Below, piece after piece: positions 1 to 64,000 of a DNA stretch of 64,000 bases. Source of the stretch: Planctomycetota bacterium (lineage in GTDB: Bacteria; Planctomycetota; JAMOSO01); the NCBI GenBank assembly GCA_027063065.1, contig JAMOSO010000001.1:13220-77219 (forward strand), given 5' to 3'. The notes below the pieces were generated by a model. That model was not told the origin of the DNA and did no database searches. It worked only from the letters and a program-made list of their open reading frames with translations. The position numbers were made by a program, and so were the translations under genes. Each line of letters starts with the position of its first letter. The stretch's first letter is position 1.

Positions 1-125
1 CGTTTGCAACCTTTAGCACGACGACGATTTATAATCTTACGACCACTTTTAGTAGCCATACGATGACGAAATCCGTGTCTGCGTAGTCGACGGCGAGTTT
101 TTACTTTTCCACCTACTCCAGCCAT
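1..125 (-). CDS. rpmH: Ribosomal protein bL34 (partial, 3' end outside window)
   Basis: Structural protein of the large ribosomal subunit. The visible 41 residues are very basic and contain the family core [20 protein letters not shown], followed by AKGCKR. The N-terminus ([16 protein letters not shown]) differs from the common MKRTFQPS start, but the ATG is supported by an AGGAG ribosome-binding site six bases upstream. The gene is nearly complete; only the last few codons lie beyond base 1. In many bacteria rpmH is next to dnaA, but the gene upstream here is an unknown secreted protein, so dnaA is not on this side. Confidence 0.93.
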
Positions 126-194
126 ATTTATCTCCTAGTACAGTTATTCTTATAAAGAGCGAGAAATCATACAGGTTTAAACCATAATGTCAAT

Positions 195-908
195 TTATTC
201 TGGCGCACCTATTGAAAAAAGCATTTCCAAATCTGTCGGAGCACCCTCTAAACCAAGGTGCTTAGCCAATTTAGTATTATACATATCTGCAAATTCTGCT
301 TTTTTTGATAATTTATCTGAAAATTTAGTATATTTAGTATCACTATCATCACTGCCCGGCTGTTTTACACGTCCACCTTGCACGCGTACACTAGGGCTGG
401 TAGGACGCCTAGGCACACCCTCTGAATAATGTCTAGCCGGATGCTTTTTTACCCATTTAAAAAAATTTTTATGTGCTTTTTTTTCTGTCTTAGGCAATTT
501 ATCACCCTGTTCTGCTGCCCAAGCTTCATATTCATTAGCTATCAATTGCTCTTCTAAGTATTTTTTATAATCACTACGACTTGCATCTGGATGTTCAGCT
601 TTCCAAGCTTTTTCAGCCTCTTTTTTTGCTAATTTTTGCTCTGCTAACCAAGTTTTATAAGCTTTACTAGCTGTATTATATGCAGACAACGCCTCTTTAT
701 ATTGATCTTTAAGATTTTTATTAATCGCTTTGATAATTTTAGGTGCTTCACTAGGCTTATTAAAAATAATAGATCCATAGGCTATAAAACCATGGCAATC
801 TTTAATCAATAACATTTGCTCATAGGTTTTGTCTTCGTCCTTTTTAGCCTGCAAATCACTCATACCTAAAAACAACAAAAAACACATAAGCAAGCGTATA
901 TACTTCAT
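195..908 (-). CDS. Secreted/periplasmic protein of unknown function, charged and helical
   Basis: I do not recognise a family. The 237-residue protein starts with a signal peptide (MKYIRLLMCFLLFLGMSDLQA, likely cleaved after about residue 21), so it is probably exported. Residues 45-150 are rich in Lys, Glu and Ala with many aromatic residues and look helical. The C-terminal third contains a Pro/Gly/Arg-rich linker (SEGVPRRPTSPSVRVQGG). An AAGGA ribosome-binding site precedes the ATG. It sits 69 bases upstream of rpmH on the same strand and is divergent from the histidine kinase gene. The ORF is long and well placed, so I think it is real, but its function is open. Confidence 0.7.
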   Translation of the reverse strand: MKYIRLLMCFLLFLGMSDLQAKKDEDKTYEQMLLIKDCHGFIAYGSIIFNKPSEAPKIIKAINKNLKDQYKEALSAYNTASKAYKTWLAEQKLAKKEAEKAWKAEHPDASRSDYKKYLEEQLIANEYEAWAAEQGDKLPKTEKKAHKNFFKWVKKHPARHYSEGVPRRPTSPSVRVQGGRVKQPGSDDSDTKYTKFSDKLSKKAEFADMYNTKLAKHLGLEGAPTDLEMLFSIGAPE

Positions 909-1044
909 TTAATAATCCTTTATAATTAAACTATTAATAAACAAGTTTAAGGATACACCTTATTTTGGCAAGTTTATTGAAGATTTAACAATCTATCAGA
1001 CATATTTTTTGACAAATTATACCAATACTCTATAACTTTTATAT

Positions 1045-2154
1045 ATGCAAACATCTACTATACAAAATATTGCCACTCCCATAGAAACGTGGGTAAACCC
1101 TAACCACACCATTCAACAGGGATGCAGTGCCATACAAAATCAAAAATCTCATGTAATTTTACTGGGCAAGCCCAATGCTCCTATGGGGATTGTATCCGCT
1201 GGAGATGTAGTAAATGCAATAGCAAACAACATTGATATTGCCAACACTCCATTAAGTGAAATTGCCACCACAAACATTGCTACCATAAACGAAAATTCTA
1301 GTTTAACAGAATGTTTAAAAATGTTTCAAGAAACACACGTACGCTGCATTTTTGTAACGCACAACAATAATATTACGTCTATTATTTCTAAAAATATTAT
1401 TTTATCTAAACATTCTGAAATTTTAGATTTAGCCATTGCCGAAGCAACCGCCAAGTTACAAGAAACTGCCGATAACCGCGATGAATTACTAGGCACAGCC
1501 GCCCATGATATTCGCAATCCATTAGGGGTCATCTTAGCGTGGTGCGAGTTATTTGAAGACATTTTTGACGATCAAATCAGCCTTGAAATAAGCGAAGGCC
1601 TAGAAACTATTAAAAAACAAGCTACACATATTTTAGAAATTTTAAACCAATTCTTAGATGTGTCCAAAATAGAATCTGGCAAAGTACACTTACATATTAC
1701 AGAATTTGATCCCGCCGAAATCATTTTAAGTGCGTATAAATCTAATTTAATTAGAGCGCAAAAAAAGATGATCCCCTTAGAAAATGACGCACCGTTAACT
1801 ATGCCATTAATTAAAGGTGATAGAGACAGAATCCAGTCAACCATTTATAAACTAATTCAAAATGCTATTAAATATTCCAAAGCTGGAGAACTTATACGCA
1901 TTAAAGCTTATAACGAAGAAGATAAGTTAAAAATAGAAATTATAGACAGCGGTCAAGGCATTCCACTAGAAGAGCAAGAGCGTATTTTTACCGCATTTGC
2001 CAAAACATCAACACGCCCAACTGCCGGAGAAACAAGCACTGGTTTAGGGTTAGCAATTGCCAAAAAAATTATTGAAATACATCAAGGCAAATTAAAATTA
2101 ACAAGTGAGCCTGGCAAAGGCAGTATTTTCACCATTGAATTACCTAATTCATAA
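1045..2154 (+). CDS. CBS-domain sensor histidine kinase
   Basis: Two-component sensor kinase, probably cytoplasmic because no membrane segment is visible. Residues 1-120 look like a tandem CBS pair, with the typical pattern of a short strand, GIVSAGDVVNAI and a second MFQETHVRCIFVT half. CBS pairs usually bind adenosine nucleotides or similar ligands, so the input may be energy status (inference). The kinase core follows: HDIRNPLG with phosphoacceptor His154, an N-box (QNAIKYSK), a G1 box (DSGQGIP) and a G2 box (GLGLAIAKKI). The response regulator gene begins ten bases after the stop, making a cognate pair. The start has little Shine-Dalgarno sequence. Confidence 0.9.
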   Translation: MQTSTIQNIATPIETWVNPNHTIQQGCSAIQNQKSHVILLGKPNAPMGIVSAGDVVNAIANNIDIANTPLSEIATTNIATINENSSLTECLKMFQETHVRCIFVTHNNNITSIISKNIILSKHSEILDLAIAEATAKLQETADNRDELLGTAAHDIRNPLGVILAWCELFEDIFDDQISLEISEGLETIKKQATHILEILNQFLDVSKIESGKVHLHITEFDPAEIILSAYKSNLIRAQKKMIPLENDAPLTMPLIKGDRDRIQSTIYKLIQNAIKYSKAGELIRIKAYNEEDKLKIEIIDSGQGIPLEEQERIFTAFAKTSTRPTAGETSTGLGLAIAKKIIEIHQGKLKLTSEPGKGSIFTIELPNS

Positions 2155-2163
2155 GAGATTATC

Positions 2164-2532
2164 ATGCAAACTATTTATTTACTTGAAGACAATCCCATTA
2201 TTAGCAAAGTCATAGATAAACACTTTGGCAAAGCTGGATATAACTGCACTGTATTCAACCGTGGCGACTTATTAAAAAATACGTTAGCCACTAATACCCC
2301 AGATGTAATGATATGCGACATTATGGTGCCTGGATTAACGGGCTTAGATATAGCCAGATATTGCAAAAGCACCAAACACTTGGCTAAAGTTCCAATAGTA
2401 ATTTTAACAGCGATGACCGATCAAAAATACCGCCACGAAGCCAAGGAAATTGGTGTAGATATGTATATGACAAAAGACAATTTAGTATTAGCAAAACTTG
2501 TAGAAGATATAAGCCAATTAATAGCCAAATGA
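2164..2532 (+). CDS. Single-domain response regulator
   Basis: A 122-residue CheY-like receiver with no output domain. Acidic pocket Glu8/Asp9, phosphorylation site Asp52 (MICDIMVPG), Thr82 (LTAM) and Lys104 (MTKDN) are all present, so it should be phosphorylatable. It is almost certainly the partner of the CBS-kinase immediately upstream, preceded by an AAGAG ribosome-binding site. Without an effector domain it must act by protein contact, for example in a phosphorelay or on the flagellar motor. Its last four bases overlap the start of hisC, so the pair and hisC are probably translationally coupled. Confidence 0.92.
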   Translation: MQTIYLLEDNPIISKVIDKHFGKAGYNCTVFNRGDLLKNTLATNTPDVMICDIMVPGLTGLDIARYCKSTKHLAKVPIVILTAMTDQKYRHEAKEIGVDMYMTKDNLVLAKLVEDISQLIAK

Positions 2533-3572
2533 TTAGAGAAACCATAAAAAAATTAGCTGGATATACACCTGGCGAACAACCTAATCCTGCAACGCATACC
2601 ATTAAATTAAATACCAACGAAAACCCATACCCGCCCACTCCAGCAGTTAGCAATATTTTAAAAAATATACATCCAGATATTTTAAAAATATACCCACCTG
2701 CCGATGCTATAAGCGTGCGTGAAGCTACAGCTAAACTATTAAATATAAACCCTGAAGAAGTAATTGTTGGCAACGGTAGCGATGACATTTTAACAATGGT
2801 ACACCGATTAAGTTTAGAACAAGGGACAAACTCTTGTGCTATGGCTCCTACATATACTCTGTATAGAACACTGGCCAAATTACAAGGGGCAGAACTTAAT
2901 GAGCTAGATTTTGCACCTGATTATAAAATCAGTCAGGAGTTTTTACAAAACAATGCGCCTTTAAAATTATTACCAAACCCCAACGCGCCTACAGGAACTT
3001 TAATTAACAAAGAGGATATTAAAAAACTATGTGAACTTAGCCAAGGTATTGTAGTCATTGATGAAGCATATATCGACTTTGCTCCAGACAATGCCAGTGC
3101 TGTGGATTTAATTAATCAATATTCAAATTTATTAATTTGTCGCACCTTATCCAAATCATACTCATTAGCTGGGTTGCGTTTAGGCTTGGGTATTGCCAAT
3201 GCAGAATTAATATCTCAAATGCATAAAATTAGAGATAGTTATAATGTAGATATTATATCGCAATTAATAGCAACAGAAGCTTTAAACGATAGCGCTTGGA
3301 TGAAAACAAATGCTAAAAAAATTATAAAAACACGTATGTTTTTAGATGAAGAACTCACTAAAAGAAATTGGCAAACAATTAAATCGCACACAAATTTTAT
3401 CTTCTGCCAACCACCCAAAAACATATCGGCCAACCTTGTATATAAGCACTTAAAAAGTCAAAATATTTTGGTTAGGCATTTTAAAGATAATAATATCAAA
3501 AATTTTATCCGTATTTCTATCGGCAGCGATGATGAATGTCGCAGTTTACTTACCGCCATAGATAGTCTATAA
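2529..3572 (+). CDS. hisC: Histidinol-phosphate aminotransferase
   Basis: PLP-dependent class I/II aminotransferase that converts imidazole-acetol phosphate to histidinol phosphate in histidine synthesis. Visible hallmarks are [10 protein letters not shown] near the N-terminus, GNGSDD, the substrate-binding [16 protein letters not shown] and the PLP lysine in [16 protein letters not shown] (Lys209). Its 347 residues match the family. It starts ATG inside the end of the response regulator gene (ATGA-type overlap). No other his genes are nearby, so it is separated from the rest of the pathway. HisC-like enzymes may also act on aromatic amino acids, which would fit the neighbouring trpB. Confidence 0.9.
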
Positions 3573-3588
3573 ATCTGGAGTTGTAACC

Positions 3589-4773
3589 ATGAATAACAAA
3601 GCCTACTTTGGTGATTTTGGTGGACAATTTGTCCCTGAAACCCTAATGACTGCACTTACTGAATTAGAAAATTCTTTTAATGACGCTTGGAAAGATGCAA
3701 ACTTTAAAAAAGAATTTAATACCATATTACAAGAATATGCCTCTCGCCCTTCGTTATTATATAAAGCAGAAAAATTAAGCAAAAACTGGGGAGCCGAGGT
3801 ATACTTAAAACGCGAAGACCTAAATCATACTGGAGCTCATAAAATCAACAATACCCTAGGGCAAATTTTACTTGCCAAACGAATGGGCAAGAAAAAAATC
3901 ATAGCCGAAACAGGGGCTGGACAACACGGCGTAGCCACAGCAACAGTATGTGCTTTATTTAATATGCAATGCACTATCTATATGGGTAAAGAAGACACAG
4001 AAAGACAGGCTTTAAATGTGTTTCGTATGGAATTAATGGGCGCTAAAGTTGTACCTGTTACCAGTGGTTCTATGACATTAAAAGATGCCTGTAGCGAAGC
4101 TTTACGCGCATGGGTTGCCAACGTCAAAGACACTTACTATATATTAGGCTCTGTTACTGGACCTCACCCATATCCAAAAATGGTACGTGAATTTCAAACA
4201 GTAATAGGCAAAGAAACCAAAAAACAAATTAAAAAAGTCGAAGGGCGTTTGCCAGATGCTATTATAGCCTGTGTAGGTGGTGGCTCAAATGCGATGGGAA
4301 TATTTCATCCTTTTATTAAAGATACAAATGTAGAACTTATCGGAGTAGAAGCCGCTGGTTTTGGTATTAAAACTGGCAAACATGCCGCCAGTTTAAAACA
4401 CGGTAAAAAAGGTGTATTTCAAGGAGCTTTAGCCTATGTTTTACAAGACGCAAATGGTCAAATCACTCCTGCGCATTCTATTTCTGCAGGCTTAGATTAT
4501 CCTGGCAGTGGACCTGAACACAGTTTTTTAGCACATAACAAACGGGCGCGTTACGAGTCTATCCGCGATGACGAAGCTGTTGCTGCTTTTTGTGAAGTAA
4601 GTAAACTAGAGGGGATTATTCCTGCCCTTGAAAGTTCTCATGCTTTGGCATACGCTAAAAAATATTGTCGTAAAAACAAAGGCAAATTAATAGTTGTTAA
4701 TTTATCTGGACGTGGCGACAAAGATGTTGAACAAATAAAAACATATTTAGAAAATCAAAATCATAAAAAATAA
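3589..4773 (+). CDS. trpB: Tryptophan synthase beta chain
   Basis: PLP enzyme that condenses indole with serine to give tryptophan. The sequence has the signature [16 protein letters not shown] with the PLP lysine at Lys85, the [13 protein letters not shown] loop, the phosphate-binding GGGSNAMG and the C-terminal LSGRGDKD. The length of 394 is normal for TrpB1, the form that works with TrpA. A GGAG site lies upstream, and only 16 bases separate it from hisC. Unusually, trpA is not adjacent: the next gene is comEC. The alpha subunit must be elsewhere or indole is salvaged (inference). Confidence 0.97.
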
Positions 4774-4783
4774 TGACTTTATG

Positions 4784-4837
4784 ATAACTATTTTAGACAA
4801 AAATAATGTTTAATATTATCTTGTCTAAAATAGTTAT
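4784..4837 (+). promoter_or_regulatory. Perfect 17-bp inverted repeat enclosing the comEC start codon
   Basis: ATAACTATTTTAGACAA at 4784-4800 and its exact reverse complement at 4821-4837 enclose a 20-base loop. The only good comEC start codon (ATG, 4806-4808) lies in that loop. There is no Shine-Dalgarno sequence between stem and ATG and no clean U-run after the right arm. It could be a trpB terminator that comEC overlaps, or an RNA structure limiting comEC translation. Confidence 0.6.
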
Positions 4838-6923
4838 TTATATTAAAAATATTAACTTTATATACCAAACCCCATTATTGGTACCGTTAATTTTATTAGC
4901 TAGTTTAATTTTTTTTAAAGATGCCACCAAAGACATACAATATATAGACTCACAATACGAACATCTTATATCTAACAAAGCTACTGTTGCATCTACCGAA
5001 TCAATACATCCTAAACAATTTTATAATAAAAAAACTTACAAGCATCAAGTTGTTATAACCAATCAACATAAACTAAATTATAATTTAATTTGGTATAGTC
5101 ATTCACCAACACCATTAACCTTGCCCGGATATATATTACATTATTCTGGACAATATATCCCGCTATATCCCAATGCCAATAATTTTGGGTTTAATTATCG
5201 TCAATATTTATTACGCCGTAATATTAATGCCATTGTTAAAACTAAAATAAAAAATATCCAAATACTAAAAAGAGAACCTAATATATTAGGCACTCTTGAA
5301 CATATAAGGTATAAATTTCAAAACTTATTGTTTCATAAAATGCCCATCAAAGAAGCATCTGTCATCAATGCTTTGCTAACGGGCAATCGCAATTTTATTG
5401 ACGAACAAACCAAAAACATTTTTATCAATACTGGCACAGCGCATTTATTGGCAATTAGCGGATTGCACTTGGCCCTAATAGCCAGCTTACTCTATTGGTT
5501 ATTAGGTTGGATATTACCATACTATAAACATCGCATACCAATTGTAATATGCGTGATTATCGTATTGATGGCATTTAGCGGCTCGCATCCGCCTGTTGTT
5601 AGAGCTGGCCTAATGGTTATATTAGTTGCCCTAGCATTTTTAGTTAAACGGCCTGTACAATTTTTTAATATTTTATGCGCCTCATTAATTATAACTTTAT
5701 TAATTTGGCCTTATCAATTATTTAACACTGGACTGTACTTAAGCTATGGTGCTGTCATGGGGATTGTATTAAGTATAAATTATTATAACCCTTCATCATT
5801 TTTTGGGCGTTTAATGGTGGTCTCAACCAGTGCTTGGCTTTGGACAATGCCTATAATTTTATTTACATTTAATAGCTTTCAAATTTTTAGTCCCATTTGC
5901 AATTTAGTCATCGTGCCAATTTTTAGTGTTTTTTTAACTATTGAAATTGTATTAATTATCATTGCCCTATGCACAGGATTTACTTGGGCTTGGTATTTAA
6001 TTGCCAAAGTCTGCACCTTATTTTTATTATTAGTGCATAACATTAATCATATATTGCCACCATCTATCTTTTTACCACCACCAAATGCTATATTGGTAGT
6101 TAGTTTTTTATTGGGGATTTTATTATTTTTACAGCATTATAAAAAAGGCATAATAATTAGTCTGATAAGTGTCTTAATTTACTTACCTTGGGGCTTGGGG
6201 TTTTTAAGCTCTTCAGCAAATCAAATTATATTTTTAAATGTCGGCGTAGGCGATAGCACACTATTAACCAGCAATAAAAAAATTGCTGTTATCGATTGTG
6301 GAGGGTTTAAAAATGCTACGCAAAATGCATTATTACATCGTGGCTTTACAGAAATAGAATATTTATTTTTAACCCATAGTGATATGGATCATATAAAAAA
6401 TATAAAACAATTAATGCAAAATTTTAAAATAAAAACATTAGTATTACCTAGAGCTATTTTAAAAACATCTTTAATCAAATATATTATTAAAAAATCACCA
6501 AAAACTATTTATGTATCTGAAAATGATTTATTAAATTTTGAAAAATTTAAAATACGCATTTTAAATCCACCATATAAAATAAAGCATAAAATTACTAATA
6601 ATAACGAAAACAATTATTCTATCGCCATGTTAATTAGTCATAAAAATAAACCTTTAATATTTTTAGGTGGTGATATTGAAACTAAAAGCAAAAAACGTTT
6701 ATTAAATAAATACGCTTTATTATTACATAAAATTAAAATATTTAAAGCTCCTCATCACGGACGCAATTCAATACGTGATAAGTTTTTTATTCGCAAAATC
6801 AAACCAAAAAATATTATTATTAATGGAATCACCAATAAAAAAATGAATACATATTTAATAATGTTTAACCATAATAATATTATTAATACACGTTTTACTG
6901 GTGAAACTGATATAAACTTATAA
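4806..6923 (+). CDS. comEC: ComEC/Rec2-type DNA-uptake channel protein
   Basis: Inner-membrane protein that carries single-stranded DNA into the cytoplasm in natural transformation. The N-terminus has a membrane anchor and an OB-like region. The competence domain starts near residue 190 with VINALLTGNR and continues through FINTGTAHLLAISGLHLAL and GSHPPVVRAGLM, followed by many hydrophobic segments. The C-terminal metallo-beta-lactamase-like domain shows FLTHSDMDHI, LGGDIE and APHHGRNS. At 705 residues it is slightly short for the family but keeps all parts. comM at 20.1 kb and the pil operon at 60-64 kb support a competent cell. The start codon sits in the loop of a long hairpin. Confidence 0.93.
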   Translation: MFNIILSKIVIYIKNINFIYQTPLLVPLILLASLIFFKDATKDIQYIDSQYEHLISNKATVASTESIHPKQFYNKKTYKHQVVITNQHKLNYNLIWYSHSPTPLTLPGYILHYSGQYIPLYPNANNFGFNYRQYLLRRNINAIVKTKIKNIQILKREPNILGTLEHIRYKFQNLLFHKMPIKEASVINALLTGNRNFIDEQTKNIFINTGTAHLLAISGLHLALIASLLYWLLGWILPYYKHRIPIVICVIIVLMAFSGSHPPVVRAGLMVILVALAFLVKRPVQFFNILCASLIITLLIWPYQLFNTGLYLSYGAVMGIVLSINYYNPSSFFGRLMVVSTSAWLWTMPIILFTFNSFQIFSPICNLVIVPIFSVFLTIEIVLIIIALCTGFTWAWYLIAKVCTLFLLLVHNINHILPPSIFLPPPNAILVVSFLLGILLFLQHYKKGIIISLISVLIYLPWGLGFLSSSANQIIFLNVGVGDSTLLTSNKKIAVIDCGGFKNATQNALLHRGFTEIEYLFLTHSDMDHIKNIKQLMQNFKIKTLVLPRAILKTSLIKYIIKKSPKTIYVSENDLLNFEKFKIRILNPPYKIKHKITNNNENNYSIAMLISHKNKPLIFLGGDIETKSKKRLLNKYALLLHKIKIFKAPHHGRNSIRDKFFIRKIKPKNIIINGITNKKMNTYLIMFNHNNIINTRFTGETDINL

Positions 6924-8045
6924 TTAATATTTATAAATTCTATCCACACGATTGCCTAGGGAACAAATAATTTCATATTCGTGGGTTTGTTTTAAACACG
7001 CCCAGTCACTGACTGTAATCTCATCGCCCAAACATATTACCTCATCTGAGACTTTGGCGTGAGGCACATTGCTTAAATCAATTATAGTATAATCCATAGT
7101 AACTCGCCCCAATACCTTACAGGCCTTTCCATGCACCATAACATAACCCTTTTGCGATAAAGCCAATGGCAAACCATCAGCATACCCTAAAGATATTGTA
7201 CCTAATCTTGTTGACTTAGTTAATGTATCACTACAGCCATAACTAATACTTGTGCCTGCTGGCAAAGTTTTAATTGCAATTAAACGTGATTTTAAAGTAA
7301 TAACAGATTGTATATTAACTCGTTGACGACCTTGCATATCATATACACCATATAAATTAATACCTGTACGCACTAAATTAAAAGGAGCTTCAATGGATTG
7401 AGATATATTATTAATACCATCGCTATTGGCGATATGAAAATTTAAAGTAGTGCCTAATTGTTTTTTTAACCAGCCATGAATGGCACTTAAGTTTCTAATT
7501 TGTTTTTTAGAAAATTCTAAATCCTCATTGGCATTTGGAAAATGCGAATAAACACCCTCTATTTTTAAATGAGGCAATTTTAAAATTTCTTCCAACTCAA
7601 TATATGCACGTTGCCACCACAATCCCAATCGCCCCATACCTGTATCAATTAAAATCTCGCACTGTGCAGAAATACCTAACTTTAAAGCAACATCAGAAAT
7701 TGCCCTTGCCGTTTCTAATGAAGATAATGGTAAAATGATATGCTTTTTAATTGCAAGTTCAATTTCATACGGAGTTACATCTCCTAATACTTGAACCCGT
7801 TTTGCATTAATTTTATATAAAGCTAACGCCTCGTTCACATTTGCCACACCAAAAGTATCTGCGCCAACCATTTGTAAAGCTTTACAAATTGGCTTCATAC
7901 CCAAACCATACGCATTAGCTTTTAAAACTGGCATCACCTGTTTAGAACCTACAAAATCCTTAATAGCTTGATAATTAGATTGAATTTTTTTTAAATCAAT
8001 TTCAAGCCAAGCTCTATATGATTTATCAATAATTATTTTAGACAT
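6924..8045 (-). CDS. alr: Alanine racemase
   Basis: PLP enzyme interconverting L- and D-alanine for peptidoglycan. With the chosen ATG at 8045 it is 373 residues, normal for the family, and begins MSKIIIDKSYRAWLEIDL. The PLP lysine is Lys42 in PVLKANAYGLG. The C-terminal half has RTGINLYGVY, SISYG and the catalytic-tyrosine region SLGYADGLP. An in-frame extension to a TTG at 8117 would add 24 residues before the conserved start and is less likely. The gene is divergent from the aminotransferase gene at 8128, and its stop faces the comEC stop with no gap. Confidence 0.95.
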   Translation of the reverse strand: MSKIIIDKSYRAWLEIDLKKIQSNYQAIKDFVGSKQVMPVLKANAYGLGMKPICKALQMVGADTFGVANVNEALALYKINAKRVQVLGDVTPYEIELAIKKHIILPLSSLETARAISDVALKLGISAQCEILIDTGMGRLGLWWQRAYIELEEILKLPHLKIEGVYSHFPNANEDLEFSKKQIRNLSAIHGWLKKQLGTTLNFHIANSDGINNISQSIEAPFNLVRTGINLYGVYDMQGRQRVNIQSVITLKSRLIAIKTLPAGTSISYGCSDTLTKSTRLGTISLGYADGLPLALSQKGYVMVHGKACKVLGRVTMDYTIIDLSNVPHAKVSDEVICLGDEITVSDWACLKQTHEYEIICSLGNRVDRIYKY

Positions 8046-8127
8046 TCTAACAGTATGCGTTTTGATACTTGATATTGCAATAGCTTTAAGCCTATCTATA
8101 ATACCAATTTTACCCAAAAGAGAAAAT

Positions 8128-9396
8128 ATGCCTGAGACAATTAATATTGATGCTTTAAAAGCTGACGAAGCGAGCCTTCGCGCCCGTTACCAAAAATTTA
8201 AAAATATGGGTCTAAGGTTAGATATGACCCGTGGTAAACCAGCCCCTGAACAATTAGACTTAGCTAATGATATGATTAATATTTTAAGTGCTAAAGACTA
8301 TAAAGATATTAATGGCGTAGACTGTCGCAATTACGGTGGATTAGATGGCCTTGCAGAAGCCAAAAAATTATTTGCCGATTTTTTAGAAGTCAACACAGAT
8401 GAGATTATCATAGGTGGTAATGCCAGCTTAAATATTATGCATGATATTATAGTGCGCGCAATTACCCACGGCACTTGTGATTCTGATACACCTTGGGGTA
8501 AATTAAATAAAATTAAATTTTTATGTCCTGCGCCAGGATATGATAGACATTTTGCTATTTGCGAACATTTTGGTATAGAAATGATTACTATTGGCTTAGA
8601 AGACAATGGCGATCCTAAAATGGATGAAGTCCAAAAATTAGTTGCCAATGACGACAGTATAAAAGGTATGTGGTTTGTGCCTAAATATGGCAACCCCACT
8701 GGCTTATCTGTTAGTGATGCCACCGTAGATAAATTAGCATCTATGCCAACGGCAGCTAAAGATTTTAGAATTATGTGGGATAATGCCTATACAGTACACC
8801 ATCTAAATGACAACCACGATAAAATCAAAAATTTATTAGAAGCTTGTAAAGCTAATGGCAATGACAATCGTGCTTTTATCATAGGCTCTACTTCTAAAGT
8901 TAGTTTTGCTGGAGCAGGTGTTTCTATGGTTGGTTGTTCGCAAGCAAATATCGCTTGGTTAAAATCACATCTATCCATACAAACCATTGGTCCTGACAAA
9001 TTAAATCAACTGCGTCATATTAAATTCTTTAAAAATATGGATGGTATAAAAGCGCATATGCAAAAACATGCGGCAATTATTAAACCCAAATTTGAAAAAG
9101 TTTTAGAAATATTAGAAAACGAACTAGGCAAAAAAAACATTGCCAAATGGTCTAATCCAAATGGTGGTTATTTTATTAATTTTGATGTACCAAATAATTG
9201 TGCTAAAAAAGTAGTGGCAATGGCAAGTGAGGCAGGCGTTAAACTAACTGGGGCTGGGGCAACTTTTCCATATAAAAAAGACCCAAATGATTGCAACATC
9301 CGTATAGCACCAACATTACCGTCTATTACAGAAATTGCACAAGCAATGGAAATTGTGGCAATTTGTGTTCAAATTGCCGCTATAGAAAACTTATAA
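8128..9396 (+). CDS. Aspartate-type aminotransferase (Aminotran_MocR family)
   Basis: PLP-dependent aminotransferase of the group containing bacterial aspartate aminotransferases with the N-terminal signature LRLDMTRGKPAPEQLDLAN. Other family marks are CRNYGGLDGLAEAKKLFAD, CPAPGYDRHFAICE, PKYGNPTGLS, MWDNAYTVHHL and the PLP-lysine region GSTSKVSFAGAGVS. These agree with a role in making aspartate from oxaloacetate and glutamate; exact substrate is inferred from the family. The ATG at 8128 follows AAAGAGAAAAT and gives the expected N-terminus, whereas an earlier in-frame start at 8062 would run into the alr promoter region. It ends before a bidirectional hairpin. Confidence 0.9.
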   Translation: MPETINIDALKADEASLRARYQKFKNMGLRLDMTRGKPAPEQLDLANDMINILSAKDYKDINGVDCRNYGGLDGLAEAKKLFADFLEVNTDEIIIGGNASLNIMHDIIVRAITHGTCDSDTPWGKLNKIKFLCPAPGYDRHFAICEHFGIEMITIGLEDNGDPKMDEVQKLVANDDSIKGMWFVPKYGNPTGLSVSDATVDKLASMPTAAKDFRIMWDNAYTVHHLNDNHDKIKNLLEACKANGNDNRAFIIGSTSKVSFAGAGVSMVGCSQANIAWLKSHLSIQTIGPDKLNQLRHIKFFKNMDGIKAHMQKHAAIIKPKFEKVLEILENELGKKNIAKWSNPNGGYFINFDVPNNCAKKVVAMASEAGVKLTGAGATFPYKKDPNDCNIRIAPTLPSITEIAQAMEIVAICVQIAAIENL

Positions 9397-9404
9397 AAAC
9401 TACA

Positions 9405-9440
9405 CAATAGCCATAGCCTTAGGTTATGGCTATTGTTTTA
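9405..9440. terminator. Bidirectional hairpin terminator between convergent genes
   Basis: Arms CAATAGCCATAGCC (9405-9418) and GGTTATGGCTATTG (9422-9435) pair with one G-U and a three-base loop, followed by TTTTATTT on the plus strand. The loop is the TAA stop codon of the minus-strand HAD gene, so that gene's last codons form one arm. Confidence 0.85.
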
Positions 9441-10069
9441 TTTAAAAAATCTACCAATGCTTCTTGAGTATTAAAAATATGGTGTGGGTTTGCTGATTTT
9501 AAATGATTAAAAGGTTGATATCCCCATGTTACACCTATGGCTTGAACATCAGCCTGTAAGGCATGTTTAATATCACTGGTAGCATCACCTATCATAAAAA
9601 TGCTATTAGCGTTAATTGACATATCTTTTTGTAATTTTTTTAATTTATCTGCTTTATTGCCAGCTGTTTCTTCACCTAAAACTTGAGTAAAATATTTATT
9701 AATGCCTTTACGATTTAAAGTAGGTTTTACAACTGATTCATGATTGGCCGTAATAATAACTAATGTAGCTATTTTGCTTAACCTTTTTAATGTTTGTTCA
9801 ATACCCGCAAATAAATCCACCTTATCTGTTGTGTTGTCCAAATAAGCCATAGTTTTATATACAAAATCTTTGTGTAAATGTTTTGGCATTTTAATTTGAT
9901 GGGCTAAGGCTTCAAAACTCATTGTCGGTAAATATTGTAAATCTGTTACACAAGGCAATTTAGAGTATTTTATCTGCTCACACGCATAACAGGCAGCTTT
10001 AATATTATGCTCGGCAGAATCTAACAAGACTCCATCGTAATCAAAGGCAACAACTGCTTGTCCAATCAT
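9419..10069 (-). CDS. HAD-family phosphatase (phosphoglycolate phosphatase-like)
   Basis: Haloacid-dehalogenase-type hydrolase of 216 residues. Motif I is AFDYDGVLLDSAE (nucleophile Asp and acid Asp), motif II is LVIITANHE, motif III a lysine in the NKADKLKKL stretch, and motif IV MIGDATSDI. The helical cap between motifs I and II is of the PGP/beta-phosphoglucomutase type. The substrate cannot be told from sequence; phosphoglycolate or another small sugar phosphate is plausible. It lies downstream of gap on the same strand, but gap has its own terminator between them in the opposite order, so it is probably transcribed separately. Confidence 0.88.
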   Translation of the reverse strand: MIGQAVVAFDYDGVLLDSAEHNIKAACYACEQIKYSKLPCVTDLQYLPTMSFEALAHQIKMPKHLHKDFVYKTMAYLDNTTDKVDLFAGIEQTLKRLSKIATLVIITANHESVVKPTLNRKGINKYFTQVLGEETAGNKADKLKKLQKDMSINANSIFMIGDATSDIKHALQADVQAIGVTWGYQPFNHLKSANPHHIFNTQEALVDFLNKTIAIT

Positions 10070-10090
10070 ATATTCTCACATTTATAGATA

Positions 10091-10119
10091 AAAAAAGCTC
10101 TGTGCATATTACACAGAGC
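10091..10119 (-). terminator. Intrinsic terminator of gap
   Basis: On the minus strand GCTCTGTG pairs with CACAGAGC around a seven-base loop and runs into TTTTTT. It lies about 40 bases after the gap stop codon and before the HAD gene start. Confidence 0.92.
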
Positions 10120-10157
10120 CTTTGTATTTTAAAACATATAAAAATATGCGTTAATTA

Positions 10158-11162
<1,005 letters not shown>

Positions 11163-11210
11163 TTATTTTAAACAGAAAACATAAAAAATACTTAATTTTT
11201 TGAACTCAAT

Positions 11211-11238
11211 ACTTTATAAATACCATTAAAAATGTCAA
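11211..11238 (-). promoter_or_regulatory. Sigma-70-type promoter of gap
   Basis: On the minus strand a perfect TTGACA (11238-11233) is followed after 16 bases by TAAAGT (11216-11211, 4 of 6 matches to TATAAT). It is about 60 bases upstream of the gap start codon, and no competing box was seen. Confidence 0.6.
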
Positions 11239-11284
11239 GATATTTCACCTGAATGTTTTATTTCAAACTAATTTAAAGGCCAAT

Positions 11285-12562
11285 ATGAGCACAAACACAC
11301 CCAAAAACACACAAATATGGCTACCTTTTACTCAAATGAGTGAAATAACCAAAAATCCCCCTATCGAAATAAAAAAAGCTAAGGGCGCTTGGCTATACGA
11401 CAATAATAACAACAAATATTTAGACGCAGTTGCATCTTGGTGGGTATCCGCGCTGGGGCATAACAATCCCAAAATTGCTAAAGCCATAGGCGAACAAGCC
11501 AAAAAATTAGATCAAGTTATTTTTGCAAATTGCACCCATACAGGCGCACAAGAAGTAGCCAAAAAAGTATTAAATTTGTTGCCAAATAAATTACAAAAAG
11601 TCTTTTTTAGCGACAATGGCTCCACTGCTGTAGAAGTGAGCTTAAAACTAGCTTTACAATATCATCATCAAACTGGCAACCCACAAAAAACTAAAATTAT
11701 GTCATTAAATGATGCCTACCACGGAGACACCATAGGAGCTATGAGCGTAAGTGGCACCGAGCATTTTTTTGCACCCTACAAACCAATGTTATTTAAATCG
11801 CCAAAAATTAAAAATTGGAATAAACTAGAACAAACAATCATTAAACACGCACACAAAACTGCTGCTATTATTGTTGAACCGCTAATTCAAGCGGCAGGCG
11901 GTATGAAAATTTATCACATAAAACACCTGCAACAATTAGCAAAATTATGCAAAAAACACAATGTTTTAGTCATATATGATGAAATAGCCACTGGCTTTGG
12001 CAGAACAGGCACAATGTTTGCCATGGATCAAATTGGCACCTCCAATTTATACGCTCCAGATATGGTATGCCTATCCAAAGGCTTAACAGGCGGAACAGTA
12101 GCCATGTCGATTACCGCTTGTAGCAATAAAATTTATAAAGCTTTTTTGGGGCCATACTCTGCTAATAAAACGTTTTTTCATGGTCATTCGTATACCGCTA
12201 ATCCAATAGCCTGTGCGGCTAGTATTGCCACATTAGACATATTTGCCAACCAAAATATAATAAAAAATATGCAAAAAAATATGCAATACTTTAATGATTG
12301 CGCACAAAAATTTGCCAAAAATTTACCTTTAAAAAACTTTCGTGCCTTAGGCTGGGTAGCCGCTTGGGACATAGATGATGTACGTAAATCACAAAAACAA
12401 AGATTAAGTCCTATAATCACAAAAACCGCACTCAAATACGGATTGCTAATTAGGCCATTAGGTAATGTGCTTTATTTTTGGCCACCAATTACATTAACTA
12501 AAACCGAAATTGATTTTATGTTTAACACCACAAAAAAAGTGTTAAACGAAATAATGATTTAA
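11285..12562 (+). CDS. bioA: Adenosylmethionine-8-amino-7-oxononanoate aminotransferase
   Basis: Class III PLP aminotransferase of biotin synthesis, which uses S-adenosylmethionine to make 7,8-diaminononanoate. The start QIWLPFTQM and the DAVASWWVSALGHNNP block are specific to BioA among class III enzymes. Further marks are SDNGSTAVEVSLK, YHGDTIGAMSVSG, the IYDEIATGFGRTG motif and the PLP lysine in LSKGLTGG. Length 425 is typical. An AAAGG site precedes the ATG. No other bio genes are nearby. Its start faces the gap promoter, so the two genes are divergently transcribed from a 131-base gap. Confidence 0.95.
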   Translation: MSTNTPKNTQIWLPFTQMSEITKNPPIEIKKAKGAWLYDNNNNKYLDAVASWWVSALGHNNPKIAKAIGEQAKKLDQVIFANCTHTGAQEVAKKVLNLLPNKLQKVFFSDNGSTAVEVSLKLALQYHHQTGNPQKTKIMSLNDAYHGDTIGAMSVSGTEHFFAPYKPMLFKSPKIKNWNKLEQTIIKHAHKTAAIIVEPLIQAAGGMKIYHIKHLQQLAKLCKKHNVLVIYDEIATGFGRTGTMFAMDQIGTSNLYAPDMVCLSKGLTGGTVAMSITACSNKIYKAFLGPYSANKTFFHGHSYTANPIACAASIATLDIFANQNIIKNMQKNMQYFNDCAQKFAKNLPLKNFRALGWVAAWDIDDVRKSQKQRLSPIITKTALKYGLLIRPLGNVLYFWPPITLTKTEIDFMFNTTKKVLNEIMI

Positions 12563-12638
12563 TATGCAATAAAGCCTGTTAGTAATAATAAAAAACTTTA
12601 TACTGCCATTTTTATTAAAATTTAACAAAGAGAGAATT

Positions 12639-12932
12639 ATGGAAACTGTTGATGATATCACAATGAATTACGAAGAAGACGGTCTTTTAAAAGTTAAAGA
12701 ACTTAAAAAAGAAGTCTTAACCAAAGGTGCATGGGCAACTGTAATGTTTACATTTCAAGAGTGGAGCAATAAAGACGAAGATTACGGCCCTGTTAAAGCT
12801 ACTATTCGCCGTTATCAAAAACGAGATGGCAGTTATAGACAAAAATCTAAATTTAATATCACTAATGGCAAACAAGCTCGCCAAATTATCAAAACATTAG
12901 ATAGCTGGTTTCCTGAAGAAGAAACTAACTAA
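12639..12932 (+). CDS. PC4/YdbC-like single-stranded nucleic-acid-binding protein
   Basis: A 97-residue protein whose residues 18-90 resemble the PC4/Sub1 coactivator fold found in bacterial YdbC-type proteins: alternating basic and aromatic strands (GAWATVMFTFQEWS, VKATIRRYQKRDGSYRQKSKFNITN) and then a helix (KQARQIIKTLDSWF). Such proteins bind single-stranded DNA or RNA; the role here is unknown. The ATG follows AAAGAGAGAATT. It is alone on the plus strand, and its stop overlaps the stop of the convergent methyltransferase gene by four bases. Family assignment is from pattern, not a search. Confidence 0.7.
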   Translation: METVDDITMNYEEDGLLKVKELKKEVLTKGAWATVMFTFQEWSNKDEDYGPVKATIRRYQKRDGSYRQKSKFNITNGKQARQIIKTLDSWFPEEETN

Positions 12933-13579
12933 AACCACCAAACCCGCTTACGATATTGATTGTAAGCGGGAAAATTTTTTATTAACTTCAACTCTTCCCT
13001 GCTAGCACGGTAAGATTGGCATAAAACAAACGTCAAAAATATAAACATATTAAAAAAACTAAAACGATATAAACCTATACCTAAAGCACCAAAAAACGAA
13101 CCAATATACATGGGATGACGCATAAACCTATAAATGCCTTTTGTTACTAACTCACGTGCCTCAGTCATAATAGAAAAACTGCGTCTAAGATAAAAAACAC
13201 CGACTATTTGGATTGACAAGCCAATAATCAATAACAAAACACACAAACTTTGTAACTGTGGCTGGGTTACAGGTGCTGGCTTAAAGCTATACGGGCTCAA
13301 TGCAAAAGGCAACATTGCAGTACCTAATGGGTAAATAGTCTGCCAAAAACCAACAGCCCTATCTACAGCTTTTAACCTAGTAATATAAGCAATAATAAAT
13401 AGCAAAAATTGAGTGTTTTCTAAATACCATAATAAAGGCATAGAATAACTGTGCAAATAACCGAAACGGTAATAAATCCAATAAGTAAAAAATAAGCCAC
13501 CTATTATGCGCCCTATCAAATCCCACCGACTAAGCCAGTTAAATGGTATGGCCAATATATTAAATAACTTATCTAACAT
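12929..13579 (-). CDS. Isoprenylcysteine-carboxyl-methyltransferase-like membrane protein
   Basis: A 216-residue integral membrane protein with about five hydrophobic segments. The C-terminal half has the phospholipid/isoprenylcysteine methyltransferase signature: MTEARELVTKGIYRFMRHPMYIGSF followed by SREELKLIKNFPAYNQYRKRVWW. Bacterial members methylate lipids or unknown small substrates with S-adenosylmethionine at the membrane. It follows fabH on the same strand with a 45-base gap and could be co-transcribed. The last codons form part of a hairpin shared with the convergent PC4-like gene. Confidence 0.82.
   Translation of the reverse strand: MLDKLFNILAIPFNWLSRWDLIGRIIGGLFFTYWIYYRFGYLHSYSMPLLWYLENTQFLLFIIAYITRLKAVDRAVGFWQTIYPLGTAMLPFALSPYSFKPAPVTQPQLQSLCVLLLIIGLSIQIVGVFYLRRSFSIMTEARELVTKGIYRFMRHPMYIGSFFGALGIGLYRFSFFNMFIFLTFVLCQSYRASREELKLIKNFPAYNQYRKRVWWF
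12943..12980 (+). terminator. Hairpin terminator after the PC4-like gene
   Basis: CCCGCTTAC (12943-12951) and GTAAGCGGG (12962-12970) form a perfect nine-base stem with a ten-base loop, followed by AAAATTTTTT. It lies inside the last codons of the convergent methyltransferase gene. The U-run is offset by four A, so termination may be imperfect. Confidence 0.7.
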
Positions 13580-13624
13580 TTTAAACGTTTAAAAGTTAAA
13601 TATACCTAACCAACCTATAGTCTA

Positions 13625-14623
13625 CTAATTTTTAATATAACGCAATACACCACCTGCAGTAGTAAAGCCTGCACCAAAAGTAGTCATAACAATATTATCC
13701 CCATGCTTTATGCGATTAGTATCAAATGCCTCACGCAGAGCAATACCCACCGAAGCACTAGAGGTATTTCCATATTTTTCTAAATTAATAAATACCTTAT
13801 CACTACTTAACTTTAATTTTTTACCTACAGACTTAATAATGCGTATATTAGCTTGGTGCGGTATCAAAAGCGAAATATCATCTAAGCCTAGACCACTTTC
13901 TTCTAAAACAGCTTTAGATATACCTGACATAGAATTGACCGCATGCTTATACACCGCTTGTCCATCCATAGTTATATATTGTAAACGTTTATCAATTACA
14001 TCTTGCGATGCTGGATTTCTGGACCCACAGCCAGGTATTTTTAATAAGTCTGCACAATTGCCATCAGAACTTAATTTAAGCCCCACCACATCAAAACCAT
14101 CTTTATCAGTATCCATCTCTAATACAAATGTAGCGGCACCATCACCAAATAAAATGCAAGTATTTCTATCTGTAAAGTCAGAAAATTTAGTTAAAGTATC
14201 CACACCTACAACCAAGGCTTTACGATATGCACCTGCTCTTAACATATTATTGGCAACCTCTAAGGCATACATCATACCACTGCAAGCAGCAGAAACATCC
14301 AAACATACAGCAGTGGTAGGCACACCTAATTTAGCTTGCAAAATACATCCTGTAGAAGGAAACAACATATCTGGACTTGTAGTGCCAACCACAATTAAAT
14401 CAATATCATCGGCACACAACCCTGCATCATTTAATGCATTTGTCGCGCTAATCAAAGCTAAATCACTTGATGCTTGCTCTTGGCTTGATATATGCCTTTC
14501 CTGTATACCCGTTCGGGATACAATCCACTCGTCATTTGTATCAACCATTTGTTCTAAATCTTGATTAGTAAGCACCTTATCCGGTACATAACAACCAAAT
14601 CCCGTTATTCTTGCAATTTTCAC
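13625..14623 (-). CDS. fabH: 3-oxoacyl-[ACP] synthase III
   Basis: Starts fatty acid synthesis by condensing acetyl-CoA with malonyl-ACP. The catalytic triad is visible: Cys114 in DVSAACSGMM, His256 in IPHQANIRI and Asn286 in KYGNTSSASVG. The N-terminus has the family marks GCYVPDKVLTN and TNDEWIVSRTGIQERHI. The length of 332 is normal. It starts with GTG, supported by a GGAGATACT ribosome-binding site. No other fab genes are adjacent, although fabH usually sits with plsX and fabD. The methyltransferase downstream may share the transcript. Confidence 0.97.
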   Translation of the reverse strand: MKIARITGFGCYVPDKVLTNQDLEQMVDTNDEWIVSRTGIQERHISSQEQASSDLALISATNALNDAGLCADDIDLIVVGTTSPDMLFPSTGCILQAKLGVPTTAVCLDVSAACSGMMYALEVANNMLRAGAYRKALVVGVDTLTKFSDFTDRNTCILFGDGAATFVLEMDTDKDGFDVVGLKLSSDGNCADLLKIPGCGSRNPASQDVIDKRLQYITMDGQAVYKHAVNSMSGISKAVLEESGLGLDDISLLIPHQANIRIIKSVGKKLKLSSDKVFINLEKYGNTSSASVGIALREAFDTNRIKHGDNIVMTTFGAGFTTAGGVLRYIKN

Positions 14624-14734
14624 AGTATCTCCAGAAGCTATATTTATAACATAAAAACTATTTATAATATCACTATATCGCTAATATTTCAATTATCCTA
14701 AAAAATATTCATCACACTTCACTTAAAATCAAAT

Positions 14735-16357
14735 TTACAAAATAGGCACCCAATAACATTGGATATTATTAGGCATAAATTGCAATAGTTTATTTAATGC
14801 TTCTGCATTGGATATTTTAACAGCATATAAATTTGCCGATATAAATTTATCTTGCATCATTATTGGTGATTGAATAAACACATTTGCCATATTCCATACA
14901 GATCCAATTTGATGATGAACCTTCTCGACAGAATTAGATATCAAAATATCATTTATAAAAAACAATAAAGGAAAAGACACCTCCTCAGCACATCTAAAAC
15001 GCATTAAAGACAAACTAATAAAATTATAATTATCTATAAAATTAGATGTCACTGGCACAGACTTATCCACCGTAAAAACAATCTCATTGCCTGTACTAAA
15101 TTGAAATAATGATATCGAGGCTACACTACCATGTGCATTCACTAAAGTAATAGGCAACGATTTTTTAAAATTAACCATCAATGCTTTTGTATTATTTATT
15201 ATCAAATCATTATGACCATAAAAATTAGCACATTTACCATCGTGAACAGGTATTAAATGATAGCTTAATTGCTTTTGGTTTTTTTGATTAATTATATTAA
15301 TAATTTTCTTATAGTCCGCTTGTAATGCCCACTTATGCTCTAATACAGAAACATTAATAAATTGATACAGCAAAATAACTAAAGATAAAGCCTCAAACAC
15401 ATATTTTATCTTCCCATCTAAATTAAAAATAAAAATATATAATAAATACACAGTAATTGGCACAATATATATGTATACTCTTGCGGGTCCAAAATGCGAC
15501 ATAAGTGCCACAACTATAGCAACCCATAATACTCCCACAAAATAAAATGCAACAAATCTTGTTTTAACACTTATCGCACTCATTAAGACCAAAACAACTA
15601 TAGGTAAACCTATAACAGATTTAAGTATTAATATTCCATTAGTTATCAATAAAGAAAAATCCGTTACAACACTTTGTTGCTGAGCTAAAAATAAAATATG
15701 TCGATAGAAATACACTACCACTAAAATTATAAAACACGGCAAAATAACATCTAACCATTTACCTTGTTTTTGTTTAACTTCCGCTACATATATATAGCCC
15801 AAAATTGGCACAATAAACAAAAATGCAACCAATAAGGTTAACTGTGATAGTAAGGTTAATAAGCACAACACCACTGTTCTTTTATTACAGGCTTGATATG
15901 TTAATAATAGTAAAAACAAACAGACCTCTAAAACAACATAAGAATAAGGCCTAGCCATATGAGAATAATGCACTAATATTGGTGATGTAATACAAAATAA
16001 AGCCACACATATAGAATAAACATTATGCTTTGTTCTGCGCCAAAAGGCATAATACATAACCAAAGGGGTAACACAACCAGCTAAAAAATTAGGAAATCTA
16101 TACCAAAACTCTTGATGGACACCTTGCATAAACCACAAACGATTAAACGCATGAGTTAAAGGTGGATAATTAGAAAAAATATCCGAAAATAATATTCCAA
16201 AAAAAGATGAATCTGGATAGTCTTGCAATGGCCAGATTTCATCATACTCTAAGCCTCTAAACATTCCAGAAATACGCACCATAAATGATATGCACAATAA
16301 CAATAAATATATAACAAATGTATGCTTTGTGAACAGTGTTTGAAGTTTAGCTAACAT
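14735..16357 (-). CDS. GT39/ArnT-like membrane glycosyltransferase
   Basis: Polytopic membrane protein of 540 residues with about ten hydrophobic segments in the first 350 and a soluble C-terminal region. GLEYDEIWPLQDYP soon after the first membrane segment carries the acidic motif of lipid-phosphate-sugar transferases (PMT_2/ArnT). YSHMARPYSYVVLE matches the conserved second-loop region. Such enzymes move a sugar from a polyprenyl carrier onto an extracytoplasmic acceptor; the acceptor here is unknown. The ATG at 16357 overlaps the TGA of the upstream Wzy-like gene by one base (TGATG), so the two are coupled. Confidence 0.8.
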   Translation of the reverse strand: MLAKLQTLFTKHTFVIYLLLLCISFMVRISGMFRGLEYDEIWPLQDYPDSSFFGILFSDIFSNYPPLTHAFNRLWFMQGVHQEFWYRFPNFLAGCVTPLVMYYAFWRRTKHNVYSICVALFCITSPILVHYSHMARPYSYVVLEVCLFLLLLTYQACNKRTVVLCLLTLLSQLTLLVAFLFIVPILGYIYVAEVKQKQGKWLDVILPCFIILVVVYFYRHILFLAQQQSVVTDFSLLITNGILILKSVIGLPIVVLVLMSAISVKTRFVAFYFVGVLWVAIVVALMSHFGPARVYIYIVPITVYLLYIFIFNLDGKIKYVFEALSLVILLYQFINVSVLEHKWALQADYKKIINIINQKNQKQLSYHLIPVHDGKCANFYGHNDLIINNTKALMVNFKKSLPITLVNAHGSVASISLFQFSTGNEIVFTVDKSVPVTSNFIDNYNFISLSLMRFRCAEEVSFPLLFFINDILISNSVEKVHHQIGSVWNMANVFIQSPIMMQDKFISANLYAVKISNAEALNKLLQFMPNNIQCYWVPIL

Positions 16358-18519
16358 CAATATTTTAGTATAAGATTGGCTAATGCCTGTTGTTTTTTTG
16401 TTAATATCGATTTGTAACGTTTATTTAGTTGAGCGATATGCGCATGGGCCTCTTGATGATTACCCAAAAACAAACTGGCTTGGGCGATGCCCAAAATTAC
16501 ATCAGGACGTGTATCACCTTTTTTTAAAAATTGTTTATATAAATTATAAGCATATTGCCATCTATGTAAGCGTAAACTTGTTTTAGCTAAAAAGTATTTT
16601 AAAGGCTCGTTAAATTTTTCTAACTCTGTTTGATATATTTTATCTAACAATTGGTTTGCTTTGTTATTATTTTTAGTAAACAATGCCACTTTTAACAACC
16701 CTACCCAACCTTGCGAACTGTACGGGTATAATTCTGCGTGTTTTACATAAGCTTTTATAGCCTTATTAACATATCCGTACTTTAAATTAGTATCAGCTAT
16801 TAACATATCAGTAGCTTTTGGCTTATCAGCACATTTAAGCAAATTGATAATCAAATCTTGCGGATAAGTACGTGCCACCATAATTTTAATAAATAATTGT
16901 TGTGATTTAGTAAAGTGCAATAGAAGCTTGTTTATATCATCAGATTGCGCTACTAGACTAGCTATTGAATCTCTGTAAAAATAATCGTGATAATCTCGAA
17001 ACATTTCTGTTAACAATGGCACCAGCCTTGCAGATAAATTTTGCGTATTTAAACCCATTTGTGGAACAATTTTTGAAATATTAACATAATGAGGTGAAAT
17101 TTGCTCTAATTCATTTGCTATACTTAAAGCTTGGCTTTCTTGATGAAGCTGTCGATAAAGCCCAAATAAACGCCACCGTAAAAAAGATTCTTTGTGTAAA
17201 GAATTTAATTTATTTTTAGATAACTCTAACGATTTAACTGCCTGTTGTAATTTACCTAAGGAAGCCAAATTTTGCCCTTGATAATAATGATAATGTGCTA
17301 CTCCAGAGCGAATAACCAAATATATACATAAACAAATCACAGGTATTAAAATTAATTGCTTTAATTTAACATACCTAATATTAACAACAAAATTACCACC
17401 TACTATACTTAATAAAATGGCATAATTAGTCCAAAAAACTATAGGAAAAAACTCATAACGCATAGCCCCACTTAAGCCTATAGAAAATACCCACGCCAAA
17501 TGTATTAAACAAATAGGAATAGCCGTTTTTACAGGATGCCGATAAAACAAAAATAATGGCAATAAAATAATTGCTAAAAAAACACTTAGACCAACTATGC
17601 CTAAAGAGCCTAACAACTGGGCGTATTCATTATGAGCTGTATTTAAAATTAAACCAAAACCAGGTAATAAATACCAATCTGCTGGGGCAAAACTATTAAA
17701 TAAGCCAATATAACTACCAGCACCATGACCTAATAAAGGTGCGTTTTTACATAAACTTAAAGCTGTTTGGATAGTAGTATACCTAACTGCCTGAGACACG
17801 CGTAAATAATTTAAAACACTCTCATTTAAAGATAACAAAACAGCAAAAACAATTAGCAATAATAAAATAATATAAAAAATGTTTTTTTTATGCCTAGTTA
17901 TATATGCTAATGCAAAAATAATACTAGAAAGCACAAACGCTAACGATGAGGATTGACTACGACATTTAGCAAATGCAAAAGATAAAACTAAAAGTGCAAC
18001 CACATAAAGCACATATTGAATTTTAGAAGTATTGATATTTTTTATATTATATAATTGAAAGACAACACAGATTATCGGCGCAATTAAATAAGCCCCAAAA
18101 ATATTAGGATTACCCAATGGCCACATTAAACGGTTTAAATTATGATAATATAAAAAGCCTAACCCCATTAACGCCGTCAATACACCACCTAAAATAATAG
18201 CGTAAATGATATGCTTAATATTGATAGCAGAAAATTTTAATACACTAACTATTGCTATCCATAAACCAATAAATAGCAAATCGACAGACCTATGCCAAGA
18301 TGCCAAAGCAATCTCGCTGTAAAATACAGAATAAATGTTTAGTAAAGCAAATATAAAAAAACCAATACTTAGAGCATTTATTTTACGACTATGCAACAAA
18401 GAGCCGGTAGCTACAATCACTAAACATTGAAACACCAATTGCTTTACATATATATAACTATATAAATCAACAAGTATAAACGATGGAATTAACGCAAAAA
18501 TAAAAAGAATATTGGGCAT
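16357..18519 (-). CDS. O-antigen ligase/polymerase (Wzy/WaaL-like) with C-terminal TPR region
   Basis: Residues 1-400 hold about eleven membrane segments. The large periplasmic loop has GHGAGSYIGLF and NTAHNEYAQLLGSLGIVGL, the Wzy_C signature of O-antigen ligases and polymerases. Residues 410-720 are helical repeats resembling TPRs (GQNLASLGKLQQAVKSLELS, ILGIAQASLFLGNHQEAHAH). Wzy_C proteins with a TPR tail are also known as pilin oligosaccharyltransferases, so it may act on glycans or on pilins; the neighbouring pseudopilin genes fit the second idea (inference). Translation is coupled to the GT39-like gene downstream. Confidence 0.85.
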   Translation of the reverse strand: MPNILFIFALIPSFILVDLYSYIYVKQLVFQCLVIVATGSLLHSRKINALSIGFFIFALLNIYSVFYSEIALASWHRSVDLLFIGLWIAIVSVLKFSAINIKHIIYAIILGGVLTALMGLGFLYYHNLNRLMWPLGNPNIFGAYLIAPIICVVFQLYNIKNINTSKIQYVLYVVALLVLSFAFAKCRSQSSSLAFVLSSIIFALAYITRHKKNIFYIILLLLIVFAVLLSLNESVLNYLRVSQAVRYTTIQTALSLCKNAPLLGHGAGSYIGLFNSFAPADWYLLPGFGLILNTAHNEYAQLLGSLGIVGLSVFLAIILLPLFLFYRHPVKTAIPICLIHLAWVFSIGLSGAMRYEFFPIVFWTNYAILLSIVGGNFVVNIRYVKLKQLILIPVICLCIYLVIRSGVAHYHYYQGQNLASLGKLQQAVKSLELSKNKLNSLHKESFLRWRLFGLYRQLHQESQALSIANELEQISPHYVNISKIVPQMGLNTQNLSARLVPLLTEMFRDYHDYFYRDSIASLVAQSDDINKLLLHFTKSQQLFIKIMVARTYPQDLIINLLKCADKPKATDMLIADTNLKYGYVNKAIKAYVKHAELYPYSSQGWVGLLKVALFTKNNNKANQLLDKIYQTELEKFNEPLKYFLAKTSLRLHRWQYAYNLYKQFLKKGDTRPDVILGIAQASLFLGNHQEAHAHIAQLNKRYKSILTKKQQALANLILKY

Positions 18520-18532
18520 TTATAAATTGTAA

Positions 18533-18568
18533 CCAAAAAAAAACGGCGAGCAACAAAGGCTCGCCGTT
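18533..18568 (-). terminator. Strong terminator after the 18.6-kb pseudopilin gene
   Basis: AACGGCGAG and CTCGCCGTT form a perfect nine-base GC-rich stem around a nine-base loop. On the minus strand this is followed by a run of at least eight T. It isolates the pseudopilin gene from the Wzy-like gene that starts 14 bases further on. Confidence 0.95.
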
Positions 18569-18591
18569 TTAATAATATTTAAATTTAAATA

Positions 18592-19215
18592 TTAATTAGT
18601 TTCACCTGGAGAGAAAAATTTATCCGCTCCAATCATTGTAGCATCTGTAGGTGCCGCACTAGATGCAGCAGAAGTATCTATATCTTCTTTAATATCAGTA
18701 ACTTTTTTAACTGAAGCATCTGTTTTTAAGACATGAAAATATTCATTACCTTCACCCCAAAATGATGGATAATCAGAAATATGAACTGTAGTTTTAATAT
18801 TTACAGAAGCAGCTAAAGTTAAAGTATTTAATGCATAATTAGAATTGATGACTTTTGTAGGAGCTGTGACACTGTCTAACTCAGGAACTTTTAAAGCACC
18901 ACGTTGAGGCGATTCAAAAGTTTTTACAGATAAGTTTTGATCATTCATTAAACATGCAAATGCTTGACCTACGCCATTGTCGCTAGCATCAACATTAGCT
19001 TTAGCCGCTTCTAAACCAGGAAACACATCTTTGTTATCCATAGTGTACATAGCCATTGAACTTGCCATTGCTTTAAGATTTGACATAGATTTAACAGCAT
19101 TGGCTTTTTCTTTTGCCTTGCCAAGTGATGGCAATAACATTGAAGCCAAGATTGCGATAATCGAAATTACAACTAGCAATTCGATAAGGGTGAAGCCTTT
19201 TAGTAGTTTTTTCAT
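18592..19215 (-). CDS. Type II/IV pseudopilin-like protein, copy 1
   Basis: A 207-residue prepilin with a short basic leader (MKKLLKG), a type III cleavage site before Phe and the helix FTLIELLVVISIIAILASML with the conserved Glu5 of the mature protein. LLPSLGKAKEKA after it is the pattern frequent in Lentisphaerota and relatives. The globular part has only one or no Cys pair and a Ser/Thr/Ala-rich end. It has its own sigma-70-type promoter, AGGAGG ribosome-binding site and strong terminator, so expression is probably high. It is a clear paralogue of the gene at 19.3 kb. It may be the major subunit of a pilus or pseudopilus. Confidence 0.9.
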   Translation of the reverse strand: MKKLLKGFTLIELLVVISIIAILASMLLPSLGKAKEKANAVKSMSNLKAMASSMAMYTMDNKDVFPGLEAAKANVDASDNGVGQAFACLMNDQNLSVKTFESPQRGALKVPELDSVTAPTKVINSNYALNTLTLAASVNIKTTVHISDYPSFWGEGNEYFHVLKTDASVKKVTDIKEDIDTSAASSAAPTDATMIGADKFFSPGETN

Positions 19216-19250
19216 ACTACCTCCTAAAAAAAAGAAAAAAGTGTAAATAA

Positions 19251-19279
19251 AACATATACCACATATCTGATATTGTCAA
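19251..19279 (-). promoter_or_regulatory. Promoter of pseudopilin copy 1
   Basis: On the minus strand TTGACA (19279-19274, perfect) and TATGTT (19256-19251, 4 of 6) are 17 bases apart. An AGGAGG ribosome-binding site (19225-19220) follows, four bases before the ATG. Confidence 0.65.
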
Positions 19280-19316
19280 TACATAATTTAAAATATAGTA
19301 TGCTCTATCGTACAAG

Positions 19317-19934
19317 TTAAGGCTGTGTTCCTTCTGTGGCAAATAATCCCGTGCCTATCAATAACGAATCTGACACCTTATTAGTGCTTACACCTACGCC
19401 AATTTCATCCATATTTACAATTTTTTTTACAGAAGCATCGCTATATAAAGCATGAAAATAAGATGAGCCTGCTTCCCAAAAACTAGGCCTGTCCATTATA
19501 TGAATGGTAGTCGACAAATTTATCCCCTTAGATAATGTATTTGTATTAAATACATAACTAATATTAGTAATAGAAGTAATTGGATCATTACCAACAACTA
19601 CGGGACGTTTTAAGCGTGCCTTTTGAGGACACTCTAATACATCATTGCTTAAATCTTGATCATTTAATAAAACCCTAAATGCATCATCCACATCTGAAGA
19701 TGCTGTAGTATTAGCCTTAGCTGTAGTTAAACCAGGATAAATGTCATTATGATCCATTAAATACATAGATACTGCACTATCTAAAGCCTTTAAATTGGAC
19801 ATTGATTTGGATGCATTAGCCTTTTCTTTAGCTTTAGTCAAAGAAGGCAATAACATAGACGCCAAAATGGCAATGATAGAAATCACCACCAACAACTCTA
19901 TCAAAGTAAATTTTTTAATTAACAAACGTTTCAT
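19317..19934 (-). CDS. Type II/IV pseudopilin-like protein, copy 2
   Basis: Paralogue of the downstream gene, 205 residues from the ATG at 19934 (MKRLLIKKFTLIELLVVIS). A TTG ten codons earlier is in frame but would place residues before the normal short leader, so I rejected it. It shares the helix, LLPSLTKAKEKANASKSMSNLKAL and the C-terminal order (INLSTTIHIMDRPSFWEAGSSYFHAL, then SDASVKKI) with copy 1. One Cys (VLECPQKARLK) replaces SPQRGALK in copy 1. The ribosome-binding site is weak, unlike that of copy 1, so it may be a minor subunit. Confidence 0.88.
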   Translation of the reverse strand: MKRLLIKKFTLIELLVVISIIAILASMLLPSLTKAKEKANASKSMSNLKALDSAVSMYLMDHNDIYPGLTTAKANTTASSDVDDAFRVLLNDQDLSNDVLECPQKARLKRPVVVGNDPITSITNISYVFNTNTLSKGINLSTTIHIMDRPSFWEAGSSYFHALYSDASVKKIVNMDEIGVGVSTNKVSDSLLIGTGLFATEGTQP

Positions 19935-20019
19935 ACCAACCACTAGTTTTAAAATCGGGCACAACTATAATAAAAAATATTTCACATTCAATTAAAAGTA
20001 TAAATAAAAGTATTTAAAT

Positions 20020-20061
20020 AGCAGTTGACAAATTTATATTCCACCTTAAATTAATACTGCT
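20020..20061 (+). promoter_or_regulatory. Promoter of comM inside a nested inverted repeat
   Basis: TTGACA (20025-20030) and TAAATT (20047-20052, 4 of 6) are 16 bases apart. The same bases contain two nested inverted repeats: AGCAGT/ACTGCT outside and AATTTA/TAAATT inside. A regulator could bind here, but the fit is only suggestive. Confidence 0.45.
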
Positions 20062-20087
20062 TTTAAAATCACTATTTGGAGAGGTCT

Positions 20088-21632
20088 ATGTTTGCAACTT
20101 TATGCGCTATTACATTACATGGGGTAGATGCTATCGAGGTGGCTGTTGAGCTTGACGCGAGCAATGGGATGCCTTCATTTCAAATTGGCGGATTAGGTGA
20201 TTCTGCAATCAAAGAAAGCAAACAAAGGGTGATTTCTGCTATTAAAAATTCTGGATATAAAATACCACCCAGACGCATTACAGTAAATTTAGCACCAGCA
20301 GATTTAAAAAAAGAAGGCACTTGCTATGATTTGGCCATTGCTATTGGATTATTAATAGCGACTAATCAGATTGAAATATTAATAAAAGGCAAATTTTTGA
20401 TATTAGGCGAATTGTCATTAGACGGTAAATTACGTCCAGTATCTGGTATTTTACCCGCAGCTATTATGGCTAAAAAACAACAATATGATGGATTAATTCT
20501 GCCTAAAGAAAATCAATCTGAAGCAAGCGTTGTAGAAGATATCAAAATAATTGGAGTCAATAATTTGCTAGAAGCAATTAAATTTTTATCTAATGAATTT
20601 ATACCCAACACAACAGAAATACATAATATTATACCAAACAACGAAAACTACCCTGTAGATTTTAGTGATATTAAAGGACAAGAAGGTGTTAAACGTGCAT
20701 TAACAATTGCAGCAGCTGGAGGGCATAATTTAATTTGTATAGGCCCTCCTGGATCAGGCAAAACAATGTCTGCTAGAGCCATACCATCTATTTTGCCAAG
20801 CTTAAGTAAACCAGAAATGCTAGAAACCAGTAAAATTTATTCTGTGGCTGGATTACTACCCACTAATTATCCATTAATACATACTAGGCCATTTAGAGCC
20901 CCACATCACTCAATATCAGAAGCCGGCCTAGTCGGTGGCGGTAGCAATCCTATGCCAGGAGAAGTAAGTTTGTCACATAATGGCGTATTATTTTTAGATG
21001 AACTAACCGAATTTAATCTGCGTACATTAGAATCATTACGCCAACCGCTAGAAGATAAAAAAATTACCATATCAAGAGCTAAACGGACTGTAACATTTCC
21101 ATCAAATACTATGCTATTAGCCGCCATGAATCCATGTCCTTGTGGTTTTTACGGTTCTAATTCCAATAGCTGTACCTGTACAAGCAATCAAATACAAAAA
21201 TATCTGAGTAAAGTATCAGGGCCTTTGCTTGATCGTATTGATATGCACATAGAAGCCCCTCCTGTAAACAAAACTGATTTATTAAGCAATACTAAATCAG
21301 AAACATCGGCATCAATAAAAATTAAAGTAGAAAATGCCAGAAATGTGCAATTAAAACGATTTCAGAACCAATCTAATATGCAAATACATAGTTGTTATTC
21401 TAATTCGGATATGAATCCTCGTCAAATTAAACAATTTTGCTTATTAAATACACAAAATACTAAATTAATGGAAAAAATGTTTGATAATTTAAACTTTTCG
21501 GCGCGTTCATACAATAAAGTCTTAAAAATAGCACGTACTATAGCCGATTTAGACGATTCAAAAAATATAGAACAAAATCATTTATTAGAAGCCATTCAAT
21601 ATAGAACTCTAGACAGAAAATATTGGGGTTAA
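20088..21632 (+). CDS. comM: YifB/ComM-type AAA+ ATPase
   Basis: Magnesium-chelatase-like AAA+ protein of 514 residues. ComM is a hexameric branch-migration helicase that helps integrate incoming DNA during transformation. Visible are the N-terminal VDAIEVAVELDASNGMPSF, the Lon-like region DLAIAIGLLIAT, Walker A GPPGSGKT, Walker B VLFLDELTEF, the sensor AAMNPCPCGF with the Cys-rich CTCTSNQIQKY, and the C-terminal FSARSYNKVLKIARTIADL. The ATG at 20088 follows GGAGAGG; the earlier in-frame TTG overlaps that site. With comEC at 4.8 kb this points to competence. It is the last gene before the skew flip. Confidence 0.94.
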   Translation: MFATLCAITLHGVDAIEVAVELDASNGMPSFQIGGLGDSAIKESKQRVISAIKNSGYKIPPRRITVNLAPADLKKEGTCYDLAIAIGLLIATNQIEILIKGKFLILGELSLDGKLRPVSGILPAAIMAKKQQYDGLILPKENQSEASVVEDIKIIGVNNLLEAIKFLSNEFIPNTTEIHNIIPNNENYPVDFSDIKGQEGVKRALTIAAAGGHNLICIGPPGSGKTMSARAIPSILPSLSKPEMLETSKIYSVAGLLPTNYPLIHTRPFRAPHHSISEAGLVGGGSNPMPGEVSLSHNGVLFLDELTEFNLRTLESLRQPLEDKKITISRAKRTVTFPSNTMLLAAMNPCPCGFYGSNSNSCTCTSNQIQKYLSKVSGPLLDRIDMHIEAPPVNKTDLLSNTKSETSASIKIKVENARNVQLKRFQNQSNMQIHSCYSNSDMNPRQIKQFCLLNTQNTKLMEKMFDNLNFSARSYNKVLKIARTIADLDDSKNIEQNHLLEAIQYRTLDRKYWG

Positions 21633-22020
21633 CAATATTCAATCTAAAAAGTCTTTAATTAGTACGAAATAATCCCATTATAGCCTAAAAAAATAAATTT
21701 ATAGTTATACACCGCCTATCAATCCAAATTATCGGCAAAAATACTTGACCTAAGCGATTTATCTGATTTAATCATCAGACGAGATTGATTGACTGCCAAA
21801 ATTGTATTGTAAAAAAACCGATTTAAACGATGGGTTTTACCGATGATTAAGATTTAATTACAAGATGTTTATGATTGAGTTTTACTTTGTAATAATACTT
21901 AAATTCAATAATGGCAATAGTTTATCAAAAATCAATGAAATATATCAGCGTTCCTGTTATAGTAATAGTATTAGTAGTTAAAAGAGGTAATAGTAACTAT
22001 TCTTTTTTTATAAAATAAAT
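21633..22020. other. Candidate replication origin (skew-flip intergenic region)
   Basis: This 388-base AT-rich gap separates comM from the replication initiator gene. By hand count the plus strand has 24 C and 12 G in 21661-21780 but 36 G and 21 C in 21781-22020. The change matches the C-rich left part and G-rich right part of the window. Inside are an inverted repeat TCTGAT/ATCAGA (21762-21779) at the flip, CGAT repeats (21755, 21818, 21827, 21840) and a TAG/TAA trinucleotide run (21960-21977 and 21988-21996). One near-match to a DnaA box, TTATACACC, lies at about 21703-21711. Origin function is inferred. Confidence 0.6.
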
Positions 22021-23859
22021 ATGAATAAAAAACAATTAACATTTATGGATAATATTAATACTAATGGCCGTAAAGAGCCATTAACTATTATTAAAGCTAA
22101 TAATTTAGAAAATAGCACTATAACTTTTGATGAAATTTTACTAGGTCAAACTTCGATTGTAGCTCCGGAAGGCGCTGTACTTGAAAGACGTGTCAATCCT
22201 GATACATCACAAGAATATTTAGTTAAACGATTTAACCATGTAGTTGGAACACATAATGGTGATTTAAGATCAGTTGAAATAGAAATAGAAACACTACCCA
22301 GTCAGGGCTTAACAGACTATTTTGATGATAAAGTATTATTAACTCTACATTCTTTAGCTTTAGAAAAAGACTCTTATGAGTATTACACAAATATTTCAGA
22401 AATTTGCGCCGCTAGAGATTGGCCTTTAAATGGTGAATATATTGCTAAAGTACGCAAAAGCTTAGAAAAACTAGAAGGTACTTCTATTGCCAGTGATCAA
22501 TTTGTTGATCCTGATACTAACGAATCAATTAAACAAAGAATAAATTTATTATCTCGTTATGTGCGTTTTAAAGACGAACAGCGTTCAACATCAATCAAAA
22601 AAGACGGTATTTTATATGATGATGAAATTAAATTTAAAAAAGATTTTTTAATTGAGATAAATCAATTTTTTTTTAAGAGTTTGCAAAAACAAAAAATAAA
22701 ACTTGATATTAAGGTTTTAAATTCATTTAGAAATAAAACAGTTGAAAAATTATATCGCTTTTTAAATACAATGTTTCAATTAAAATCAGAAATTGAAATA
22801 AATCTAACAGATTTATGTGAAACTTTAGGCATTACTGTGCCTAAGTATATTTCTAATATAAAACGTAATATTTATGTACGTTATATCAAAGAAATAGAAA
22901 AAAATAATATAATCAAACCTTTTGATATTAAAACTAATTATTATAAACATAATAAAATTTGGCGTGTGAAATTTGAACGTGGTGAATTTTACGAGTCTCT
23001 TGAAGATAGATGGGCAATGAAACCAGCTTTATTTAATATTTTTAATTATTTGCACGCCGAATTAAAATTTAAAAAACATGAAGCTCATACTTTGATGGGT
23101 AAATATGCCAATGAGCTTATTCAAGAAAATATCAATTATTTGCGTTTATCATTAGAAATTACTCCAAATGTGATTAGATATCCAAAAGCTTGGATGAAAA
23201 AATCATTAGAAAACAATTGGGATCATAGTTTAAATTTACAAATCTTAAGAGAGTTAAAACACAGTAAAACACCATTAACACAATATCAGCAATCTTGGGA
23301 AAAACGTGATTTTAATGAAGAAGAAAAACAAGCATTTGAACGTTGTACTATTAAATTTAAAATACCAGAAAACATAGTTATTCCTTGGATTAAAACCCAT
23401 GCTAATTTTGATTATATCAAACAATTAGATAAGGTTTTTGATTTATTAAAACCTGAAGAACAAAAATATGATTATTTAGCTACTATGATTAGACATCGAG
23501 ACTCCAGAGTTTGGCGTATAACAATACCTGGCAGTGAGCAAGAACAAGTTGCCAATCGTATACAAAAACAGAAATATCAATCTTTGTTTGCTAATGAAAT
23601 TGTAATTGAACCAGATGACATAGAAACATCAGATAATATCACACCTGTCGCCCCTCCTATGCCCAATATATTAAATTTAATGGACGCCTTAAAACAACAT
23701 TTAGGAGAAGAATATAATAAATTGTTTAATGAAACATATATGGCTGCGGAACCTGTTTTAGTTTTAGGTGGCATTGATAGCCCAGAGGCAATTAGAGATG
23801 CAATTTTAATTCAGATGCAGAAAACATATTTGCCAAATTTTATTACGCAAAATGATTAA
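22021..23859 (+). CDS. Plasmid-type replication initiator (RPA/RepA-like)
   Basis: A 612-residue protein resembling the replication initiator protein A (RPA) group of plasmid Rep proteins, which bind origin repeats through winged helices. Residues 95-190 carry the first winged-helix pattern (DKVLLTLHSLALE, EICAARDWPL, KVRKSLEKLEGTSIAS). Residues 215-320 hold the second (KTVEKLYRFLNTMFQLK, DLCETLGI, then IWRVKFERG). A later NVIRYPKAWMKKSLENNW resembles a motif common in plasmid Rep proteins. The C-terminal 200 residues are not recognised. It lacks a Shine-Dalgarno sequence, suggesting low translation, and follows the candidate origin directly. Its stop overlaps the next gene by eight bases. 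Family call is from pattern only. Confidence 0.72.
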   Translation: MNKKQLTFMDNINTNGRKEPLTIIKANNLENSTITFDEILLGQTSIVAPEGAVLERRVNPDTSQEYLVKRFNHVVGTHNGDLRSVEIEIETLPSQGLTDYFDDKVLLTLHSLALEKDSYEYYTNISEICAARDWPLNGEYIAKVRKSLEKLEGTSIASDQFVDPDTNESIKQRINLLSRYVRFKDEQRSTSIKKDGILYDDEIKFKKDFLIEINQFFFKSLQKQKIKLDIKVLNSFRNKTVEKLYRFLNTMFQLKSEIEINLTDLCETLGITVPKYISNIKRNIYVRYIKEIEKNNIIKPFDIKTNYYKHNKIWRVKFERGEFYESLEDRWAMKPALFNIFNYLHAELKFKKHEAHTLMGKYANELIQENINYLRLSLEITPNVIRYPKAWMKKSLENNWDHSLNLQILRELKHSKTPLTQYQQSWEKRDFNEEEKQAFERCTIKFKIPENIVIPWIKTHANFDYIKQLDKVFDLLKPEEQKYDYLATMIRHRDSRVWRITIPGSEQEQVANRIQKQKYQSLFANEIVIEPDDIETSDNITPVAPPMPNILNLMDALKQHLGEEYNKLFNETYMAAEPVLVLGGIDSPEAIRDAILIQMQKTYLPNFITQND

Positions 23860-24979
23860 ACGGGTTGGTATTTTTAGCTCAACAAGAGCTGATTATAGTT
23901 ATTTGAAACCTGTTGCCAAAGCTTTGCAACAATTAAAAATAAAAGTGGTTTTTTTTATTACTGGATTACATTTACGTCAAGATCGAGGCAATAGTATTAA
24001 ATATATCCAATCAGATGGTTTTGTTTTTTATACTATTACCAATCAGTTGCATACTGATGAGGCAATTAATCAAGCTGGTATAAATGGCGATATATTAAAA
24101 CAATTGCCGATGTTATTGTCAGAAAAGAAAATACAATTTCTTTTATTATTAGGTGATAGAAGCGAAATATTAACCGCGGCTTTATCGGCTATGCACATTA
24201 ATGTTGCCATTGGACATATCCATGGTGGTGATTTGTCTTATGGAGGCGGTATTGATGATAGTATTCGTCATGCCGTTACAAAGTTAGCTCATGTGCATTT
24301 TCCTGCTAGTAACGATAGTGCTAGACGTTTATTGAGGTTGCAAGAAGCACCATGGAGGATTATAAAAGCAGGTGAAACAAGTTTAGAAAATATTAAGCAA
24401 TCTGATAATACATTTTTACAACGGTTTAATTTACCTCAACCCTATGCCGTATTATTGCAACACGGCGAGGCATTACAGGCTGATAAGTCTGTAGAGCAGT
24501 TTAAAAGTGTATATACTGCCCTGTGTAGTTTTGATTTACATAAGGTTGTGATTTTGCCTAATGATGATCCTGGTGCAAAAAAAATGATTGCATTTATAAA
24601 AAGTCAATCCAAGACATCTGCAACAACCGTTTTTAACACCCTTGCCACCGCCGATTTTTTTGATTTACTTAAAAATAGTAAATTTTTAATTGGCAATAGT
24701 TCTTCGGCTATAATTGAAGCACCCTATTTGGGCGTGCCAGCCATTAATTTAGGTATTCGCCAACAAGGGCGTAAAACTTATGTGTCTACATTACACGGTG
24801 ATTTTAACACAGCAAATATAGTTGAGCTTATTGCCGAGGTTTTGACAAATAGGCACAAGCTTAAAACTCGTGCTGTTGCCAAACGTTTATCTAATCGACC
24901 ATTGGCAAGTAAAATTATTGCTCAACATATTAAAAGTTTACGATTAGATAAATCGTTTTTTCAAAAAGTTATGTCTTAA
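23852..24979 (+). CDS. neuC: UDP-N-acetylglucosamine 2-epimerase, hydrolysing (NeuC-like)
   Basis: Epimerase_2-family enzyme of 375 residues that turns a UDP-HexNAc sugar into ManNAc-type sugar plus UDP, the first step towards nonulosonic acids. Visible are SSTRADYSYLKPV, LLGDRSEILTAALSAM, HIHGGDLSYGGGIDDSIRHA, the UDP-binding GNSSSAIIEAPYLGVPAINLG and RQQGR. The N-terminal STRADY pattern and the split active site fit the NeuC/NnaA group rather than WecB. No neuA or neuB is nearby. It starts within the last eight bases of the initiator gene, an odd pairing of sugar metabolism with replication. Its end overlaps the convergent amidotransferase gene by 11 bases. Confidence 0.88.
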   Translation: MIKRVGIFSSTRADYSYLKPVAKALQQLKIKVVFFITGLHLRQDRGNSIKYIQSDGFVFYTITNQLHTDEAINQAGINGDILKQLPMLLSEKKIQFLLLLGDRSEILTAALSAMHINVAIGHIHGGDLSYGGGIDDSIRHAVTKLAHVHFPASNDSARRLLRLQEAPWRIIKAGETSLENIKQSDNTFLQRFNLPQPYAVLLQHGEALQADKSVEQFKSVYTALCSFDLHKVVILPNDDPGAKKMIAFIKSQSKTSATTVFNTLATADFFDLLKNSKFLIGNSSSAIIEAPYLGVPAINLGIRQQGRKTYVSTLHGDFNTANIVELIAEVLTNRHKLKTRAVAKRLSNRPLASKIIAQHIKSLRLDKSFFQKVMS

Positions 24980-25655
24980 TTAAATAATCTAAAATTTGAT
25001 TCATTATTATATTTAATTGCTGATAATCTTTGGCGTTAGCATTTAAGATTTGTGCTTTGCTTTGGATATATGGGTTGTCAATTAATTCATTAGCACAGTG
25101 TTGGCATATATCACTAGCTGAAGTTGGTGTCGTCTCTAAGTGAAATTGTAAGGCAATAATTGATGATGAAATTTGAAATGCCTGATTTTTGCAGATATGA
25201 CTACTAGCTAATAGAGTGGCGTTTGTAGGTAAATCAAATGTTTCGCCATGCCAATGAAATGCTTGAAAATTTTCAGGAAATTGAAAAGCAGTTGTTTTGT
25301 GTGGGTGGGCAGTTACAGGAAACCAACCAATTTCTTTGTATTGACCTTGATATACATTTGCTTTCATCACGTTAGCTATTAATTGAGCTCCTAAACAAAC
25401 CCCTAAAATAATTTTATTTTTTTTAATAGCGTTCAATATAAATTGTTTTTCTTCTTTGAGCCATGGATAATCGGTTTCGTCATAAATACTCATGGGTCCA
25501 CCCATAATTATTAAAAAGTCAACATCGTCTAAATTTGGCAATTTTTGATTGTTATAAAGATGGGTATAGCTAATGCTATGCCCGTCTTTATTTAAATAAT
25601 TTTCAATACTGCCAAGTCCCTCAAAGGCTATATGTTTTAAGCAATGTACACGCAT
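24969..25655 (-). CDS. Class I glutamine amidotransferase (GMP synthase-like domain)
   Basis: Stand-alone GATase1 domain of 228 residues. Nucleophile Cys is in ILGVCLGAQLIANV, and the His/Glu pair is in IALQFHLETTP. LIIMGGPMSIYDETDYPWLKEE and FQAFHWHGETFDLP are typical of the GuaA-like amidotransferases found in many bacteria as single genes, some acting as gamma-glutamyl hydrolases. The real substrate is unknown. It begins one base after the stop of the SPFH gene, so both are probably one transcript. Confidence 0.88.
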   Translation of the reverse strand: MRVHCLKHIAFEGLGSIENYLNKDGHSISYTHLYNNQKLPNLDDVDFLIIMGGPMSIYDETDYPWLKEEKQFILNAIKKNKIILGVCLGAQLIANVMKANVYQGQYKEIGWFPVTAHPHKTTAFQFPENFQAFHWHGETFDLPTNATLLASSHICKNQAFQISSSIIALQFHLETTPTSASDICQHCANELIDNPYIQSKAQILNANAKDYQQLNIIMNQILDYLIKT

Positions 25656-25656
25656 A

Positions 25657-26586
25657 TTATTTATTATTCATATTCCAAAGGATGTTTTGCCCCTGTCCCA
25701 TCATGGTTTTGGGCAGTTGACCGTTCCATCTTTGTGCACGGATATAATCTACCAATGTTTTTGATTGTTGTAGTGCTTGGGCTTTTTTGCGCATTGCTTC
25801 GGCTTCGGCAGCGCCTTTTAGTTTGATTGCTTCGGCTTCGGCAATGGCTTCTATTTTGATGGAATAAGCTTTGCCGTCTGCAGTTGCCATGGTTGCTTCG
25901 CGTTTGGCGTTAGCTGTATTTACAGCACGTTGTGCTTCTAGTTTTTGACGTTCTAGGCGATGCATTTCAGCTGCGGCAAGGTTTTTTTCAGTTTGTTTGG
26001 TTTCGATAGATTGAATATATTTTTGTGGCAGTCCTAAATCCTCAAGTTGGGCAGAATCAAGTTTGACGGGATAATCTGCCATTGCCTGTTGTAGCTCTTC
26101 CTCTATTTGTGTAATTACTTTGTTTCTGTTTTGTATGATTTCTTCTGCTTTATAATGAGCCAAAGCATCTTTGGCAGCAGAGCGTAATTTAGGGTCTAAA
26201 ATTCTAGTTTCAAATTGATCTAATCCTCCATAGCTTTTAAATAATTCAAATGCTAAATCTCGTTGAACAGTCCAGTTAATAGACACTTTGGCTGTGATAG
26301 GCATTTGTTCGTGAGTGGATGCGCTTAGTTTTTCTAAATTTTTACGTGTTCTAATTTCTAAAATCACTACAGAGTCAACTAAAGGGATTTTCATATGTAG
26401 CCCGGGGTTTACTTGTTTGGTTGCTTCTCCAAATCTTTTGACAATACCCACATGCCCTTCTTGCACAGTGAATAAACTTTGGAAGATTAAAATTGCCAGT
26501 ATGATAATTATTAAAAAGCTAATAGACGCGCCTTTGCCTTTATGGGCTATCACTTGAAAATCAGGCATATTATTTTGAACAGTCAT
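25657..26586 (-). CDS. SPFH/prohibitin-family membrane protein
   Basis: Prohibitin-like protein of 309 residues from the ATG at 26586, which has a GGAG site; a longer frame to 26667 lacks one. A single membrane segment (about residues 22-41, SISFLIIIILAILIFQSLF) is followed by the SPFH domain (VQEGHVGIVKRFGEATKQVNPGLH, LEIRTRKNLEKLSAS, ISINWTVQ-like). The C-terminal half is a long Ala/Glu/Lys coiled coil (AEAEAIKLKGAAEAEAMRKKA). Prohibitins form ring assemblies at the membrane and often modulate proteases. Upstream, on the opposite strand, lie the parS locus and parA. Confidence 0.93.
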   Translation of the reverse strand: MTVQNNMPDFQVIAHKGKGASISFLIIIILAILIFQSLFTVQEGHVGIVKRFGEATKQVNPGLHMKIPLVDSVVILEIRTRKNLEKLSASTHEQMPITAKVSINWTVQRDLAFELFKSYGGLDQFETRILDPKLRSAAKDALAHYKAEEIIQNRNKVITQIEEELQQAMADYPVKLDSAQLEDLGLPQKYIQSIETKQTEKNLAAAEMHRLERQKLEAQRAVNTANAKREATMATADGKAYSIKIEAIAEAEAIKLKGAAEAEAMRKKAQALQQSKTLVDYIRAQRWNGQLPKTMMGQGQNILWNMNNK

Positions 26587-26821
26587 TTGTTTCTCCTTAA
26601 AAAAATTTTGTCTTAGATTACAGCTTTGCAAGCTTAATGCAAGGTGCATTCGGTACGGGTAAAGCAAGCCCTGTTTGATATGACGTAAGTTTGCTCTTGA
26701 GGTTAGTTGGGTATTTTAATCGATACAAATAGTAGTTGGATGTAAACTTGAAACTTTAAAAAACAGTATAAGATAGAGTATGGCTGTTGTTTAAAGTTAT
26801 TTGGTTTTGCAATTAAGGTTA

Positions 26822-26879
26822 TAGTCCAACGCGTTGGACAGTGGGTTTCACGTGAAACTTTGTCCAACGCGTTGGACTA
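26822..26879. other. Composite parS: canonical site flanked by a 19-bp inverted repeat
   Basis: GTTTCACGTGAAAC (26845-26858) is the exact 14-base core of the conserved chromosomal parS bound by ParB. On each side lies a 16-base perfect palindrome, GTCCAACGCGTTGGAC, at 26824-26839 and 26862-26877. With its outer bases each forms an arm of a 19-base inverted repeat (TAGTCCAACGCGTTGGACA at 26822-26840, reverse complement at 26861-26879). The site lies just upstream of parA. The parS identity is established knowledge; the meaning of the outer palindromes is not known to me. Confidence 0.93.
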
Positions 26880-26919
26880 AAGTTTGCATGTTGCCGAGCT
26901 TGAGCTTATAATCTTAAAT

Positions 26920-27738
26920 ATGTATTCTAAAAAAATAACGTTTATTAATCAAAAAGGTGGTGTAGGTAAAACTACATTATGTGTTAATGTTGCCGCTGAT
27001 TTAGCTATGCGTAATTATAAGGTTTTATTGGTTGATACTGATCCGCAAGCTAATGCTACTACTGTTGTGCATGAAGCTCCAGAAGGGGCGCCAACTATTG
27101 CAGATGTGATGTTGGGTGATGTGAGTGCTGCCGATGCGGTGGTAACTGCACGCAAAAACTTAGATTTATTACCTTCTGGTGAAAATATGTGGAATTATTC
27201 ATTTCAGGTAGTGCAACAAAATTTAGGTGATTTGCTAGGCCGTTTTCGTGAGGTTATTGATTCGGTTGATAAAGATTATGATTTTATTATTTTTGATACA
27301 AATCCATATCCTGCTACTTTATGTATATTGGCTTTGGCTTTTTCTCAGCATAGTATTACGCCAATGTTTCCAGAGCCTTTTGCATGGGATGGGTATTCGA
27401 CTTTATCGGGTTTAATTAATGATATTCGCAAGGATTTTAATCCAGACATACAACCTTTGGGTATCGTGGTAAATAACTTTAATGGATCAAAAAATATACA
27501 TAAGGAAGTTTGCATGGCATTGTTTGAATCTGTTCCAGATGAAGTTTTTAAATCGGTCATTAGAACAAATAGTAACTTATGTAAGATGGGAAATGAATTA
27601 AAAACTATTTTCGAAATAGAGTCTCCCAGCGGTAAAGGAAATAAGGATTTTTCGGCTTTGACGGATGAAATGTTAGATAAACTGTGTATGCCGATACGTA
27701 AAATGGATGATGATATAATTAAAGCCCTGCAAAATTAG
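26920..27738 (+). CDS. parA: Chromosome-partitioning ATPase ParA
   Basis: MinD/ParA-type ATPase that moves ParB-parS complexes apart. The deviant Walker A motif is KGGVGKTT (residues 12-19) with the signature Lys, and the Walker A' stretch is [10 protein letters not shown]. The Walker B strand is [17 protein letters not shown], where the usual DTPP is DTNP. The ATG at 26920 gives 272 residues and starts directly before the ATPase fold, as in chromosomal ParA/Soj; plasmid ParA of the P1 type would carry an N-terminal DNA-binding extension. It lies 41 bases after the composite parS and nine bases before parB. Confidence 0.95.
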
Positions 27739-27746
27739 GAGGTTTA

Positions 27747-28625
27747 GTGGCTGATTTTTCTGAAATAACCAAACAATTTAAAGAGAGTCAATCAGGCAAA
27801 AACAAACCAGCTCAGGGGCGTATTGCCGCTAAAGTGGCAAAGTTTAAACAGGATAAAATTGCTTCTGAATTTAAATTGGTTGAACTTAGTTCTATTGCAC
27901 CCGATCCTAATCAGCCTAGGCGTATTAAGGATACCAAGAGTCGTGATTTAAAGTCCTTAGCTAAAACAATTAAAGAAAAAGGTGTTTTAGAACCTTTGCT
28001 TGTGCGTGAAACAGCAACAGGGTTTTTGTTAGTAGCTGGTGAAAGGCGTTATTGGGCTAGCCATATAGCTAAATTACGTGCTGTGCCTGTTAGGGTTGTG
28101 CATCTTAATAGCCAAGAAATAGCCGAGGTACAATTAATTGAAAATATTCAGCGTAAGGATTTAAATCCATTAGAGCGTGCGAGAGGGTTAAAAAATATTG
28201 CCGATTCTGGAGGTAGCACAAAAGATATTTATAAACGAGTAGCAATTTCTCGCTCTTTATATTATGCGTTACTTTCTTTATTAAATTTACCAGAAGAAAT
28301 ACAGGATAAAATAGATCAAAGCTATGCTAACGAAAATGAGGGTATACCCCTTAGAGAATTAATTGAATTGGCAAAGATTAAAGACATTAATAAATTAAAA
28401 TCAGCTTTTGAAGATTTAGATAGTGGCACTAGTTTAATAGAAGAACGACAAAAAAATAATCCTAAAGCATCAACTATTGCTAAAAATAAAGTTAAAGATT
28501 TTCAAAGAGTCTCTAATAAACAAGGGGTTGAAATATTATTGCGTATTCCAGCAGAGATGAAACCAAATGAGCTAGATTTAGAAGATATTGATGCGTTGTG
28601 GCAAGAGGTGTTAAATAAATTATGA
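27747..28625 (+). CDS. parB: Partition protein ParB/Spo0J
   Basis: DNA-binding CTPase of the ParB family, 292 residues. The ParB N-terminal domain includes LSSIAPDPNQPRR, the GERR motif (98-101) that binds CTP and the ENIQRKDLNPLE box (132-143). A helix-turn-helix follows (STKDIYKRVAISRSLYYALL), which should recognise parS. It starts with GTG after an AGGAGG ribosome-binding site. The C-terminal part is basic and ends in an acidic helix, likely for dimerisation. Its stop overlaps the yejA-like start by four bases, which is unusual for par operons and suggests read-through into the transporter genes. Confidence 0.95.
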   Translation: MADFSEITKQFKESQSGKNKPAQGRIAAKVAKFKQDKIASEFKLVELSSIAPDPNQPRRIKDTKSRDLKSLAKTIKEKGVLEPLLVRETATGFLLVAGERRYWASHIAKLRAVPVRVVHLNSQEIAEVQLIENIQRKDLNPLERARGLKNIADSGGSTKDIYKRVAISRSLYYALLSLLNLPEEIQDKIDQSYANENEGIPLRELIELAKIKDINKLKSAFEDLDSGTSLIEERQKNNPKASTIAKNKVKDFQRVSNKQGVEILLRIPAEMKPNELDLEDIDALWQEVLNKL

Positions 28626-30409
28626 TTATAAAATGGTGTAAAAATATTAAATCTTTAATTGTTTTGTTGCTAATAAGTAACGTGGCACTGGCACAAGATT
28701 TTCCTAGTAAAAACTGGCATGAATCAGTTGATGAACTTGCGTCAACAAATGCAATAAAGGGGGGGGCTTTATCGATATTTGCAGGTCAAAGTCCAAAAAG
28801 TTTTAATTATTATTTAGATACTAATTCATTGACGGCACAAATTTTTGGTTTTATGTTTGAAACTCTCTTAGGTGCTAACTCTGTTACTATGCACGATGAA
28901 CCAAATATTGCATCTAAATGGCAAATAAGCCCTGATAAGCTTACTTTTAAGTTTTGGATTGACCCCGCCGCAAAGTGGAGTGATGGACAACCCATTACTG
29001 CTAGTGATGTATTATTTACTTATGATACTATCTTAAATCCAAAAAATATGACAGGCCCACATAAGGTTGGCTTGGAAAGGTTTAAAAGGCCAGTAATTAT
29101 CAATGATAGTCAGATTGTCTTTACAGCAAAAACTATTCATTGGTCAAACTTATCAGTATTAGGTGGTTTACAAATTTTGCCCAAGCATATATTGGCAAAT
29201 AAGGATTTTAATAAAATTAATTTTGAGTTTCCCGTAGTGTCTGGCCCTTATAAATTGGGCACACATAATGAAACCATTAGTTTAACGATGGAACGTAATC
29301 AACAGTGGTGGGCTCAAAACAAAATGAGTAATCGTTATAAATATAATTTTGATAAATTGATATTTAAATTTTATGCTGATCGCAATAATGCTTTTGAAGC
29401 TTTTAAGAAGGGTGATATCGACTTATTTGCTGTATATACAGCAAAGCGTTGGGTTAAAGATGCTGTCGGCAAGAGTTTTGATAAAAATTGGATTATAAAA
29501 CAACGCATATATAATTTTAAACCAGTTGGGTTTCAGGGCTTTGCAATGAATATGCGTAGAGAACCGTTTAATAATTTAAAGCTTAGAAAGGCTTTGTCTT
29601 TGTTGTTAAATCGTGAAAAGATGAATACACAATTGATGTATTCGCAATATTTTATGTTAAATTCTTATTATCCTGATATTTATGATTTGAAACATAAAAA
29701 TTCCAACAAAAAAATCGTCTTTAATAAAAGTTTGGCGAGAAAATTATTAAAAGAAGCTGGTTGGGTGGTTAATCCAGCGACTGGATTACAAGAAAAGGAC
29801 AAAAAGCCTTTAGTGATTAAGTTTTTAACTAGAGACGCCAGTGCCAATCGTTTTTTAGCGATTTATCGGGAGGACTTAGCCGATGTTGGTATCCAATTAA
29901 AAATTATTCAAAAGGATTGGGCTTCATGGGCTAAAGATATGGATTCATATAATTTTGATATGACTTGGGCTGCTTGGGGGGCGGGTATTCGTAAAAATCC
30001 CGAGGCAATGTGGCATTCTAAAGAAATTAATCGTCCGTCTGGCATTAATATTACTGGGTTTAAAAATACGCAAGTAGATACGTTAATTAATAAACAAATG
30101 GGTATTTTTGATATGGATAAGCGTCATGAAATTTGTCGTCAAATAGATAAAATAGTATATTCGCAATATCCTTATGCGTTACTTTGGATGAATAGTTATA
30201 CGCGGTTATTGTATTGGAACAAATTTGGCACTCCTAAAACTGTTTTAAGTAAATATGGCGGTGAATCATCAGCGTATGTTTATTGGTGGTTTGATGAAGA
30301 TAATTTATTAGATTTAAAAGATGCTCAAGCAGATGATGAGGCTTTACCAGATATGCCTTTGGATGTGGTGTTTCCAATGTGCGCTAAAGATACGCTTAGC
30401 AATCGTTAG
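28622..30409 (+). CDS. yejA: Extracellular solute-binding protein family 5 (YejA-like)
   Basis: Periplasmic peptide-binding subunit of an ABC importer. It has a signal peptide (about residues 1-24, ending VALA before QDFP) and 595 residues, typical for YejA. SBP family 5 marks are FETLLGANSVTMHDEPNIASKW, FWIDPAAKWSDGQPITASDV and AFEAFKKGDIDLFAV. MRREPFNNLKLRKALSLLLN is the shared DppA/OppA signature. YejA homologues bind oligopeptides, including microcin C-like compounds in enterobacteria. It starts the yejABEF operon and overlaps the parB stop. Confidence 0.92.
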   Translation: MIIKWCKNIKSLIVLLLISNVALAQDFPSKNWHESVDELASTNAIKGGALSIFAGQSPKSFNYYLDTNSLTAQIFGFMFETLLGANSVTMHDEPNIASKWQISPDKLTFKFWIDPAAKWSDGQPITASDVLFTYDTILNPKNMTGPHKVGLERFKRPVIINDSQIVFTAKTIHWSNLSVLGGLQILPKHILANKDFNKINFEFPVVSGPYKLGTHNETISLTMERNQQWWAQNKMSNRYKYNFDKLIFKFYADRNNAFEAFKKGDIDLFAVYTAKRWVKDAVGKSFDKNWIIKQRIYNFKPVGFQGFAMNMRREPFNNLKLRKALSLLLNREKMNTQLMYSQYFMLNSYYPDIYDLKHKNSNKKIVFNKSLARKLLKEAGWVVNPATGLQEKDKKPLVIKFLTRDASANRFLAIYREDLADVGIQLKIIQKDWASWAKDMDSYNFDMTWAAWGAGIRKNPEAMWHSKEINRPSGINITGFKNTQVDTLINKQMGIFDMDKRHEICRQIDKIVYSQYPYALLWMNSYTRLLYWNKFGTPKTVLSKYGGESSAYVYWWFDEDNLLDLKDAQADDEALPDMPLDVVFPMCAKDTLSNR

Positions 30410-30436
30410 CCAGTAAGAATATTAATTGTTTAATTA

Positions 30437-31465
30437 ATGAATAGATTAGATTATTTATTGCGTAGAATATTTTTAATTATTCCTACATTTTTAGGTATAA
30501 CTTTTTTATGTTTTAGTATTTGCAGATTTGTACCAGGTGGGCCTGTTGAGCAGGCTTTGGCAAATATGCGAGGTGGCAATAATCCAAATAATGTTACAAT
30601 GCAAACTCAAATATCACAAGCGCAAATACAGCAGTTGCGCAAGCATTATGGGTTTGATAAGCCATTATTAATTGCATATAAAGATTGGTTATCTGATGGG
30701 ATTGGTATGAATACGCCAAGTTTTAAATTTCCAAATAAAACGGCTTGGCAGTTAATATCTAGTCGTTTTAATATCTCATTAATTTTTGGCATAACTGGAT
30801 TTATTTTAACATATTTAATTTGTATTCCATTGGGCATTATAAAAGCTTTAAAAAATGGCGGACGCTTTGATATGTTTTCTAGTTTAATTATATTTGTGGG
30901 TTATTCTATACCTAGTTTTGCATTTGGTATGTTGTTAAAAATGTTGTTTTGTGGAACTTCAGATAAGTTTTTTGATTTTTTTCCTGTGGCTGGGTTTACT
31001 TCAAGTAACTTTGAACAATTAAGTTGGTATGGTCAATTAGTAGATATTTCTATGCATATGGCGTTGCCAGTATTGTGTTATGTGATTGGCAATTTTGCAG
31101 TATTAACCATTTTAATGAAAAATTCTTTATTGGAAGAAATCAGTAAAGAATATATCCGTACGGTTTTAGCAAAAGGGGCTACATTAAACCGTGCGATTTG
31201 GTTTCACGCCTTGCGTAATGCTTTAATACCTTTAGCTACAGGTTTAGGATCTATTTTGACGTTGATGTTTTCGGGGGCAGTTTTAATTGAACAAGTATTT
31301 GAAATACCCGGAATGGGGCGCTTGTCTTTAGATGCTATAGTTAGCCGTGATTACCCTGTTTTTATGGGTATTTTAGCTTTAACTTCTATTTTAGGATTGC
31401 TTGGCCGAGTTCTTTCAGATGTGTTATATATGATTATTGACCCGCGAATAGATTTAGGTAAATAA
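30437..31465 (+). CDS. yejB: Peptide ABC transporter permease YejB
   Basis: Inner-membrane permease of the Opp/Dpp class, 342 residues with six predicted membrane segments. The N-terminus is LDYLLRRIFLIIPTFLGITFLCF; GFDKPLLIAYKDWL follows in the first loop. The EAA-like contact motif (EYIRTVLAKGATLNRAIWFHALRNALIP) couples it to the ATPase. VLIEQVFEIPGMGRLSLDAIVSRDYP is characteristic. Its last base overlaps the yejE start codon (TAATG), so the two permease genes are coupled. Confidence 0.95.
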   Translation: MNRLDYLLRRIFLIIPTFLGITFLCFSICRFVPGGPVEQALANMRGGNNPNNVTMQTQISQAQIQQLRKHYGFDKPLLIAYKDWLSDGIGMNTPSFKFPNKTAWQLISSRFNISLIFGITGFILTYLICIPLGIIKALKNGGRFDMFSSLIIFVGYSIPSFAFGMLLKMLFCGTSDKFFDFFPVAGFTSSNFEQLSWYGQLVDISMHMALPVLCYVIGNFAVLTILMKNSLLEEISKEYIRTVLAKGATLNRAIWFHALRNALIPLATGLGSILTLMFSGAVLIEQVFEIPGMGRLSLDAIVSRDYPVFMGILALTSILGLLGRVLSDVLYMIIDPRIDLGK

Positions 31466-33051
31466 TGATATCTGAATATGCTATCTTATGGCAAAGATTT
31501 AAAAAAATTAAACGCGCATATTGGTCGTTATTATTTTTGTCAATTGCGTATTTATTGTCATTGGGTGCCGAAATATTTTGTAGCAATATCCCCTTAACAA
31601 TGCGATTTGATAATCAGCGTATTTACCCTGTGTTATCACATTATTTTGAATCGTTTTATTATACAGAAGATTATTTTTTACATAATAATCGTCAGACGCG
31701 ACCTAATTATAAATATATTATTAATTCTCAAGAGTTTAGATCTAATCCTAATAATAGTGTATTAATGCCGTTAATACCTTATGACCCATTAGAAAGTATG
31801 AGTGTAGATGCATTAAAAGATATGCAAAATGTAGAAGTACGTTTAGTGCCAACATCGACTAATGCCTCTGTTGATATTAATGGTGCTGGCATTGTTAAAC
31901 GCTCTAAAGGTTTGCAGTCTATTTTAAGTATCGATGATAGTTTTGTGGTTGGAAAAAAAATTACTGATTTTTTTGATTTCAATGCAGATTTAAAAAATGC
32001 AATTGATAATCGTTTTAAAAATAAAAATAGTAATTTATTTTCTTCTGTAATTCACAAACAAGGTATAACAATTGTAATTACCTTACGCAAGTATAGAGCA
32101 CATTTAAATGCTCCATCTAAATTGCGCTTAAAATTGAAACTAAAACAAGTTAATGCTAAAGAAGTTAAAATGCTGTTTAATGCTAATAAAGAATTAATTA
32201 ATGCAAAAGGCAAATGGCAACAAATAGAAGCTAAATTTAAAAAGCAGATATTACATGCGGTTGAAATGAGTAAAACCAATAATATTAATCCGTTTATAGT
32301 TAATATTAATCATACACGTTTTAGAGTGTATGTAAGACAATTAGGCATTGTTTTTCCTATGGCGCCTAATAAATATCATTGGTTGGGTTTGGATGATACT
32401 GGTCGAGATGTTTTTGCCAGAGTGTTGTATGGGTTTAGAACTTCTATGACTTTTGCAATTATTTTAGTTATATTTTCTATGGGTCTGGGGGTTGTAATTG
32501 GTGCGATTCAAGGCTATTTTGGTGGAATAATTGATATAGTAGCCCAGCGTTTAACTGAAATTTGGGAGTCATTGCCTTTTTTGTATGTGATGATTTTTAT
32601 GGGTGCAGTATATGGGCAAAGTTTTATTTTGTTACTATTTTGTTATGCTATTTTTAATTGGATAGGCATTTCATATTATATGCGAGCAGAATTTTTGCGT
32701 TTACGTAGTCTACCATTTGTGGAATCTGCAAAAACTTTAGGTTTGCCAACTTGGCGCATAATATTTTTACATATTTTACCAAATGCTCTGGTGCCTATTG
32801 TTACTTTTTTTCCGTTTTCATTGGTTTCAGCTATTGGTTCATTGACAGCGTTGGACTATTTAGGTTTTGGTCTACCTGTGCCAACGCCAAGTTGGGGTGA
32901 ACTATTTAAACAGGCACAAAATGATCCAAGTGCATGGTGGTTAATTTTGTATCCATTTTTAGCGTTATTTGTTGTTATTCTCTTGGGTGTTTTTATTGGC
33001 GAAGGCGCTAGAGCTGCTTTTGATCCTAAGCGTGAAAGTAAAGTACAATGA
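31465..33051 (+). CDS. yejE: Peptide ABC transporter permease YejE with a large extra periplasmic region
   Basis: Second permease of the YejABEF importer. The C-terminal half is canonical: HWLGLDDTGRDVFARVLYGFRTSMTF, five membrane segments, the EAA loop (LRLRSLPFVESAKTLGLPTWRIIFLHILPNA) and GFGLPVPTPSWGELFKQAQ. The length of 528 is well above the roughly 340 of E. coli YejE. The excess is a stretch at about residues 112-285 between the first membrane segment and the core. It is rich in Lys and Asn and contains RLKLKLKQVNAKEVKMLF and KQGITIVITLRKY. This region is not one I recognise. Its stop overlaps yejF by four bases. Confidence 0.92.
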   Translation: MISEYAILWQRFKKIKRAYWSLLFLSIAYLLSLGAEIFCSNIPLTMRFDNQRIYPVLSHYFESFYYTEDYFLHNNRQTRPNYKYIINSQEFRSNPNNSVLMPLIPYDPLESMSVDALKDMQNVEVRLVPTSTNASVDINGAGIVKRSKGLQSILSIDDSFVVGKKITDFFDFNADLKNAIDNRFKNKNSNLFSSVIHKQGITIVITLRKYRAHLNAPSKLRLKLKLKQVNAKEVKMLFNANKELINAKGKWQQIEAKFKKQILHAVEMSKTNNINPFIVNINHTRFRVYVRQLGIVFPMAPNKYHWLGLDDTGRDVFARVLYGFRTSMTFAIILVIFSMGLGVVIGAIQGYFGGIIDIVAQRLTEIWESLPFLYVMIFMGAVYGQSFILLLFCYAIFNWIGISYYMRAEFLRLRSLPFVESAKTLGLPTWRIIFLHILPNALVPIVTFFPFSLVSAIGSLTALDYLGFGLPVPTPSWGELFKQAQNDPSAWWLILYPFLALFVVILLGVFIGEGARAAFDPKRESKVQ

Positions 33052-34658
33052 CAAAAAAATTGCTTTCTATACATAATTTAACAATTTCATTTCCTTCGTC
33101 TAAAGGCAGGGTAGAAGTGGTGAAGGGGTTAAATTTAAATATTAATAAGGGTCAGATAGTTGGCTTGGCTGGCGAGTCAGGATCTGGCAAAAGTGTAACA
33201 GCTATGTCAATATTACGCTTAAATCCATCTCCACCAGCTAAGGTAGAAAGCGGCAGTATAAAATTTTTAGGTAGTGATTTGTTAACTATGCCCTTAGGTG
33301 ATTTGCAAAAATTGCGCGGTCAGGATATTTCAGTTATTTTTCAAGAACCAATGACGGCTTTATCACCTTTGCATAGCATAGGCAGTCAATTGGTAGAAAC
33401 TTTACAATTACATCAAAATATTAATAAATCAAAAGCATTAAAAATTGCAATGCATTGGTTGCAAAAGGTAGAGATTCCAGATGTAGCAAATAAAATTAAA
33501 GCATATCCTTTTGAATTGTCGGGAGGTCAACGTCAGAGGGTTATGATTGCAATGGCTTTAATGTTAGCTCCAAAGTTAATTATTGCCGATGAACCAACCA
33601 CCGCTTTAGATGTAACGATACAAAAACAGATTTTTAAATTAATGTTAGATTTAAAAAATGCAGACACAGCCATGTTATTTATCACACATGATATGGGGGT
33701 AATATGGCAAATGTGCGATAGGGTTGCGGTGATGCAAAATGGTTATGTAGTTGAAGAGGGGGCGGTAAAGCAATTACTTACGCATCCAAAGCACGCATAT
33801 ACACAACAGCTAATCAAATCTGTACCTCGATTAAATACAAACGATAAACATATTAGCCAATCGCCAAAAGAGGTTTTATTGCAAGTGCAAGATTTGCATA
33901 CTTGGTATCCTATCAAACAAGGTATCTTTGCCAAAACAGTTGATTATGTAAAAGCAGTAAATGGAGTAAGTTTTGATATTAGGCAGGGTGAAACTTTAGC
34001 GTTAGTAGGTGAGTCGGGCTGTGGCAAAACTACTTTAGGCAGAACTTTAATGGGTTTAGAGGTGGCTAAAGCAGGTGCCATAAATTTTGCCGAAGTTGAT
34101 TTATTAAAACACAATTTAAAACATACACGTCAAATGCGTCAATCAATGCAGATGGTTTTTCAAGATCCATATTCTGCGTTAAACCCTAAAATGAGAATTT
34201 GTGATATTATTACAGAAGCGCTTGTGGTGCATAATATAATCACAGCAAATCAGCGATGGGTGCGAGCCACAGAGTTGCTTGATGAAGTGGGCTTATCTTC
34301 TAAAATTTTAAATCGTTATCCGCATGAATTTTCAGGAGGCCAACGTCAGCGTATATGTATTGCACGGGCGTTAGGTTTAAAGCCTAAATTAATAATTTTG
34401 GATGAATCCTTATCAGCTTTGGATGTATCTATACAAGCTAAGGTTATCGAGTTATTACAAGAACTCAAACAACGACATAGGTTATCGTATTTATTTATTT
34501 CTCATGATTTAAGTGTAGTATCGCAAATTTCAGATCGCATAGCAGTAATGCAAAAAGGCAAAATTGTTGAAATAGGATTGCCATCACAAATTATTGCTAA
34601 CCCGCAAAATAGTTATACCCAAACATTAATATCTGCTATTCCAGTTTTAGGTAGTTAA
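33048..34658 (+). CDS. yejF: Peptide ABC transporter ATPase YejF (two fused ATP-binding domains)
   Basis: Energising subunit of the importer, 536 residues. Two full nucleotide-binding domains are fused, as in E. coli YejF. Walker A motifs are GESGSGKS near residue 43 and GESGCGKTT near residue 322. Both signature sequences are present (LSGGQRQRVMIA and FSGGQRQRICIA), as are Walker B regions (LIIADEPTTALD and LIILDESLSALD). The second Walker B has Glu-Ser, which keeps the catalytic Glu. It ends the operon; a tiny ORF and a terminator follow. Confidence 0.96.
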   Translation: MTKKLLSIHNLTISFPSSKGRVEVVKGLNLNINKGQIVGLAGESGSGKSVTAMSILRLNPSPPAKVESGSIKFLGSDLLTMPLGDLQKLRGQDISVIFQEPMTALSPLHSIGSQLVETLQLHQNINKSKALKIAMHWLQKVEIPDVANKIKAYPFELSGGQRQRVMIAMALMLAPKLIIADEPTTALDVTIQKQIFKLMLDLKNADTAMLFITHDMGVIWQMCDRVAVMQNGYVVEEGAVKQLLTHPKHAYTQQLIKSVPRLNTNDKHISQSPKEVLLQVQDLHTWYPIKQGIFAKTVDYVKAVNGVSFDIRQGETLALVGESGCGKTTLGRTLMGLEVAKAGAINFAEVDLLKHNLKHTRQMRQSMQMVFQDPYSALNPKMRICDIITEALVVHNIITANQRWVRATELLDEVGLSSKILNRYPHEFSGGQRQRICIARALGLKPKLIILDESLSALDVSIQAKVIELLQELKQRHRLSYLFISHDLSVVSQISDRIAVMQKGKIVEIGLPSQIIANPQNSYTQTLISAIPVLGS

Positions 34659-34733
34659 ATGATTTTAAAACAATTGCGTATGTTAGGCTTAGTGGCCTGT
34701 AGTTTTGTGTTTATAATAGTAAGTGGTGCATAA
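34659..34733 (+). CDS. Possible 24-residue lipoprotein-like peptide
   Basis: The ATG follows the yejF stop directly (TAAATG). The predicted peptide is MILKQLRMLGLVACSFVFII followed by VSGA. It has a basic start, a hydrophobic run and LVAC, which resembles a lipobox, as in small entericidin-type lipoproteins. There is no separate ribosome-binding site beyond the yejF end. It may be a short leaderless gene, a remnant, or chance. Confidence 0.3.
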   Translation: MILKQLRMLGLVACSFVFIIVSGA

Positions 34734-35092
34734 CTGTATGCTGTTACAATATGATTGGTAAAGCCAAAAAAATATACAAAGTGTGGAGAGATAATTGGTA
34801 ACAATAATTGTTGCAAGTCACAGACTATGCATAAAATGAAGAATAAGTAATAAAAATCTATAATCTATTATGTCAAAAGCTATATTTGTTATTTGCATAA
34901 CAGATATAGCTTTTATTATGTACGGATAATATGTATTGGGTTTAATGGGTGATAATAGATTTAAGTATATTTGCCTGTATTATTGTTTATTATATATTAT
35001 TCAGCTATTTAATTTGTTTTGATTAGATAGTTTTAGATCATATTTTCAAAAATGATGGATTAAGTAATGCTTAATAGTGGCAAGGAATAGCA
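34734..35092. other. 359-base intergenic region with terminator, otherwise featureless
   Basis: Between the yej operon and the polysaccharide cluster. Apart from the hairpin at 34875-34914 I see no gene or RNA. It is clearly G-rich over C on the plus strand (53 G to 21 C in 34741-34860 and 34921-35090), supporting leading-strand status. No ribosome-binding site or promoter of note except weak AT-rich boxes before 35093. Confidence 0.6.
34875..34920 (+). terminator. Terminator of the yejABEF transcript
   Basis: AAAAGCTATATTTGTTAT (34875-34892) and ATAACAGATATAGCTTTT (34897-34914) form an 18-base stem with one G-U and a four-base loop, ending in TTTTATTA. Long AT-rich stems with A-run and T-run edges work in both directions, so it also shields the yej genes from the other side. 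Confidence 0.88.
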
Positions 35093-35929
35093 ATGAAAAT
35101 CTCAATAATTTGTCCTGTGCTTAATGGGGAAAAATATATTCAACAAATGTTTGATGGATTTCAAAATCAAGATAGATTTGCATATGAGCTAATTATAATG
35201 GATGGCGGTTCTACTGATAATACAGTAAATATTATAAAGCAAAATTTACATTTAGTTGATATCTGGCAGTCTCAAAAGGATGGAGGTCAAGCTATAGCTT
35301 TAAATAATGGCTTTCAATTAGCTACTGGTGATATATATACTTGGTTAAATGCAGACGAATCTTATGTGCCAAATATTTTATCAGATATTATTAGTATATT
35401 TGAGGAACAAGATTTGGATTTTGTTTATGGGGATAGATTAGTTATAGATGAAAACACAAAAACAGAATATATACGCAAGTGGCCACCTTTGCATCCGTTT
35501 GCTCAAATAGTATATAGAGGTATACCTATGCCATCAGAGGCGTCTTTTTGGTGTAAAGAATTACATTTTAAAACAGGGCAATTAAATATTATAGATTATA
35601 ATCATTTATGTATGGATGATGATTGGTTTTTGAGAATGGCTGGATTTATTAAAAAATGGAAAAAAATAAACCATCCAATTGCTAAATTTGTAGAGCATAA
35701 CGATAGAAAAACATTAGTGGCAGAGACAAGTGAGGATTTTACAAAAATGGTTTCTCAATTGCGAAGACGTGGCATAGAAGAATATAACATATCAAAGTTG
35801 CAGTGGTTTTTAGGAGCATTTATTGCGGCTTGTAAATCACGCTATTATGAAAGGCGTTTAGACCTTCCTAATTTAGATGTTTTCTGGCGTTTTTATCAAA
35901 CTTGTTTTAATGTCAAACACAAAGCCTAA
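35093..35929 (+). CDS. Glycosyltransferase family 2
   Basis: GT-A fold sugar transferase of 278 residues. The start ISIICPVLNGEKYIQQMFDG, the IIMDGGSTDNTVNIIK nucleotide-binding motif and WLNADESYVPN as the acidic metal site (NAD instead of DAD) show the family, close to WcaA-type proteins. The WCKELHF and CMDDDWFLRMAGF regions complete the catalytic half. It begins a polysaccharide cluster, and its final codons overlap the next transferase gene by 20 bases. Donor and acceptor cannot be predicted. Confidence 0.9.
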   Translation: MKISIICPVLNGEKYIQQMFDGFQNQDRFAYELIIMDGGSTDNTVNIIKQNLHLVDIWQSQKDGGQAIALNNGFQLATGDIYTWLNADESYVPNILSDIISIFEEQDLDFVYGDRLVIDENTKTEYIRKWPPLHPFAQIVYRGIPMPSEASFWCKELHFKTGQLNIIDYNHLCMDDDWFLRMAGFIKKWKKINHPIAKFVEHNDRKTLVAETSEDFTKMVSQLRRRGIEEYNISKLQWFLGAFIAACKSRYYERRLDLPNLDVFWRFYQTCFNVKHKA

Positions 35930-37055
35930 AAAATTAACGGTTGTCATTCCTACAATGAATATGGGTGGATGTGAAAAAAATCTATCACTTTTGTTGCCAG
36001 AATTATCTCATAAATTTGATTGCACTTTGATTTGTCACGAACATAAGCAGTCTTATTCAATCCCCAAAAATATTAAATATGTTTGTTTGAATATAGTTAG
36101 AAAAAATTATTTTTTAAATAATATTATTAGAAATATATGCTTAATAAAGCAATTACGCAACTGTATTAAATTAAGCGATCCATCTGTGATTTTATCTTTT
36201 TTGGATTTAAATAATGTGCTTGTGTTTGTGGCTACTCGGTTTTTGTCCGTTCCATTAATTTGCGCTGAACATACAATTAATCATAACTTTTTTTTCAAAA
36301 ATAAAAATTTAATTGGTAAAGCGTGGTTATTAAAAAGTTTGTTACATTTTACATATAATAAAGTTGACGCTTTAATTGTTATTTCTCAAACAATGGCAAA
36401 GTATCTGAAAACAGATTTAAATATAATAACAAAGACTAAAATTATTTATAATGGTTTTGATTTGCCAGATATTGCCGATGTAAAAAGACCATTAGAATAT
36501 AAAGGTATAAAGGGTAAAATTTTGGTTTCTGTCGGCAGGCTTGATGATAATAAAAATCAAATCTATCAACTGAAGTTAATGCAAATATTAAATAAACAAA
36601 TTTCAGATATACATTTATTTATTTTAGGTGATGGTGAAAATTTTGCTTTATTAAGTAAAAAAATTGTTGAATTAAATTTAGTTGATAATGTTCATTTGTT
36701 GGGATGGCAAGTAAATATATATCCTTATATTAAATATGCAGATGCGCTGGTGCACACTTCTTTTTTTGAGTCATTTGGAAATGTAATAGTAGAAGCTTTG
36801 GCTTTTGAAACGCCAGTGGTTTGTTCTTTTGTGGATGATGTGCAGATGGAAATTACCAATTCTAAACTGTTGTGCTTAATCAAAAATATAAATACTGATA
36901 ATATGGTAAGTGAAATTAAATTGGCTTTAAGTATTAAAGAAAATCAAAATAACATAGTTGAATTAAAAAAAGTTGCAAATGAAGTACGTCAAAAGTTTTC
37001 AAGTAAAGTTATGATTAAGTCTTACTGTTCCGTAGTTAATAGTGATCAAATATAA
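35910..37055 (+). CDS. Glycosyltransferase family 4
   Basis: GT-B fold transferase with MNMGGCEKNLSLLLPELS at the N-terminus and the donor-binding FESFGNVIVEALAFETPVV at the C-terminus (E-x7-E pattern). VSVGRLDDNKNQIYQLKLMQ marks the domain boundary. I chose the ATG at 35910, which gives 381 residues and the shortest sensible leader; a longer frame starts at 35877 inside the upstream gene. It is the last plus-strand gene before the strand switch at 37 kb. Confidence 0.9.
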   Translation: MSNTKPKKLTVVIPTMNMGGCEKNLSLLLPELSHKFDCTLICHEHKQSYSIPKNIKYVCLNIVRKNYFLNNIIRNICLIKQLRNCIKLSDPSVILSFLDLNNVLVFVATRFLSVPLICAEHTINHNFFFKNKNLIGKAWLLKSLLHFTYNKVDALIVISQTMAKYLKTDLNIITKTKIIYNGFDLPDIADVKRPLEYKGIKGKILVSVGRLDDNKNQIYQLKLMQILNKQISDIHLFILGDGENFALLSKKIVELNLVDNVHLLGWQVNIYPYIKYADALVHTSFFESFGNVIVEALAFETPVVCSFVDDVQMEITNSKLLCLIKNINTDNMVSEIKLALSIKENQNNIVELKKVANEVRQKFSSKVMIKSYCSVVNSDQI

Positions 37056-37070
37056 CATATATTTATGTTA
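37053..37070. terminator. Weak AT-rich hairpin between convergent genes
   Basis: TAACATA (37053-37059) and TATGTTA (37064-37070) pair around a four-base loop between the ends of the GT4 gene and the FkbM gene. The FkbM stop codon lies in the structure. The stem is short and AT-only, so termination is uncertain. Confidence 0.35.
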
Positions 37071-37755
37071 AAATAAAACTATATTCTTCTTTAGAAGGGG
37101 AAATATAAAATAATTTATAACCCATTGCTTTTATTGCTTTGATAGCTTTTTTGGTTTTTTTCACACCAATATTTGGGAATCTATGATGAAATTCTATTAG
37201 TAATTGTTTTGGGCGGATATTTGTTGATTTTATATCATCTATTACAGAATATTCAGCGCCCTCTATATCCATTTTAAGAATATCAATATGTTGATGATTA
37301 AGCGTCTGTAAAATGGTTTTTAATGTTTTTACTGGAACTTGAATAGCTTGTTCTTTAGTATCTTCTTTGTTTAGCATAGTATGAGATATATAATTTGGAT
37401 TACTTGGCGGGTAAAAAACTGCTGCGCCGTTGAAGTCAGCAATTCCATAATTATGCATAATAAATTGTTTAGGTAATGTTTGTTCATAGATCCATTGAAT
37501 TGATTTTGGCGTAGGATCAAAGGCGTATATTGTCAAACTGAATTTATGAATTAAAGTTAGGTCAAAAGAAATATCTGTTCCTATGCCAAAAGAATAAACA
37601 ATCGATTTTTTGTGTAGATATGTTTCTATAATCTCCCATCCTCCATATTCAGAACCAAACCTGTTATGTGTACATTGATAGTTAGGTTTGATAAATAAAT
37701 GTTGCCCCGTAAGTATATCGGCCAGTTTTTTGAATTGTCTATAAATAATGTGCAT
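37063..37755 (-). CDS. FkbM-family methyltransferase
   Basis: SAM-dependent methyltransferase of 230 residues. The FkbM signature is the segment IDILKMDIEGAEYSVIDD (metal/SAM pocket). GIGTDISFDLTLIHKFSLTIYAFDPTPKS is the motif I and acidic loop that binds SAM. Such enzymes often O-methylate sugars of surface glycans, which matches its place at the end of the polysaccharide cluster. It is followed on the minus strand by nothing and is convergent with the GT4 gene. Confidence 0.88.
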   Translation of the reverse strand: MHIIYRQFKKLADILTGQHLFIKPNYQCTHNRFGSEYGGWEIIETYLHKKSIVYSFGIGTDISFDLTLIHKFSLTIYAFDPTPKSIQWIYEQTLPKQFIMHNYGIADFNGAAVFYPPSNPNYISHTMLNKEDTKEQAIQVPVKTLKTILQTLNHQHIDILKMDIEGAEYSVIDDIKSTNIRPKQLLIEFHHRFPNIGVKKTKKAIKAIKAMGYKLFYISPSKEEYSFILT

Positions 37756-37771
37756 GGTTAATTTCTCAAGA

Positions 37772-39028
37772 TTAATTGATAGTGGTTGGTTTATGTAATA
37801 TTGTTTTATACAGTTCTATGTATTCTCTAGCTACGATATGACTATCAAAATGTTTTTTGATTTGCTGTCTGGCACATAAGCATAATGCATTATAATTTGT
37901 ATTGTTTAAGATCCATTTAATACCATATGCGAGATCGTCGGAGTCAAATGCTTTAGCTAAATATCCATTTTGTTTATGTATGATTAGATCACTATTGCCA
38001 CCAATATTAAAAGCTACAACAGGTGTTGCGCATGCAAGGCTTTCCATAATGGTGTTAGATAGATTTTCTTGTAAAGATGGTACAATCATGACGTCTACAG
38101 CATTGTATAAAATCATCAGAGACTTATCGTCATATATATTGCCAAGATAATTTATTTTGCAATCTGTTTTTTGTGTAGGCGATATCGGTTTACTGGCTCC
38201 AAATACGATAAATTCAGCATTGGAATCTGAGATCTTTTCTAGAGCACGGTTTAGTTTGTTAAATCCTTTTCTTGGATCGCTTGTTGCATTTACAGCGCCA
38301 AATAAGATTAATTTTTTATTAGTAGGTAAGCTCCATATTTGTCTGGCTACATTTTTATTAATCCTTTTAAATGTTTTAGTATTAATGGGATTAGGTAAAT
38401 TGAGATGAGTCTTGTCTTTTAATAAAGAGCTTTTACTTATGCAATTATCTAACCACTTGCTTAAACCTATAAGTGTTATATGGTTAATTAAATTAAAATA
38501 TTTTTTCTTTTTTAAGAAATTAATATAACTTAGGTCTTTTCTTTTATTACTTTGGAGAATAGGACATGTATGGCATGTTTTTAAATATAGATTACACATA
38601 TTTGTATAATGGCACCCGCCTGTGAAGGCCCACATATCGTGTAATGACCAGACTATTGGCACATTAATTTTATGCAGATCGGTAATGGATAGCATAGATT
38701 GATTAAACCAATGTAGATGCACTATATCTGCGGCACTTTTGTTAATTTTTTTAATTACATATATATTTGATAACCACTCAGAGCTGAATAATGTATATGT
38801 TTTTTTATAGCGACTGAGTAAAAATTGTTCTATACGAATCAAAAGAAAACTAATTATTTTATTAAAAGGTGTATTATAGATAGATTCAATGGTTTTGTCA
38901 TTTTCAGATTTATACTTTACCAACATCTGGCTATTAATGTTAGAGTCTAATAAAGCTTTATGTAAACGTAATGCTGCACGTGCAGCACCGCCGTAATTAT
39001 CATGAGTATTAACGATTAAAATTTTCAT
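37772..39028 (-). CDS. Glycosyltransferase family 4
   Basis: GT-B fold protein of 418 residues that begins ILIVNTHDNYGGAARAALRLH, a loop typical of WcaC-like transferases. HLHWFNQSMLSITDLHKINVPIVWSLHDMW, the Cys-rich CHYTNMCNLYLKTCHTCPI and the C-terminal PSLQENLSNTIMESLACATPVVAF with GGNSDLI are characteristic. The Cys cluster resembles the insert seen in colanic-acid-type GTs. The start overlaps the stop of the upstream gene by four bases, indicating an operon. Confidence 0.92.
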   Translation of the reverse strand: MKILIVNTHDNYGGAARAALRLHKALLDSNINSQMLVKYKSENDKTIESIYNTPFNKIISFLLIRIEQFLLSRYKKTYTLFSSEWLSNIYVIKKINKSAADIVHLHWFNQSMLSITDLHKINVPIVWSLHDMWAFTGGCHYTNMCNLYLKTCHTCPILQSNKRKDLSYINFLKKKKYFNLINHITLIGLSKWLDNCISKSSLLKDKTHLNLPNPINTKTFKRINKNVARQIWSLPTNKKLILFGAVNATSDPRKGFNKLNRALEKISDSNAEFIVFGASKPISPTQKTDCKINYLGNIYDDKSLMILYNAVDVMIVPSLQENLSNTIMESLACATPVVAFNIGGNSDLIIHKQNGYLAKAFDSDDLAYGIKWILNNTNYNALCLCARQQIKKHFDSHIVAREYIELYKTILHKPTTIN

Positions 39029-39972
39029 TTTATTATATTTTTTTTATACACTATTCTACTAATTTTATTGATGATTCTAGGAAGTATATTTGTCATGCGC
39101 TTTTGTTGGTTAAGATGCCATTTTTTTATTATATTGACTATTTGAGTGTCTTCTACCATTAGATCAATAAATTTTGGATTTGGGTTGTTATTTAGAATTA
39201 AATTATCCGTATAATTACTGTCTTGGCAATGAGTTCCACTACCATCATGTCCGATATTACTAAGGTAGCTAATGGTAGGATTTAGGCATAAACCATTTTG
39301 TTTAAATATAGTGGCGTACCAAAATATAGCCCAAGTATTAAGTATATGGTTTCGATTATCTAATACTTGATTCCAATGATTAGAGATTCCATCTAAATTA
39401 AATTTATGAATATCTTTTTTTGAAAAGTTATTTATTAACTTATCAGGTATTTTTTCAAAGTAACGCCATCTATCACGCCATGTTGCCCATCCACAGCAAT
39501 TCATCATTCTCCATAAAAACACATCTTGATTATAATTTTTTTGTATTAAATTCGTAGGGTACACCCATGCACTTATATGCCATATTTGTTTTTTATCTAT
39601 ATAAAAATCTAATGCTTTATTCATAAAGTCTAAAAAATAAGGGCTGGTTACTAAATCGTCCTCTAAAACTATCGCGTTACCATATTTGTTTATTATATCT
39701 GTGACACCATTTATGATATTATTTGCTAACCCCCAATTTTTATTTCGTTCAATTATGGTAATGGTTTTAAATCCATTTATGGTTTTAAGATAATTTCTTA
39801 CAAGATTAACATTTGTGCGAGACTTATCATTTTTAGCCCCATCACTATAAATAAAAACCTCACTATTTTCGGCTAGATGATTTTTTTGCAAGGCTTGTAT
39901 TGTTTGTTGTATGTGTTTAGGTCGGTTATATGTAAATATAATTACAGGAGCTAGTTTGTTAATATTTATCAT
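39025..39972 (-). CDS. Glycosyltransferase, GT-A (family 2-like)
   Basis: A 315-residue sugar transferase. PVIIFTYNRPKHIQQTIQAL, YSDGAKNDKS, ERNKNWGLANNI and the metal-binding VLEDDLVTSPYFLDFMNKAL show the GT-A fold. MMNCCGWATWRDRWRYFE resembles a loop seen in many sugar transferases of capsule loci. Translational overlap of 4 bases with the following GT4 gene and 14 with the preceding deacetylase gene supports one operon. Confidence 0.87.
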   Translation of the reverse strand: MININKLAPVIIFTYNRPKHIQQTIQALQKNHLAENSEVFIYSDGAKNDKSRTNVNLVRNYLKTINGFKTITIIERNKNWGLANNIINGVTDIINKYGNAIVLEDDLVTSPYFLDFMNKALDFYIDKKQIWHISAWVYPTNLIQKNYNQDVFLWRMMNCCGWATWRDRWRYFEKIPDKLINNFSKKDIHKFNLDGISNHWNQVLDNRNHILNTWAIFWYATIFKQNGLCLNPTISYLSNIGHDGSGTHCQDSNYTDNLILNNNPNPKFIDLMVEDTQIVNIIKKWHLNQQKRMTNILPRIINKISRIVYKKNIIK

Positions 39973-40702
39973 ATATTATACCTTTTATTAAATGTAATAA
40001 AGTTCTGGTCATATATTTAAGTCTATTTTTAAAGTTGAATATTTGACAATGGTTATTTAAATCGTCAGCATAAATTCTGTAAATAGTATTTGCATTATAT
40101 AAATTATAAATATTACCTATTGTAACATCATATTTATAATATTTATTTACCATTGTTTTTATGTAATGATTATGATTGCCATAAGGATATGTGAAAATAT
40201 CGCATTTAATTTTTAATTTGTTTTCTATGATTTTTTGCGATTCTCTTAATTCAAATTTTATGTTGTTATTATTGAGTGTTATTAAATTTGTATGATTCAC
40301 ACTATGAGAGGCTATTTTAACGTATTTACTATCACTCATTTCTTTTAATTCTGTCCATGTACAAAAAGGGGTGAATTGCAGAGCATGTTTATTATACATT
40401 ATGTCATCATGTGTGATGCTTAATCTTTTTTGATATTTTACTTCTGTTTGATCAACTATGTATTTTGTAGGTACGGATAAGATAGCTTTTAAATTATATT
40501 TTTTTAATAATGGAAATACATAATAATAGAAATCAAAAAAGGCATCATCAAAAACAAGCATAATGCAGTTATTATATTTTGTTTCATTACAAAACACGGG
40601 TTGAAAATTTTGTGCAATATATTCAAAATGCTTTTCTATTAATTCTAAATTATTAGAATATTTTTTATTATTTATGTGATGGTACATTAAAGCTAAAAAC
40701 AT
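39959..40702 (-). CDS. Polysaccharide deacetylase (NodB-like)
   Basis: Carbohydrate esterase family 4-like protein of 247 residues. The catalytic pair is in MLVFDDAFFDFYYYV (Asp-Asp) and the metal His residues are in ASHSVNHTNL (H-x3-H). YHHINNKKYSN near the N-terminus and FTYPYGNHNHYIKTM fit the NodB fold. There is no clear signal peptide, so it may act on lipid-linked or nucleotide-activated precursors in the cytoplasm (inference). Confidence 0.87.
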   Translation of the reverse strand: MFLALMYHHINNKKYSNNLELIEKHFEYIAQNFQPVFCNETKYNNCIMLVFDDAFFDFYYYVFPLLKKYNLKAILSVPTKYIVDQTEVKYQKRLSITHDDIMYNKHALQFTPFCTWTELKEMSDSKYVKIASHSVNHTNLITLNNNNIKFELRESQKIIENKLKIKCDIFTYPYGNHNHYIKTMVNKYYKYDVTIGNIYNLYNANTIYRIYADDLNNHCQIFNFKNRLKYMTRTLLHLIKGIIYDKY

Positions 40703-40710
40703 AGTGTACT

Positions 40711-41463
40711 TTATATATGCTCAATAACAAAAATATCAAGACTTATTTGTTTTAAAAAAGATTTTTTACTCTTTTCTTTAAAAGGATATTTACATTTTAA
40801 AAAATAATTTTTAATATCTAAATAGTTAGATGCCCATGTAGCATCTGCATCTCCGCCTATACTGATTTTTGGTTTTAAAGGTGTGAATTTCCAAATGGTT
40901 GTATTATTGAATAATAATTTTAAGAAGGTCAGAATAGAGCTTATTAAAAATCTATACATTAAGGTGCAATAGTTGCCCGTATTAAATGGTGTTAAGTGTA
41001 AGTGGTTATTTTTTAATTTAGATTTGATATAGTAGATATAAGTTCTCGGATTTAAATAATTAGGTGTTCGAATATATAGGATGCCATTTTGGTTTGTTAA
41101 GTTCCACAATATATTTAGAAAGTCATGTACATGGTTAACGTGTTCTAGTACATGATTTGATATTACTAAATCAAATTTTTTGTCAGTTAAATTTATGTCA
41201 TCTATTATAAAAATATTTTTAATCCCCGCTTTTTGTCCTGCCTTAACACTATTGCTATCAATATCTATACCCATTACATTGGGATATCCATTTTTATTAA
41301 GAACAGAGACTAAATTGCCTGTGCCACAACCATAGTCTAATATAGAAATATTTTTGTTTTTTATTTGATTGTTCAGAAACGTAATGATGGGTTCAAAATA
41401 TTTAATATCATGGTTAAGTAATTGCTTAATATAGGCATCGTTAGAATATTTATATTCACTCAT
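40711..41463 (-). CDS. Class I SAM-dependent methyltransferase
   Basis: A 250-residue protein with motif I ISILDYGCGTGNLVSVL and the acidic loop GIDIDSNSV. LVISNHVLEHVNHVHDFL corresponds to motif post-II/III of Methyltransf_11/23-type enzymes. The substrate is not visible; the cluster implies a sugar or lipid carrier. The start overlaps the stop of the flippase gene by eight bases. Confidence 0.88.
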   Translation of the reverse strand: MSEYKYSNDAYIKQLLNHDIKYFEPIITFLNNQIKNKNISILDYGCGTGNLVSVLNKNGYPNVMGIDIDSNSVKAGQKAGIKNIFIIDDINLTDKKFDLVISNHVLEHVNHVHDFLNILWNLTNQNGILYIRTPNYLNPRTYIYYIKSKLKNNHLHLTPFNTGNYCTLMYRFLISSILTFLKLLFNNTTIWKFTPLKPKISIGGDADATWASNYLDIKNYFLKCKYPFKEKSKKSFLKQISLDIFVIEHI

Positions 41464-42781
41464 TATTTTTACACTTTATAAAAAGAGTATATAAAAACAA
41501 GCATTGTGTTAAGTCAAAAAAACTTTTTCTAGTTGGTTTCCATAAAGATAAACTTAAGTATGCGGCTACAAAATATGCAATTAACGTTGCCCATGCTGCT
41601 CCTGTAATACCCATCTTTTGAATTAAGATATAATTTAAAATGATATTGAGAAGCATACCTATTGAAGTATTAATTGTGGTAAATTGTTGTAAATTTTCGT
41701 TTAATAATCGCTTGCTATTTATTACTCCAATAAATACAAATATCGTTGCCCATGTATGTATTTTTAAAACACTAGTAGCTTGATTAAATTTATTGTCATA
41801 AAGAAAGCTGATTAAAGTGTCGCCAAAAACAGTCATAATAAGTGAAATGAAAATAGCTATATATATCATTAAGTTATAAAGGTACTGCAGTCTTTCACGG
41901 TATAGTTTATTATTTATTTTTTGAGAGTTTATAATGGCTGGAAATAGCGAGGAGCCTATTATCATGGGAATAAAATACCAGCATTCGCTTAATCTAACAG
42001 CAACAGCATAATTGCCGACAGCATTATTGCCTAATAATTCTTTTATCATAATTTGATCTATTTTCATATATATTGAAATGACTACTCCACTTATGATTAA
42101 GGGCCAACTATCTTTTAATAAATTTAACGCTAAGCATGTCTTAAAGCGCCATTTTATGATAGATTGTTTATGTGTTAAATATAAAGATATAAAACCTATG
42201 GATAATAAAAAATTTTCAAAGACAATAATCCAAGCAAAGCATGTAAGAGTCGCGTGGTTCAGTATAAAATATATTTTTAATATAGCAGATATACAAGCCG
42301 TGCATATATTTAATAATGCAATATTTTTGCTTTTTACTATAGCTTGAAAATATAAATCTATGACATTAAAACTTTGAAAAATAATAGAACTTGCAATAAT
42401 AAATATTAATTGATTGGTATATAAATTATTTGAAGTAAAATGTATGCCTATTAATAAAAATAAAAATGTTATTACAAATCCATAGATTTTTAAAATAAAA
42501 ATAGTCCCTAAAATCTGATCTTTGTTAAGAGGATTTTTAACTATTTCTCTTACAGCAATTCCATCTAATCCTAATGTCGCAATAGTGCTAAAAAGCCCTA
42601 TAAAGCTTAAGGCATAAGAAAAAAGTCCAAATTTATTTGGACCTAAATATCTAGCAACCCAGACTCCGATAAATAAACTTAATATCATCTTGAAGATTCT
42701 TTCGACAAATAACCAAGACGTATTATGAAAATATTGAAGAAATCCTTTTGTAAATATCGTCTTATTTATAGAGTGTAACAT
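41456..42781 (-). CDS. wzx: Oligosaccharide-unit flippase (Wzx-like)
   Basis: MOP-superfamily membrane protein of 441 residues with about twelve hydrophobic segments. TSWLFVERIFKMILSLFIGVWVARYLGPNKFGLF at the start is the polysaccharide synthesis signature of Wzx proteins. Wzx moves undecaprenyl-linked repeat units across the inner membrane. The Wzy-like protein at 16.4 kb could be its partner. The upstream gap of 334 bases should hold the promoter of the minus-strand cluster part. Confidence 0.88.
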   Translation of the reverse strand: MLHSINKTIFTKGFLQYFHNTSWLFVERIFKMILSLFIGVWVARYLGPNKFGLFSYALSFIGLFSTIATLGLDGIAVREIVKNPLNKDQILGTIFILKIYGFVITFLFLLIGIHFTSNNLYTNQLIFIIASSIIFQSFNVIDLYFQAIVKSKNIALLNICTACISAILKIYFILNHATLTCFAWIIVFENFLLSIGFISLYLTHKQSIIKWRFKTCLALNLLKDSWPLIISGVVISIYMKIDQIMIKELLGNNAVGNYAVAVRLSECWYFIPMIIGSSLFPAIINSQKINNKLYRERLQYLYNLMIYIAIFISLIMTVFGDTLISFLYDNKFNQATSVLKIHTWATIFVFIGVINSKRLLNENLQQFTTINTSIGMLLNIILNYILIQKMGITGAAWATLIAYFVAAYLSLSLWKPTRKSFFDLTQCLFLYTLFIKCKNNE

Positions 42782-43115
42782 ATTAATGTTAGATTAAATT
42801 TACTACTGTTGTTTTATGACGCTTAGACATACATAAAAAATAAGGATACTTTGTTTGTTTAAGTTTTATGTTAAATGGTGTCATATAATTTTTTCTTATA
42901 TTTTAGTTTATTCACTAGTTTTTTTAATATGGTATGAGCTTCTTTTACATAACACTTTATTTTTGTTGTCGCCATACAGTTGTTAAATAAGTGTATTATT
43001 TTAACGTGTTTGAAATGTTTTAATTGATAATAAGTATGCGATTGAACAGTTGTAGTAGTAGACGATTTGTAACTTTGCATAAGCAAACTATAAAAATTAA
43101 ATAATAAAAGTAAAG
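42782..43115. other. 334-base AT-rich gap within the polysaccharide cluster
   Basis: Between the Wzx gene and the GT4 gene. It contains a minus-strand open frame of 102 codons (42871-43179) that overlaps the GT4 gene by 64 bases and has no recognisable family or good start. It begins MARLCKTISKN and is rich in Lys, Thr and Tyr. I do not count it as a gene. No terminator or RNA was recognised. Confidence 0.5.
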
Positions 43116-44132
43116 TTATGTATGTCGGTTTTTTAAATATTGAAATATTTTTTGATATTGTTTTGCACAATCTTGCCATGTTATTGGTTTTATATTTGTT
43201 GCTGTCGGTTTATTAATTATTGTATTTTTGATGTTAGTTTGAATTTGTTCATCGGTTAAATCTTGGTCTGCCCAACAAAAAGCTGGCAATCCTACCGATA
43301 GTGCTTCGCGTATGATATTAGGGTTGCCTTCCCATCTAGATGGTAAAATAAAAATATTTGATTGGCTAAAAAAATGAGGTAAGTTATTTTGACTAACAGG
43401 TTGTATAAAAGTTATTTTGTCTTTTAAGGATAGGTTATCTATTAAAGTTAATACGTTTTTATAGTATTGATACTCTTCTATTGCGCCTATTATAGTCCAA
43501 TGCCAATTGATGTTTGGGGGCAAATCGTTTAAGGATTTAATTAAAATATCAATACCTTTTTGGTGGCAAATTCTGGCAATAGTCAAACCGCTTATTTGGT
43601 TGGCTTGAAATTTTTTAAAAGTTATTTTTTTAAATAATGCCGTGTCGATGCCGTTTTCTATAACACAACATTTTGTTTTGTTGATATTTAAAATGTTTTC
43701 AGCGTAATTTTGCACATTTTTAGATACGCAAATAAAGTGATTTGGAATATGTTTAGTTAGTTTTTCTAATAAATTTATATGTTTGCGTTTGTCTTCTACG
43801 CGTAATGAATTAACTAAATAATATGTATTAGGTAAAAATAAACGGCTTAGGAGGTTAGCATGTATCAACCATGAATTTATTATGTCTGGTTGAAATTTTT
43901 GTACAATATGTCTAAGGCGATGTATGCGACAAATATCAAATATGGAGTCTATATTTAATGAGTGAGTTTGTATTTGATGTGATTGTAATTTTTGGGTTAA
44001 TGGGGTTTTGTTGCCATATAGAGTTATCATTAAAATTGTTGCACCATCATCGGCTAAATTACAGGCGATGTTGGTTAAAGCATGTTCTGCGCCACCGGGG
44101 TTTAATTCTGTAATAATAAATAACAACTTCAT
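43116..44132 (-). CDS. Glycosyltransferase family 4
   Basis: GT-B fold transferase of 338 residues. The acceptor half begins LFIITELNPGGAEHALTNIACNLADDG, and the donor half has SGLTIARICHQKGIDILIKS and PSRWEGNPNIIREALSVGLPAFC. It is the first gene of the minus-strand polysaccharide genes and lies 25 bases downstream of the last gene of the flagellar operon, so it might be transcribed together with it. Specificity is unknown. Confidence 0.92.
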   Translation of the reverse strand: MKLLFIITELNPGGAEHALTNIACNLADDGATILMITLYGNKTPLTQKLQSHQIQTHSLNIDSIFDICRIHRLRHIVQKFQPDIINSWLIHANLLSRLFLPNTYYLVNSLRVEDKRKHINLLEKLTKHIPNHFICVSKNVQNYAENILNINKTKCCVIENGIDTALFKKITFKKFQANQISGLTIARICHQKGIDILIKSLNDLPPNINWHWTIIGAIEEYQYYKNVLTLIDNLSLKDKITFIQPVSQNNLPHFFSQSNIFILPSRWEGNPNIIREALSVGLPAFCWADQDLTDEQIQTNIKNTIINKPTATNIKPITWQDCAKQYQKIFQYLKNRHT

Positions 44133-44157
44133 AAATAGGTGATAATTGATGATATGT

Positions 44158-44475
44158 TTAGACTGTAAAGTCTATATGCCCATTTGCATCAGGATGTCCT
44201 AATATATTGTCAGTTTCAATTTCTTCTTCGTCAATTGTTTGGTCGTCTTTTGGATTTGAATTTTGCATATCTTCTGGGTTGGCATCTCTGTCCATACTTT
44301 CTTCGGGCTTGCCAGCTTCTTCAACCTTTTCTTGGTTGATTGCATGCTCTTCTTTCATGTGTTCTGCTACGTGTTCTGCAGATAATTCATGACCACGATT
44401 TGTGGCGTCTTGCATTTGTCCTGCCAAGGCAGCTTTAGATACGATACCTTGGACGTTTGTTATACTATAGCTCAT
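44158..44475 (-). CDS. Small acidic protein of unknown function at the end of the flagellar operon
   Basis: A 105-residue very acidic protein. The N-terminal part (VQGIVSKAALAGQMQDATNRGHE) is helical, and the rest is Glu/Asp/Asn-rich and likely disordered. It overlaps the fliA stop by 11 bases, so it is translated with fliA. Small acidic or helical proteins at this place follow fliA in several delta-proteobacterial flagellar operons, but I cannot name a family. A role in flagellar regulation, for example as anti-sigma or chaperone, is speculation. Confidence 0.68.
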   Translation of the reverse strand: MSYSITNVQGIVSKAALAGQMQDATNRGHELSAEHVAEHMKEEHAINQEKVEEAGKPEESMDRDANPEDMQNSNPKDDQTIDEEEIETDNILGHPDANGHIDFTV

Positions 44476-45235
44476 CCGACCAAGGTTTTAGCTTATGTCT
44501 TAATCTGCTAATTAATTGCGAATGTACTTGGCAGATACGTGATTCTGTAACGCCTAAGACCTCGCCAATTTCTTTCATGGTCAATTCATCATAATAATAC
44601 ATTATTAAAATCATTTGTTCTTGATCAGATAAGTCTTTAATAATTTGTTCGCGTAGTTCTGTTCTGTTTAAATCTAAACTGGGATCGGTTTTGTCCATAT
44701 TTTCTGCAACTTCAATGCGAGTCATCTCACCGTCTTTATCTATGGTATATTTACCATCTAAAGATAGTAGTTGCTTAATATTGACTTCTCTTTGCAGTTC
44801 TTCTAGCTCGTCATCGCTCATACCTAGGTGTTCGGCCAATTCATGGTTTGCTGGTATACGTCCTAGTTGATGTTCTAATTCTTGGTAGGCTTTTTCTAGG
44901 TTAGATGATTTATTTCTTAAATTTCTAGGAACCCAATCCATACGGCGGATAGAGTCAATAATTTCACCGCGAATACGTAAACTAGAATATGTTTCAAATT
45001 TAATGCCACGTTCTAAATCAAATTTAGTTAAAGCGTCCATTAGACCTATTACACCAATATTATATAAGTCATTAATATCTACATAAGATGGCAATTTAGC
45101 TTTTAAGCGTTCAGAAGTGAAACGCACAACAGGCAGGTAATGTTCTACTAACATATTGCGTGTTTCATTGTCTAAATCACGTTTGTAAGCAATCCAAGTT
45201 TCTTGTAATGTTTTTTCGTCTAATCTTATGGCCAT
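44465..45235 (-). CDS. fliA: Flagellar sigma factor FliA (sigma-28/WhiG type)
   Basis: RNA polymerase sigma factor for late flagellar genes, 256 residues. Region 2 is visible in DLYNIGVIGLMDALTKFD and FETYSSLRIRGEIIDSIRRMDWVPRNLR, the sigma-28 hallmark. Region 3 follows (LGRIPANHELAEHLGMS), and region 4.2 is LTMKEIGEVLGVTESRICQVHSQLISRLR. It lies just downstream of flhF and flhG, the arrangement of polar flagellar clusters. No FlgM was seen in the window. Confidence 0.96.
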   Translation of the reverse strand: MAIRLDEKTLQETWIAYKRDLDNETRNMLVEHYLPVVRFTSERLKAKLPSYVDINDLYNIGVIGLMDALTKFDLERGIKFETYSSLRIRGEIIDSIRRMDWVPRNLRNKSSNLEKAYQELEHQLGRIPANHELAEHLGMSDDELEELQREVNIKQLLSLDGKYTIDKDGEMTRIEVAENMDKTDPSLDLNRTELREQIIKDLSDQEQMILIMYYYDELTMKEIGEVLGVTESRICQVHSQLISRLRHKLKPWSDEL

Positions 45236-45246
45236 AATTTTTTACT

Positions 45247-45549
45247 CTATGAATTTTCCACTTCGTTTTTAACTTCTTCGTTAAGGTTTAAACCTGTTTC
45301 GCTCTCAAACATATTGCGACTGATTTCAGATTGTTCTTTACGACGATTTTTTGCATCATTAATAGCCTCACGAAATAGATCTCTCCCAATATTTGAATAT
45401 ATTTTACCAAGAAACAAAAAAATAAGAATAGCAGCAAATGCTCTCATTATCACACTAGTTAATGGTATTGTCTGGTCTACTATACCAATAATAGCCATTA
45501 AAACAAAGGCGAACATTGCTAAAAGAATAGTTGTATTGCTAGTTCCCAT
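45247..45549 (-). CDS. Two-pass membrane protein between flhG and fliA
   Basis: A 100-residue protein with two hydrophobic segments (about residues 7-23 and 33-48) and an acidic/basic C-terminal tail (REAINDAKNRRKEQ, NEEVKNEVENS). I do not recognise it. Its start overlaps the flhG stop by one base and its stop precedes fliA by 11 bases, so it belongs to the flagellar operon. It might tether a cytoplasmic flagellar factor to the membrane, but that is inference. Confidence 0.75.
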   Translation of the reverse strand: MGTSNTTILLAMFAFVLMAIIGIVDQTIPLTSVIMRAFAAILIFLFLGKIYSNIGRDLFREAINDAKNRRKEQSEISRNMFESETGLNLNEEVKNEVENS

Positions 45550-46418
45550 TATTTAACCCCTGTTTTGCGCAAAAAGTGTGAAAAAAAGCCTTTAATTGAT
45601 CCTTGTTTTATTTTAGAGCCAGTATTATTTAAATAATAATTAGCTATTTTTTCAATGTTTTTATTTATTTGTGTATTTGGCTCTAACAGCGCAAAAGGTT
45701 GTCGCATTTTAACTGCACGCGAAACAGCAAAGTCATAAAGTAAATTGCCACGATGTGTAAGATTTAGTTTTAAAAAGCGTTGGCTTACATGGCATAATTT
45801 ATTAGCTATACGATTGCCTTCTTGCGGACTTTCAACCATGTTAATTACTATTGACATATTGCTATGCGCCTTTGCGCCAACAACCATTTTTATTAATGCG
45901 TAGGCATCAGCTAAGGCGGTTGGTTCTGGCGTGGTAACTACAATAGTTTCATCGGCGGGTGTGATAAAATTCATTACGTTGCTACTTACACCCGCTTGTG
46001 TATCTATAATAATATAATCAAAAAAACCTTCTATTTTTGTTAATTGAGAGATTAATTGTTTTTTGGATTCTTCGCTCATATTAACAATATCATGTAATCC
46101 CGAGGCACCGGGAATTATCTTTACCCCTCCAGGACTAGTCATAATTATATCTTTTAAGGTTTTATTGCCAGCTATGACATGTCCAATGTTAAACGGGCAT
46201 CGCATACCGCATAAGATATCTATATTTGCTAGACCTAAATCGGCATCTAGCAATAATACTTTTTTTTTGCCTTTAACTAATGCCAAACTAAAATTGATTG
46301 CAAAATTAGATTTGCCGACACCGCCTTTGCCACTAGCTATGGTGATAATACGAGCACTTTTAGTTTGGCCACCCATCATTTCTCGTAGACGCGCAGCCTG
46401 ATCAGGTGCGGGTGTCAT
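45549..46418 (-). CDS. flhG: MinD-like ATPase FlhG (FleN)
   Basis: Controls flagellar number together with FlhF. The 289-residue protein has deviant Walker A ASGKGGVGKSNFAINF, LLDADLGLANIDILCG and the Walker B stretch DYIIIDTQAGVSSNVMNF. PDQAARLREMM at the N-terminus matches the short motif that FlhG uses to stimulate FlhF GTPase (DQAxxLR). Its start overlaps the flhF stop by four bases. Confidence 0.95.
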   Translation of the reverse strand: MTPAPDQAARLREMMGGQTKSARIITIASGKGGVGKSNFAINFSLALVKGKKKVLLLDADLGLANIDILCGMRCPFNIGHVIAGNKTLKDIIMTSPGGVKIIPGASGLHDIVNMSEESKKQLISQLTKIEGFFDYIIIDTQAGVSSNVMNFITPADETIVVTTPEPTALADAYALIKMVVGAKAHSNMSIVINMVESPQEGNRIANKLCHVSQRFLKLNLTHRGNLLYDFAVSRAVKMRQPFALLEPNTQINKNIEKIANYYLNNTGSKIKQGSIKGFFSHFLRKTGVK

Positions 46419-47752
46419 GCAAGAATCATCCTAGCTAATGTACGGGCTTCGCCTTCTTCAATGTCGTCGGGTACGTTTTGACCCGTTGTAAAATAGGATA
46501 ACTCTGTTTGCACTCTGCCTAAAACATTTAAAACCATACCTAGGTTTACTGCTTCATCTAATTTTGTTAATAAAATACGATCTATATGGCAATAGCTAAA
46601 AGAATCTATGATGCGTTCCATTGCTTTTTGATTAGTAGTGGTAGATAAAACAAGATGTACCTCATCTGGTTTAGCTAGTTTTAAAAATTTGGCTAAATCA
46701 CTCATTTTGTCGTAATCGCGTGGCGAGCGTCCAGCAGTATCAATTAAGATGATATCGCATGCGCTTAACTGTATGATAGCTTCTTGAATTTCTTCAGCAC
46801 GATTTACAACAATAATGGGCACATCTAATATTGATGCATAATTATGTAATTGATCTACTGCAGAAATACGAAATGTATCTAATGTAATTAGGCCGACTTT
46901 GGCTTTTTGTTTTAATTGTAAATTGGCAGCAATTTTAGCTATGCTAGTTGTTTTGCCCACTCCCGTAGGACCAACCATTGCTATGACTTTAGTTTGTCCT
47001 TTTTTTAGGGTGATGGGACTGCCTACATTAATTAATTTGGCAATATTATTTAATAGTTTTTCACGTAATAAATCTTTGTCGTGTAAATAATCTTTGCCAA
47101 CTTCGCGTACTAATCGTTTTACTAGGCCATGGGCTAAGTCTTCGACCACTTCTTGTTCGATTAATTTGACATAAAATTCAGATAATTCATCAGGTATGTC
47201 TGCAAATCGATCTTTTCTTTGCATCGCTATTAATTCTTTAAGCATTTTTTTCATTTCGATAACATCATCTTGTACGATGTTGTTTTCTGTTGGCTTAGAT
47301 TTAACAGTGGGCGATTTGTGTTTAATAGGCGTAGTTTTAGATGTTCTATCGATAATATCTTCTAGCTTAGATTGTGGAGCCTGTGCTAACTGATTATTAA
47401 TTTTGTTGCGCATTTGCAATTTTTCTAATTGTTGTAAGTTTGGTTTACCACTTAAATAATCACTTTTGGCAGAGTTGTCTTTATTAATGCGTGCTTGTTC
47501 TAGAGTTTGACGTGCATATTCTGTCAATAATTTTTGACGTGCTTTAAAAGTAGGGTCAGGACGTGATTCTAAAGGTTTGCTACGTCCCCTTAGTCTTTTT
47601 GGTGGTTCTGTAGTAACAGTTACCTCTATCTTAGAACCCATTAATTTATTTAAGGTACGAGTATGTAATAGGGTAATGTCATTGCCCATTTCACGCTTGG
47701 CCTTTGCCAATGCTTCATTGTGTGATTTTCCCTTAAATTTTTTGATCACCAT
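46415..47752 (-). CDS. flhF: SRP-type GTPase FlhF
   Basis: Signal-recognition-type GTPase that sets the polar position of the flagellum. Residues 1-75 are the basic B domain beginning MVIKKFKGKSHNEALAKAKREMG. A poorly conserved Lys/Gln-rich linker covers residues 75-190. The NG domain follows with GPTGVGKTTSIAKIAA, LITLDTFRISAVDQL, IDTAGRSPRD and LTKLDEAVNLG. Length 445 is normal. It sits between flhA and flhG as in Vibrio, Pseudomonas and many others. Confidence 0.96.
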   Translation of the reverse strand: MVIKKFKGKSHNEALAKAKREMGNDITLLHTRTLNKLMGSKIEVTVTTEPPKRLRGRSKPLESRPDPTFKARQKLLTEYARQTLEQARINKDNSAKSDYLSGKPNLQQLEKLQMRNKINNQLAQAPQSKLEDIIDRTSKTTPIKHKSPTVKSKPTENNIVQDDVIEMKKMLKELIAMQRKDRFADIPDELSEFYVKLIEQEVVEDLAHGLVKRLVREVGKDYLHDKDLLREKLLNNIAKLINVGSPITLKKGQTKVIAMVGPTGVGKTTSIAKIAANLQLKQKAKVGLITLDTFRISAVDQLHNYASILDVPIIVVNRAEEIQEAIIQLSACDIILIDTAGRSPRDYDKMSDLAKFLKLAKPDEVHLVLSTTTNQKAMERIIDSFSYCHIDRILLTKLDEAVNLGMVLNVLGRVQTELSYFTTGQNVPDDIEEGEARTLARMILA

Positions 47753-47764
47753 TTGGTGTTAATC

Positions 47765-49873
47765 CTAATTTAATGTTACCATTGCGACTGATTCAACTTC
47801 GACTTCACGAACCATTTCATTATACGAAAGAACGACCAAGGATGAAAGAGGTCGTGAGGTCATATGCTTAACTTGTGCACGAATTGTTGCCGCAACTAGT
47901 AAAATAGGGATATGTCCTTCTCCTACTATGACTTCTACCTGGGACGCAATGGCATTATTGATCATTTGTACTTGATCGGACGACATTTTTAGATAACTAC
48001 CATTTTCTGTGCGTTCAATCATATTAAAAATTGTATCTTCTAAAGCTGGGTCTAAAGTTATAACATATAGTTTGCCGTTGTCTTCACGGTATTTAAAACA
48101 AATGTCCCTAGCCAAGGTGTTTCTGACATACTCAGTTAAGACTTCAATATCTTTTGTTTTAGATGCCCAATCACCTAAAGTTTCTAATATGCCTTCCATA
48201 TTGCGAATGGAGACTTTTTCTTCTAATAGGTTTTTAAGCACTTGTTGTAGCTCACCCTTAGTTATTACTCCACCATCTTTTTCTATTACCTCTTCTACTA
48301 CAGCAGGGGCGTTTTTCTTAACTTCGGTAATTAGTTTACTGACTTCTTCACGTGTTAGCAGTTCAGCACTATAAAGTTTAACTATTTCTGTTATATGGGT
48401 AGAAATTACAGATGTTGGATCTACTACTGTATATCCAAGCATTTGAGCTTCATCACGGTGTTCACTTGTTACCCAGATAGCTGGCATTCCAAAAGCGGGC
48501 TCTACGGTTTCTATACCATCTACTTTCTTTTCAGCCATACCAGAATCCATTGCCATAAATCTATCGGCGTATATACGTCCGTTTGCCACTTCTGTGCCAC
48601 GTATATGCACACGGTATGCATCGGCTTCTAATTCCATATTATCCCGTATGCGTATAGGTGGCACTACAATGCCTAAATCGGTTGCCATGGTACGTCTAAG
48701 GTTAGTAATGCGATCTAATAAATCTCCACCTTGGCTAGTGTCAACCAATGGTATTAGCCCATATCCTACTTCTAAATCCATAGGATCGACTCGCAATAAA
48801 CTTTCGATATTTTCTGGCTCGCTAGATTTTGTGGGAGCAGCAGTATCTTTGGCTTTTTTAATGGATTTTTGTTTAATTTCTTCAATAACTGTTTTTTGTA
48901 ATGCCCAGCTTAAACCAATGAGTCCAATACCTAAAATAATTAGCGGTGGCTTGGGTAAAGGAGTTGCAGCCATCAGTAATAATACTATACCTGTAATACC
49001 AGCGGCTCTAGGTCCTGGATTTGTTACAAATTGATTTACCATAGTTGCGCCCATATTGCCACCATCGTTTGAGCGTGTAATTAATAAGCCAGCACCTGTA
49101 GAAAGGATTAAAGCAGGTATTTGAGACACTAACCCGTCGCCTATGGTTAGCATAGTATAGACCTTCATCGCTTCAGTCCAATCCATACCATTCATTGCAA
49201 CACCTATTACAAATCCTCCTAATAAGTTGATGCCTGTAATAATCAAGCCAGCAACAGCATCACCTCTGACAAATTTACTAGCACCATCCATCGACCCATA
49301 AAAGTCCATTTCTTGCGTCAATCGTGCGCGCCTACTTTGTGCTTGCGCTTCGTCTATTAATCCTGCATTTAAATCTGCATCGATAGACATTTGTTTACCA
49401 GGCATTGCATCTAAGCTAAAACGTGCCGCTACTTCTGTTATACGTGTGGAGCCTTTGGTAATTACTACAAAGTTTATAATTACAAATATCAAAAACATTA
49501 CAAACCCTACAACGGTGTTGCCACCAGCTACAAAGCTTGAAAACGCATTAATCATACCACCAGCATCAGGAGGGATAGTGCTAGAGCCTAAAATTAAACG
49601 TGTTGTGCTAACATTAAGAGATAGCCTAAAGACAGTGTTCATTAATAACATAGCTGGAAAACCAGAAAACTCTAATGGGTCTTTGATATATATGACTCCC
49701 ATCATTACTAATACTGTAAATCCAATACTAACCGATAGAAAAAAATCAATTATTTCTGGTGCTACAGGCACTATCATTAAGCCAATGGATATGACCATAA
49801 CCATTGGCACTGCAATATCGGTCCATTTTTTGCTGTTAGTTGTTATGTTTATATATAAATCTTTAACGCTCAT
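47765..49873 (-). CDS. flhA: Flagellar export component FlhA
   Basis: Export-gate protein of the flagellar type III secretion system, 702 residues. The first 330 form eight membrane segments including FSGFPAMLLMNTVFRLSLNVSTTRLIL and the FHIPEP loop region (RFSLDAMPGKQMSIDADLNAG). The C-terminal cytoplasmic ring domain runs from about 350 to the end, including PAFGMPAIWVTSEHRDEA and ILLVAATIRAQVKHM. The stop codon lies two bases before the next gene in the operon. Fully intact. Confidence 0.97.
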   Translation of the reverse strand: MSVKDLYINITTNSKKWTDIAVPMVMVISIGLMIVPVAPEIIDFFLSVSIGFTVLVMMGVIYIKDPLEFSGFPAMLLMNTVFRLSLNVSTTRLILGSSTIPPDAGGMINAFSSFVAGGNTVVGFVMFLIFVIINFVVITKGSTRITEVAARFSLDAMPGKQMSIDADLNAGLIDEAQAQSRRARLTQEMDFYGSMDGASKFVRGDAVAGLIITGINLLGGFVIGVAMNGMDWTEAMKVYTMLTIGDGLVSQIPALILSTGAGLLITRSNDGGNMGATMVNQFVTNPGPRAAGITGIVLLLMAATPLPKPPLIILGIGLIGLSWALQKTVIEEIKQKSIKKAKDTAAPTKSSEPENIESLLRVDPMDLEVGYGLIPLVDTSQGGDLLDRITNLRRTMATDLGIVVPPIRIRDNMELEADAYRVHIRGTEVANGRIYADRFMAMDSGMAEKKVDGIETVEPAFGMPAIWVTSEHRDEAQMLGYTVVDPTSVISTHITEIVKLYSAELLTREEVSKLITEVKKNAPAVVEEVIEKDGGVITKGELQQVLKNLLEEKVSIRNMEGILETLGDWASKTKDIEVLTEYVRNTLARDICFKYREDNGKLYVITLDPALEDTIFNMIERTENGSYLKMSSDQVQMINNAIASQVEVIVGEGHIPILLVAATIRAQVKHMTSRPLSSLVVLSYNEMVREVEVESVAMVTLN

Positions 49874-49874
49874 G

Positions 49875-50951
49875 TTATCCTGCTACTTTTTTACCTTGTT
49901 GAGCCCATACAACAGACAACACCTCTATTACGGCTTTATATAATTCTGGTGGTATTAATTGTCCTACTTCAATATCTCTAAATAACTGTCGTGCTAATGG
50001 CGGGTTAGATTGTATTGGGATATTGTTCTCAATTGCTATTTTGCGTATTTTTTGAGCGATTACATTTCGGCCTTTTGCAACCACAACGGGCGCGATGCTA
50101 TTGGGCTCATATTTTAAAGCTACTGCATATTCAGTTGGGTTTGTTACTACAACATCAGCTTTGCCAGCATCATTCATCATACCGTTCATTAAAGCTTGGC
50201 GAGCCATTTGCATTCGTCTGGCTTTAATTTGTGGATCGCCATCCATCTGCTTCATTTCATCTTTGACTTCTTGTTTACTCATTTTCATATCTTCAAAATA
50301 TTGCCAACGCTGGTATAAATAATCTACAAACCCTATGGTTAATAAAATTAATGCAATTCTAATACTTACGGTCATAAATAAGTCTGAAATTACCACTAGA
50401 GTCTGACCTATACCAAAGTCCATAGATTTTAGTAAATCTGGCAAACCAGCTTCTAATGATATAAATCCAACAACAGCTACCACTATAACTTTTAGTAGTC
50501 CCATTAATAGACGCATGATAGCTTTAGTTTTAAATAGTTCTATACCCCAAGTAAATACATTAAATTTAATGTTGCTTGCCTTTGGTATTAATTTGTCGAA
50601 ACTAAATAAAATGCCAAATTGTAGCCAATGTATGATTATGGCGCCCACTACAGTCAATAATAAAAAAGGCCCTAGCATATAAATCATATACATTAAAGTG
50701 TTTAAGCTAATGCTTACAAAATTGCCAACATTTAAACGGGCGTCATCTAACTCACCTAATATTCTACTAGTGTATCCCATTAATGTTTCTAATAATGGCC
50801 TGCCTAATACTTTTAAGGAAAGTAATCCAACCAATAAGATAAAAGCAGCTCCTAAATCTTGGCTACGTGGGACATTGCCTTTTTCACGCGATTCTCTAAT
50901 GCGTTTGTCAGTTGCATCTTCTGTTTTTTCTTGTCCGTCATTTTCAGCCAT
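49875..50951 (-). CDS. flhB: Flagellar export switch FlhB
   Basis: Membrane protein of 358 residues that switches export from rod/hook to filament substrates by self-cleavage. The NPTE cleavage site is intact at Asn271-Glu274 in VVVTNPTEYAVALKY. The start ENDGQEKTEDATDKRIRESREKGNVPRS is typical, and four membrane segments lie between residues 30 and 210. The start overlaps the fliR stop by eight bases. Confidence 0.97.
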   Translation of the reverse strand: MAENDGQEKTEDATDKRIRESREKGNVPRSQDLGAAFILLVGLLSLKVLGRPLLETLMGYTSRILGELDDARLNVGNFVSISLNTLMYMIYMLGPFLLLTVVGAIIIHWLQFGILFSFDKLIPKASNIKFNVFTWGIELFKTKAIMRLLMGLLKVIVVAVVGFISLEAGLPDLLKSMDFGIGQTLVVISDLFMTVSIRIALILLTIGFVDYLYQRWQYFEDMKMSKQEVKDEMKQMDGDPQIKARRMQMARQALMNGMMNDAGKADVVVTNPTEYAVALKYEPNSIAPVVVAKGRNVIAQKIRKIAIENNIPIQSNPPLARQLFRDIEVGQLIPPELYKAVIEVLSVVWAQQGKKVAG

Positions 50952-51741
50952 GCGCGGCGGCCTCGCCCATAATATCTAACAATTCTATTGTGATACCGTT
51001 GATAGTGTCTAATAAACGATCAAATCCCATGCTAATGCCAGTAAGCCCAATCATTAGTAATATAATGCCAGTTATGATTTGGGCTGGCATTCCAATAACA
51101 AATACATTCATTTGAGGCATTGTACGAGCTAAAAAACCTAATATTACAATCACGATAAATAACGAGCCAACTAATGGTGCTGCAAACATGACGCCTATAG
51201 TAAACATATATCCAACTTTTTCGGCAATATATCCTGCCATCATTTCCGAAAATACAAATCCGCCTGGTTTTATAAACTCAAAACTGCGTGCAATGGCCAA
51301 TACAAACCAGTCTGGTCCACCAATAATAATAAATATGGCTAATAATAAAAAGAAGTACACCTGAGCTATTAAAGATACTTGAGTTTCTGTAAAAGGATCT
51401 AACACATTGGCCATAGCTAATCCCATGGAATGTCCGATTAAAAAACCGGCAAATTGAACGCCTATAAAAATAAGATTTGTAGTAAAACCCATTAAAATGC
51501 CAATTGATAATTCGGCAAAGGCTGCCATAGTGAGATCTGTAATATCTGTTGGCATTGGCACGTTTGGATTCCAAACGCCAGGAAAAATCATTAATGCAAA
51601 TAAAAATGCCATCATAGCTTTGGCGCTATTTGGTATGTCTTGACTGCCAAAAAAAGGAGTAAAAAGAAAAAACCCCGAAGTACGTACAATAATCAATAAA
51701 AAAAACTCCATTTGCATTAGAGTAAATTGCATTACGTTCAC
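50944..51741 (-). CDS. fliR: Flagellar export protein FliR
   Basis: Core subunit of the FliPQR export gate, about 265 residues with six membrane segments. FLLIIVRTSGFFLFTPFFGSQDIPNSAKAMMAF and the later GQLIG-like NLIFIGVQFAGFLIGHSMGLAMANVLDPF are diagnostic. The start is a GTG overlapping the fliQ TGA (GTGA); an ATG three codons in is an alternative. The C-terminus has MPAQIITGIILLM, as in FliR. Confidence 0.95.
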   Translation of the reverse strand: MNVMQFTLMQMEFFLLIIVRTSGFFLFTPFFGSQDIPNSAKAMMAFLFALMIFPGVWNPNVPMPTDITDLTMAAFAELSIGILMGFTTNLIFIGVQFAGFLIGHSMGLAMANVLDPFTETQVSLIAQVYFFLLLAIFIIIGGPDWFVLAIARSFEFIKPGGFVFSEMMAGYIAEKVGYMFTIGVMFAAPLVGSLFIVIVILGFLARTMPQMNVFVIGMPAQIITGIILLMIGLTGISMGFDRLLDTINGITIELLDIMGEAAAHG

Positions 51742-52010
51742 GGTATTTTAGCGCTTTCTACATATTTCATTATTTCGTAAGTGTAATTCATTAATTCTTG
51801 CATCATCCAAGGCAAGGTTAAAATTAAGACTATAATTACTAAAGCAATTTTTGGTACAAATGCTAATGTCATTTCTTGTATAGATGTCATAGCTTGGAAA
51901 ATACCCATAATCACACCTACTACCATAGCTACTATTAACATTGGAGTGCTTACTTTTACGATGACCCATAAAGCCTGGCGTCCTAAGTCTATAGCTTGTT
52001 CGGGATCCAT
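51738..52010 (-). CDS. fliQ: Flagellar export protein FliQ
   Basis: Small gate subunit, 90 residues with two membrane hairpins. MDPEQAIDLGRQALWVIVKVS and VGVIMGIFQAMTSIQEMTLAFVPK are classic. I set the start at 52010, where the ATG overlaps the fliP stop by one base (TAATG); a longer open frame upstream lies within fliP. Confidence 0.95.
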   Translation of the reverse strand: MDPEQAIDLGRQALWVIVKVSTPMLIVAMVVGVIMGIFQAMTSIQEMTLAFVPKIALVIIVLILTLPWMMQELMNYTYEIMKYVESAKIP

Positions 52011-52780
52011 TAATAAAAGCTCCTTACAAGCGAGCCTACAATTAAGTTCCATCCATCAACTAGCACAAATAGTAAAATTTTAAAAGGAAACGATACCATT
52101 ACTGGGGGCAACATCATCATACCCATGGCTAGTAGAATAGAAGCTACCACCATATCTATTACTAGAAAGGGCAAAAATATCATAAACCCCATTATAAAGG
52201 CGCGTTTTAATTCGCTTATGACAAATGCAGGTATCAACACTTCTGTTGGCACATCGGCTTTAGTTTTGATGTCTGTAACCCGTGCTATTTTAGCAAAAAG
52301 GGCAATGTCCTTTTTGCGTGTATGTTTAAACATAAAAACACGCATAGGTTTAACTGCTTCTTCTAGCATTTTAAATTGTCCGCCTTGACCGGCAAATTCG
52401 CCACGCAGATAGGGCTGTATGGCGTTTTGATTCATTACTTTCCAGGTTGGCAACATAATAAGGAATGTTAAAATTAAACCCATTCCCATCAAAACTTGAT
52501 TGGGTGGCATTTCGTTGGTAGATAACGCTCGGCGTACAAAAGACAATACAATCACTATGCGTAAAAATCCTGTAGTCATTAACAATATGGAAGGTGCTAA
52601 AGTTAGGATGGTTAATAATACGATTACCTCTAGCGTATTGGCAACATCTCCGGGCTTGGTGGCTGGTTGGACAAAATTAAAAGTAGGGATAAAACTGGCG
52701 TCTTGCGCCATAACGGTGGCAGTCCCAACGATAAACGCAATCAATGTAAATATGAGTAATTTTATGCGAGATATCTTCAT
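52010..52780 (-). CDS. fliP: Flagellar export protein FliP
   Basis: Gate subunit with a cleavable signal peptide (about residues 1-25, ending VMAQ), 256 residues. MTTGFLRIVIVLSFVRRALSTNEMPPNQVLMGMGL and LIPAFVISELKRAFIMGFMIFLPFLVIDMV are the two conserved blocks. It opens the fliPQR-flhBA-flhFG-fliA operon. A GGAG ribosome-binding site lies 11 bases upstream and could be masked by an upstream leader (see the leader feature). Confidence 0.96.
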   Translation of the reverse strand: MKISRIKLLIFTLIAFIVGTATVMAQDASFIPTFNFVQPATKPGDVANTLEVIVLLTILTLAPSILLMTTGFLRIVIVLSFVRRALSTNEMPPNQVLMGMGLILTFLIMLPTWKVMNQNAIQPYLRGEFAGQGGQFKMLEEAVKPMRVFMFKHTRKKDIALFAKIARVTDIKTKADVPTEVLIPAFVISELKRAFIMGFMIFLPFLVIDMVVASILLAMGMMMLPPVMVSFPFKILLFVLVDGWNLIVGSLVRSFY

Positions 52781-53123
52781 GAGAACAAAGGCTCCATTTT
52801 AAATTTAAATTTTAATTGCGCAACGAGCCCCCTCGTTATAAACTCAACTTTAATAGGCAACCTATTTTGTTTATTTTTAAACAAAATATATGATATTTAT
52901 AGCAAATCAAAGGGGGTTGTCAAAAGTGTTTTTGGGTAAAAATTATTATCTACTAAATGTGTGTAAAAATCCAGCAATAAACACTACATCTTGTGCTTGA
53001 CAACATGTGCCCTTTTTTTGTAACTTTTTACTAAATAATAACTTAGGAAATGCCGATTAATATAATAATCTCAAGGTGCAAGGCAAAAGTGTTTTGGGGT
53101 CGTATAAGGAACAAATACTCATA
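52781..53123. other. Divergent intergenic region between fliP and the LysM gene
   Basis: This 343-base gap carries the leader of the flagellar operon on the minus strand and the promoter of the LysM gene on the plus strand. Features seen are a tetraloop hairpin at 52822-52837, an AT-rich hairpin at 52864-52887 (ATTTTGTTT/AAACAAAAT), and a TTGACA box at 52997-53002 without a good -10. No gene was recognised. Confidence 0.6.
52790..52837 (-). promoter_or_regulatory. Possible two-state RNA leader of fliP
   Basis: In the minus-strand transcript AACGAG-GGGG-CUCGUU forms a perfect six-base stem (52837-52822). The GGCUC half (52829-52825) can instead pair with GAGCC (52794-52790), which is next to the GGAG ribosome-binding site (52795-52792). 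Pairing one way frees the site, the other way hides it. This is a sequence-based proposal only. Confidence 0.35.
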
Positions 53124-53900
53124 ATGGAAGAGTCTACAAACTGGTTGACGGAGCATTTCTCTGCGGTTCTTGGCGTTGCAACTTTAAGTGCTGTAATTAT
53201 TGGCGTATTGGGTTCAGCTAAATTAGATCCTAAAGCTGATGTGGCATCAAAAGACGCGATTACTATTGATATTTTTGCAAAAGAACAACCTCGTGTTGTG
53301 CGTAATATACCAAGAGTTCCAAATGTTGGATGTAAGACTTTTAGAGTTGAGCCTCTTATAAGCAATACCGATGATATAGAAATAGCTTTGACTCCTGTTA
53401 AGCAAACCAAATTGGTAAAAAATAAAATTTCTACTATAGATATGGTAGTTGATGTGCAGGCGCAACCTAAGCAGGCTAGAGCTATTAGAAGATATAAAGT
53501 GCGTCCCGGAGATACTTTGACTAAAATTTCGCGCAAAGTTTATGGTAGTACCCGTTATTGGAAGCGTATTGCCGAGGCTAATTTAAGTAAAATCGGCAAT
53601 TATCATCGGCTTAAAATAGGTCAAGTATTAATTATACCATCTAAAAATCGTGTCAGTTATGCCAAGCCTCCACAGTTGTTAGCTTTTGGCGTACATGATG
53701 AGACGAACAATAAGTCTAAACAGTTAAATAAATTAACTTCTGCACAGTCACAACGTACGTATACGGTACAAAAAAATGATACGTGGTGGACAATAGCAGG
53801 TAAACTTTTAGGCGACCCTACCAAATGGAAAGCACTTAAAAAAGCTAATACATCAGTGAGGGGACGAGTTTTAAATATAGGCACAACTTTACAATATTAA
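53124..53900 (+). CDS. Membrane-anchored protein with two LysM domains
   Basis: A 258-residue envelope protein. One membrane segment (about residues 13-31, AVLGVATLSAVIIGVLGSA) near the N-terminus is followed by a linker and two LysM domains at about 124-172 (YKVRPGDTLTKISRKVYGSTRYWKRI) and 213-258 (YTVQKNDTWWTIAGKLLGDPTKWKAL). LysM binds peptidoglycan or chitin-like sugars. An earlier GTG (53076) is in frame, but the ATG at 53124 follows AAGGA. It begins a plus-strand group with the thioredoxin-reductase-like/rhodanese gene. Confidence 0.85.
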   Translation: MEESTNWLTEHFSAVLGVATLSAVIIGVLGSAKLDPKADVASKDAITIDIFAKEQPRVVRNIPRVPNVGCKTFRVEPLISNTDDIEIALTPVKQTKLVKNKISTIDMVVDVQAQPKQARAIRRYKVRPGDTLTKISRKVYGSTRYWKRIAEANLSKIGNYHRLKIGQVLIIPSKNRVSYAKPPQLLAFGVHDETNNKSKQLNKLTSAQSQRTYTVQKNDTWWTIAGKLLGDPTKWKALKKANTSVRGRVLNIGTTLQY

Positions 53901-53925
53901 TTTATAACTTTAAAATTTAGAGATT

Positions 53926-54675
53926 ATGATTACTAAAATAGATGTTGATTCGGAAGAATTTCAAAAAGAAAAAACTAACACAGAAGCTTTTGTGAAACGT
54001 GTTCAAGATAAAAATGGTTGGGTTTCACATCCTGATGACAAAGTTAATGAATCTGTGATAGTTGGTTTAACTCGTAATAAAATTATGTATGGTCTTAGGT
54101 ATTGCCCTTGTTTTATGGTCGAAGGGCAAACTAAAGAAGAGCGCAAATTAGCTAATAATCGTATTTGTCCATGTAAGCCCGCCCTAGAGTATGAGATTGC
54201 TAACGATGGCAGGTGTCATTGTGGGATTTATTGTCAGCCCAATTTTGCTAAAGCTTTAAAGTTAGAAGATGAGGCAGAGGTGGTTGCGCATACCCATTCC
54301 CGAGGTTTGTCCAAACAAGAGTGTCAGGCCTTATTAAACGAGGTTAATATAGACAGTGATAATTTAGAGGCGTTGCTAGAGGCGCGTTCAATCGGTTTTG
54401 TTGATTTTAATTTAGTTGATGTACGCGAATGGAACGAATGGGTTGCAGAAAGAATTGCAGGTACTGATTATTTAATGCCAACAACATCTTTTTATGAAGT
54501 TATTAATGATTTAGATACTCAAAAAGATAAACCTGTAATTGTATATTGTTTTTCTGGTAGTCGTAGTAGGTATTGTCAACGTATTATGAAAGACTTGGGT
54601 TTTAAACAGGTGGTTAATTTACGCCGAGGCATCATGTCTTGGCATGGAGCAAAGGAATCGGGCTCTAATTCATAA
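53926..54675 (+). CDS. Ferredoxin:thioredoxin reductase catalytic-like domain fused to rhodanese
   Basis: A 249-residue fusion. Residues about 20-112 resemble the catalytic beta chain of ferredoxin:thioredoxin reductase: CPC at 60-62, CPC at 81-83 and CHC at 97-99, plus Cys103. The motif order matches the FTR 4Fe-4S/disulfide site. Residues about 135-245 are a rhodanese domain with VYCFSGSRSRYCQRIM; the active Cys is Cys208. A His-rich AHTHS at 121-125 lies between them. The protein could move electrons or sulfur between ferredoxin and a disulfide partner, but no substrate can be read from the sequence. It is 25 bases after the LysM gene. Confidence 0.82.
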   Translation: MITKIDVDSEEFQKEKTNTEAFVKRVQDKNGWVSHPDDKVNESVIVGLTRNKIMYGLRYCPCFMVEGQTKEERKLANNRICPCKPALEYEIANDGRCHCGIYCQPNFAKALKLEDEAEVVAHTHSRGLSKQECQALLNEVNIDSDNLEALLEARSIGFVDFNLVDVREWNEWVAERIAGTDYLMPTTSFYEVINDLDTQKDKPVIVYCFSGSRSRYCQRIMKDLGFKQVVNLRRGIMSWHGAKESGSNS

Positions 54676-54722
54676 TAGTATTATTAAAACTATTTTAAAT
54701 TTCGTATTTATACTATGTTAAT

Positions 54723-55634
54723 ATGTATGATATTGTAGTTTTAGTTATTGCTTTTATTTGTGATTTAATATGGTCAGATTCTCAACGGTTGCCTCATATT
54801 GTTAATTTACTTGGCAATTTACTTACATTTTTTGAATCTAAATTATATGCTCCCAAGAAAGTTAATGGTTTTTTATTAGTTATTATTTTAACTGGTTTAG
54901 TGTATGTTGTTACATATATTGTTTTAAATAATATTAATGTGTATTTAAAAATTATTATAGGTTCGTTTATTGCTTTTCAAGTTTTAGCTGGTACAACATT
55001 ATTAAAAATAGGCTTACAAATTTTTGATTTATTAGAAGGCAATCAACTAATAAAAGCGCGCGAGCAATTGCGTTGGTTAGTTGGCAGAGATACAAATAAG
55101 TTAGATGAGCAACAAATTAAACAAGCAACTTTAGAATCTATGGCAGAAAACCTATCTGATGGTATGATTGCGCCGTTGTTTTATTTGATTATCGGTGGTG
55201 TGCCAGCAATGTTGTGTTATAAGATGATTAACACCTTGGATTCAAGAATAGGCTATAAAAATGATAAATATTTAAACTTTGGATATGCAGCAGCTAAATT
55301 AGACGATATTGCCAATCTTATACCAGCTAGAATTACTGCTGTATTGATGGCGTTAACAGCGAGGTCATTGCTAGCCTTTAAATTTATAGTTCGATATGCT
55401 AGTGCACATACTAGCCCTAATGCAGGATATCCAGAGTCAGCTTTAGCGGGTATATTAAATTGTCGTTTTGGTGGATCACATATATATTTTGGTAATATTG
55501 TTGAGAAACCATATATTGGCAATAATCCGCGTTTGTTAAATTATCGAGATTTACAAGTTACTATTAAAATCAGTCGATATGTTAGCGTTATATTTGTATT
55601 GCTTGGAATAATTTATTTAATGTATTTAAACTAA
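54723..55634 (+). CDS. cbiB: Adenosylcobinamide-phosphate synthase CbiB/CobD-like
   Basis: Membrane enzyme of cobalamin synthesis that attaches the aminopropanol arm, 303 residues with about four hydrophobic segments. LRWLVGRDTNKLDEQQIKQATLESMAENLSDGMIAPLF is the core signature, followed by YKMINTLDSRIGYKNDKYLNFGYAAAKLDDIANLIPARI and the closing GYPESALAGILNCRFGG. The N-terminal DLIWSDSQRLPHIVNLLG corresponds to the family GDPxxxPHPV, with the Gly-Asp-Pro weakened. No other cobalamin genes or B12 riboswitch are nearby. The ribosome-binding site is poor. Confidence 0.88.
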   Translation: MYDIVVLVIAFICDLIWSDSQRLPHIVNLLGNLLTFFESKLYAPKKVNGFLLVIILTGLVYVVTYIVLNNINVYLKIIIGSFIAFQVLAGTTLLKIGLQIFDLLEGNQLIKAREQLRWLVGRDTNKLDEQQIKQATLESMAENLSDGMIAPLFYLIIGGVPAMLCYKMINTLDSRIGYKNDKYLNFGYAAAKLDDIANLIPARITAVLMALTARSLLAFKFIVRYASAHTSPNAGYPESALAGILNCRFGGSHIYFGNIVEKPYIGNNPRLLNYRDLQVTIKISRYVSVIFVLLGIIYLMYLN

Positions 55635-55776
55635 ATTATGTTTTAGGCACTGAATTAAGACTATAATTTAATTGTTATTCTGATAGTTTAAAACAATACA
55701 TCTGTTAAACAGTAAATCTTTGCAAGGCAAGATTGCAGTATTGAATACTATTAAAAATTATTATAAGTGAGATAAT

Positions 55777-56490
55777 ATGCATTCTATTAATACAATAACT
55801 TTACCCCATTTAGCATTGGCATTTGTGCCAGTTTTATTTGTGTTAATAATATTATGGCATTGGGGTATTATGTGTAAAAGCTATTTGTATGGCTTATTGC
55901 GGATGTTATCTCAGTTATTATTGATAGGTTATGTTTTGGTTTTTATTTTTAAGTCTGAAAACGCTTTAATAATAGTTGGGGTTTTGTCGGTGATGTTATT
56001 GTCGTCTAGCTGGATAGCGTTGCGCAGTGTCAATTTGTCCCGCAAAATTTTGTATCCTAAAGCTTTATTGGCTATTTCTATTACAGGTGTTTTGATTTTA
56101 TGGCTTATTACACAAGGGGTCTTACAGGTAAGTCCTTGGTATTTACCTAGCGTGTTTATCCCTTTAGCGGGCATGATATTTGCCACAGCAATGAATAGTA
56201 TCAGCCTGTCTGTAGAACGGCTAGAAGCAGAAATTAACCGTGGTGTTGCTTATGAAAAGGCTAGATTGATAGCAATTAAGGCATCTTTAATTCCTATTGT
56301 TAATTCATTATTTGCAGTAGGATTGGTTTCTTTGCCGGGTATGATGACGGGGCAAATTTTATCTGGTGTTTCACCATTTATTGCCGCTAGATACCAAATA
56401 ATGGTTATGTGTATGGTGTTTGCTTCGTCTGGATTGTCGGCACTTATATTTTTGACATTAGTTAAATGTCATTTTAAATTACAAAAATAA
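55777..56490 (+). CDS. fetB: FetB/UPF0014 ABC transporter permease
   Basis: Membrane protein of 237 residues with about seven hydrophobic segments, matching the YbbM/FetB family. GLLRMLSQLLLIGYVLVFIF, then LPSVFIPLAGMIFATAMNSISLSVERLEAEI and LIPIVNSLFAVGLVSLPGMMTGQILSGVSP are characteristic. In E. coli FetAB exports iron; the ATPase gene fetA is missing here, so the pair is split or the protein has another partner. It has its own short leader (142 bases) after cbiB and is convergent with obgE. Confidence 0.9.
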   Translation: MHSINTITLPHLALAFVPVLFVLIILWHWGIMCKSYLYGLLRMLSQLLLIGYVLVFIFKSENALIIVGVLSVMLLSSSWIALRSVNLSRKILYPKALLAISITGVLILWLITQGVLQVSPWYLPSVFIPLAGMIFATAMNSISLSVERLEAEINRGVAYEKARLIAIKASLIPIVNSLFAVGLVSLPGMMTGQILSGVSPFIAARYQIMVMCMVFASSGLSALIFLTLVKCHFKLQK

Positions 56491-56492
56491 GT

Positions 56493-57500
56493 TTAGTTAG
56501 AGTTTAATTTGTCTAATGCAGAAAAGAATTCTGGCAAACCTTTTCTGGTTACAGAGGATATAACTACGCATTTACGATTTGTTTCTTGCGTGATACGGTT
56601 GTAACAACTTTGTGCAAATTGGGCATCAACACATTCTGATTTAGTTAAAACTATTAGCTGTGGTTTGTTGGCAAGTGTAGCGCTAAAATTAGCCAATTCA
56701 TTGTTGATGATATGATATTGTTTAATTATTTCTTCAATATCGTATGGTGTTAAATCTATCAGATGAGCTAAAACCTTAGTGCGTTCAATATGCTTTAAAA
56801 AGCCTGTACCCATACCACGTCCAGTTGATGCACCTTCAATTAGTCCAGGTATATCGGCAAGCAATATGGTGTGTCCAGGGGCTAATTCTGCCATACCAAG
56901 ATGGGGGTGTAGTGTTGTAAATGGGTAGGCGGCAGTTTTAGGATTGGCGTTTGTTACTGTAGACAATAAAGTTGATTTGCCTGCATTTGGAAACCCAACT
57001 AAACCGACATCAGCAATTAGTTTGACCTCTAAATGTATTCGTTTGGTAGCTCCATGAGTACCTTTGGTGGTTTCTGTAGGTACTTGGTTGGTAGAAGATA
57101 CAAAATGTAGATTGCCTAATCCGCCTTTACCACCTTTGGCGGCAATACACTGCATTCCATCTTTGTCTAAATCCATCCAAATGCGTTTAGTTTCTGCATC
57201 ACGGACGATTGTACCAATAGGTACTTCTACATATAGTTTTTTTCCACTTGCGCCTTGTTTTCGATGTGGACCACCAATTTGTGCATTTTCAGCTCTGTAT
57301 ACGTGTTGTTTGGTAATTTCAAATAGAGAACGGATATTCTCACGGGCAACTATTATGACGCTTCCGCCATCACCACCGTTGCCACCGTCAGGCCCGCCTT
57401 TGGCACGATTTTTAGCTTGTGCAAAGCTTAAGCGACCATTGCCACCAGCTCCTCCTATTGCAGTAAATTCAACCTCATCAACAAAAGAAGTGGTGGCCAT
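56493..57500 (-). CDS. obgE: GTPase Obg (ribosome assembly)
   Basis: Essential GTPase involved in 50S maturation. The N-terminal glycine-rich Obg fold (DEVEFTAIGGAGGNGRLSF, GGPDGGNGGDGGSVI, AAKGGKGGLGN) occupies residues 1-158, and the G domain follows with GFPNAGKST, DIPGLIEGAS and TKSE. Length 335 means the extra C-terminal OCT domain is missing, as in many Gram-negatives. It follows rpmA by 20 bases in the standard rplU-rpmA-obgE order. Confidence 0.97.
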   Translation of the reverse strand: MATTSFVDEVEFTAIGGAGGNGRLSFAQAKNRAKGGPDGGNGGDGGSVIIVARENIRSLFEITKQHVYRAENAQIGGPHRKQGASGKKLYVEVPIGTIVRDAETKRIWMDLDKDGMQCIAAKGGKGGLGNLHFVSSTNQVPTETTKGTHGATKRIHLEVKLIADVGLVGFPNAGKSTLLSTVTNANPKTAAYPFTTLHPHLGMAELAPGHTILLADIPGLIEGASTGRGMGTGFLKHIERTKVLAHLIDLTPYDIEEIIKQYHIINNELANFSATLANKPQLIVLTKSECVDAQFAQSCYNRITQETNRKCVVISSVTRKGLPEFFSALDKLNSN

Positions 57501-57519
57501 GGTTTCTTTTTTGTAACTA

Positions 57520-57762
57520 CTATGCAGTAATTACAGCAACGCGACGACGACTTTGGAACTCAACCGTACCTTCTGCAGTTGCATATAGGGTATAGTCTTT
57601 GCCCATGCCAACGTTTTTGCCAGGGTGAAATTTAGTTCCACATTGGCGAACGATAGTAGTGCCGGGGGTTACTTTCTGACCACCGAAGCGCTTGACGCCA
57701 CGGTACTGAGCGTTTGAATCACGACCGTTACTGGTGGATCCCTGTCCTGCTTTATGAGCCAT
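57520..57762 (-). CDS. rpmA: Ribosomal protein bL27
   Basis: Large-subunit protein with an N-terminal tail reaching the peptidyl-transferase centre. [19 protein letters not shown] and [24 protein letters not shown] are the family pattern, 80 residues. The start has no cleavable N-terminal extension of the Firmicutes type. It lies between rplU and obgE with the usual short gaps. Confidence 0.98.
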
Positions 57763-57790
57763 AGGTATTCCTTATTAAAATATATGTTGA

Positions 57791-58105
57791 TTAAGCTTGA
57801 ATAGACTTAATTTTAATTTGAGTAAATTGGGTACGATGACCTATCTTCTTTTTGTAACCTTTACGCTTTTTAAATTTAAAAGAGTAAATTTTGTTTCCTT
57901 TTGTTTCGCCTAAGCATTCAGCTTCAACTTTGGCATTTTCAACGAAAGGTGCACCGATAGAGGCATCACCATCTTTGTCAACTAGCATAATTTGATCAAA
58001 ACTAATTGACTCGCCAACAGAGGCGTTTTTCATTTTGTCAACGCAAATCACATCACCTTCGGCGACTTTAATTTGGTTGCCACGATCATTAATAATGGCG
58101 TACAT
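57791..58105 (-). CDS. rplU: Ribosomal protein bL21
   Basis: Binds 23S rRNA, 104 residues. MYAIINDRGNQIKVAEGD at the start and KFKKRKGYKKKIGHRTQFTQIKI at the end are diagnostic. I set the start at the ATG (58105) that gives the normal MYAII; a GTG directly before it is in frame. The AGGAG ribosome-binding site lies eight bases upstream. A GC-rich leader precedes it. Confidence 0.97.
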   Translation of the reverse strand: MYAIINDRGNQIKVAEGDVICVDKMKNASVGESISFDQIMLVDKDGDASIGAPFVENAKVEAECLGETKGNKIYSFKFKKRKGYKKKIGHRTQFTQIKIKSIQA

Positions 58106-58133
58106 CACTGTTTCTCCTGTATTTAAATAAAAT

Positions 58134-58166
58134 CCACCCCGTCAAGGCCAGTGAGTGCCCGGGGGT
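58134..58166 (-). promoter_or_regulatory. GC-rich hairpin leader upstream of rplU
   Basis: In the minus-strand transcript between rng and rplU, ACCCC and GGGGU (about 58162 and 58136) can pair, with an inner GGC/GCC step. It is a striking GC-rich island in a very AT-rich region. Since rplU leaders carry autoregulatory structures in some Firmicutes, it could be such an element or a terminator for rng. Confidence 0.4.
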
Positions 58167-58172
58167 AAAGGG

Positions 58173-60032
58173 TTAAAGACTATAATGTTTAATTTCGAAT
58201 TCGTCCAGCTTTTTTTGAAAATCTGTTGTTATTTCTATATGGTGCTTGGTTTTGGTCTCTAAATCTATCAATGCTTGGCGTTTAGAATTTGCAAATTCTA
58301 AGGCTCGTCCATTGGCTAGGCTGACCTCAATACGGCTAGGTTTTTTTCGATTGAGACAAATAGCTTTTAAATCGCGTAGCACTTGCGGAAACAGGCTTTG
58401 TGCGCCTTTTACTAAGCCTCTGCCATTGCAGGTAGGGCAAGTGTCATGCACGTACTTAGTTAATGAATGTCCTACGCGTTGACGAGTTATCTCCATTACA
58501 CAAAACTTGCTCATCTCTAATACTCTGGTACGCGCTTTATCTTCTTTGAGCATTTCTACCATTTTGCTGTATACTCTTTTGCGGTTGGCACCTGATTGCA
58601 TATCAATAAAATCCACAGCAATAATACCGCCTAAATCGCGCATTCTCATTTGTCTGGCTATTTCTTCAGCAGCTTCTAAATCGGTGTGTAAAGCTGTTTC
58701 TTCTGTATTTTTACCATGGTGACTTTTGCCAGAGTTGACATCAACAGTCGTCATGGCTTCGGTTGGCTCTATTACTATCGAGCCACCACCTGGCAATGGT
58801 ACTTCTCTTTGCAAAACGTGTTGAATTTTATCTTCTATTTTGTAGTGATGAAAAATAGGTGTGTTGCCTTTATATCGTTTAATACATTTTAAAAATTCTG
58901 GCATGGTATTTTTTATAAATTCGCGAATATGCTTATATGTTTGTTCGTTATCAATTAAAATTTCAGTGATGTCATCTGAAACAATATCGCGTATTGTTCT
59001 GATTACAAAGTCAGATTCTTGATAAATAAGCCCAGGAGTGCGAGCTTTAGATACTTTTTTACTTAATAGGCTTTGTAATCGTTGTAAATATTCTACATCG
59101 CGTTTTAATTCTTCTTCTGTTGCACCATCACCAGCTGTGCGAACTATAAAACTAACATCTTTGGGTAAATCTATTTCACGCAGGGTTTTTTTTAGACGTT
59201 TTCGTTCAGCATCGTCAGATATTTTACGCGATATACCGATTTTATCTTCCATAGCTACAGGCATCATGACTAAGTTGCGTCCTGGTATGCTAACTTCCAT
59301 AGTGATAGTTGGGCATTTAGAAGAATATTTATCTTTTAATAATTGCACTAAAATAAATTGATTAATTAACGGTATATCACCCTCTATTTTGCCTTTAATA
59401 AAATTTGGATTAACTTTATTGTTTAGAACAACATTTTTTTCATGTAAAAATCCTGTTTGTCCATCACCTAAATCTACAAAAGCAGCTTGTAAACCTTTTT
59501 CAATATGATTGATACGTCCTAAAACAATATCTCCACGATGTAGGCCTTCGCTTTCTTTATCCCAAAATAAATTAATTAAATTTTCACCTTCAGCTAGTGC
59601 TATGCGTGTTTCTTGTGGATCTGTAGCATTAACCACCATGCGTTGCGGAGTTTTTTTAATTGTTTTATTTTGCGTTAGTTTTTTAGGTGTTTTTTTATCA
59701 GTTTCTTTTTTAGTTTTATCGATATTTGTTGGGCAAATTTCTGCATCTCTTACAGTGTTTTTGCTGTCGTTAACATTTTTTTTATGTCGTTTACCTCCGC
59801 GTGTACCACGTTTACGTTTGTTTTTATCAGTTTTGTTATCGTCTTCTACATTATCGTTGATGATTTCTGTATTTGCCTGTGAAGCGTCTATTGGCTTAAT
59901 AGGCAATACTGTATCAATCGTGCTAGTTGTTGCAGACTCTTCAATATTGTCTATTTGTGGAGTCGCTTTTTTTTTGGCTATAGCAGTTGCCGCCGAGGCT
60001 TTTTTGGTAGCCTTTCTTCTTAATCTTGTCAT
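58173..60032 (-). CDS. rng: Ribonuclease E/G-family endoribonuclease
   Basis: Rne/Rng family RNA-processing enzyme of 619 residues. Residues 1-130 are a Lys/Thr-rich low-complexity tail (KKASAATAIAKKKATPQ, NKRKRGTRGGKRHKKN), unusual at the N-terminus. The S1 domain (LHRGDIVLGRINHIEKGLQAAFVDLGDGQTGFLH) and the catalytic core with VDVNSGK and GGIIAVDFIDMQ follow. The zinc-link CPTCNGRG is present. AAAGGACTT before ATG sets the start at 60032; a TTG four codons earlier is overlapped by this site. The lack of a long C-terminal scaffold fits RNase G better than RNase E. Confidence 0.94.
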   Translation of the reverse strand: MTRLRRKATKKASAATAIAKKKATPQIDNIEESATTSTIDTVLPIKPIDASQANTEIINDNVEDDNKTDKNKRKRGTRGGKRHKKNVNDSKNTVRDAEICPTNIDKTKKETDKKTPKKLTQNKTIKKTPQRMVVNATDPQETRIALAEGENLINLFWDKESEGLHRGDIVLGRINHIEKGLQAAFVDLGDGQTGFLHEKNVVLNNKVNPNFIKGKIEGDIPLINQFILVQLLKDKYSSKCPTITMEVSIPGRNLVMMPVAMEDKIGISRKISDDAERKRLKKTLREIDLPKDVSFIVRTAGDGATEEELKRDVEYLQRLQSLLSKKVSKARTPGLIYQESDFVIRTIRDIVSDDITEILIDNEQTYKHIREFIKNTMPEFLKCIKRYKGNTPIFHHYKIEDKIQHVLQREVPLPGGGSIVIEPTEAMTTVDVNSGKSHHGKNTEETALHTDLEAAEEIARQMRMRDLGGIIAVDFIDMQSGANRKRVYSKMVEMLKEDKARTRVLEMSKFCVMEITRQRVGHSLTKYVHDTCPTCNGRGLVKGAQSLFPQVLRDLKAICLNRKKPSRIEVSLANGRALEFANSKRQALIDLETKTKHHIEITTDFQKKLDEFEIKHYSL

Positions 60033-60074
60033 AAGTCCTTTCAATCGCTGAGATTGAACTGAACCGAATATGTA

Positions 60075-61871
60075 TTATGGTTTATAACGATAGTACTTTT
60101 TAGATGGTGTCTTAGATGATGGTGCGCTATTTATTTTTGTACCATTTTGTAAAGTTGGTATAAAATCGGCAGCAGCAGCTGGTTCATCGGGTAACATCTT
60201 AGTGTTTGGTAATTCGATTCTTTGTTCGTTTACAGCTTCTTCTTTAAGTTTGTTGATTTCCTTGTTAAATGTTGAACCCTCTTCGCCTGTGATGACAGTA
60301 GGGGTTATAAAAATTAATAATTTGCGTTGATTTTTTTGTTTGTCTTCATTTTTAAAGAACCATTTTAAAACAGGTATTTTATTAAGTCCAGGTATGCCGC
60401 TGGATTTTTCAATAACCTCGTCAGTTGTTCTGCCACCAATAATGCCTGTATTGCCACTTTTGATAATCATTTTAGTTACAGCAACATTTGTTTTGGTTTG
60501 TGGCAATTGTAAGGCACCGTTACCAAAGTCTAACATACCTTGTGGCCCCATGGCTGATTCATAAGGCACTACGGTCATCATCACATCATTAGTTTCTTTT
60601 ATCACACGAGGTATTACCATAAGCATTGTACCTATATCAAGTGGAGAACTAGATGCCTCAGCAAACGTGGTGGTGGGGACACCACTTTCAGAAATGGTAG
60701 TAGTTTGTTCAGCAAAGCGAATAGTTTCACCGATAAAAATAGAGGCACGCTGATTATCTAAGGTTGTAATTCTAGGGCTTTGAGTTACTTTGGTGCTACC
60801 AACAGAGTCTAAAAATTGAAAGACAAAGTTTGTTTGGCTAGCATCTAAAGTCATTGGTGTTTTAGCAAAATGATCCCATATATCTTTAAGTCCATTGCCA
60901 AATCTAATTGGAAACTTAACATCGGTAATTTTGTCAAAGCCACCACCGATTGCTATGCCATTACTCCAATTTGCTCCAAAGGAATTAATATCATTTACGC
61001 TAACATCAACCATTTTGGTATCTATAACAATTTGTGCGGGACGAGTATCTAAGGTGTTAATAATATCTAACATCTTATTAATAACAGTTGGGCTATCTGT
61101 GATAATTAAAGCATTGTTTACAGCATCAAAAGAAATATTACCAGTTGGGGATTTGATATTATTTAAAATTCCAAATATAGCAAAGCCACTTGAGGATTCA
61201 GAAGACGCATCAGGAGCGCTTAAAGATGCAAATGTTTCGGCCTGAGAAATCATTTTAGCTTCTATTTCTTCTCCCTTGGGTTTGAGGTATTTAAGCTTAA
61301 CTACTTTAGTTACCATTTGTTTGAGCATTTTTGTAGATGTAGTAATTAAAACAATTTTATTTTCGTTTTCTACCCATCTAAAATCCCCAACTTGCAAAAT
61401 AACATCAAGAGCTTTTCGCCATGGTACATCGCGTAAATCTAAAGTAATAGTGCCTTTGACATCTGGGTCAATTACAAAGTTCCAACCTATTTTACGGGAT
61501 ATTATTTCGATAACAGTGCGAATATCAGCGTTTTTTAATTGTATAGTGATAGATGGAGGAGTGCTTACAAACCATAATCTATCACTTTGTTTTTGAATTT
61601 CTAAACCGTATTGAATGGTGATTAAATCTAATACTTGTTTCCATGGTAGGTTGTTGATACGCAATGAAATAGTTTTGCCAATATCTTCTTTTAAAATTAT
61701 ATTTATTCCTGATTCAATGCTGATTTCATGTAGGACATCACTTAGAGGTCTGTCGGTAAAATCATAGCTCATTGTTCCTACTTTATTATCGGTAATGGTA
61801 GCTTGTAAAGATCCAACACTAATAATGCCAATACTGGCTATAATTAATAATATGTTCTTTAGGGAAATCAT
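60075..61871 (-). CDS. pilQ: Type IV pilus secretin PilQ
   Basis: Outer-membrane channel through which the pilus or DNA passes, 598 residues. A signal peptide (residues 1-23) is followed by two secretin/TonB N0-like repeats (YDFTDRPLSDVLHEISIESGINIIL; IQLKNADIRTVIEIISRKIGWNFVI). Then come an N-terminal connecting domain and the secretin core from about 300, with RPAQIVIDTKMVDVSVND, GIIGGRTTDEVIEKSSGIPGLNKIPVLKWFFK and LLIFITPTVI. The last gene of the pilMNOPQ operon, its ATG overlaps the pilP stop. Confidence 0.95.
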   Translation of the reverse strand: MISLKNILLIIASIGIISVGSLQATITDNKVGTMSYDFTDRPLSDVLHEISIESGINIILKEDIGKTISLRINNLPWKQVLDLITIQYGLEIQKQSDRLWFVSTPPSITIQLKNADIRTVIEIISRKIGWNFVIDPDVKGTITLDLRDVPWRKALDVILQVGDFRWVENENKIVLITTSTKMLKQMVTKVVKLKYLKPKGEEIEAKMISQAETFASLSAPDASSESSSGFAIFGILNNIKSPTGNISFDAVNNALIITDSPTVINKMLDIINTLDTRPAQIVIDTKMVDVSVNDINSFGANWSNGIAIGGGFDKITDVKFPIRFGNGLKDIWDHFAKTPMTLDASQTNFVFQFLDSVGSTKVTQSPRITTLDNQRASIFIGETIRFAEQTTTISESGVPTTTFAEASSSPLDIGTMLMVIPRVIKETNDVMMTVVPYESAMGPQGMLDFGNGALQLPQTKTNVAVTKMIIKSGNTGIIGGRTTDEVIEKSSGIPGLNKIPVLKWFFKNEDKQKNQRKLLIFITPTVITGEEGSTFNKEINKLKEEAVNEQRIELPNTKMLPDEPAAAADFIPTLQNGTKINSAPSSKTPSKKYYRYKP

Positions 61872-62488
61872 AATTTATTAAACTCCCTGATTAATGTAAT
61901 GCCATCTAAATTAAATTCAATTGTGTTTTTGTGAATACGCATAATTTTAACACCTTTGTAAGTTTGCCCTTCTTCTAGAAGATTGGAACTGTCAAGAATT
62001 GCTTGTGCCACTCCTCGTGAGTGAATTATACCTGAAATAACAATATTAAGCTTCTCAAATGTTTCTTCGGCATGAATTAGATTTATTTGTTTAATTAAAC
62101 TGTCATAAACTTTTTTATATTCGTAAGTTATCGCTTCTAAGCCGCGGAGTCTGGTTTTTAGTAGGCTTTGATAAGCAGCATCGGTAGCTTTAAAAGCATC
62201 TTTTAATTTACCCTTATCAACCATTGTGTTTATAACGTTCAAATCTTCTTTTAATTTATATAGTATCTCTTTTTGAGTCATTCCTTCAAACATAGCTCGG
62301 TATCGATCTGCGGCGTTCATTCCTGCAAATACTTTATGAAATTCCGCAGGAGAAACAAAAGGGCTTCGACGTCCTTTTGATATATAAGTTATTTGAAATT
62401 CTGGTTTTTGGGGAGGTTTAGTATTTTTAGATACAGGGATATTAAATAAGCTAAAAGATAATATAGGTATAAGTATTAATTGTATCAT
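61868..62488 (-). CDS. pilP: Type IV pilus lipoprotein-like/PilP-like protein
   Basis: A 206-residue periplasmic protein with a hydrophobic start (MIQLILIPILSFSLFNIPVS) and no clear lipobox Cys. GRRSPFVSP near residue 40 matches the RDPFxP-type region of PilP, and the C-terminal LEEGQTYKGVKIMRIHKNTIEFNLDG matches its beta domain (V..I....V.L...G). The long helical insert between residues 70 and 150 is not typical for PilP, so the call rests partly on operon position. It overlaps pilO by four bases. Confidence 0.8.
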   Translation of the reverse strand: MIQLILIPILSFSLFNIPVSKNTKPPQKPEFQITYISKGRRSPFVSPAEFHKVFAGMNAADRYRAMFEGMTQKEILYKLKEDLNVINTMVDKGKLKDAFKATDAAYQSLLKTRLRGLEAITYEYKKVYDSLIKQINLIHAEETFEKLNIVISGIIHSRGVAQAILDSSNLLEEGQTYKGVKIMRIHKNTIEFNLDGITLIREFNKL

Positions 62489-63042
62489 ATTCTGCTACCT
62501 TTAAAGCTATAAGTAACAATGGTCATATTTATATTAAGAATATTTTTAGAACCTTTTTTCATAATCATATTTTCAATACTGGTAAATCGTTGAAGGTGTT
62601 CTAAACCACTAATAAATCTAGCAATTTGATGGTATGTTCCATTTAAGACTAATTTAAATTGATGCTTTGTATATGGTCCATTTGAGCGTGTAGCCACTCT
62701 GCGTCCAACAAAGGTTTTGCTGGGCGTTAGCACTTTAATAGATATGTCAGTTTGTACTAATAGCTCTTGAATTAATTTTAATGTTTCTTCTACTTCTTTA
62801 TCGCTAGGTAAAGAATGTTCATAAAAAGCTATTTTATCTTTTAAATTATTAATTTCTTGTTTTAAGCGAGGTATCTTACGAATTTTTACCATCATACTTG
62901 CTAAAGTGGCTTCTTCAGCTAATAAAGTTTGTTTGGCAATTTGACGTTTTTTAACAGCTTGATTACAAAAATATCCCATTGTGCTTATTGCTAGCAAGAC
63001 AATGATAGCTGTAAGCATTAATTTTTTTTGTTCTTTGTTCAT
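62485..63042 (-). CDS. pilO: Type IV pilus assembly protein PilO
   Basis: Inner-membrane alignment protein of 185 residues. It has one N-terminal membrane segment (about residues 8-26), a coiled coil (QEINNLKDKIAFYEHSLPSDKEVE) and the PilO ferredoxin-like domain with LVLNGTYHQIARFISGLEHLQRFTSIENM. The order pilN-pilO-pilP with four-base overlaps confirms it. Confidence 0.92.
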   Translation of the reverse strand: MNKEQKKLMLTAIIVLLAISTMGYFCNQAVKKRQIAKQTLLAEEATLASMMVKIRKIPRLKQEINNLKDKIAFYEHSLPSDKEVEETLKLIQELLVQTDISIKVLTPSKTFVGRRVATRSNGPYTKHQFKLVLNGTYHQIARFISGLEHLQRFTSIENMIMKKGSKNILNINMTIVTYSFKGSRI

Positions 63043-63710
63043 TTAATGCCCCCATGAGTAAGGGGGCGTCTTTTAATTTGTTTTTTAGGTTTTAACAAAG
63101 TAGTAGTGATTTTGAAATGCGCTTCTTTATCTTTTAAAGTTAAACCAGTAAATGTTGGTAATATAAAATTTTGTGAAAAATAGGGATTGTATTTAAACGA
63201 TTCAAAAAACTCAGCCACTTTTTTAATTCTGACATCATTAGGAGCTTGAATATTACAGGTCATATCTAATTTAAGAATAGGCGTGCCTTTATTTTTAGCG
63301 TTGGGAGTTACTGGTAGGCGTCTACGTAAACTTGTGATAGGTTTTTGTGCGTTTAAGCTTGTAAACCAGATATCGGTAGGACTTAACAAATCACATATTT
63401 CGTCTAAAAGTTTTTCAAATGAAATACGCGATTCAATTAAATTTTGGACAGTTGTACGGCGTAATGTAAATTGTTTTTTTTGGGCTTCTAGTTTTAGATA
63501 TTGACTTAGTTCTACTTGGCGTAGGCTTATTTCTTGCGATGTCGCTACACGCTTGCGTTCTAATTGAGGGATATCAATGGTTGTTATATTAATGTACCAC
63601 ATTCCTAGTCCAGTCATAATTATTACCCCAATAATTATGGTAGCAAATCTTGGTTTGGGCGTATTGTTGGCAGGTTTTAAATCTTTGGGTAATAAATTAA
63701 TTTCTATCAT
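63039..63710 (-). CDS. pilN: Type IV pilus assembly protein PilN
   Basis: Bitopic inner-membrane protein of 223 residues that binds PilM through its N-terminal INLLP box (IEINLLPKDL). A membrane segment (about residues 24-42, FATIIIGVIIMTGLGMWYI) and a coiled-coil periplasmic part follow. IWFTSLNAQ is in the usual PilN position. It overlaps pilM by four bases. Confidence 0.93.
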   Translation of the reverse strand: MIEINLLPKDLKPANNTPKPRFATIIIGVIIMTGLGMWYINITTIDIPQLERKRVATSQEISLRQVELSQYLKLEAQKKQFTLRRTTVQNLIESRISFEKLLDEICDLLSPTDIWFTSLNAQKPITSLRRRLPVTPNAKNKGTPILKLDMTCNIQAPNDVRIKKVAEFFESFKYNPYFSQNFILPTFTGLTLKDKEAHFKITTTLLKPKKQIKRRPLTHGGIK

Positions 63711-64000
63711 GCTTTGTTCCTAGCCGCCAAACCTAATGCTAAACAATAGCAAGATCCATATTTTTGAATTATGTCTTTATCTATATTTTCATTAATAGTT
63801 AATTTGTCATTTAATAGAGGGTTCCATATATATGCAGTTTTGTTTAGAGCATTGCCTAACATTGTGTCAAAATTTGCATAAAGTGAAGCTCCTCCACTAA
63901 TAGCTAATGTGTCAACGTGGTTAGAATATTGATTTTCGTAAAAATCTATACACAATTGAATTTCTTGAGATATTTGTGCTAGTACTGGTTCAACAACAGT
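63707..64000 (-). CDS. pilM: Type IV pilus assembly ATPase-like protein PilM (partial, 5' end outside window)
   Basis: C-terminal fragment of the actin-like cytoplasmic protein PilM. The visible 97 residues include EPVLAQISQEIQLCIDFYE, LAISGGASLYANFDTML (the nucleotide-binding Gly pair) and the closing YGSCYCLALGLAARNKA. The frame continues past the window end, so the start is not seen. PilM, PilN and PilO form the inner-membrane platform of the pilus. Confidence 0.92.
   Translation of the reverse strand, partial: TVVEPVLAQISQEIQLCIDFYENQYSNHVDTLAISGGASLYANFDTMLGNALNKTAYIWNPLLNDKLTINENIDKDIIQKYGSCYCLALGLAARNKA

Follow-up and report, generated by a model that had tools for sequence, protein, structure and literature searches.

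A plasmid-type Rep gene beside one of four skew minima in a planctomycete genome that is probably divided among several replicons

The 64,000-nucleotide stretch of planctomycete DNA analysed here (the window, C1:13220-77219, C1 being the contig on which it lies) holds a replication origin, as judged by its strand composition, in an AT-rich noncoding gap next to a gene for a plasmid-type initiator. As read from a draft assembly, the genome probably consists of separate molecules: a main chromosome, with its origin near dnaN and a canonical parABS locus, and three Rep-driven chromids—former plasmids that hold essential genes—one of which includes the window. The initial annotation had taken the gap for a chromosomal origin with a plasmid-type Rep. 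The origin behaviour, the RPA-like adjacent gene, and the nearby ribosomal genes were all borne out, but the gap is one of four minima, and its identification as the chromosomal origin was not supported. Likewise, of a chromosome started by a Rep or a plasmid captured at oriC, the two readings offered at that time, neither is favoured by the evidence, which points instead to a separate Rep/Par replicon, that is, a chromid with essential genes. Chromids are known mainly from proteobacteria; a cell usually has one or two of them, and most genes for translation stay on the main chromosome. Here, the core genes of a bacterium with 2.1 Mb of DNA are divided among four origins, of which three are marked by paralogous plasmid initiators.

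The readable part of the draft genome comprises 2.13 Mb in 71 contigs, from a genome bin with a completeness of 90.5% and a contamination of 0.2%; 72 kb of C50 and the whole of C16, whose sequence reads N, lie outside it. Proper overlaps between contig ends yield partial chains (C57-rC9-C1-rC18, rC12-C7, and rC35-C27-C63-C26, with C48 as a single contig), and no circle was closed. The join between C27 and C63 is backed by gene order (rpmF, followed by plsX-fabD-acpP-fabF). A join between C3 and C48 was dropped, the end overlap being an inverted 127-base match. Related repeats of 60–360 bp are found at many contig ends (C13, C21, C29, C33, C57, C5, and C26); this family is perhaps integron-like, or of another kind, and perhaps the cause of the assembly breaks. 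The features of the window are collected in Table 1.

Table 1. Features of the window around the putative origin, with the evidence for each (window coordinates).
Feature	Coordinates	Strand	Evidence
ComM/YifB-like Mg-chelatase ATPase, left neighbour, outside the origin	20076..21632	+	annotated in this analysis
Origin region: AT-rich noncoding gap with skew minimum at 21776	21633..22020	.	GC 25%; raw and gene-strand-corrected skew
Candidate iterons GAT-N6-GAT at 21756, 21820, 21842, and 21864, the last three 22 bp apart	21756..21885	+	4 matches within 120 noncoding bp vs 0.05 expected
rep, predicted initiator of 612 residues, RPA-like in its N-terminal half (about residues 36-324), C-terminal half unassigned	22021..23859	+	PF10134 E 0.0025, below cut-off; paralogue-profile hhalign
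UDP-GlcNAc 2-epimerase (NeuC-like), right neighbour, overlaps the end of rep	23852..24979	+	PF02350 E 2.8e-53
parS-like palindrome GGTTTCACGTGAAACT	26844..26859	.	contains the 14-base core GTTTCACGTGAAAC
parA	26884..27738	+	AAA_31 E 3.7e-42; ParA-type partition ATPase models below their cut-offs
parB	27747..28625	+	ParB_N E 3.3e-21, over cut-off; TIGR00180 over cut-off
obgE, core gene, same replicon	56493..57500	-	tblastn with E. coli ObgE, E 1.1e-60
rpmA (L27), single copy in readable genome	57520..57762	-	tblastn E 1.4e-24; no second copy
rplU (L21), single copy in readable genome	57791..58108	-	tblastn E 5.2e-14; no second copy

The base counts from which a switch from C-rich to G-rich DNA had been proposed proved exact for the gap itself (24 C/12 G in 21661-21780, followed by 21 C/36 G in 21781-22020) and were reproduced for 909-1044 plus 11154-11284 (36 C/18 G). 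For 34741-35090, where 53 G/21 C had been given for parts of the stretch, a recount over its full length gives 60 G/27 C, which is G-rich both ways. The switch in the noncoding gap is real, since the global minimum of the cumulative GC skew of C1 falls at C1:34995, that is, at position 21776 of the window. At fourfold sites corrected for gene direction, this minimum does not move, and its prominence of 627 compares with values of at most 37 for the background dips. Two further choices of sites shift the C1 minimum to C1:37979 and to C1:38187, beyond the 3' end of the Rep gene by about 1 kb, and the position of the switch is thus known to about 3 kb.

Throughout the readable genome, composition depends strongly on gene direction—the sense strand is G-rich overall (+0.10) and C-rich at fourfold sites (-0.25)—and to an extent large enough to displace apparent skew minima by tens of kb. 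The coding-strand effect was therefore estimated within 12 kb blocks, by regression on gene strand, and subtracted. Corrected in this way, the fourfold and noncoding sites of the readable genome reveal four minima, at C7:248 (prominence 873), C1:34995 (627), C63:1988 (244), and C48:16335 (135), with a prominence of at most 37 for every other dip. When all sites are used, the same four chains come out on top (3170, 1934, 903, and 420, with at most 82 for the remaining dips), and two of the minima relocate, to C1:38187 and C27:39503. There are also four strong maxima, on C24, C54/C8, C39/C19, and C17/C41 (prominences, in descending order, of 473, 170, 157, and 122), to which the use of all sites adds a weaker fifth one on C11.

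It is highly improbable that these patterns are an artefact, either of gene orientation or of a bin in which several organisms are mixed. The coding-strand effects are strong, the draft is in 71 contigs, and the apparent fourth minimum differed by up to 33 kb among analyses. However, once the coding-strand effect is removed, the three minima with a Rep gene remain where they were (to the exact base on C7 and C48, and to within 3.2 kb on C1) and the background dips vanish, and the scaffolds, besides the low contamination of the bin, are alike in GC and complementary in their single-copy genes. As for the fourth minimum, a position inside purL (C27:19204, from raw skew) was dropped and one obtained from uncorrected fourfold sites (C63:1988) was set aside, each as a gene-orientation effect in the analysis concerned; after the gene-strand regression it lies between C27:39.5k and C63:2.0k. 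This minimum, near dnaN and a canonical parABS locus, is a better candidate than the window for the ancestral chromosome origin.

The open reading frame of the window rep is intact, and a search of its own genome retrieved three more full-length Rep paralogues, on C48 (minus strand, start at 16127), C26 (400-2232), and C7 (start at 564), all four being mutual paralogues with 26–30% identity in alignment. Three of them begin just downstream of a minimum, at distances of 316 bp on C7, 245 bp on C1 (the window), and 208 bp on C48; a simple calculation gives a probability of about 1e-8 that, of four genes placed at random, three would lie so near one of four points. The C26 Rep is separated by some 22 kb or more from the nearest minimum, the one on the dnaN side, and a skew fit without gene-strand correction rejects its position by 77 log units. 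It may represent a plasmid origin that became integrated, or the main origin displaced by rearrangement. A periodicity of 21 bases is found upstream of this gene.

Against PF10134 (RPA; curated cut-off of 27 bits), the window Rep scores 17.8 bits and is consequently classed, on its sequence, as RPA-like rather than as a member of the family. The C26 Rep scores 13.1 bits, the C7 Rep shows no match to this model, and the C48 Rep reaches 26.7 bits in one scan and 28.7 bits, above the cut-off, in another. When a profile of the four Reps was compared with a profile of plasmid RPA proteins, hhalign returned a probability of 98.9% with an E-value of 1.8e-17 over 268 columns, all in the N-terminal half, which identifies the Reps, as far as profiles can tell, as remote relatives of the RPA initiators of planctomycete plasmids. 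Those compared were the PF10134 initiators of pPL62-2 (Planctomyces sp. SH-PL62), pEP7_04 (Isosphaeraceae EP7), and pISOP01 (Isosphaera pallida), with which the Reps share a homologous N-terminal half and the placement of rep beside a noncoding gap. In pPL62-2, moreover, replication initiator protein A, ParA, and ParB follow each other in the same order as in the window. Despite these similarities, identity amounts to 21–25% over a third to half of the protein, and the Reps described here are about 120–150 residues longer; the planctomycete plasmids measure 34–86 kb, whereas the contiguous scaffolds of this genome exceed 100 kb and bear ribosomal genes. Among 294 genomes of the phylum, none of them of the same class, there was no full-length relative of the Rep, and four gave weak partial matches; searches of solved structures and of phages gave no match. 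A predicted structure of the window Rep alone was discarded (pLDDT 33).

The window Rep is predicted to start replication at the adjoining gap, its placement on the skew minimum being indirect support. That it is instead a regulator of the RPA family, located beside the origin by chance, is the least credible of the alternatives weighed here: although the similarity to RPA is remote and restricted to the N-terminal half, three paralogues lie less than 320 bp from three separate minima, and one of them, on C7, has ten iterons upstream. These ten 22-base repeats (consensus near TAGGGAGATATTTAGAATAC) lie at C7:55-458, on both sides of the minimum, in two arrays of opposite orientation. The candidate iterons of the window are weaker than this array; their pattern reaches up to five matches inside genes elsewhere, and a general repeat scan of the window gap found no excess over shuffles. 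Each origin seems to hold a repeat of its own, which would fit the recognition of its own origin by each Rep.

Three ParA/ParB pairs are encoded in the genome, at the C35/C27 junction, in the window, and on C48. Those of the window, together with their parS-like site, lie 3–5 kb past the end of rep, and the pair of C48 lies 1.4–2.4 kb from the C48 minimum, also with a parS-like palindrome; in the readable genome, all five occurrences of the core GTTTCACGTGAAAC are at parA/parB loci. The locus at the C35/C27 junction, with three exact TGTTTCACGTGAAACA parS sites, resembles the chromosomal parABS (Soj/Spo0J) and, by its sequence, looks like an ordinary chromosomal system. Contrary to it, the loci of the window and C48 hold one site each, with the outer bases changed, and are placed by rep as in plasmids. 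The surroundings of the C7 origin contain no ParA/ParB pair, and the parS search there gave a two-mismatch site only (C12:5432).

Single-copy core genes, placed by tblastn with E. coli proteins, are present on every origin-bearing scaffold. The scaffold of the window holds rsmG, obgE, rpmA, rplU, yidC, accA, and thrS; C48 holds rpsB-tsf-pyrH-frr at 7–10 kb from the origin and tilS, trmD, ffh, and murA farther out; the C12/C7 scaffold holds mnmE and rpsG (on C12); and the fourth chain (C35/C27/C63/C26) holds dnaN (on C27) and map. The initial annotation had listed rpmH along with rplU and rpmA in the window; the latter two were recovered, next to obgE, while tblastn and pattern searches found no rpmH. 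None of 32 ribosomal proteins was found in a second place, so that the scaffolds are complementary parts of one genome. With regard to the criteria by which chromids are recognised, the composition is near that of the main chromosome (GC of 0.331 for C1, 0.341 for C48, and 0.335 for C7, the other contigs lying mostly at 0.33–0.36); plasmid-type replication and partition genes are present in the window (rep, parA, parB, and the parS-like site); and its replicon bears core genes that are chromosomal in other species (rplU, rpmA, obgE, yidC, rsmG, and thrS).

Skew alone cannot separate one molecule from several, and four minima with four maxima fit equally well a single chromosome with four origins, formed by the ancient integration of plasmids with RPA-type Reps whose origins are still active. 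The core genes, which are spread evenly across the four origin scaffolds rather than concentrated on one, and the single tyrosine recombinase found for dimer resolution also agree with this arrangement, which is nevertheless unlikely. Two of the Rep origins have intact parA/parB genes and a parS-like site nearby, which would be redundant or harmful on one molecule; since rep and par lie close together at these two origins, and the same layout is that of a free plasmid in a planctomycete, separate replicons are favoured.

Neither dnaA nor dnaN adjoins the window origin. The sole DnaA-like gene is found on C44 (C44:31903-33315, with pyrF after it), away from any minimum and in a region of monotone skew, and dnaN lies on C27, near a different minimum. 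The C44 protein keeps the Walker motifs and sensor II; compared with canonical relatives, however, its box VII arginine finger is changed from SRF to EFI, and GGRDHTTV/GGRDHSTV to GGKKYSAV. It passes TIGR00362 narrowly (348.7 bits, with a cut-off of 343.9). In a quick tree with long branches, which is to be taken as provisional, it is placed outside the canonical clade, to which E. coli belongs (SH-aLRT 99), and groups with the divergent second DnaA copies carried by many genomes of the phylum. In such genomes, a canonical DnaA is accompanied by a second DnaA-like protein whose DNA-binding and arginine-finger motifs are degenerate; a divergent DnaA on its own also occurs in several other genomes (G004, G035, G008, G031, G006, and G054). 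In the readable sequence, 36 exact TTATCCACA DnaA boxes were counted, against about 27 expected by a hand estimate, and they form no cluster at any minimum or elsewhere. Of the observations named beforehand as refuting a Rep-started origin in the window, other minima and a dnaA-like gene elsewhere were thus found, but a cluster of DnaA boxes was found nowhere. A canonical dnaA may lie in the missing tenth of the genome or in the 75 kb of N.

These data bear on two further readings. It is very unlikely that the origin in the window is a captured plasmid relic, dead or silent, beside the true chromosomal origin, with the skew generated by a DnaA origin at the same place. Skew is blind to which protein acts, and a dnaA-like gene just over the NCBI DnaA cut-off exists; but that gene is on another contig with monotone skew, its product has lost the arginine finger and the DHT/DHS motif kept by the canonical DnaA of the phylum, no box cluster occurs here or elsewhere in the readable sequence, and three independent Rep genes sit at three separate minima. 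Doubtful, though less far-fetched, is the possibility that no DnaA-oriC works in this bacterium and that all origins, including that of the main chromosome, are started by paralogous plasmid-type Reps, whether the four origins lie on four chromosomes or together on a single one. If true, paralogous plasmid initiators would have replaced the bacterial initiator. The lost DnaA motifs were considered as proof of such a takeover, an argument weakened by genomes of the phylum that show a divergent second or a lone divergent DnaA and no RPA-type match; because of the latter, this trait alone is no proof.

Under the preferred reading of a main chromosome with three chromids, the genome is divided, the gap would be where one of its replicons starts replication, and the adjacent gene would encode that replicon's own initiator. 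Iteron plasmids provide the model for initiator binding, melting, and helicase loading. By analogy with them, Rep would bind the repeats of the gap, melt the AT-rich DNA, and load the DnaB helicase, which is single in this genome. Forks departing both ways would produce the skew, and ParA and ParB, acting on the parS-like site, would segregate the replicon.

The closest parallel in organisation is chromosome 2 of Vibrio cholerae (ori2/RctB), which likewise has its own Rep at the origin, its own ParAB, and core genes, and whose repeats find a counterpart at the best-preserved origin, that of C7. Unlike that chromosome, no relationship to RctB is established for the Reps described here, and three such origins occur, in a planctomycete. 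According to a review, secondary chromosomes all have a plasmid-type origin, either with iterons or of the repABC type, and chromids with iterons are known only from beta- and gammaproteobacteria (PMC6090056). In the literature searched, the coverage of which was partial, no paper on planctomycete chromids was found. On the other hand, Synechocystis and Cyanobacterium aponinum replicate independently of DnaA, from several origins and with irregular skew (PMC7198777). The genome described here resembles these cyanobacteria in its several origins and in that no DnaA-oriC dependence is in evidence, but differs in its discrete origins, sharp V-shaped skew, and dedicated Reps. If the proposed organisation is true, this bacterium would be a case for studying the joint timing of several Rep-driven replicons, how ribosomal genes reach former plasmids, and whether DnaA is dispensable while sharp origins persist.

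Scans for dif sites with the proteobacterial and firmicute consensus sequences, and for words common to the skew maxima, found nothing. The whole readable genome gives one PF00589 match, a tyrosine recombinase on the C7 replicon (C7:24217-24699), and with only one such enzyme present the XerCD consensus may not apply; the dimer resolution of all replicons would then rest on this single recombinase. A relative assembled as a single contig of 6.8 Mb (G104:C1) has four RPA-type genes on its main contig.
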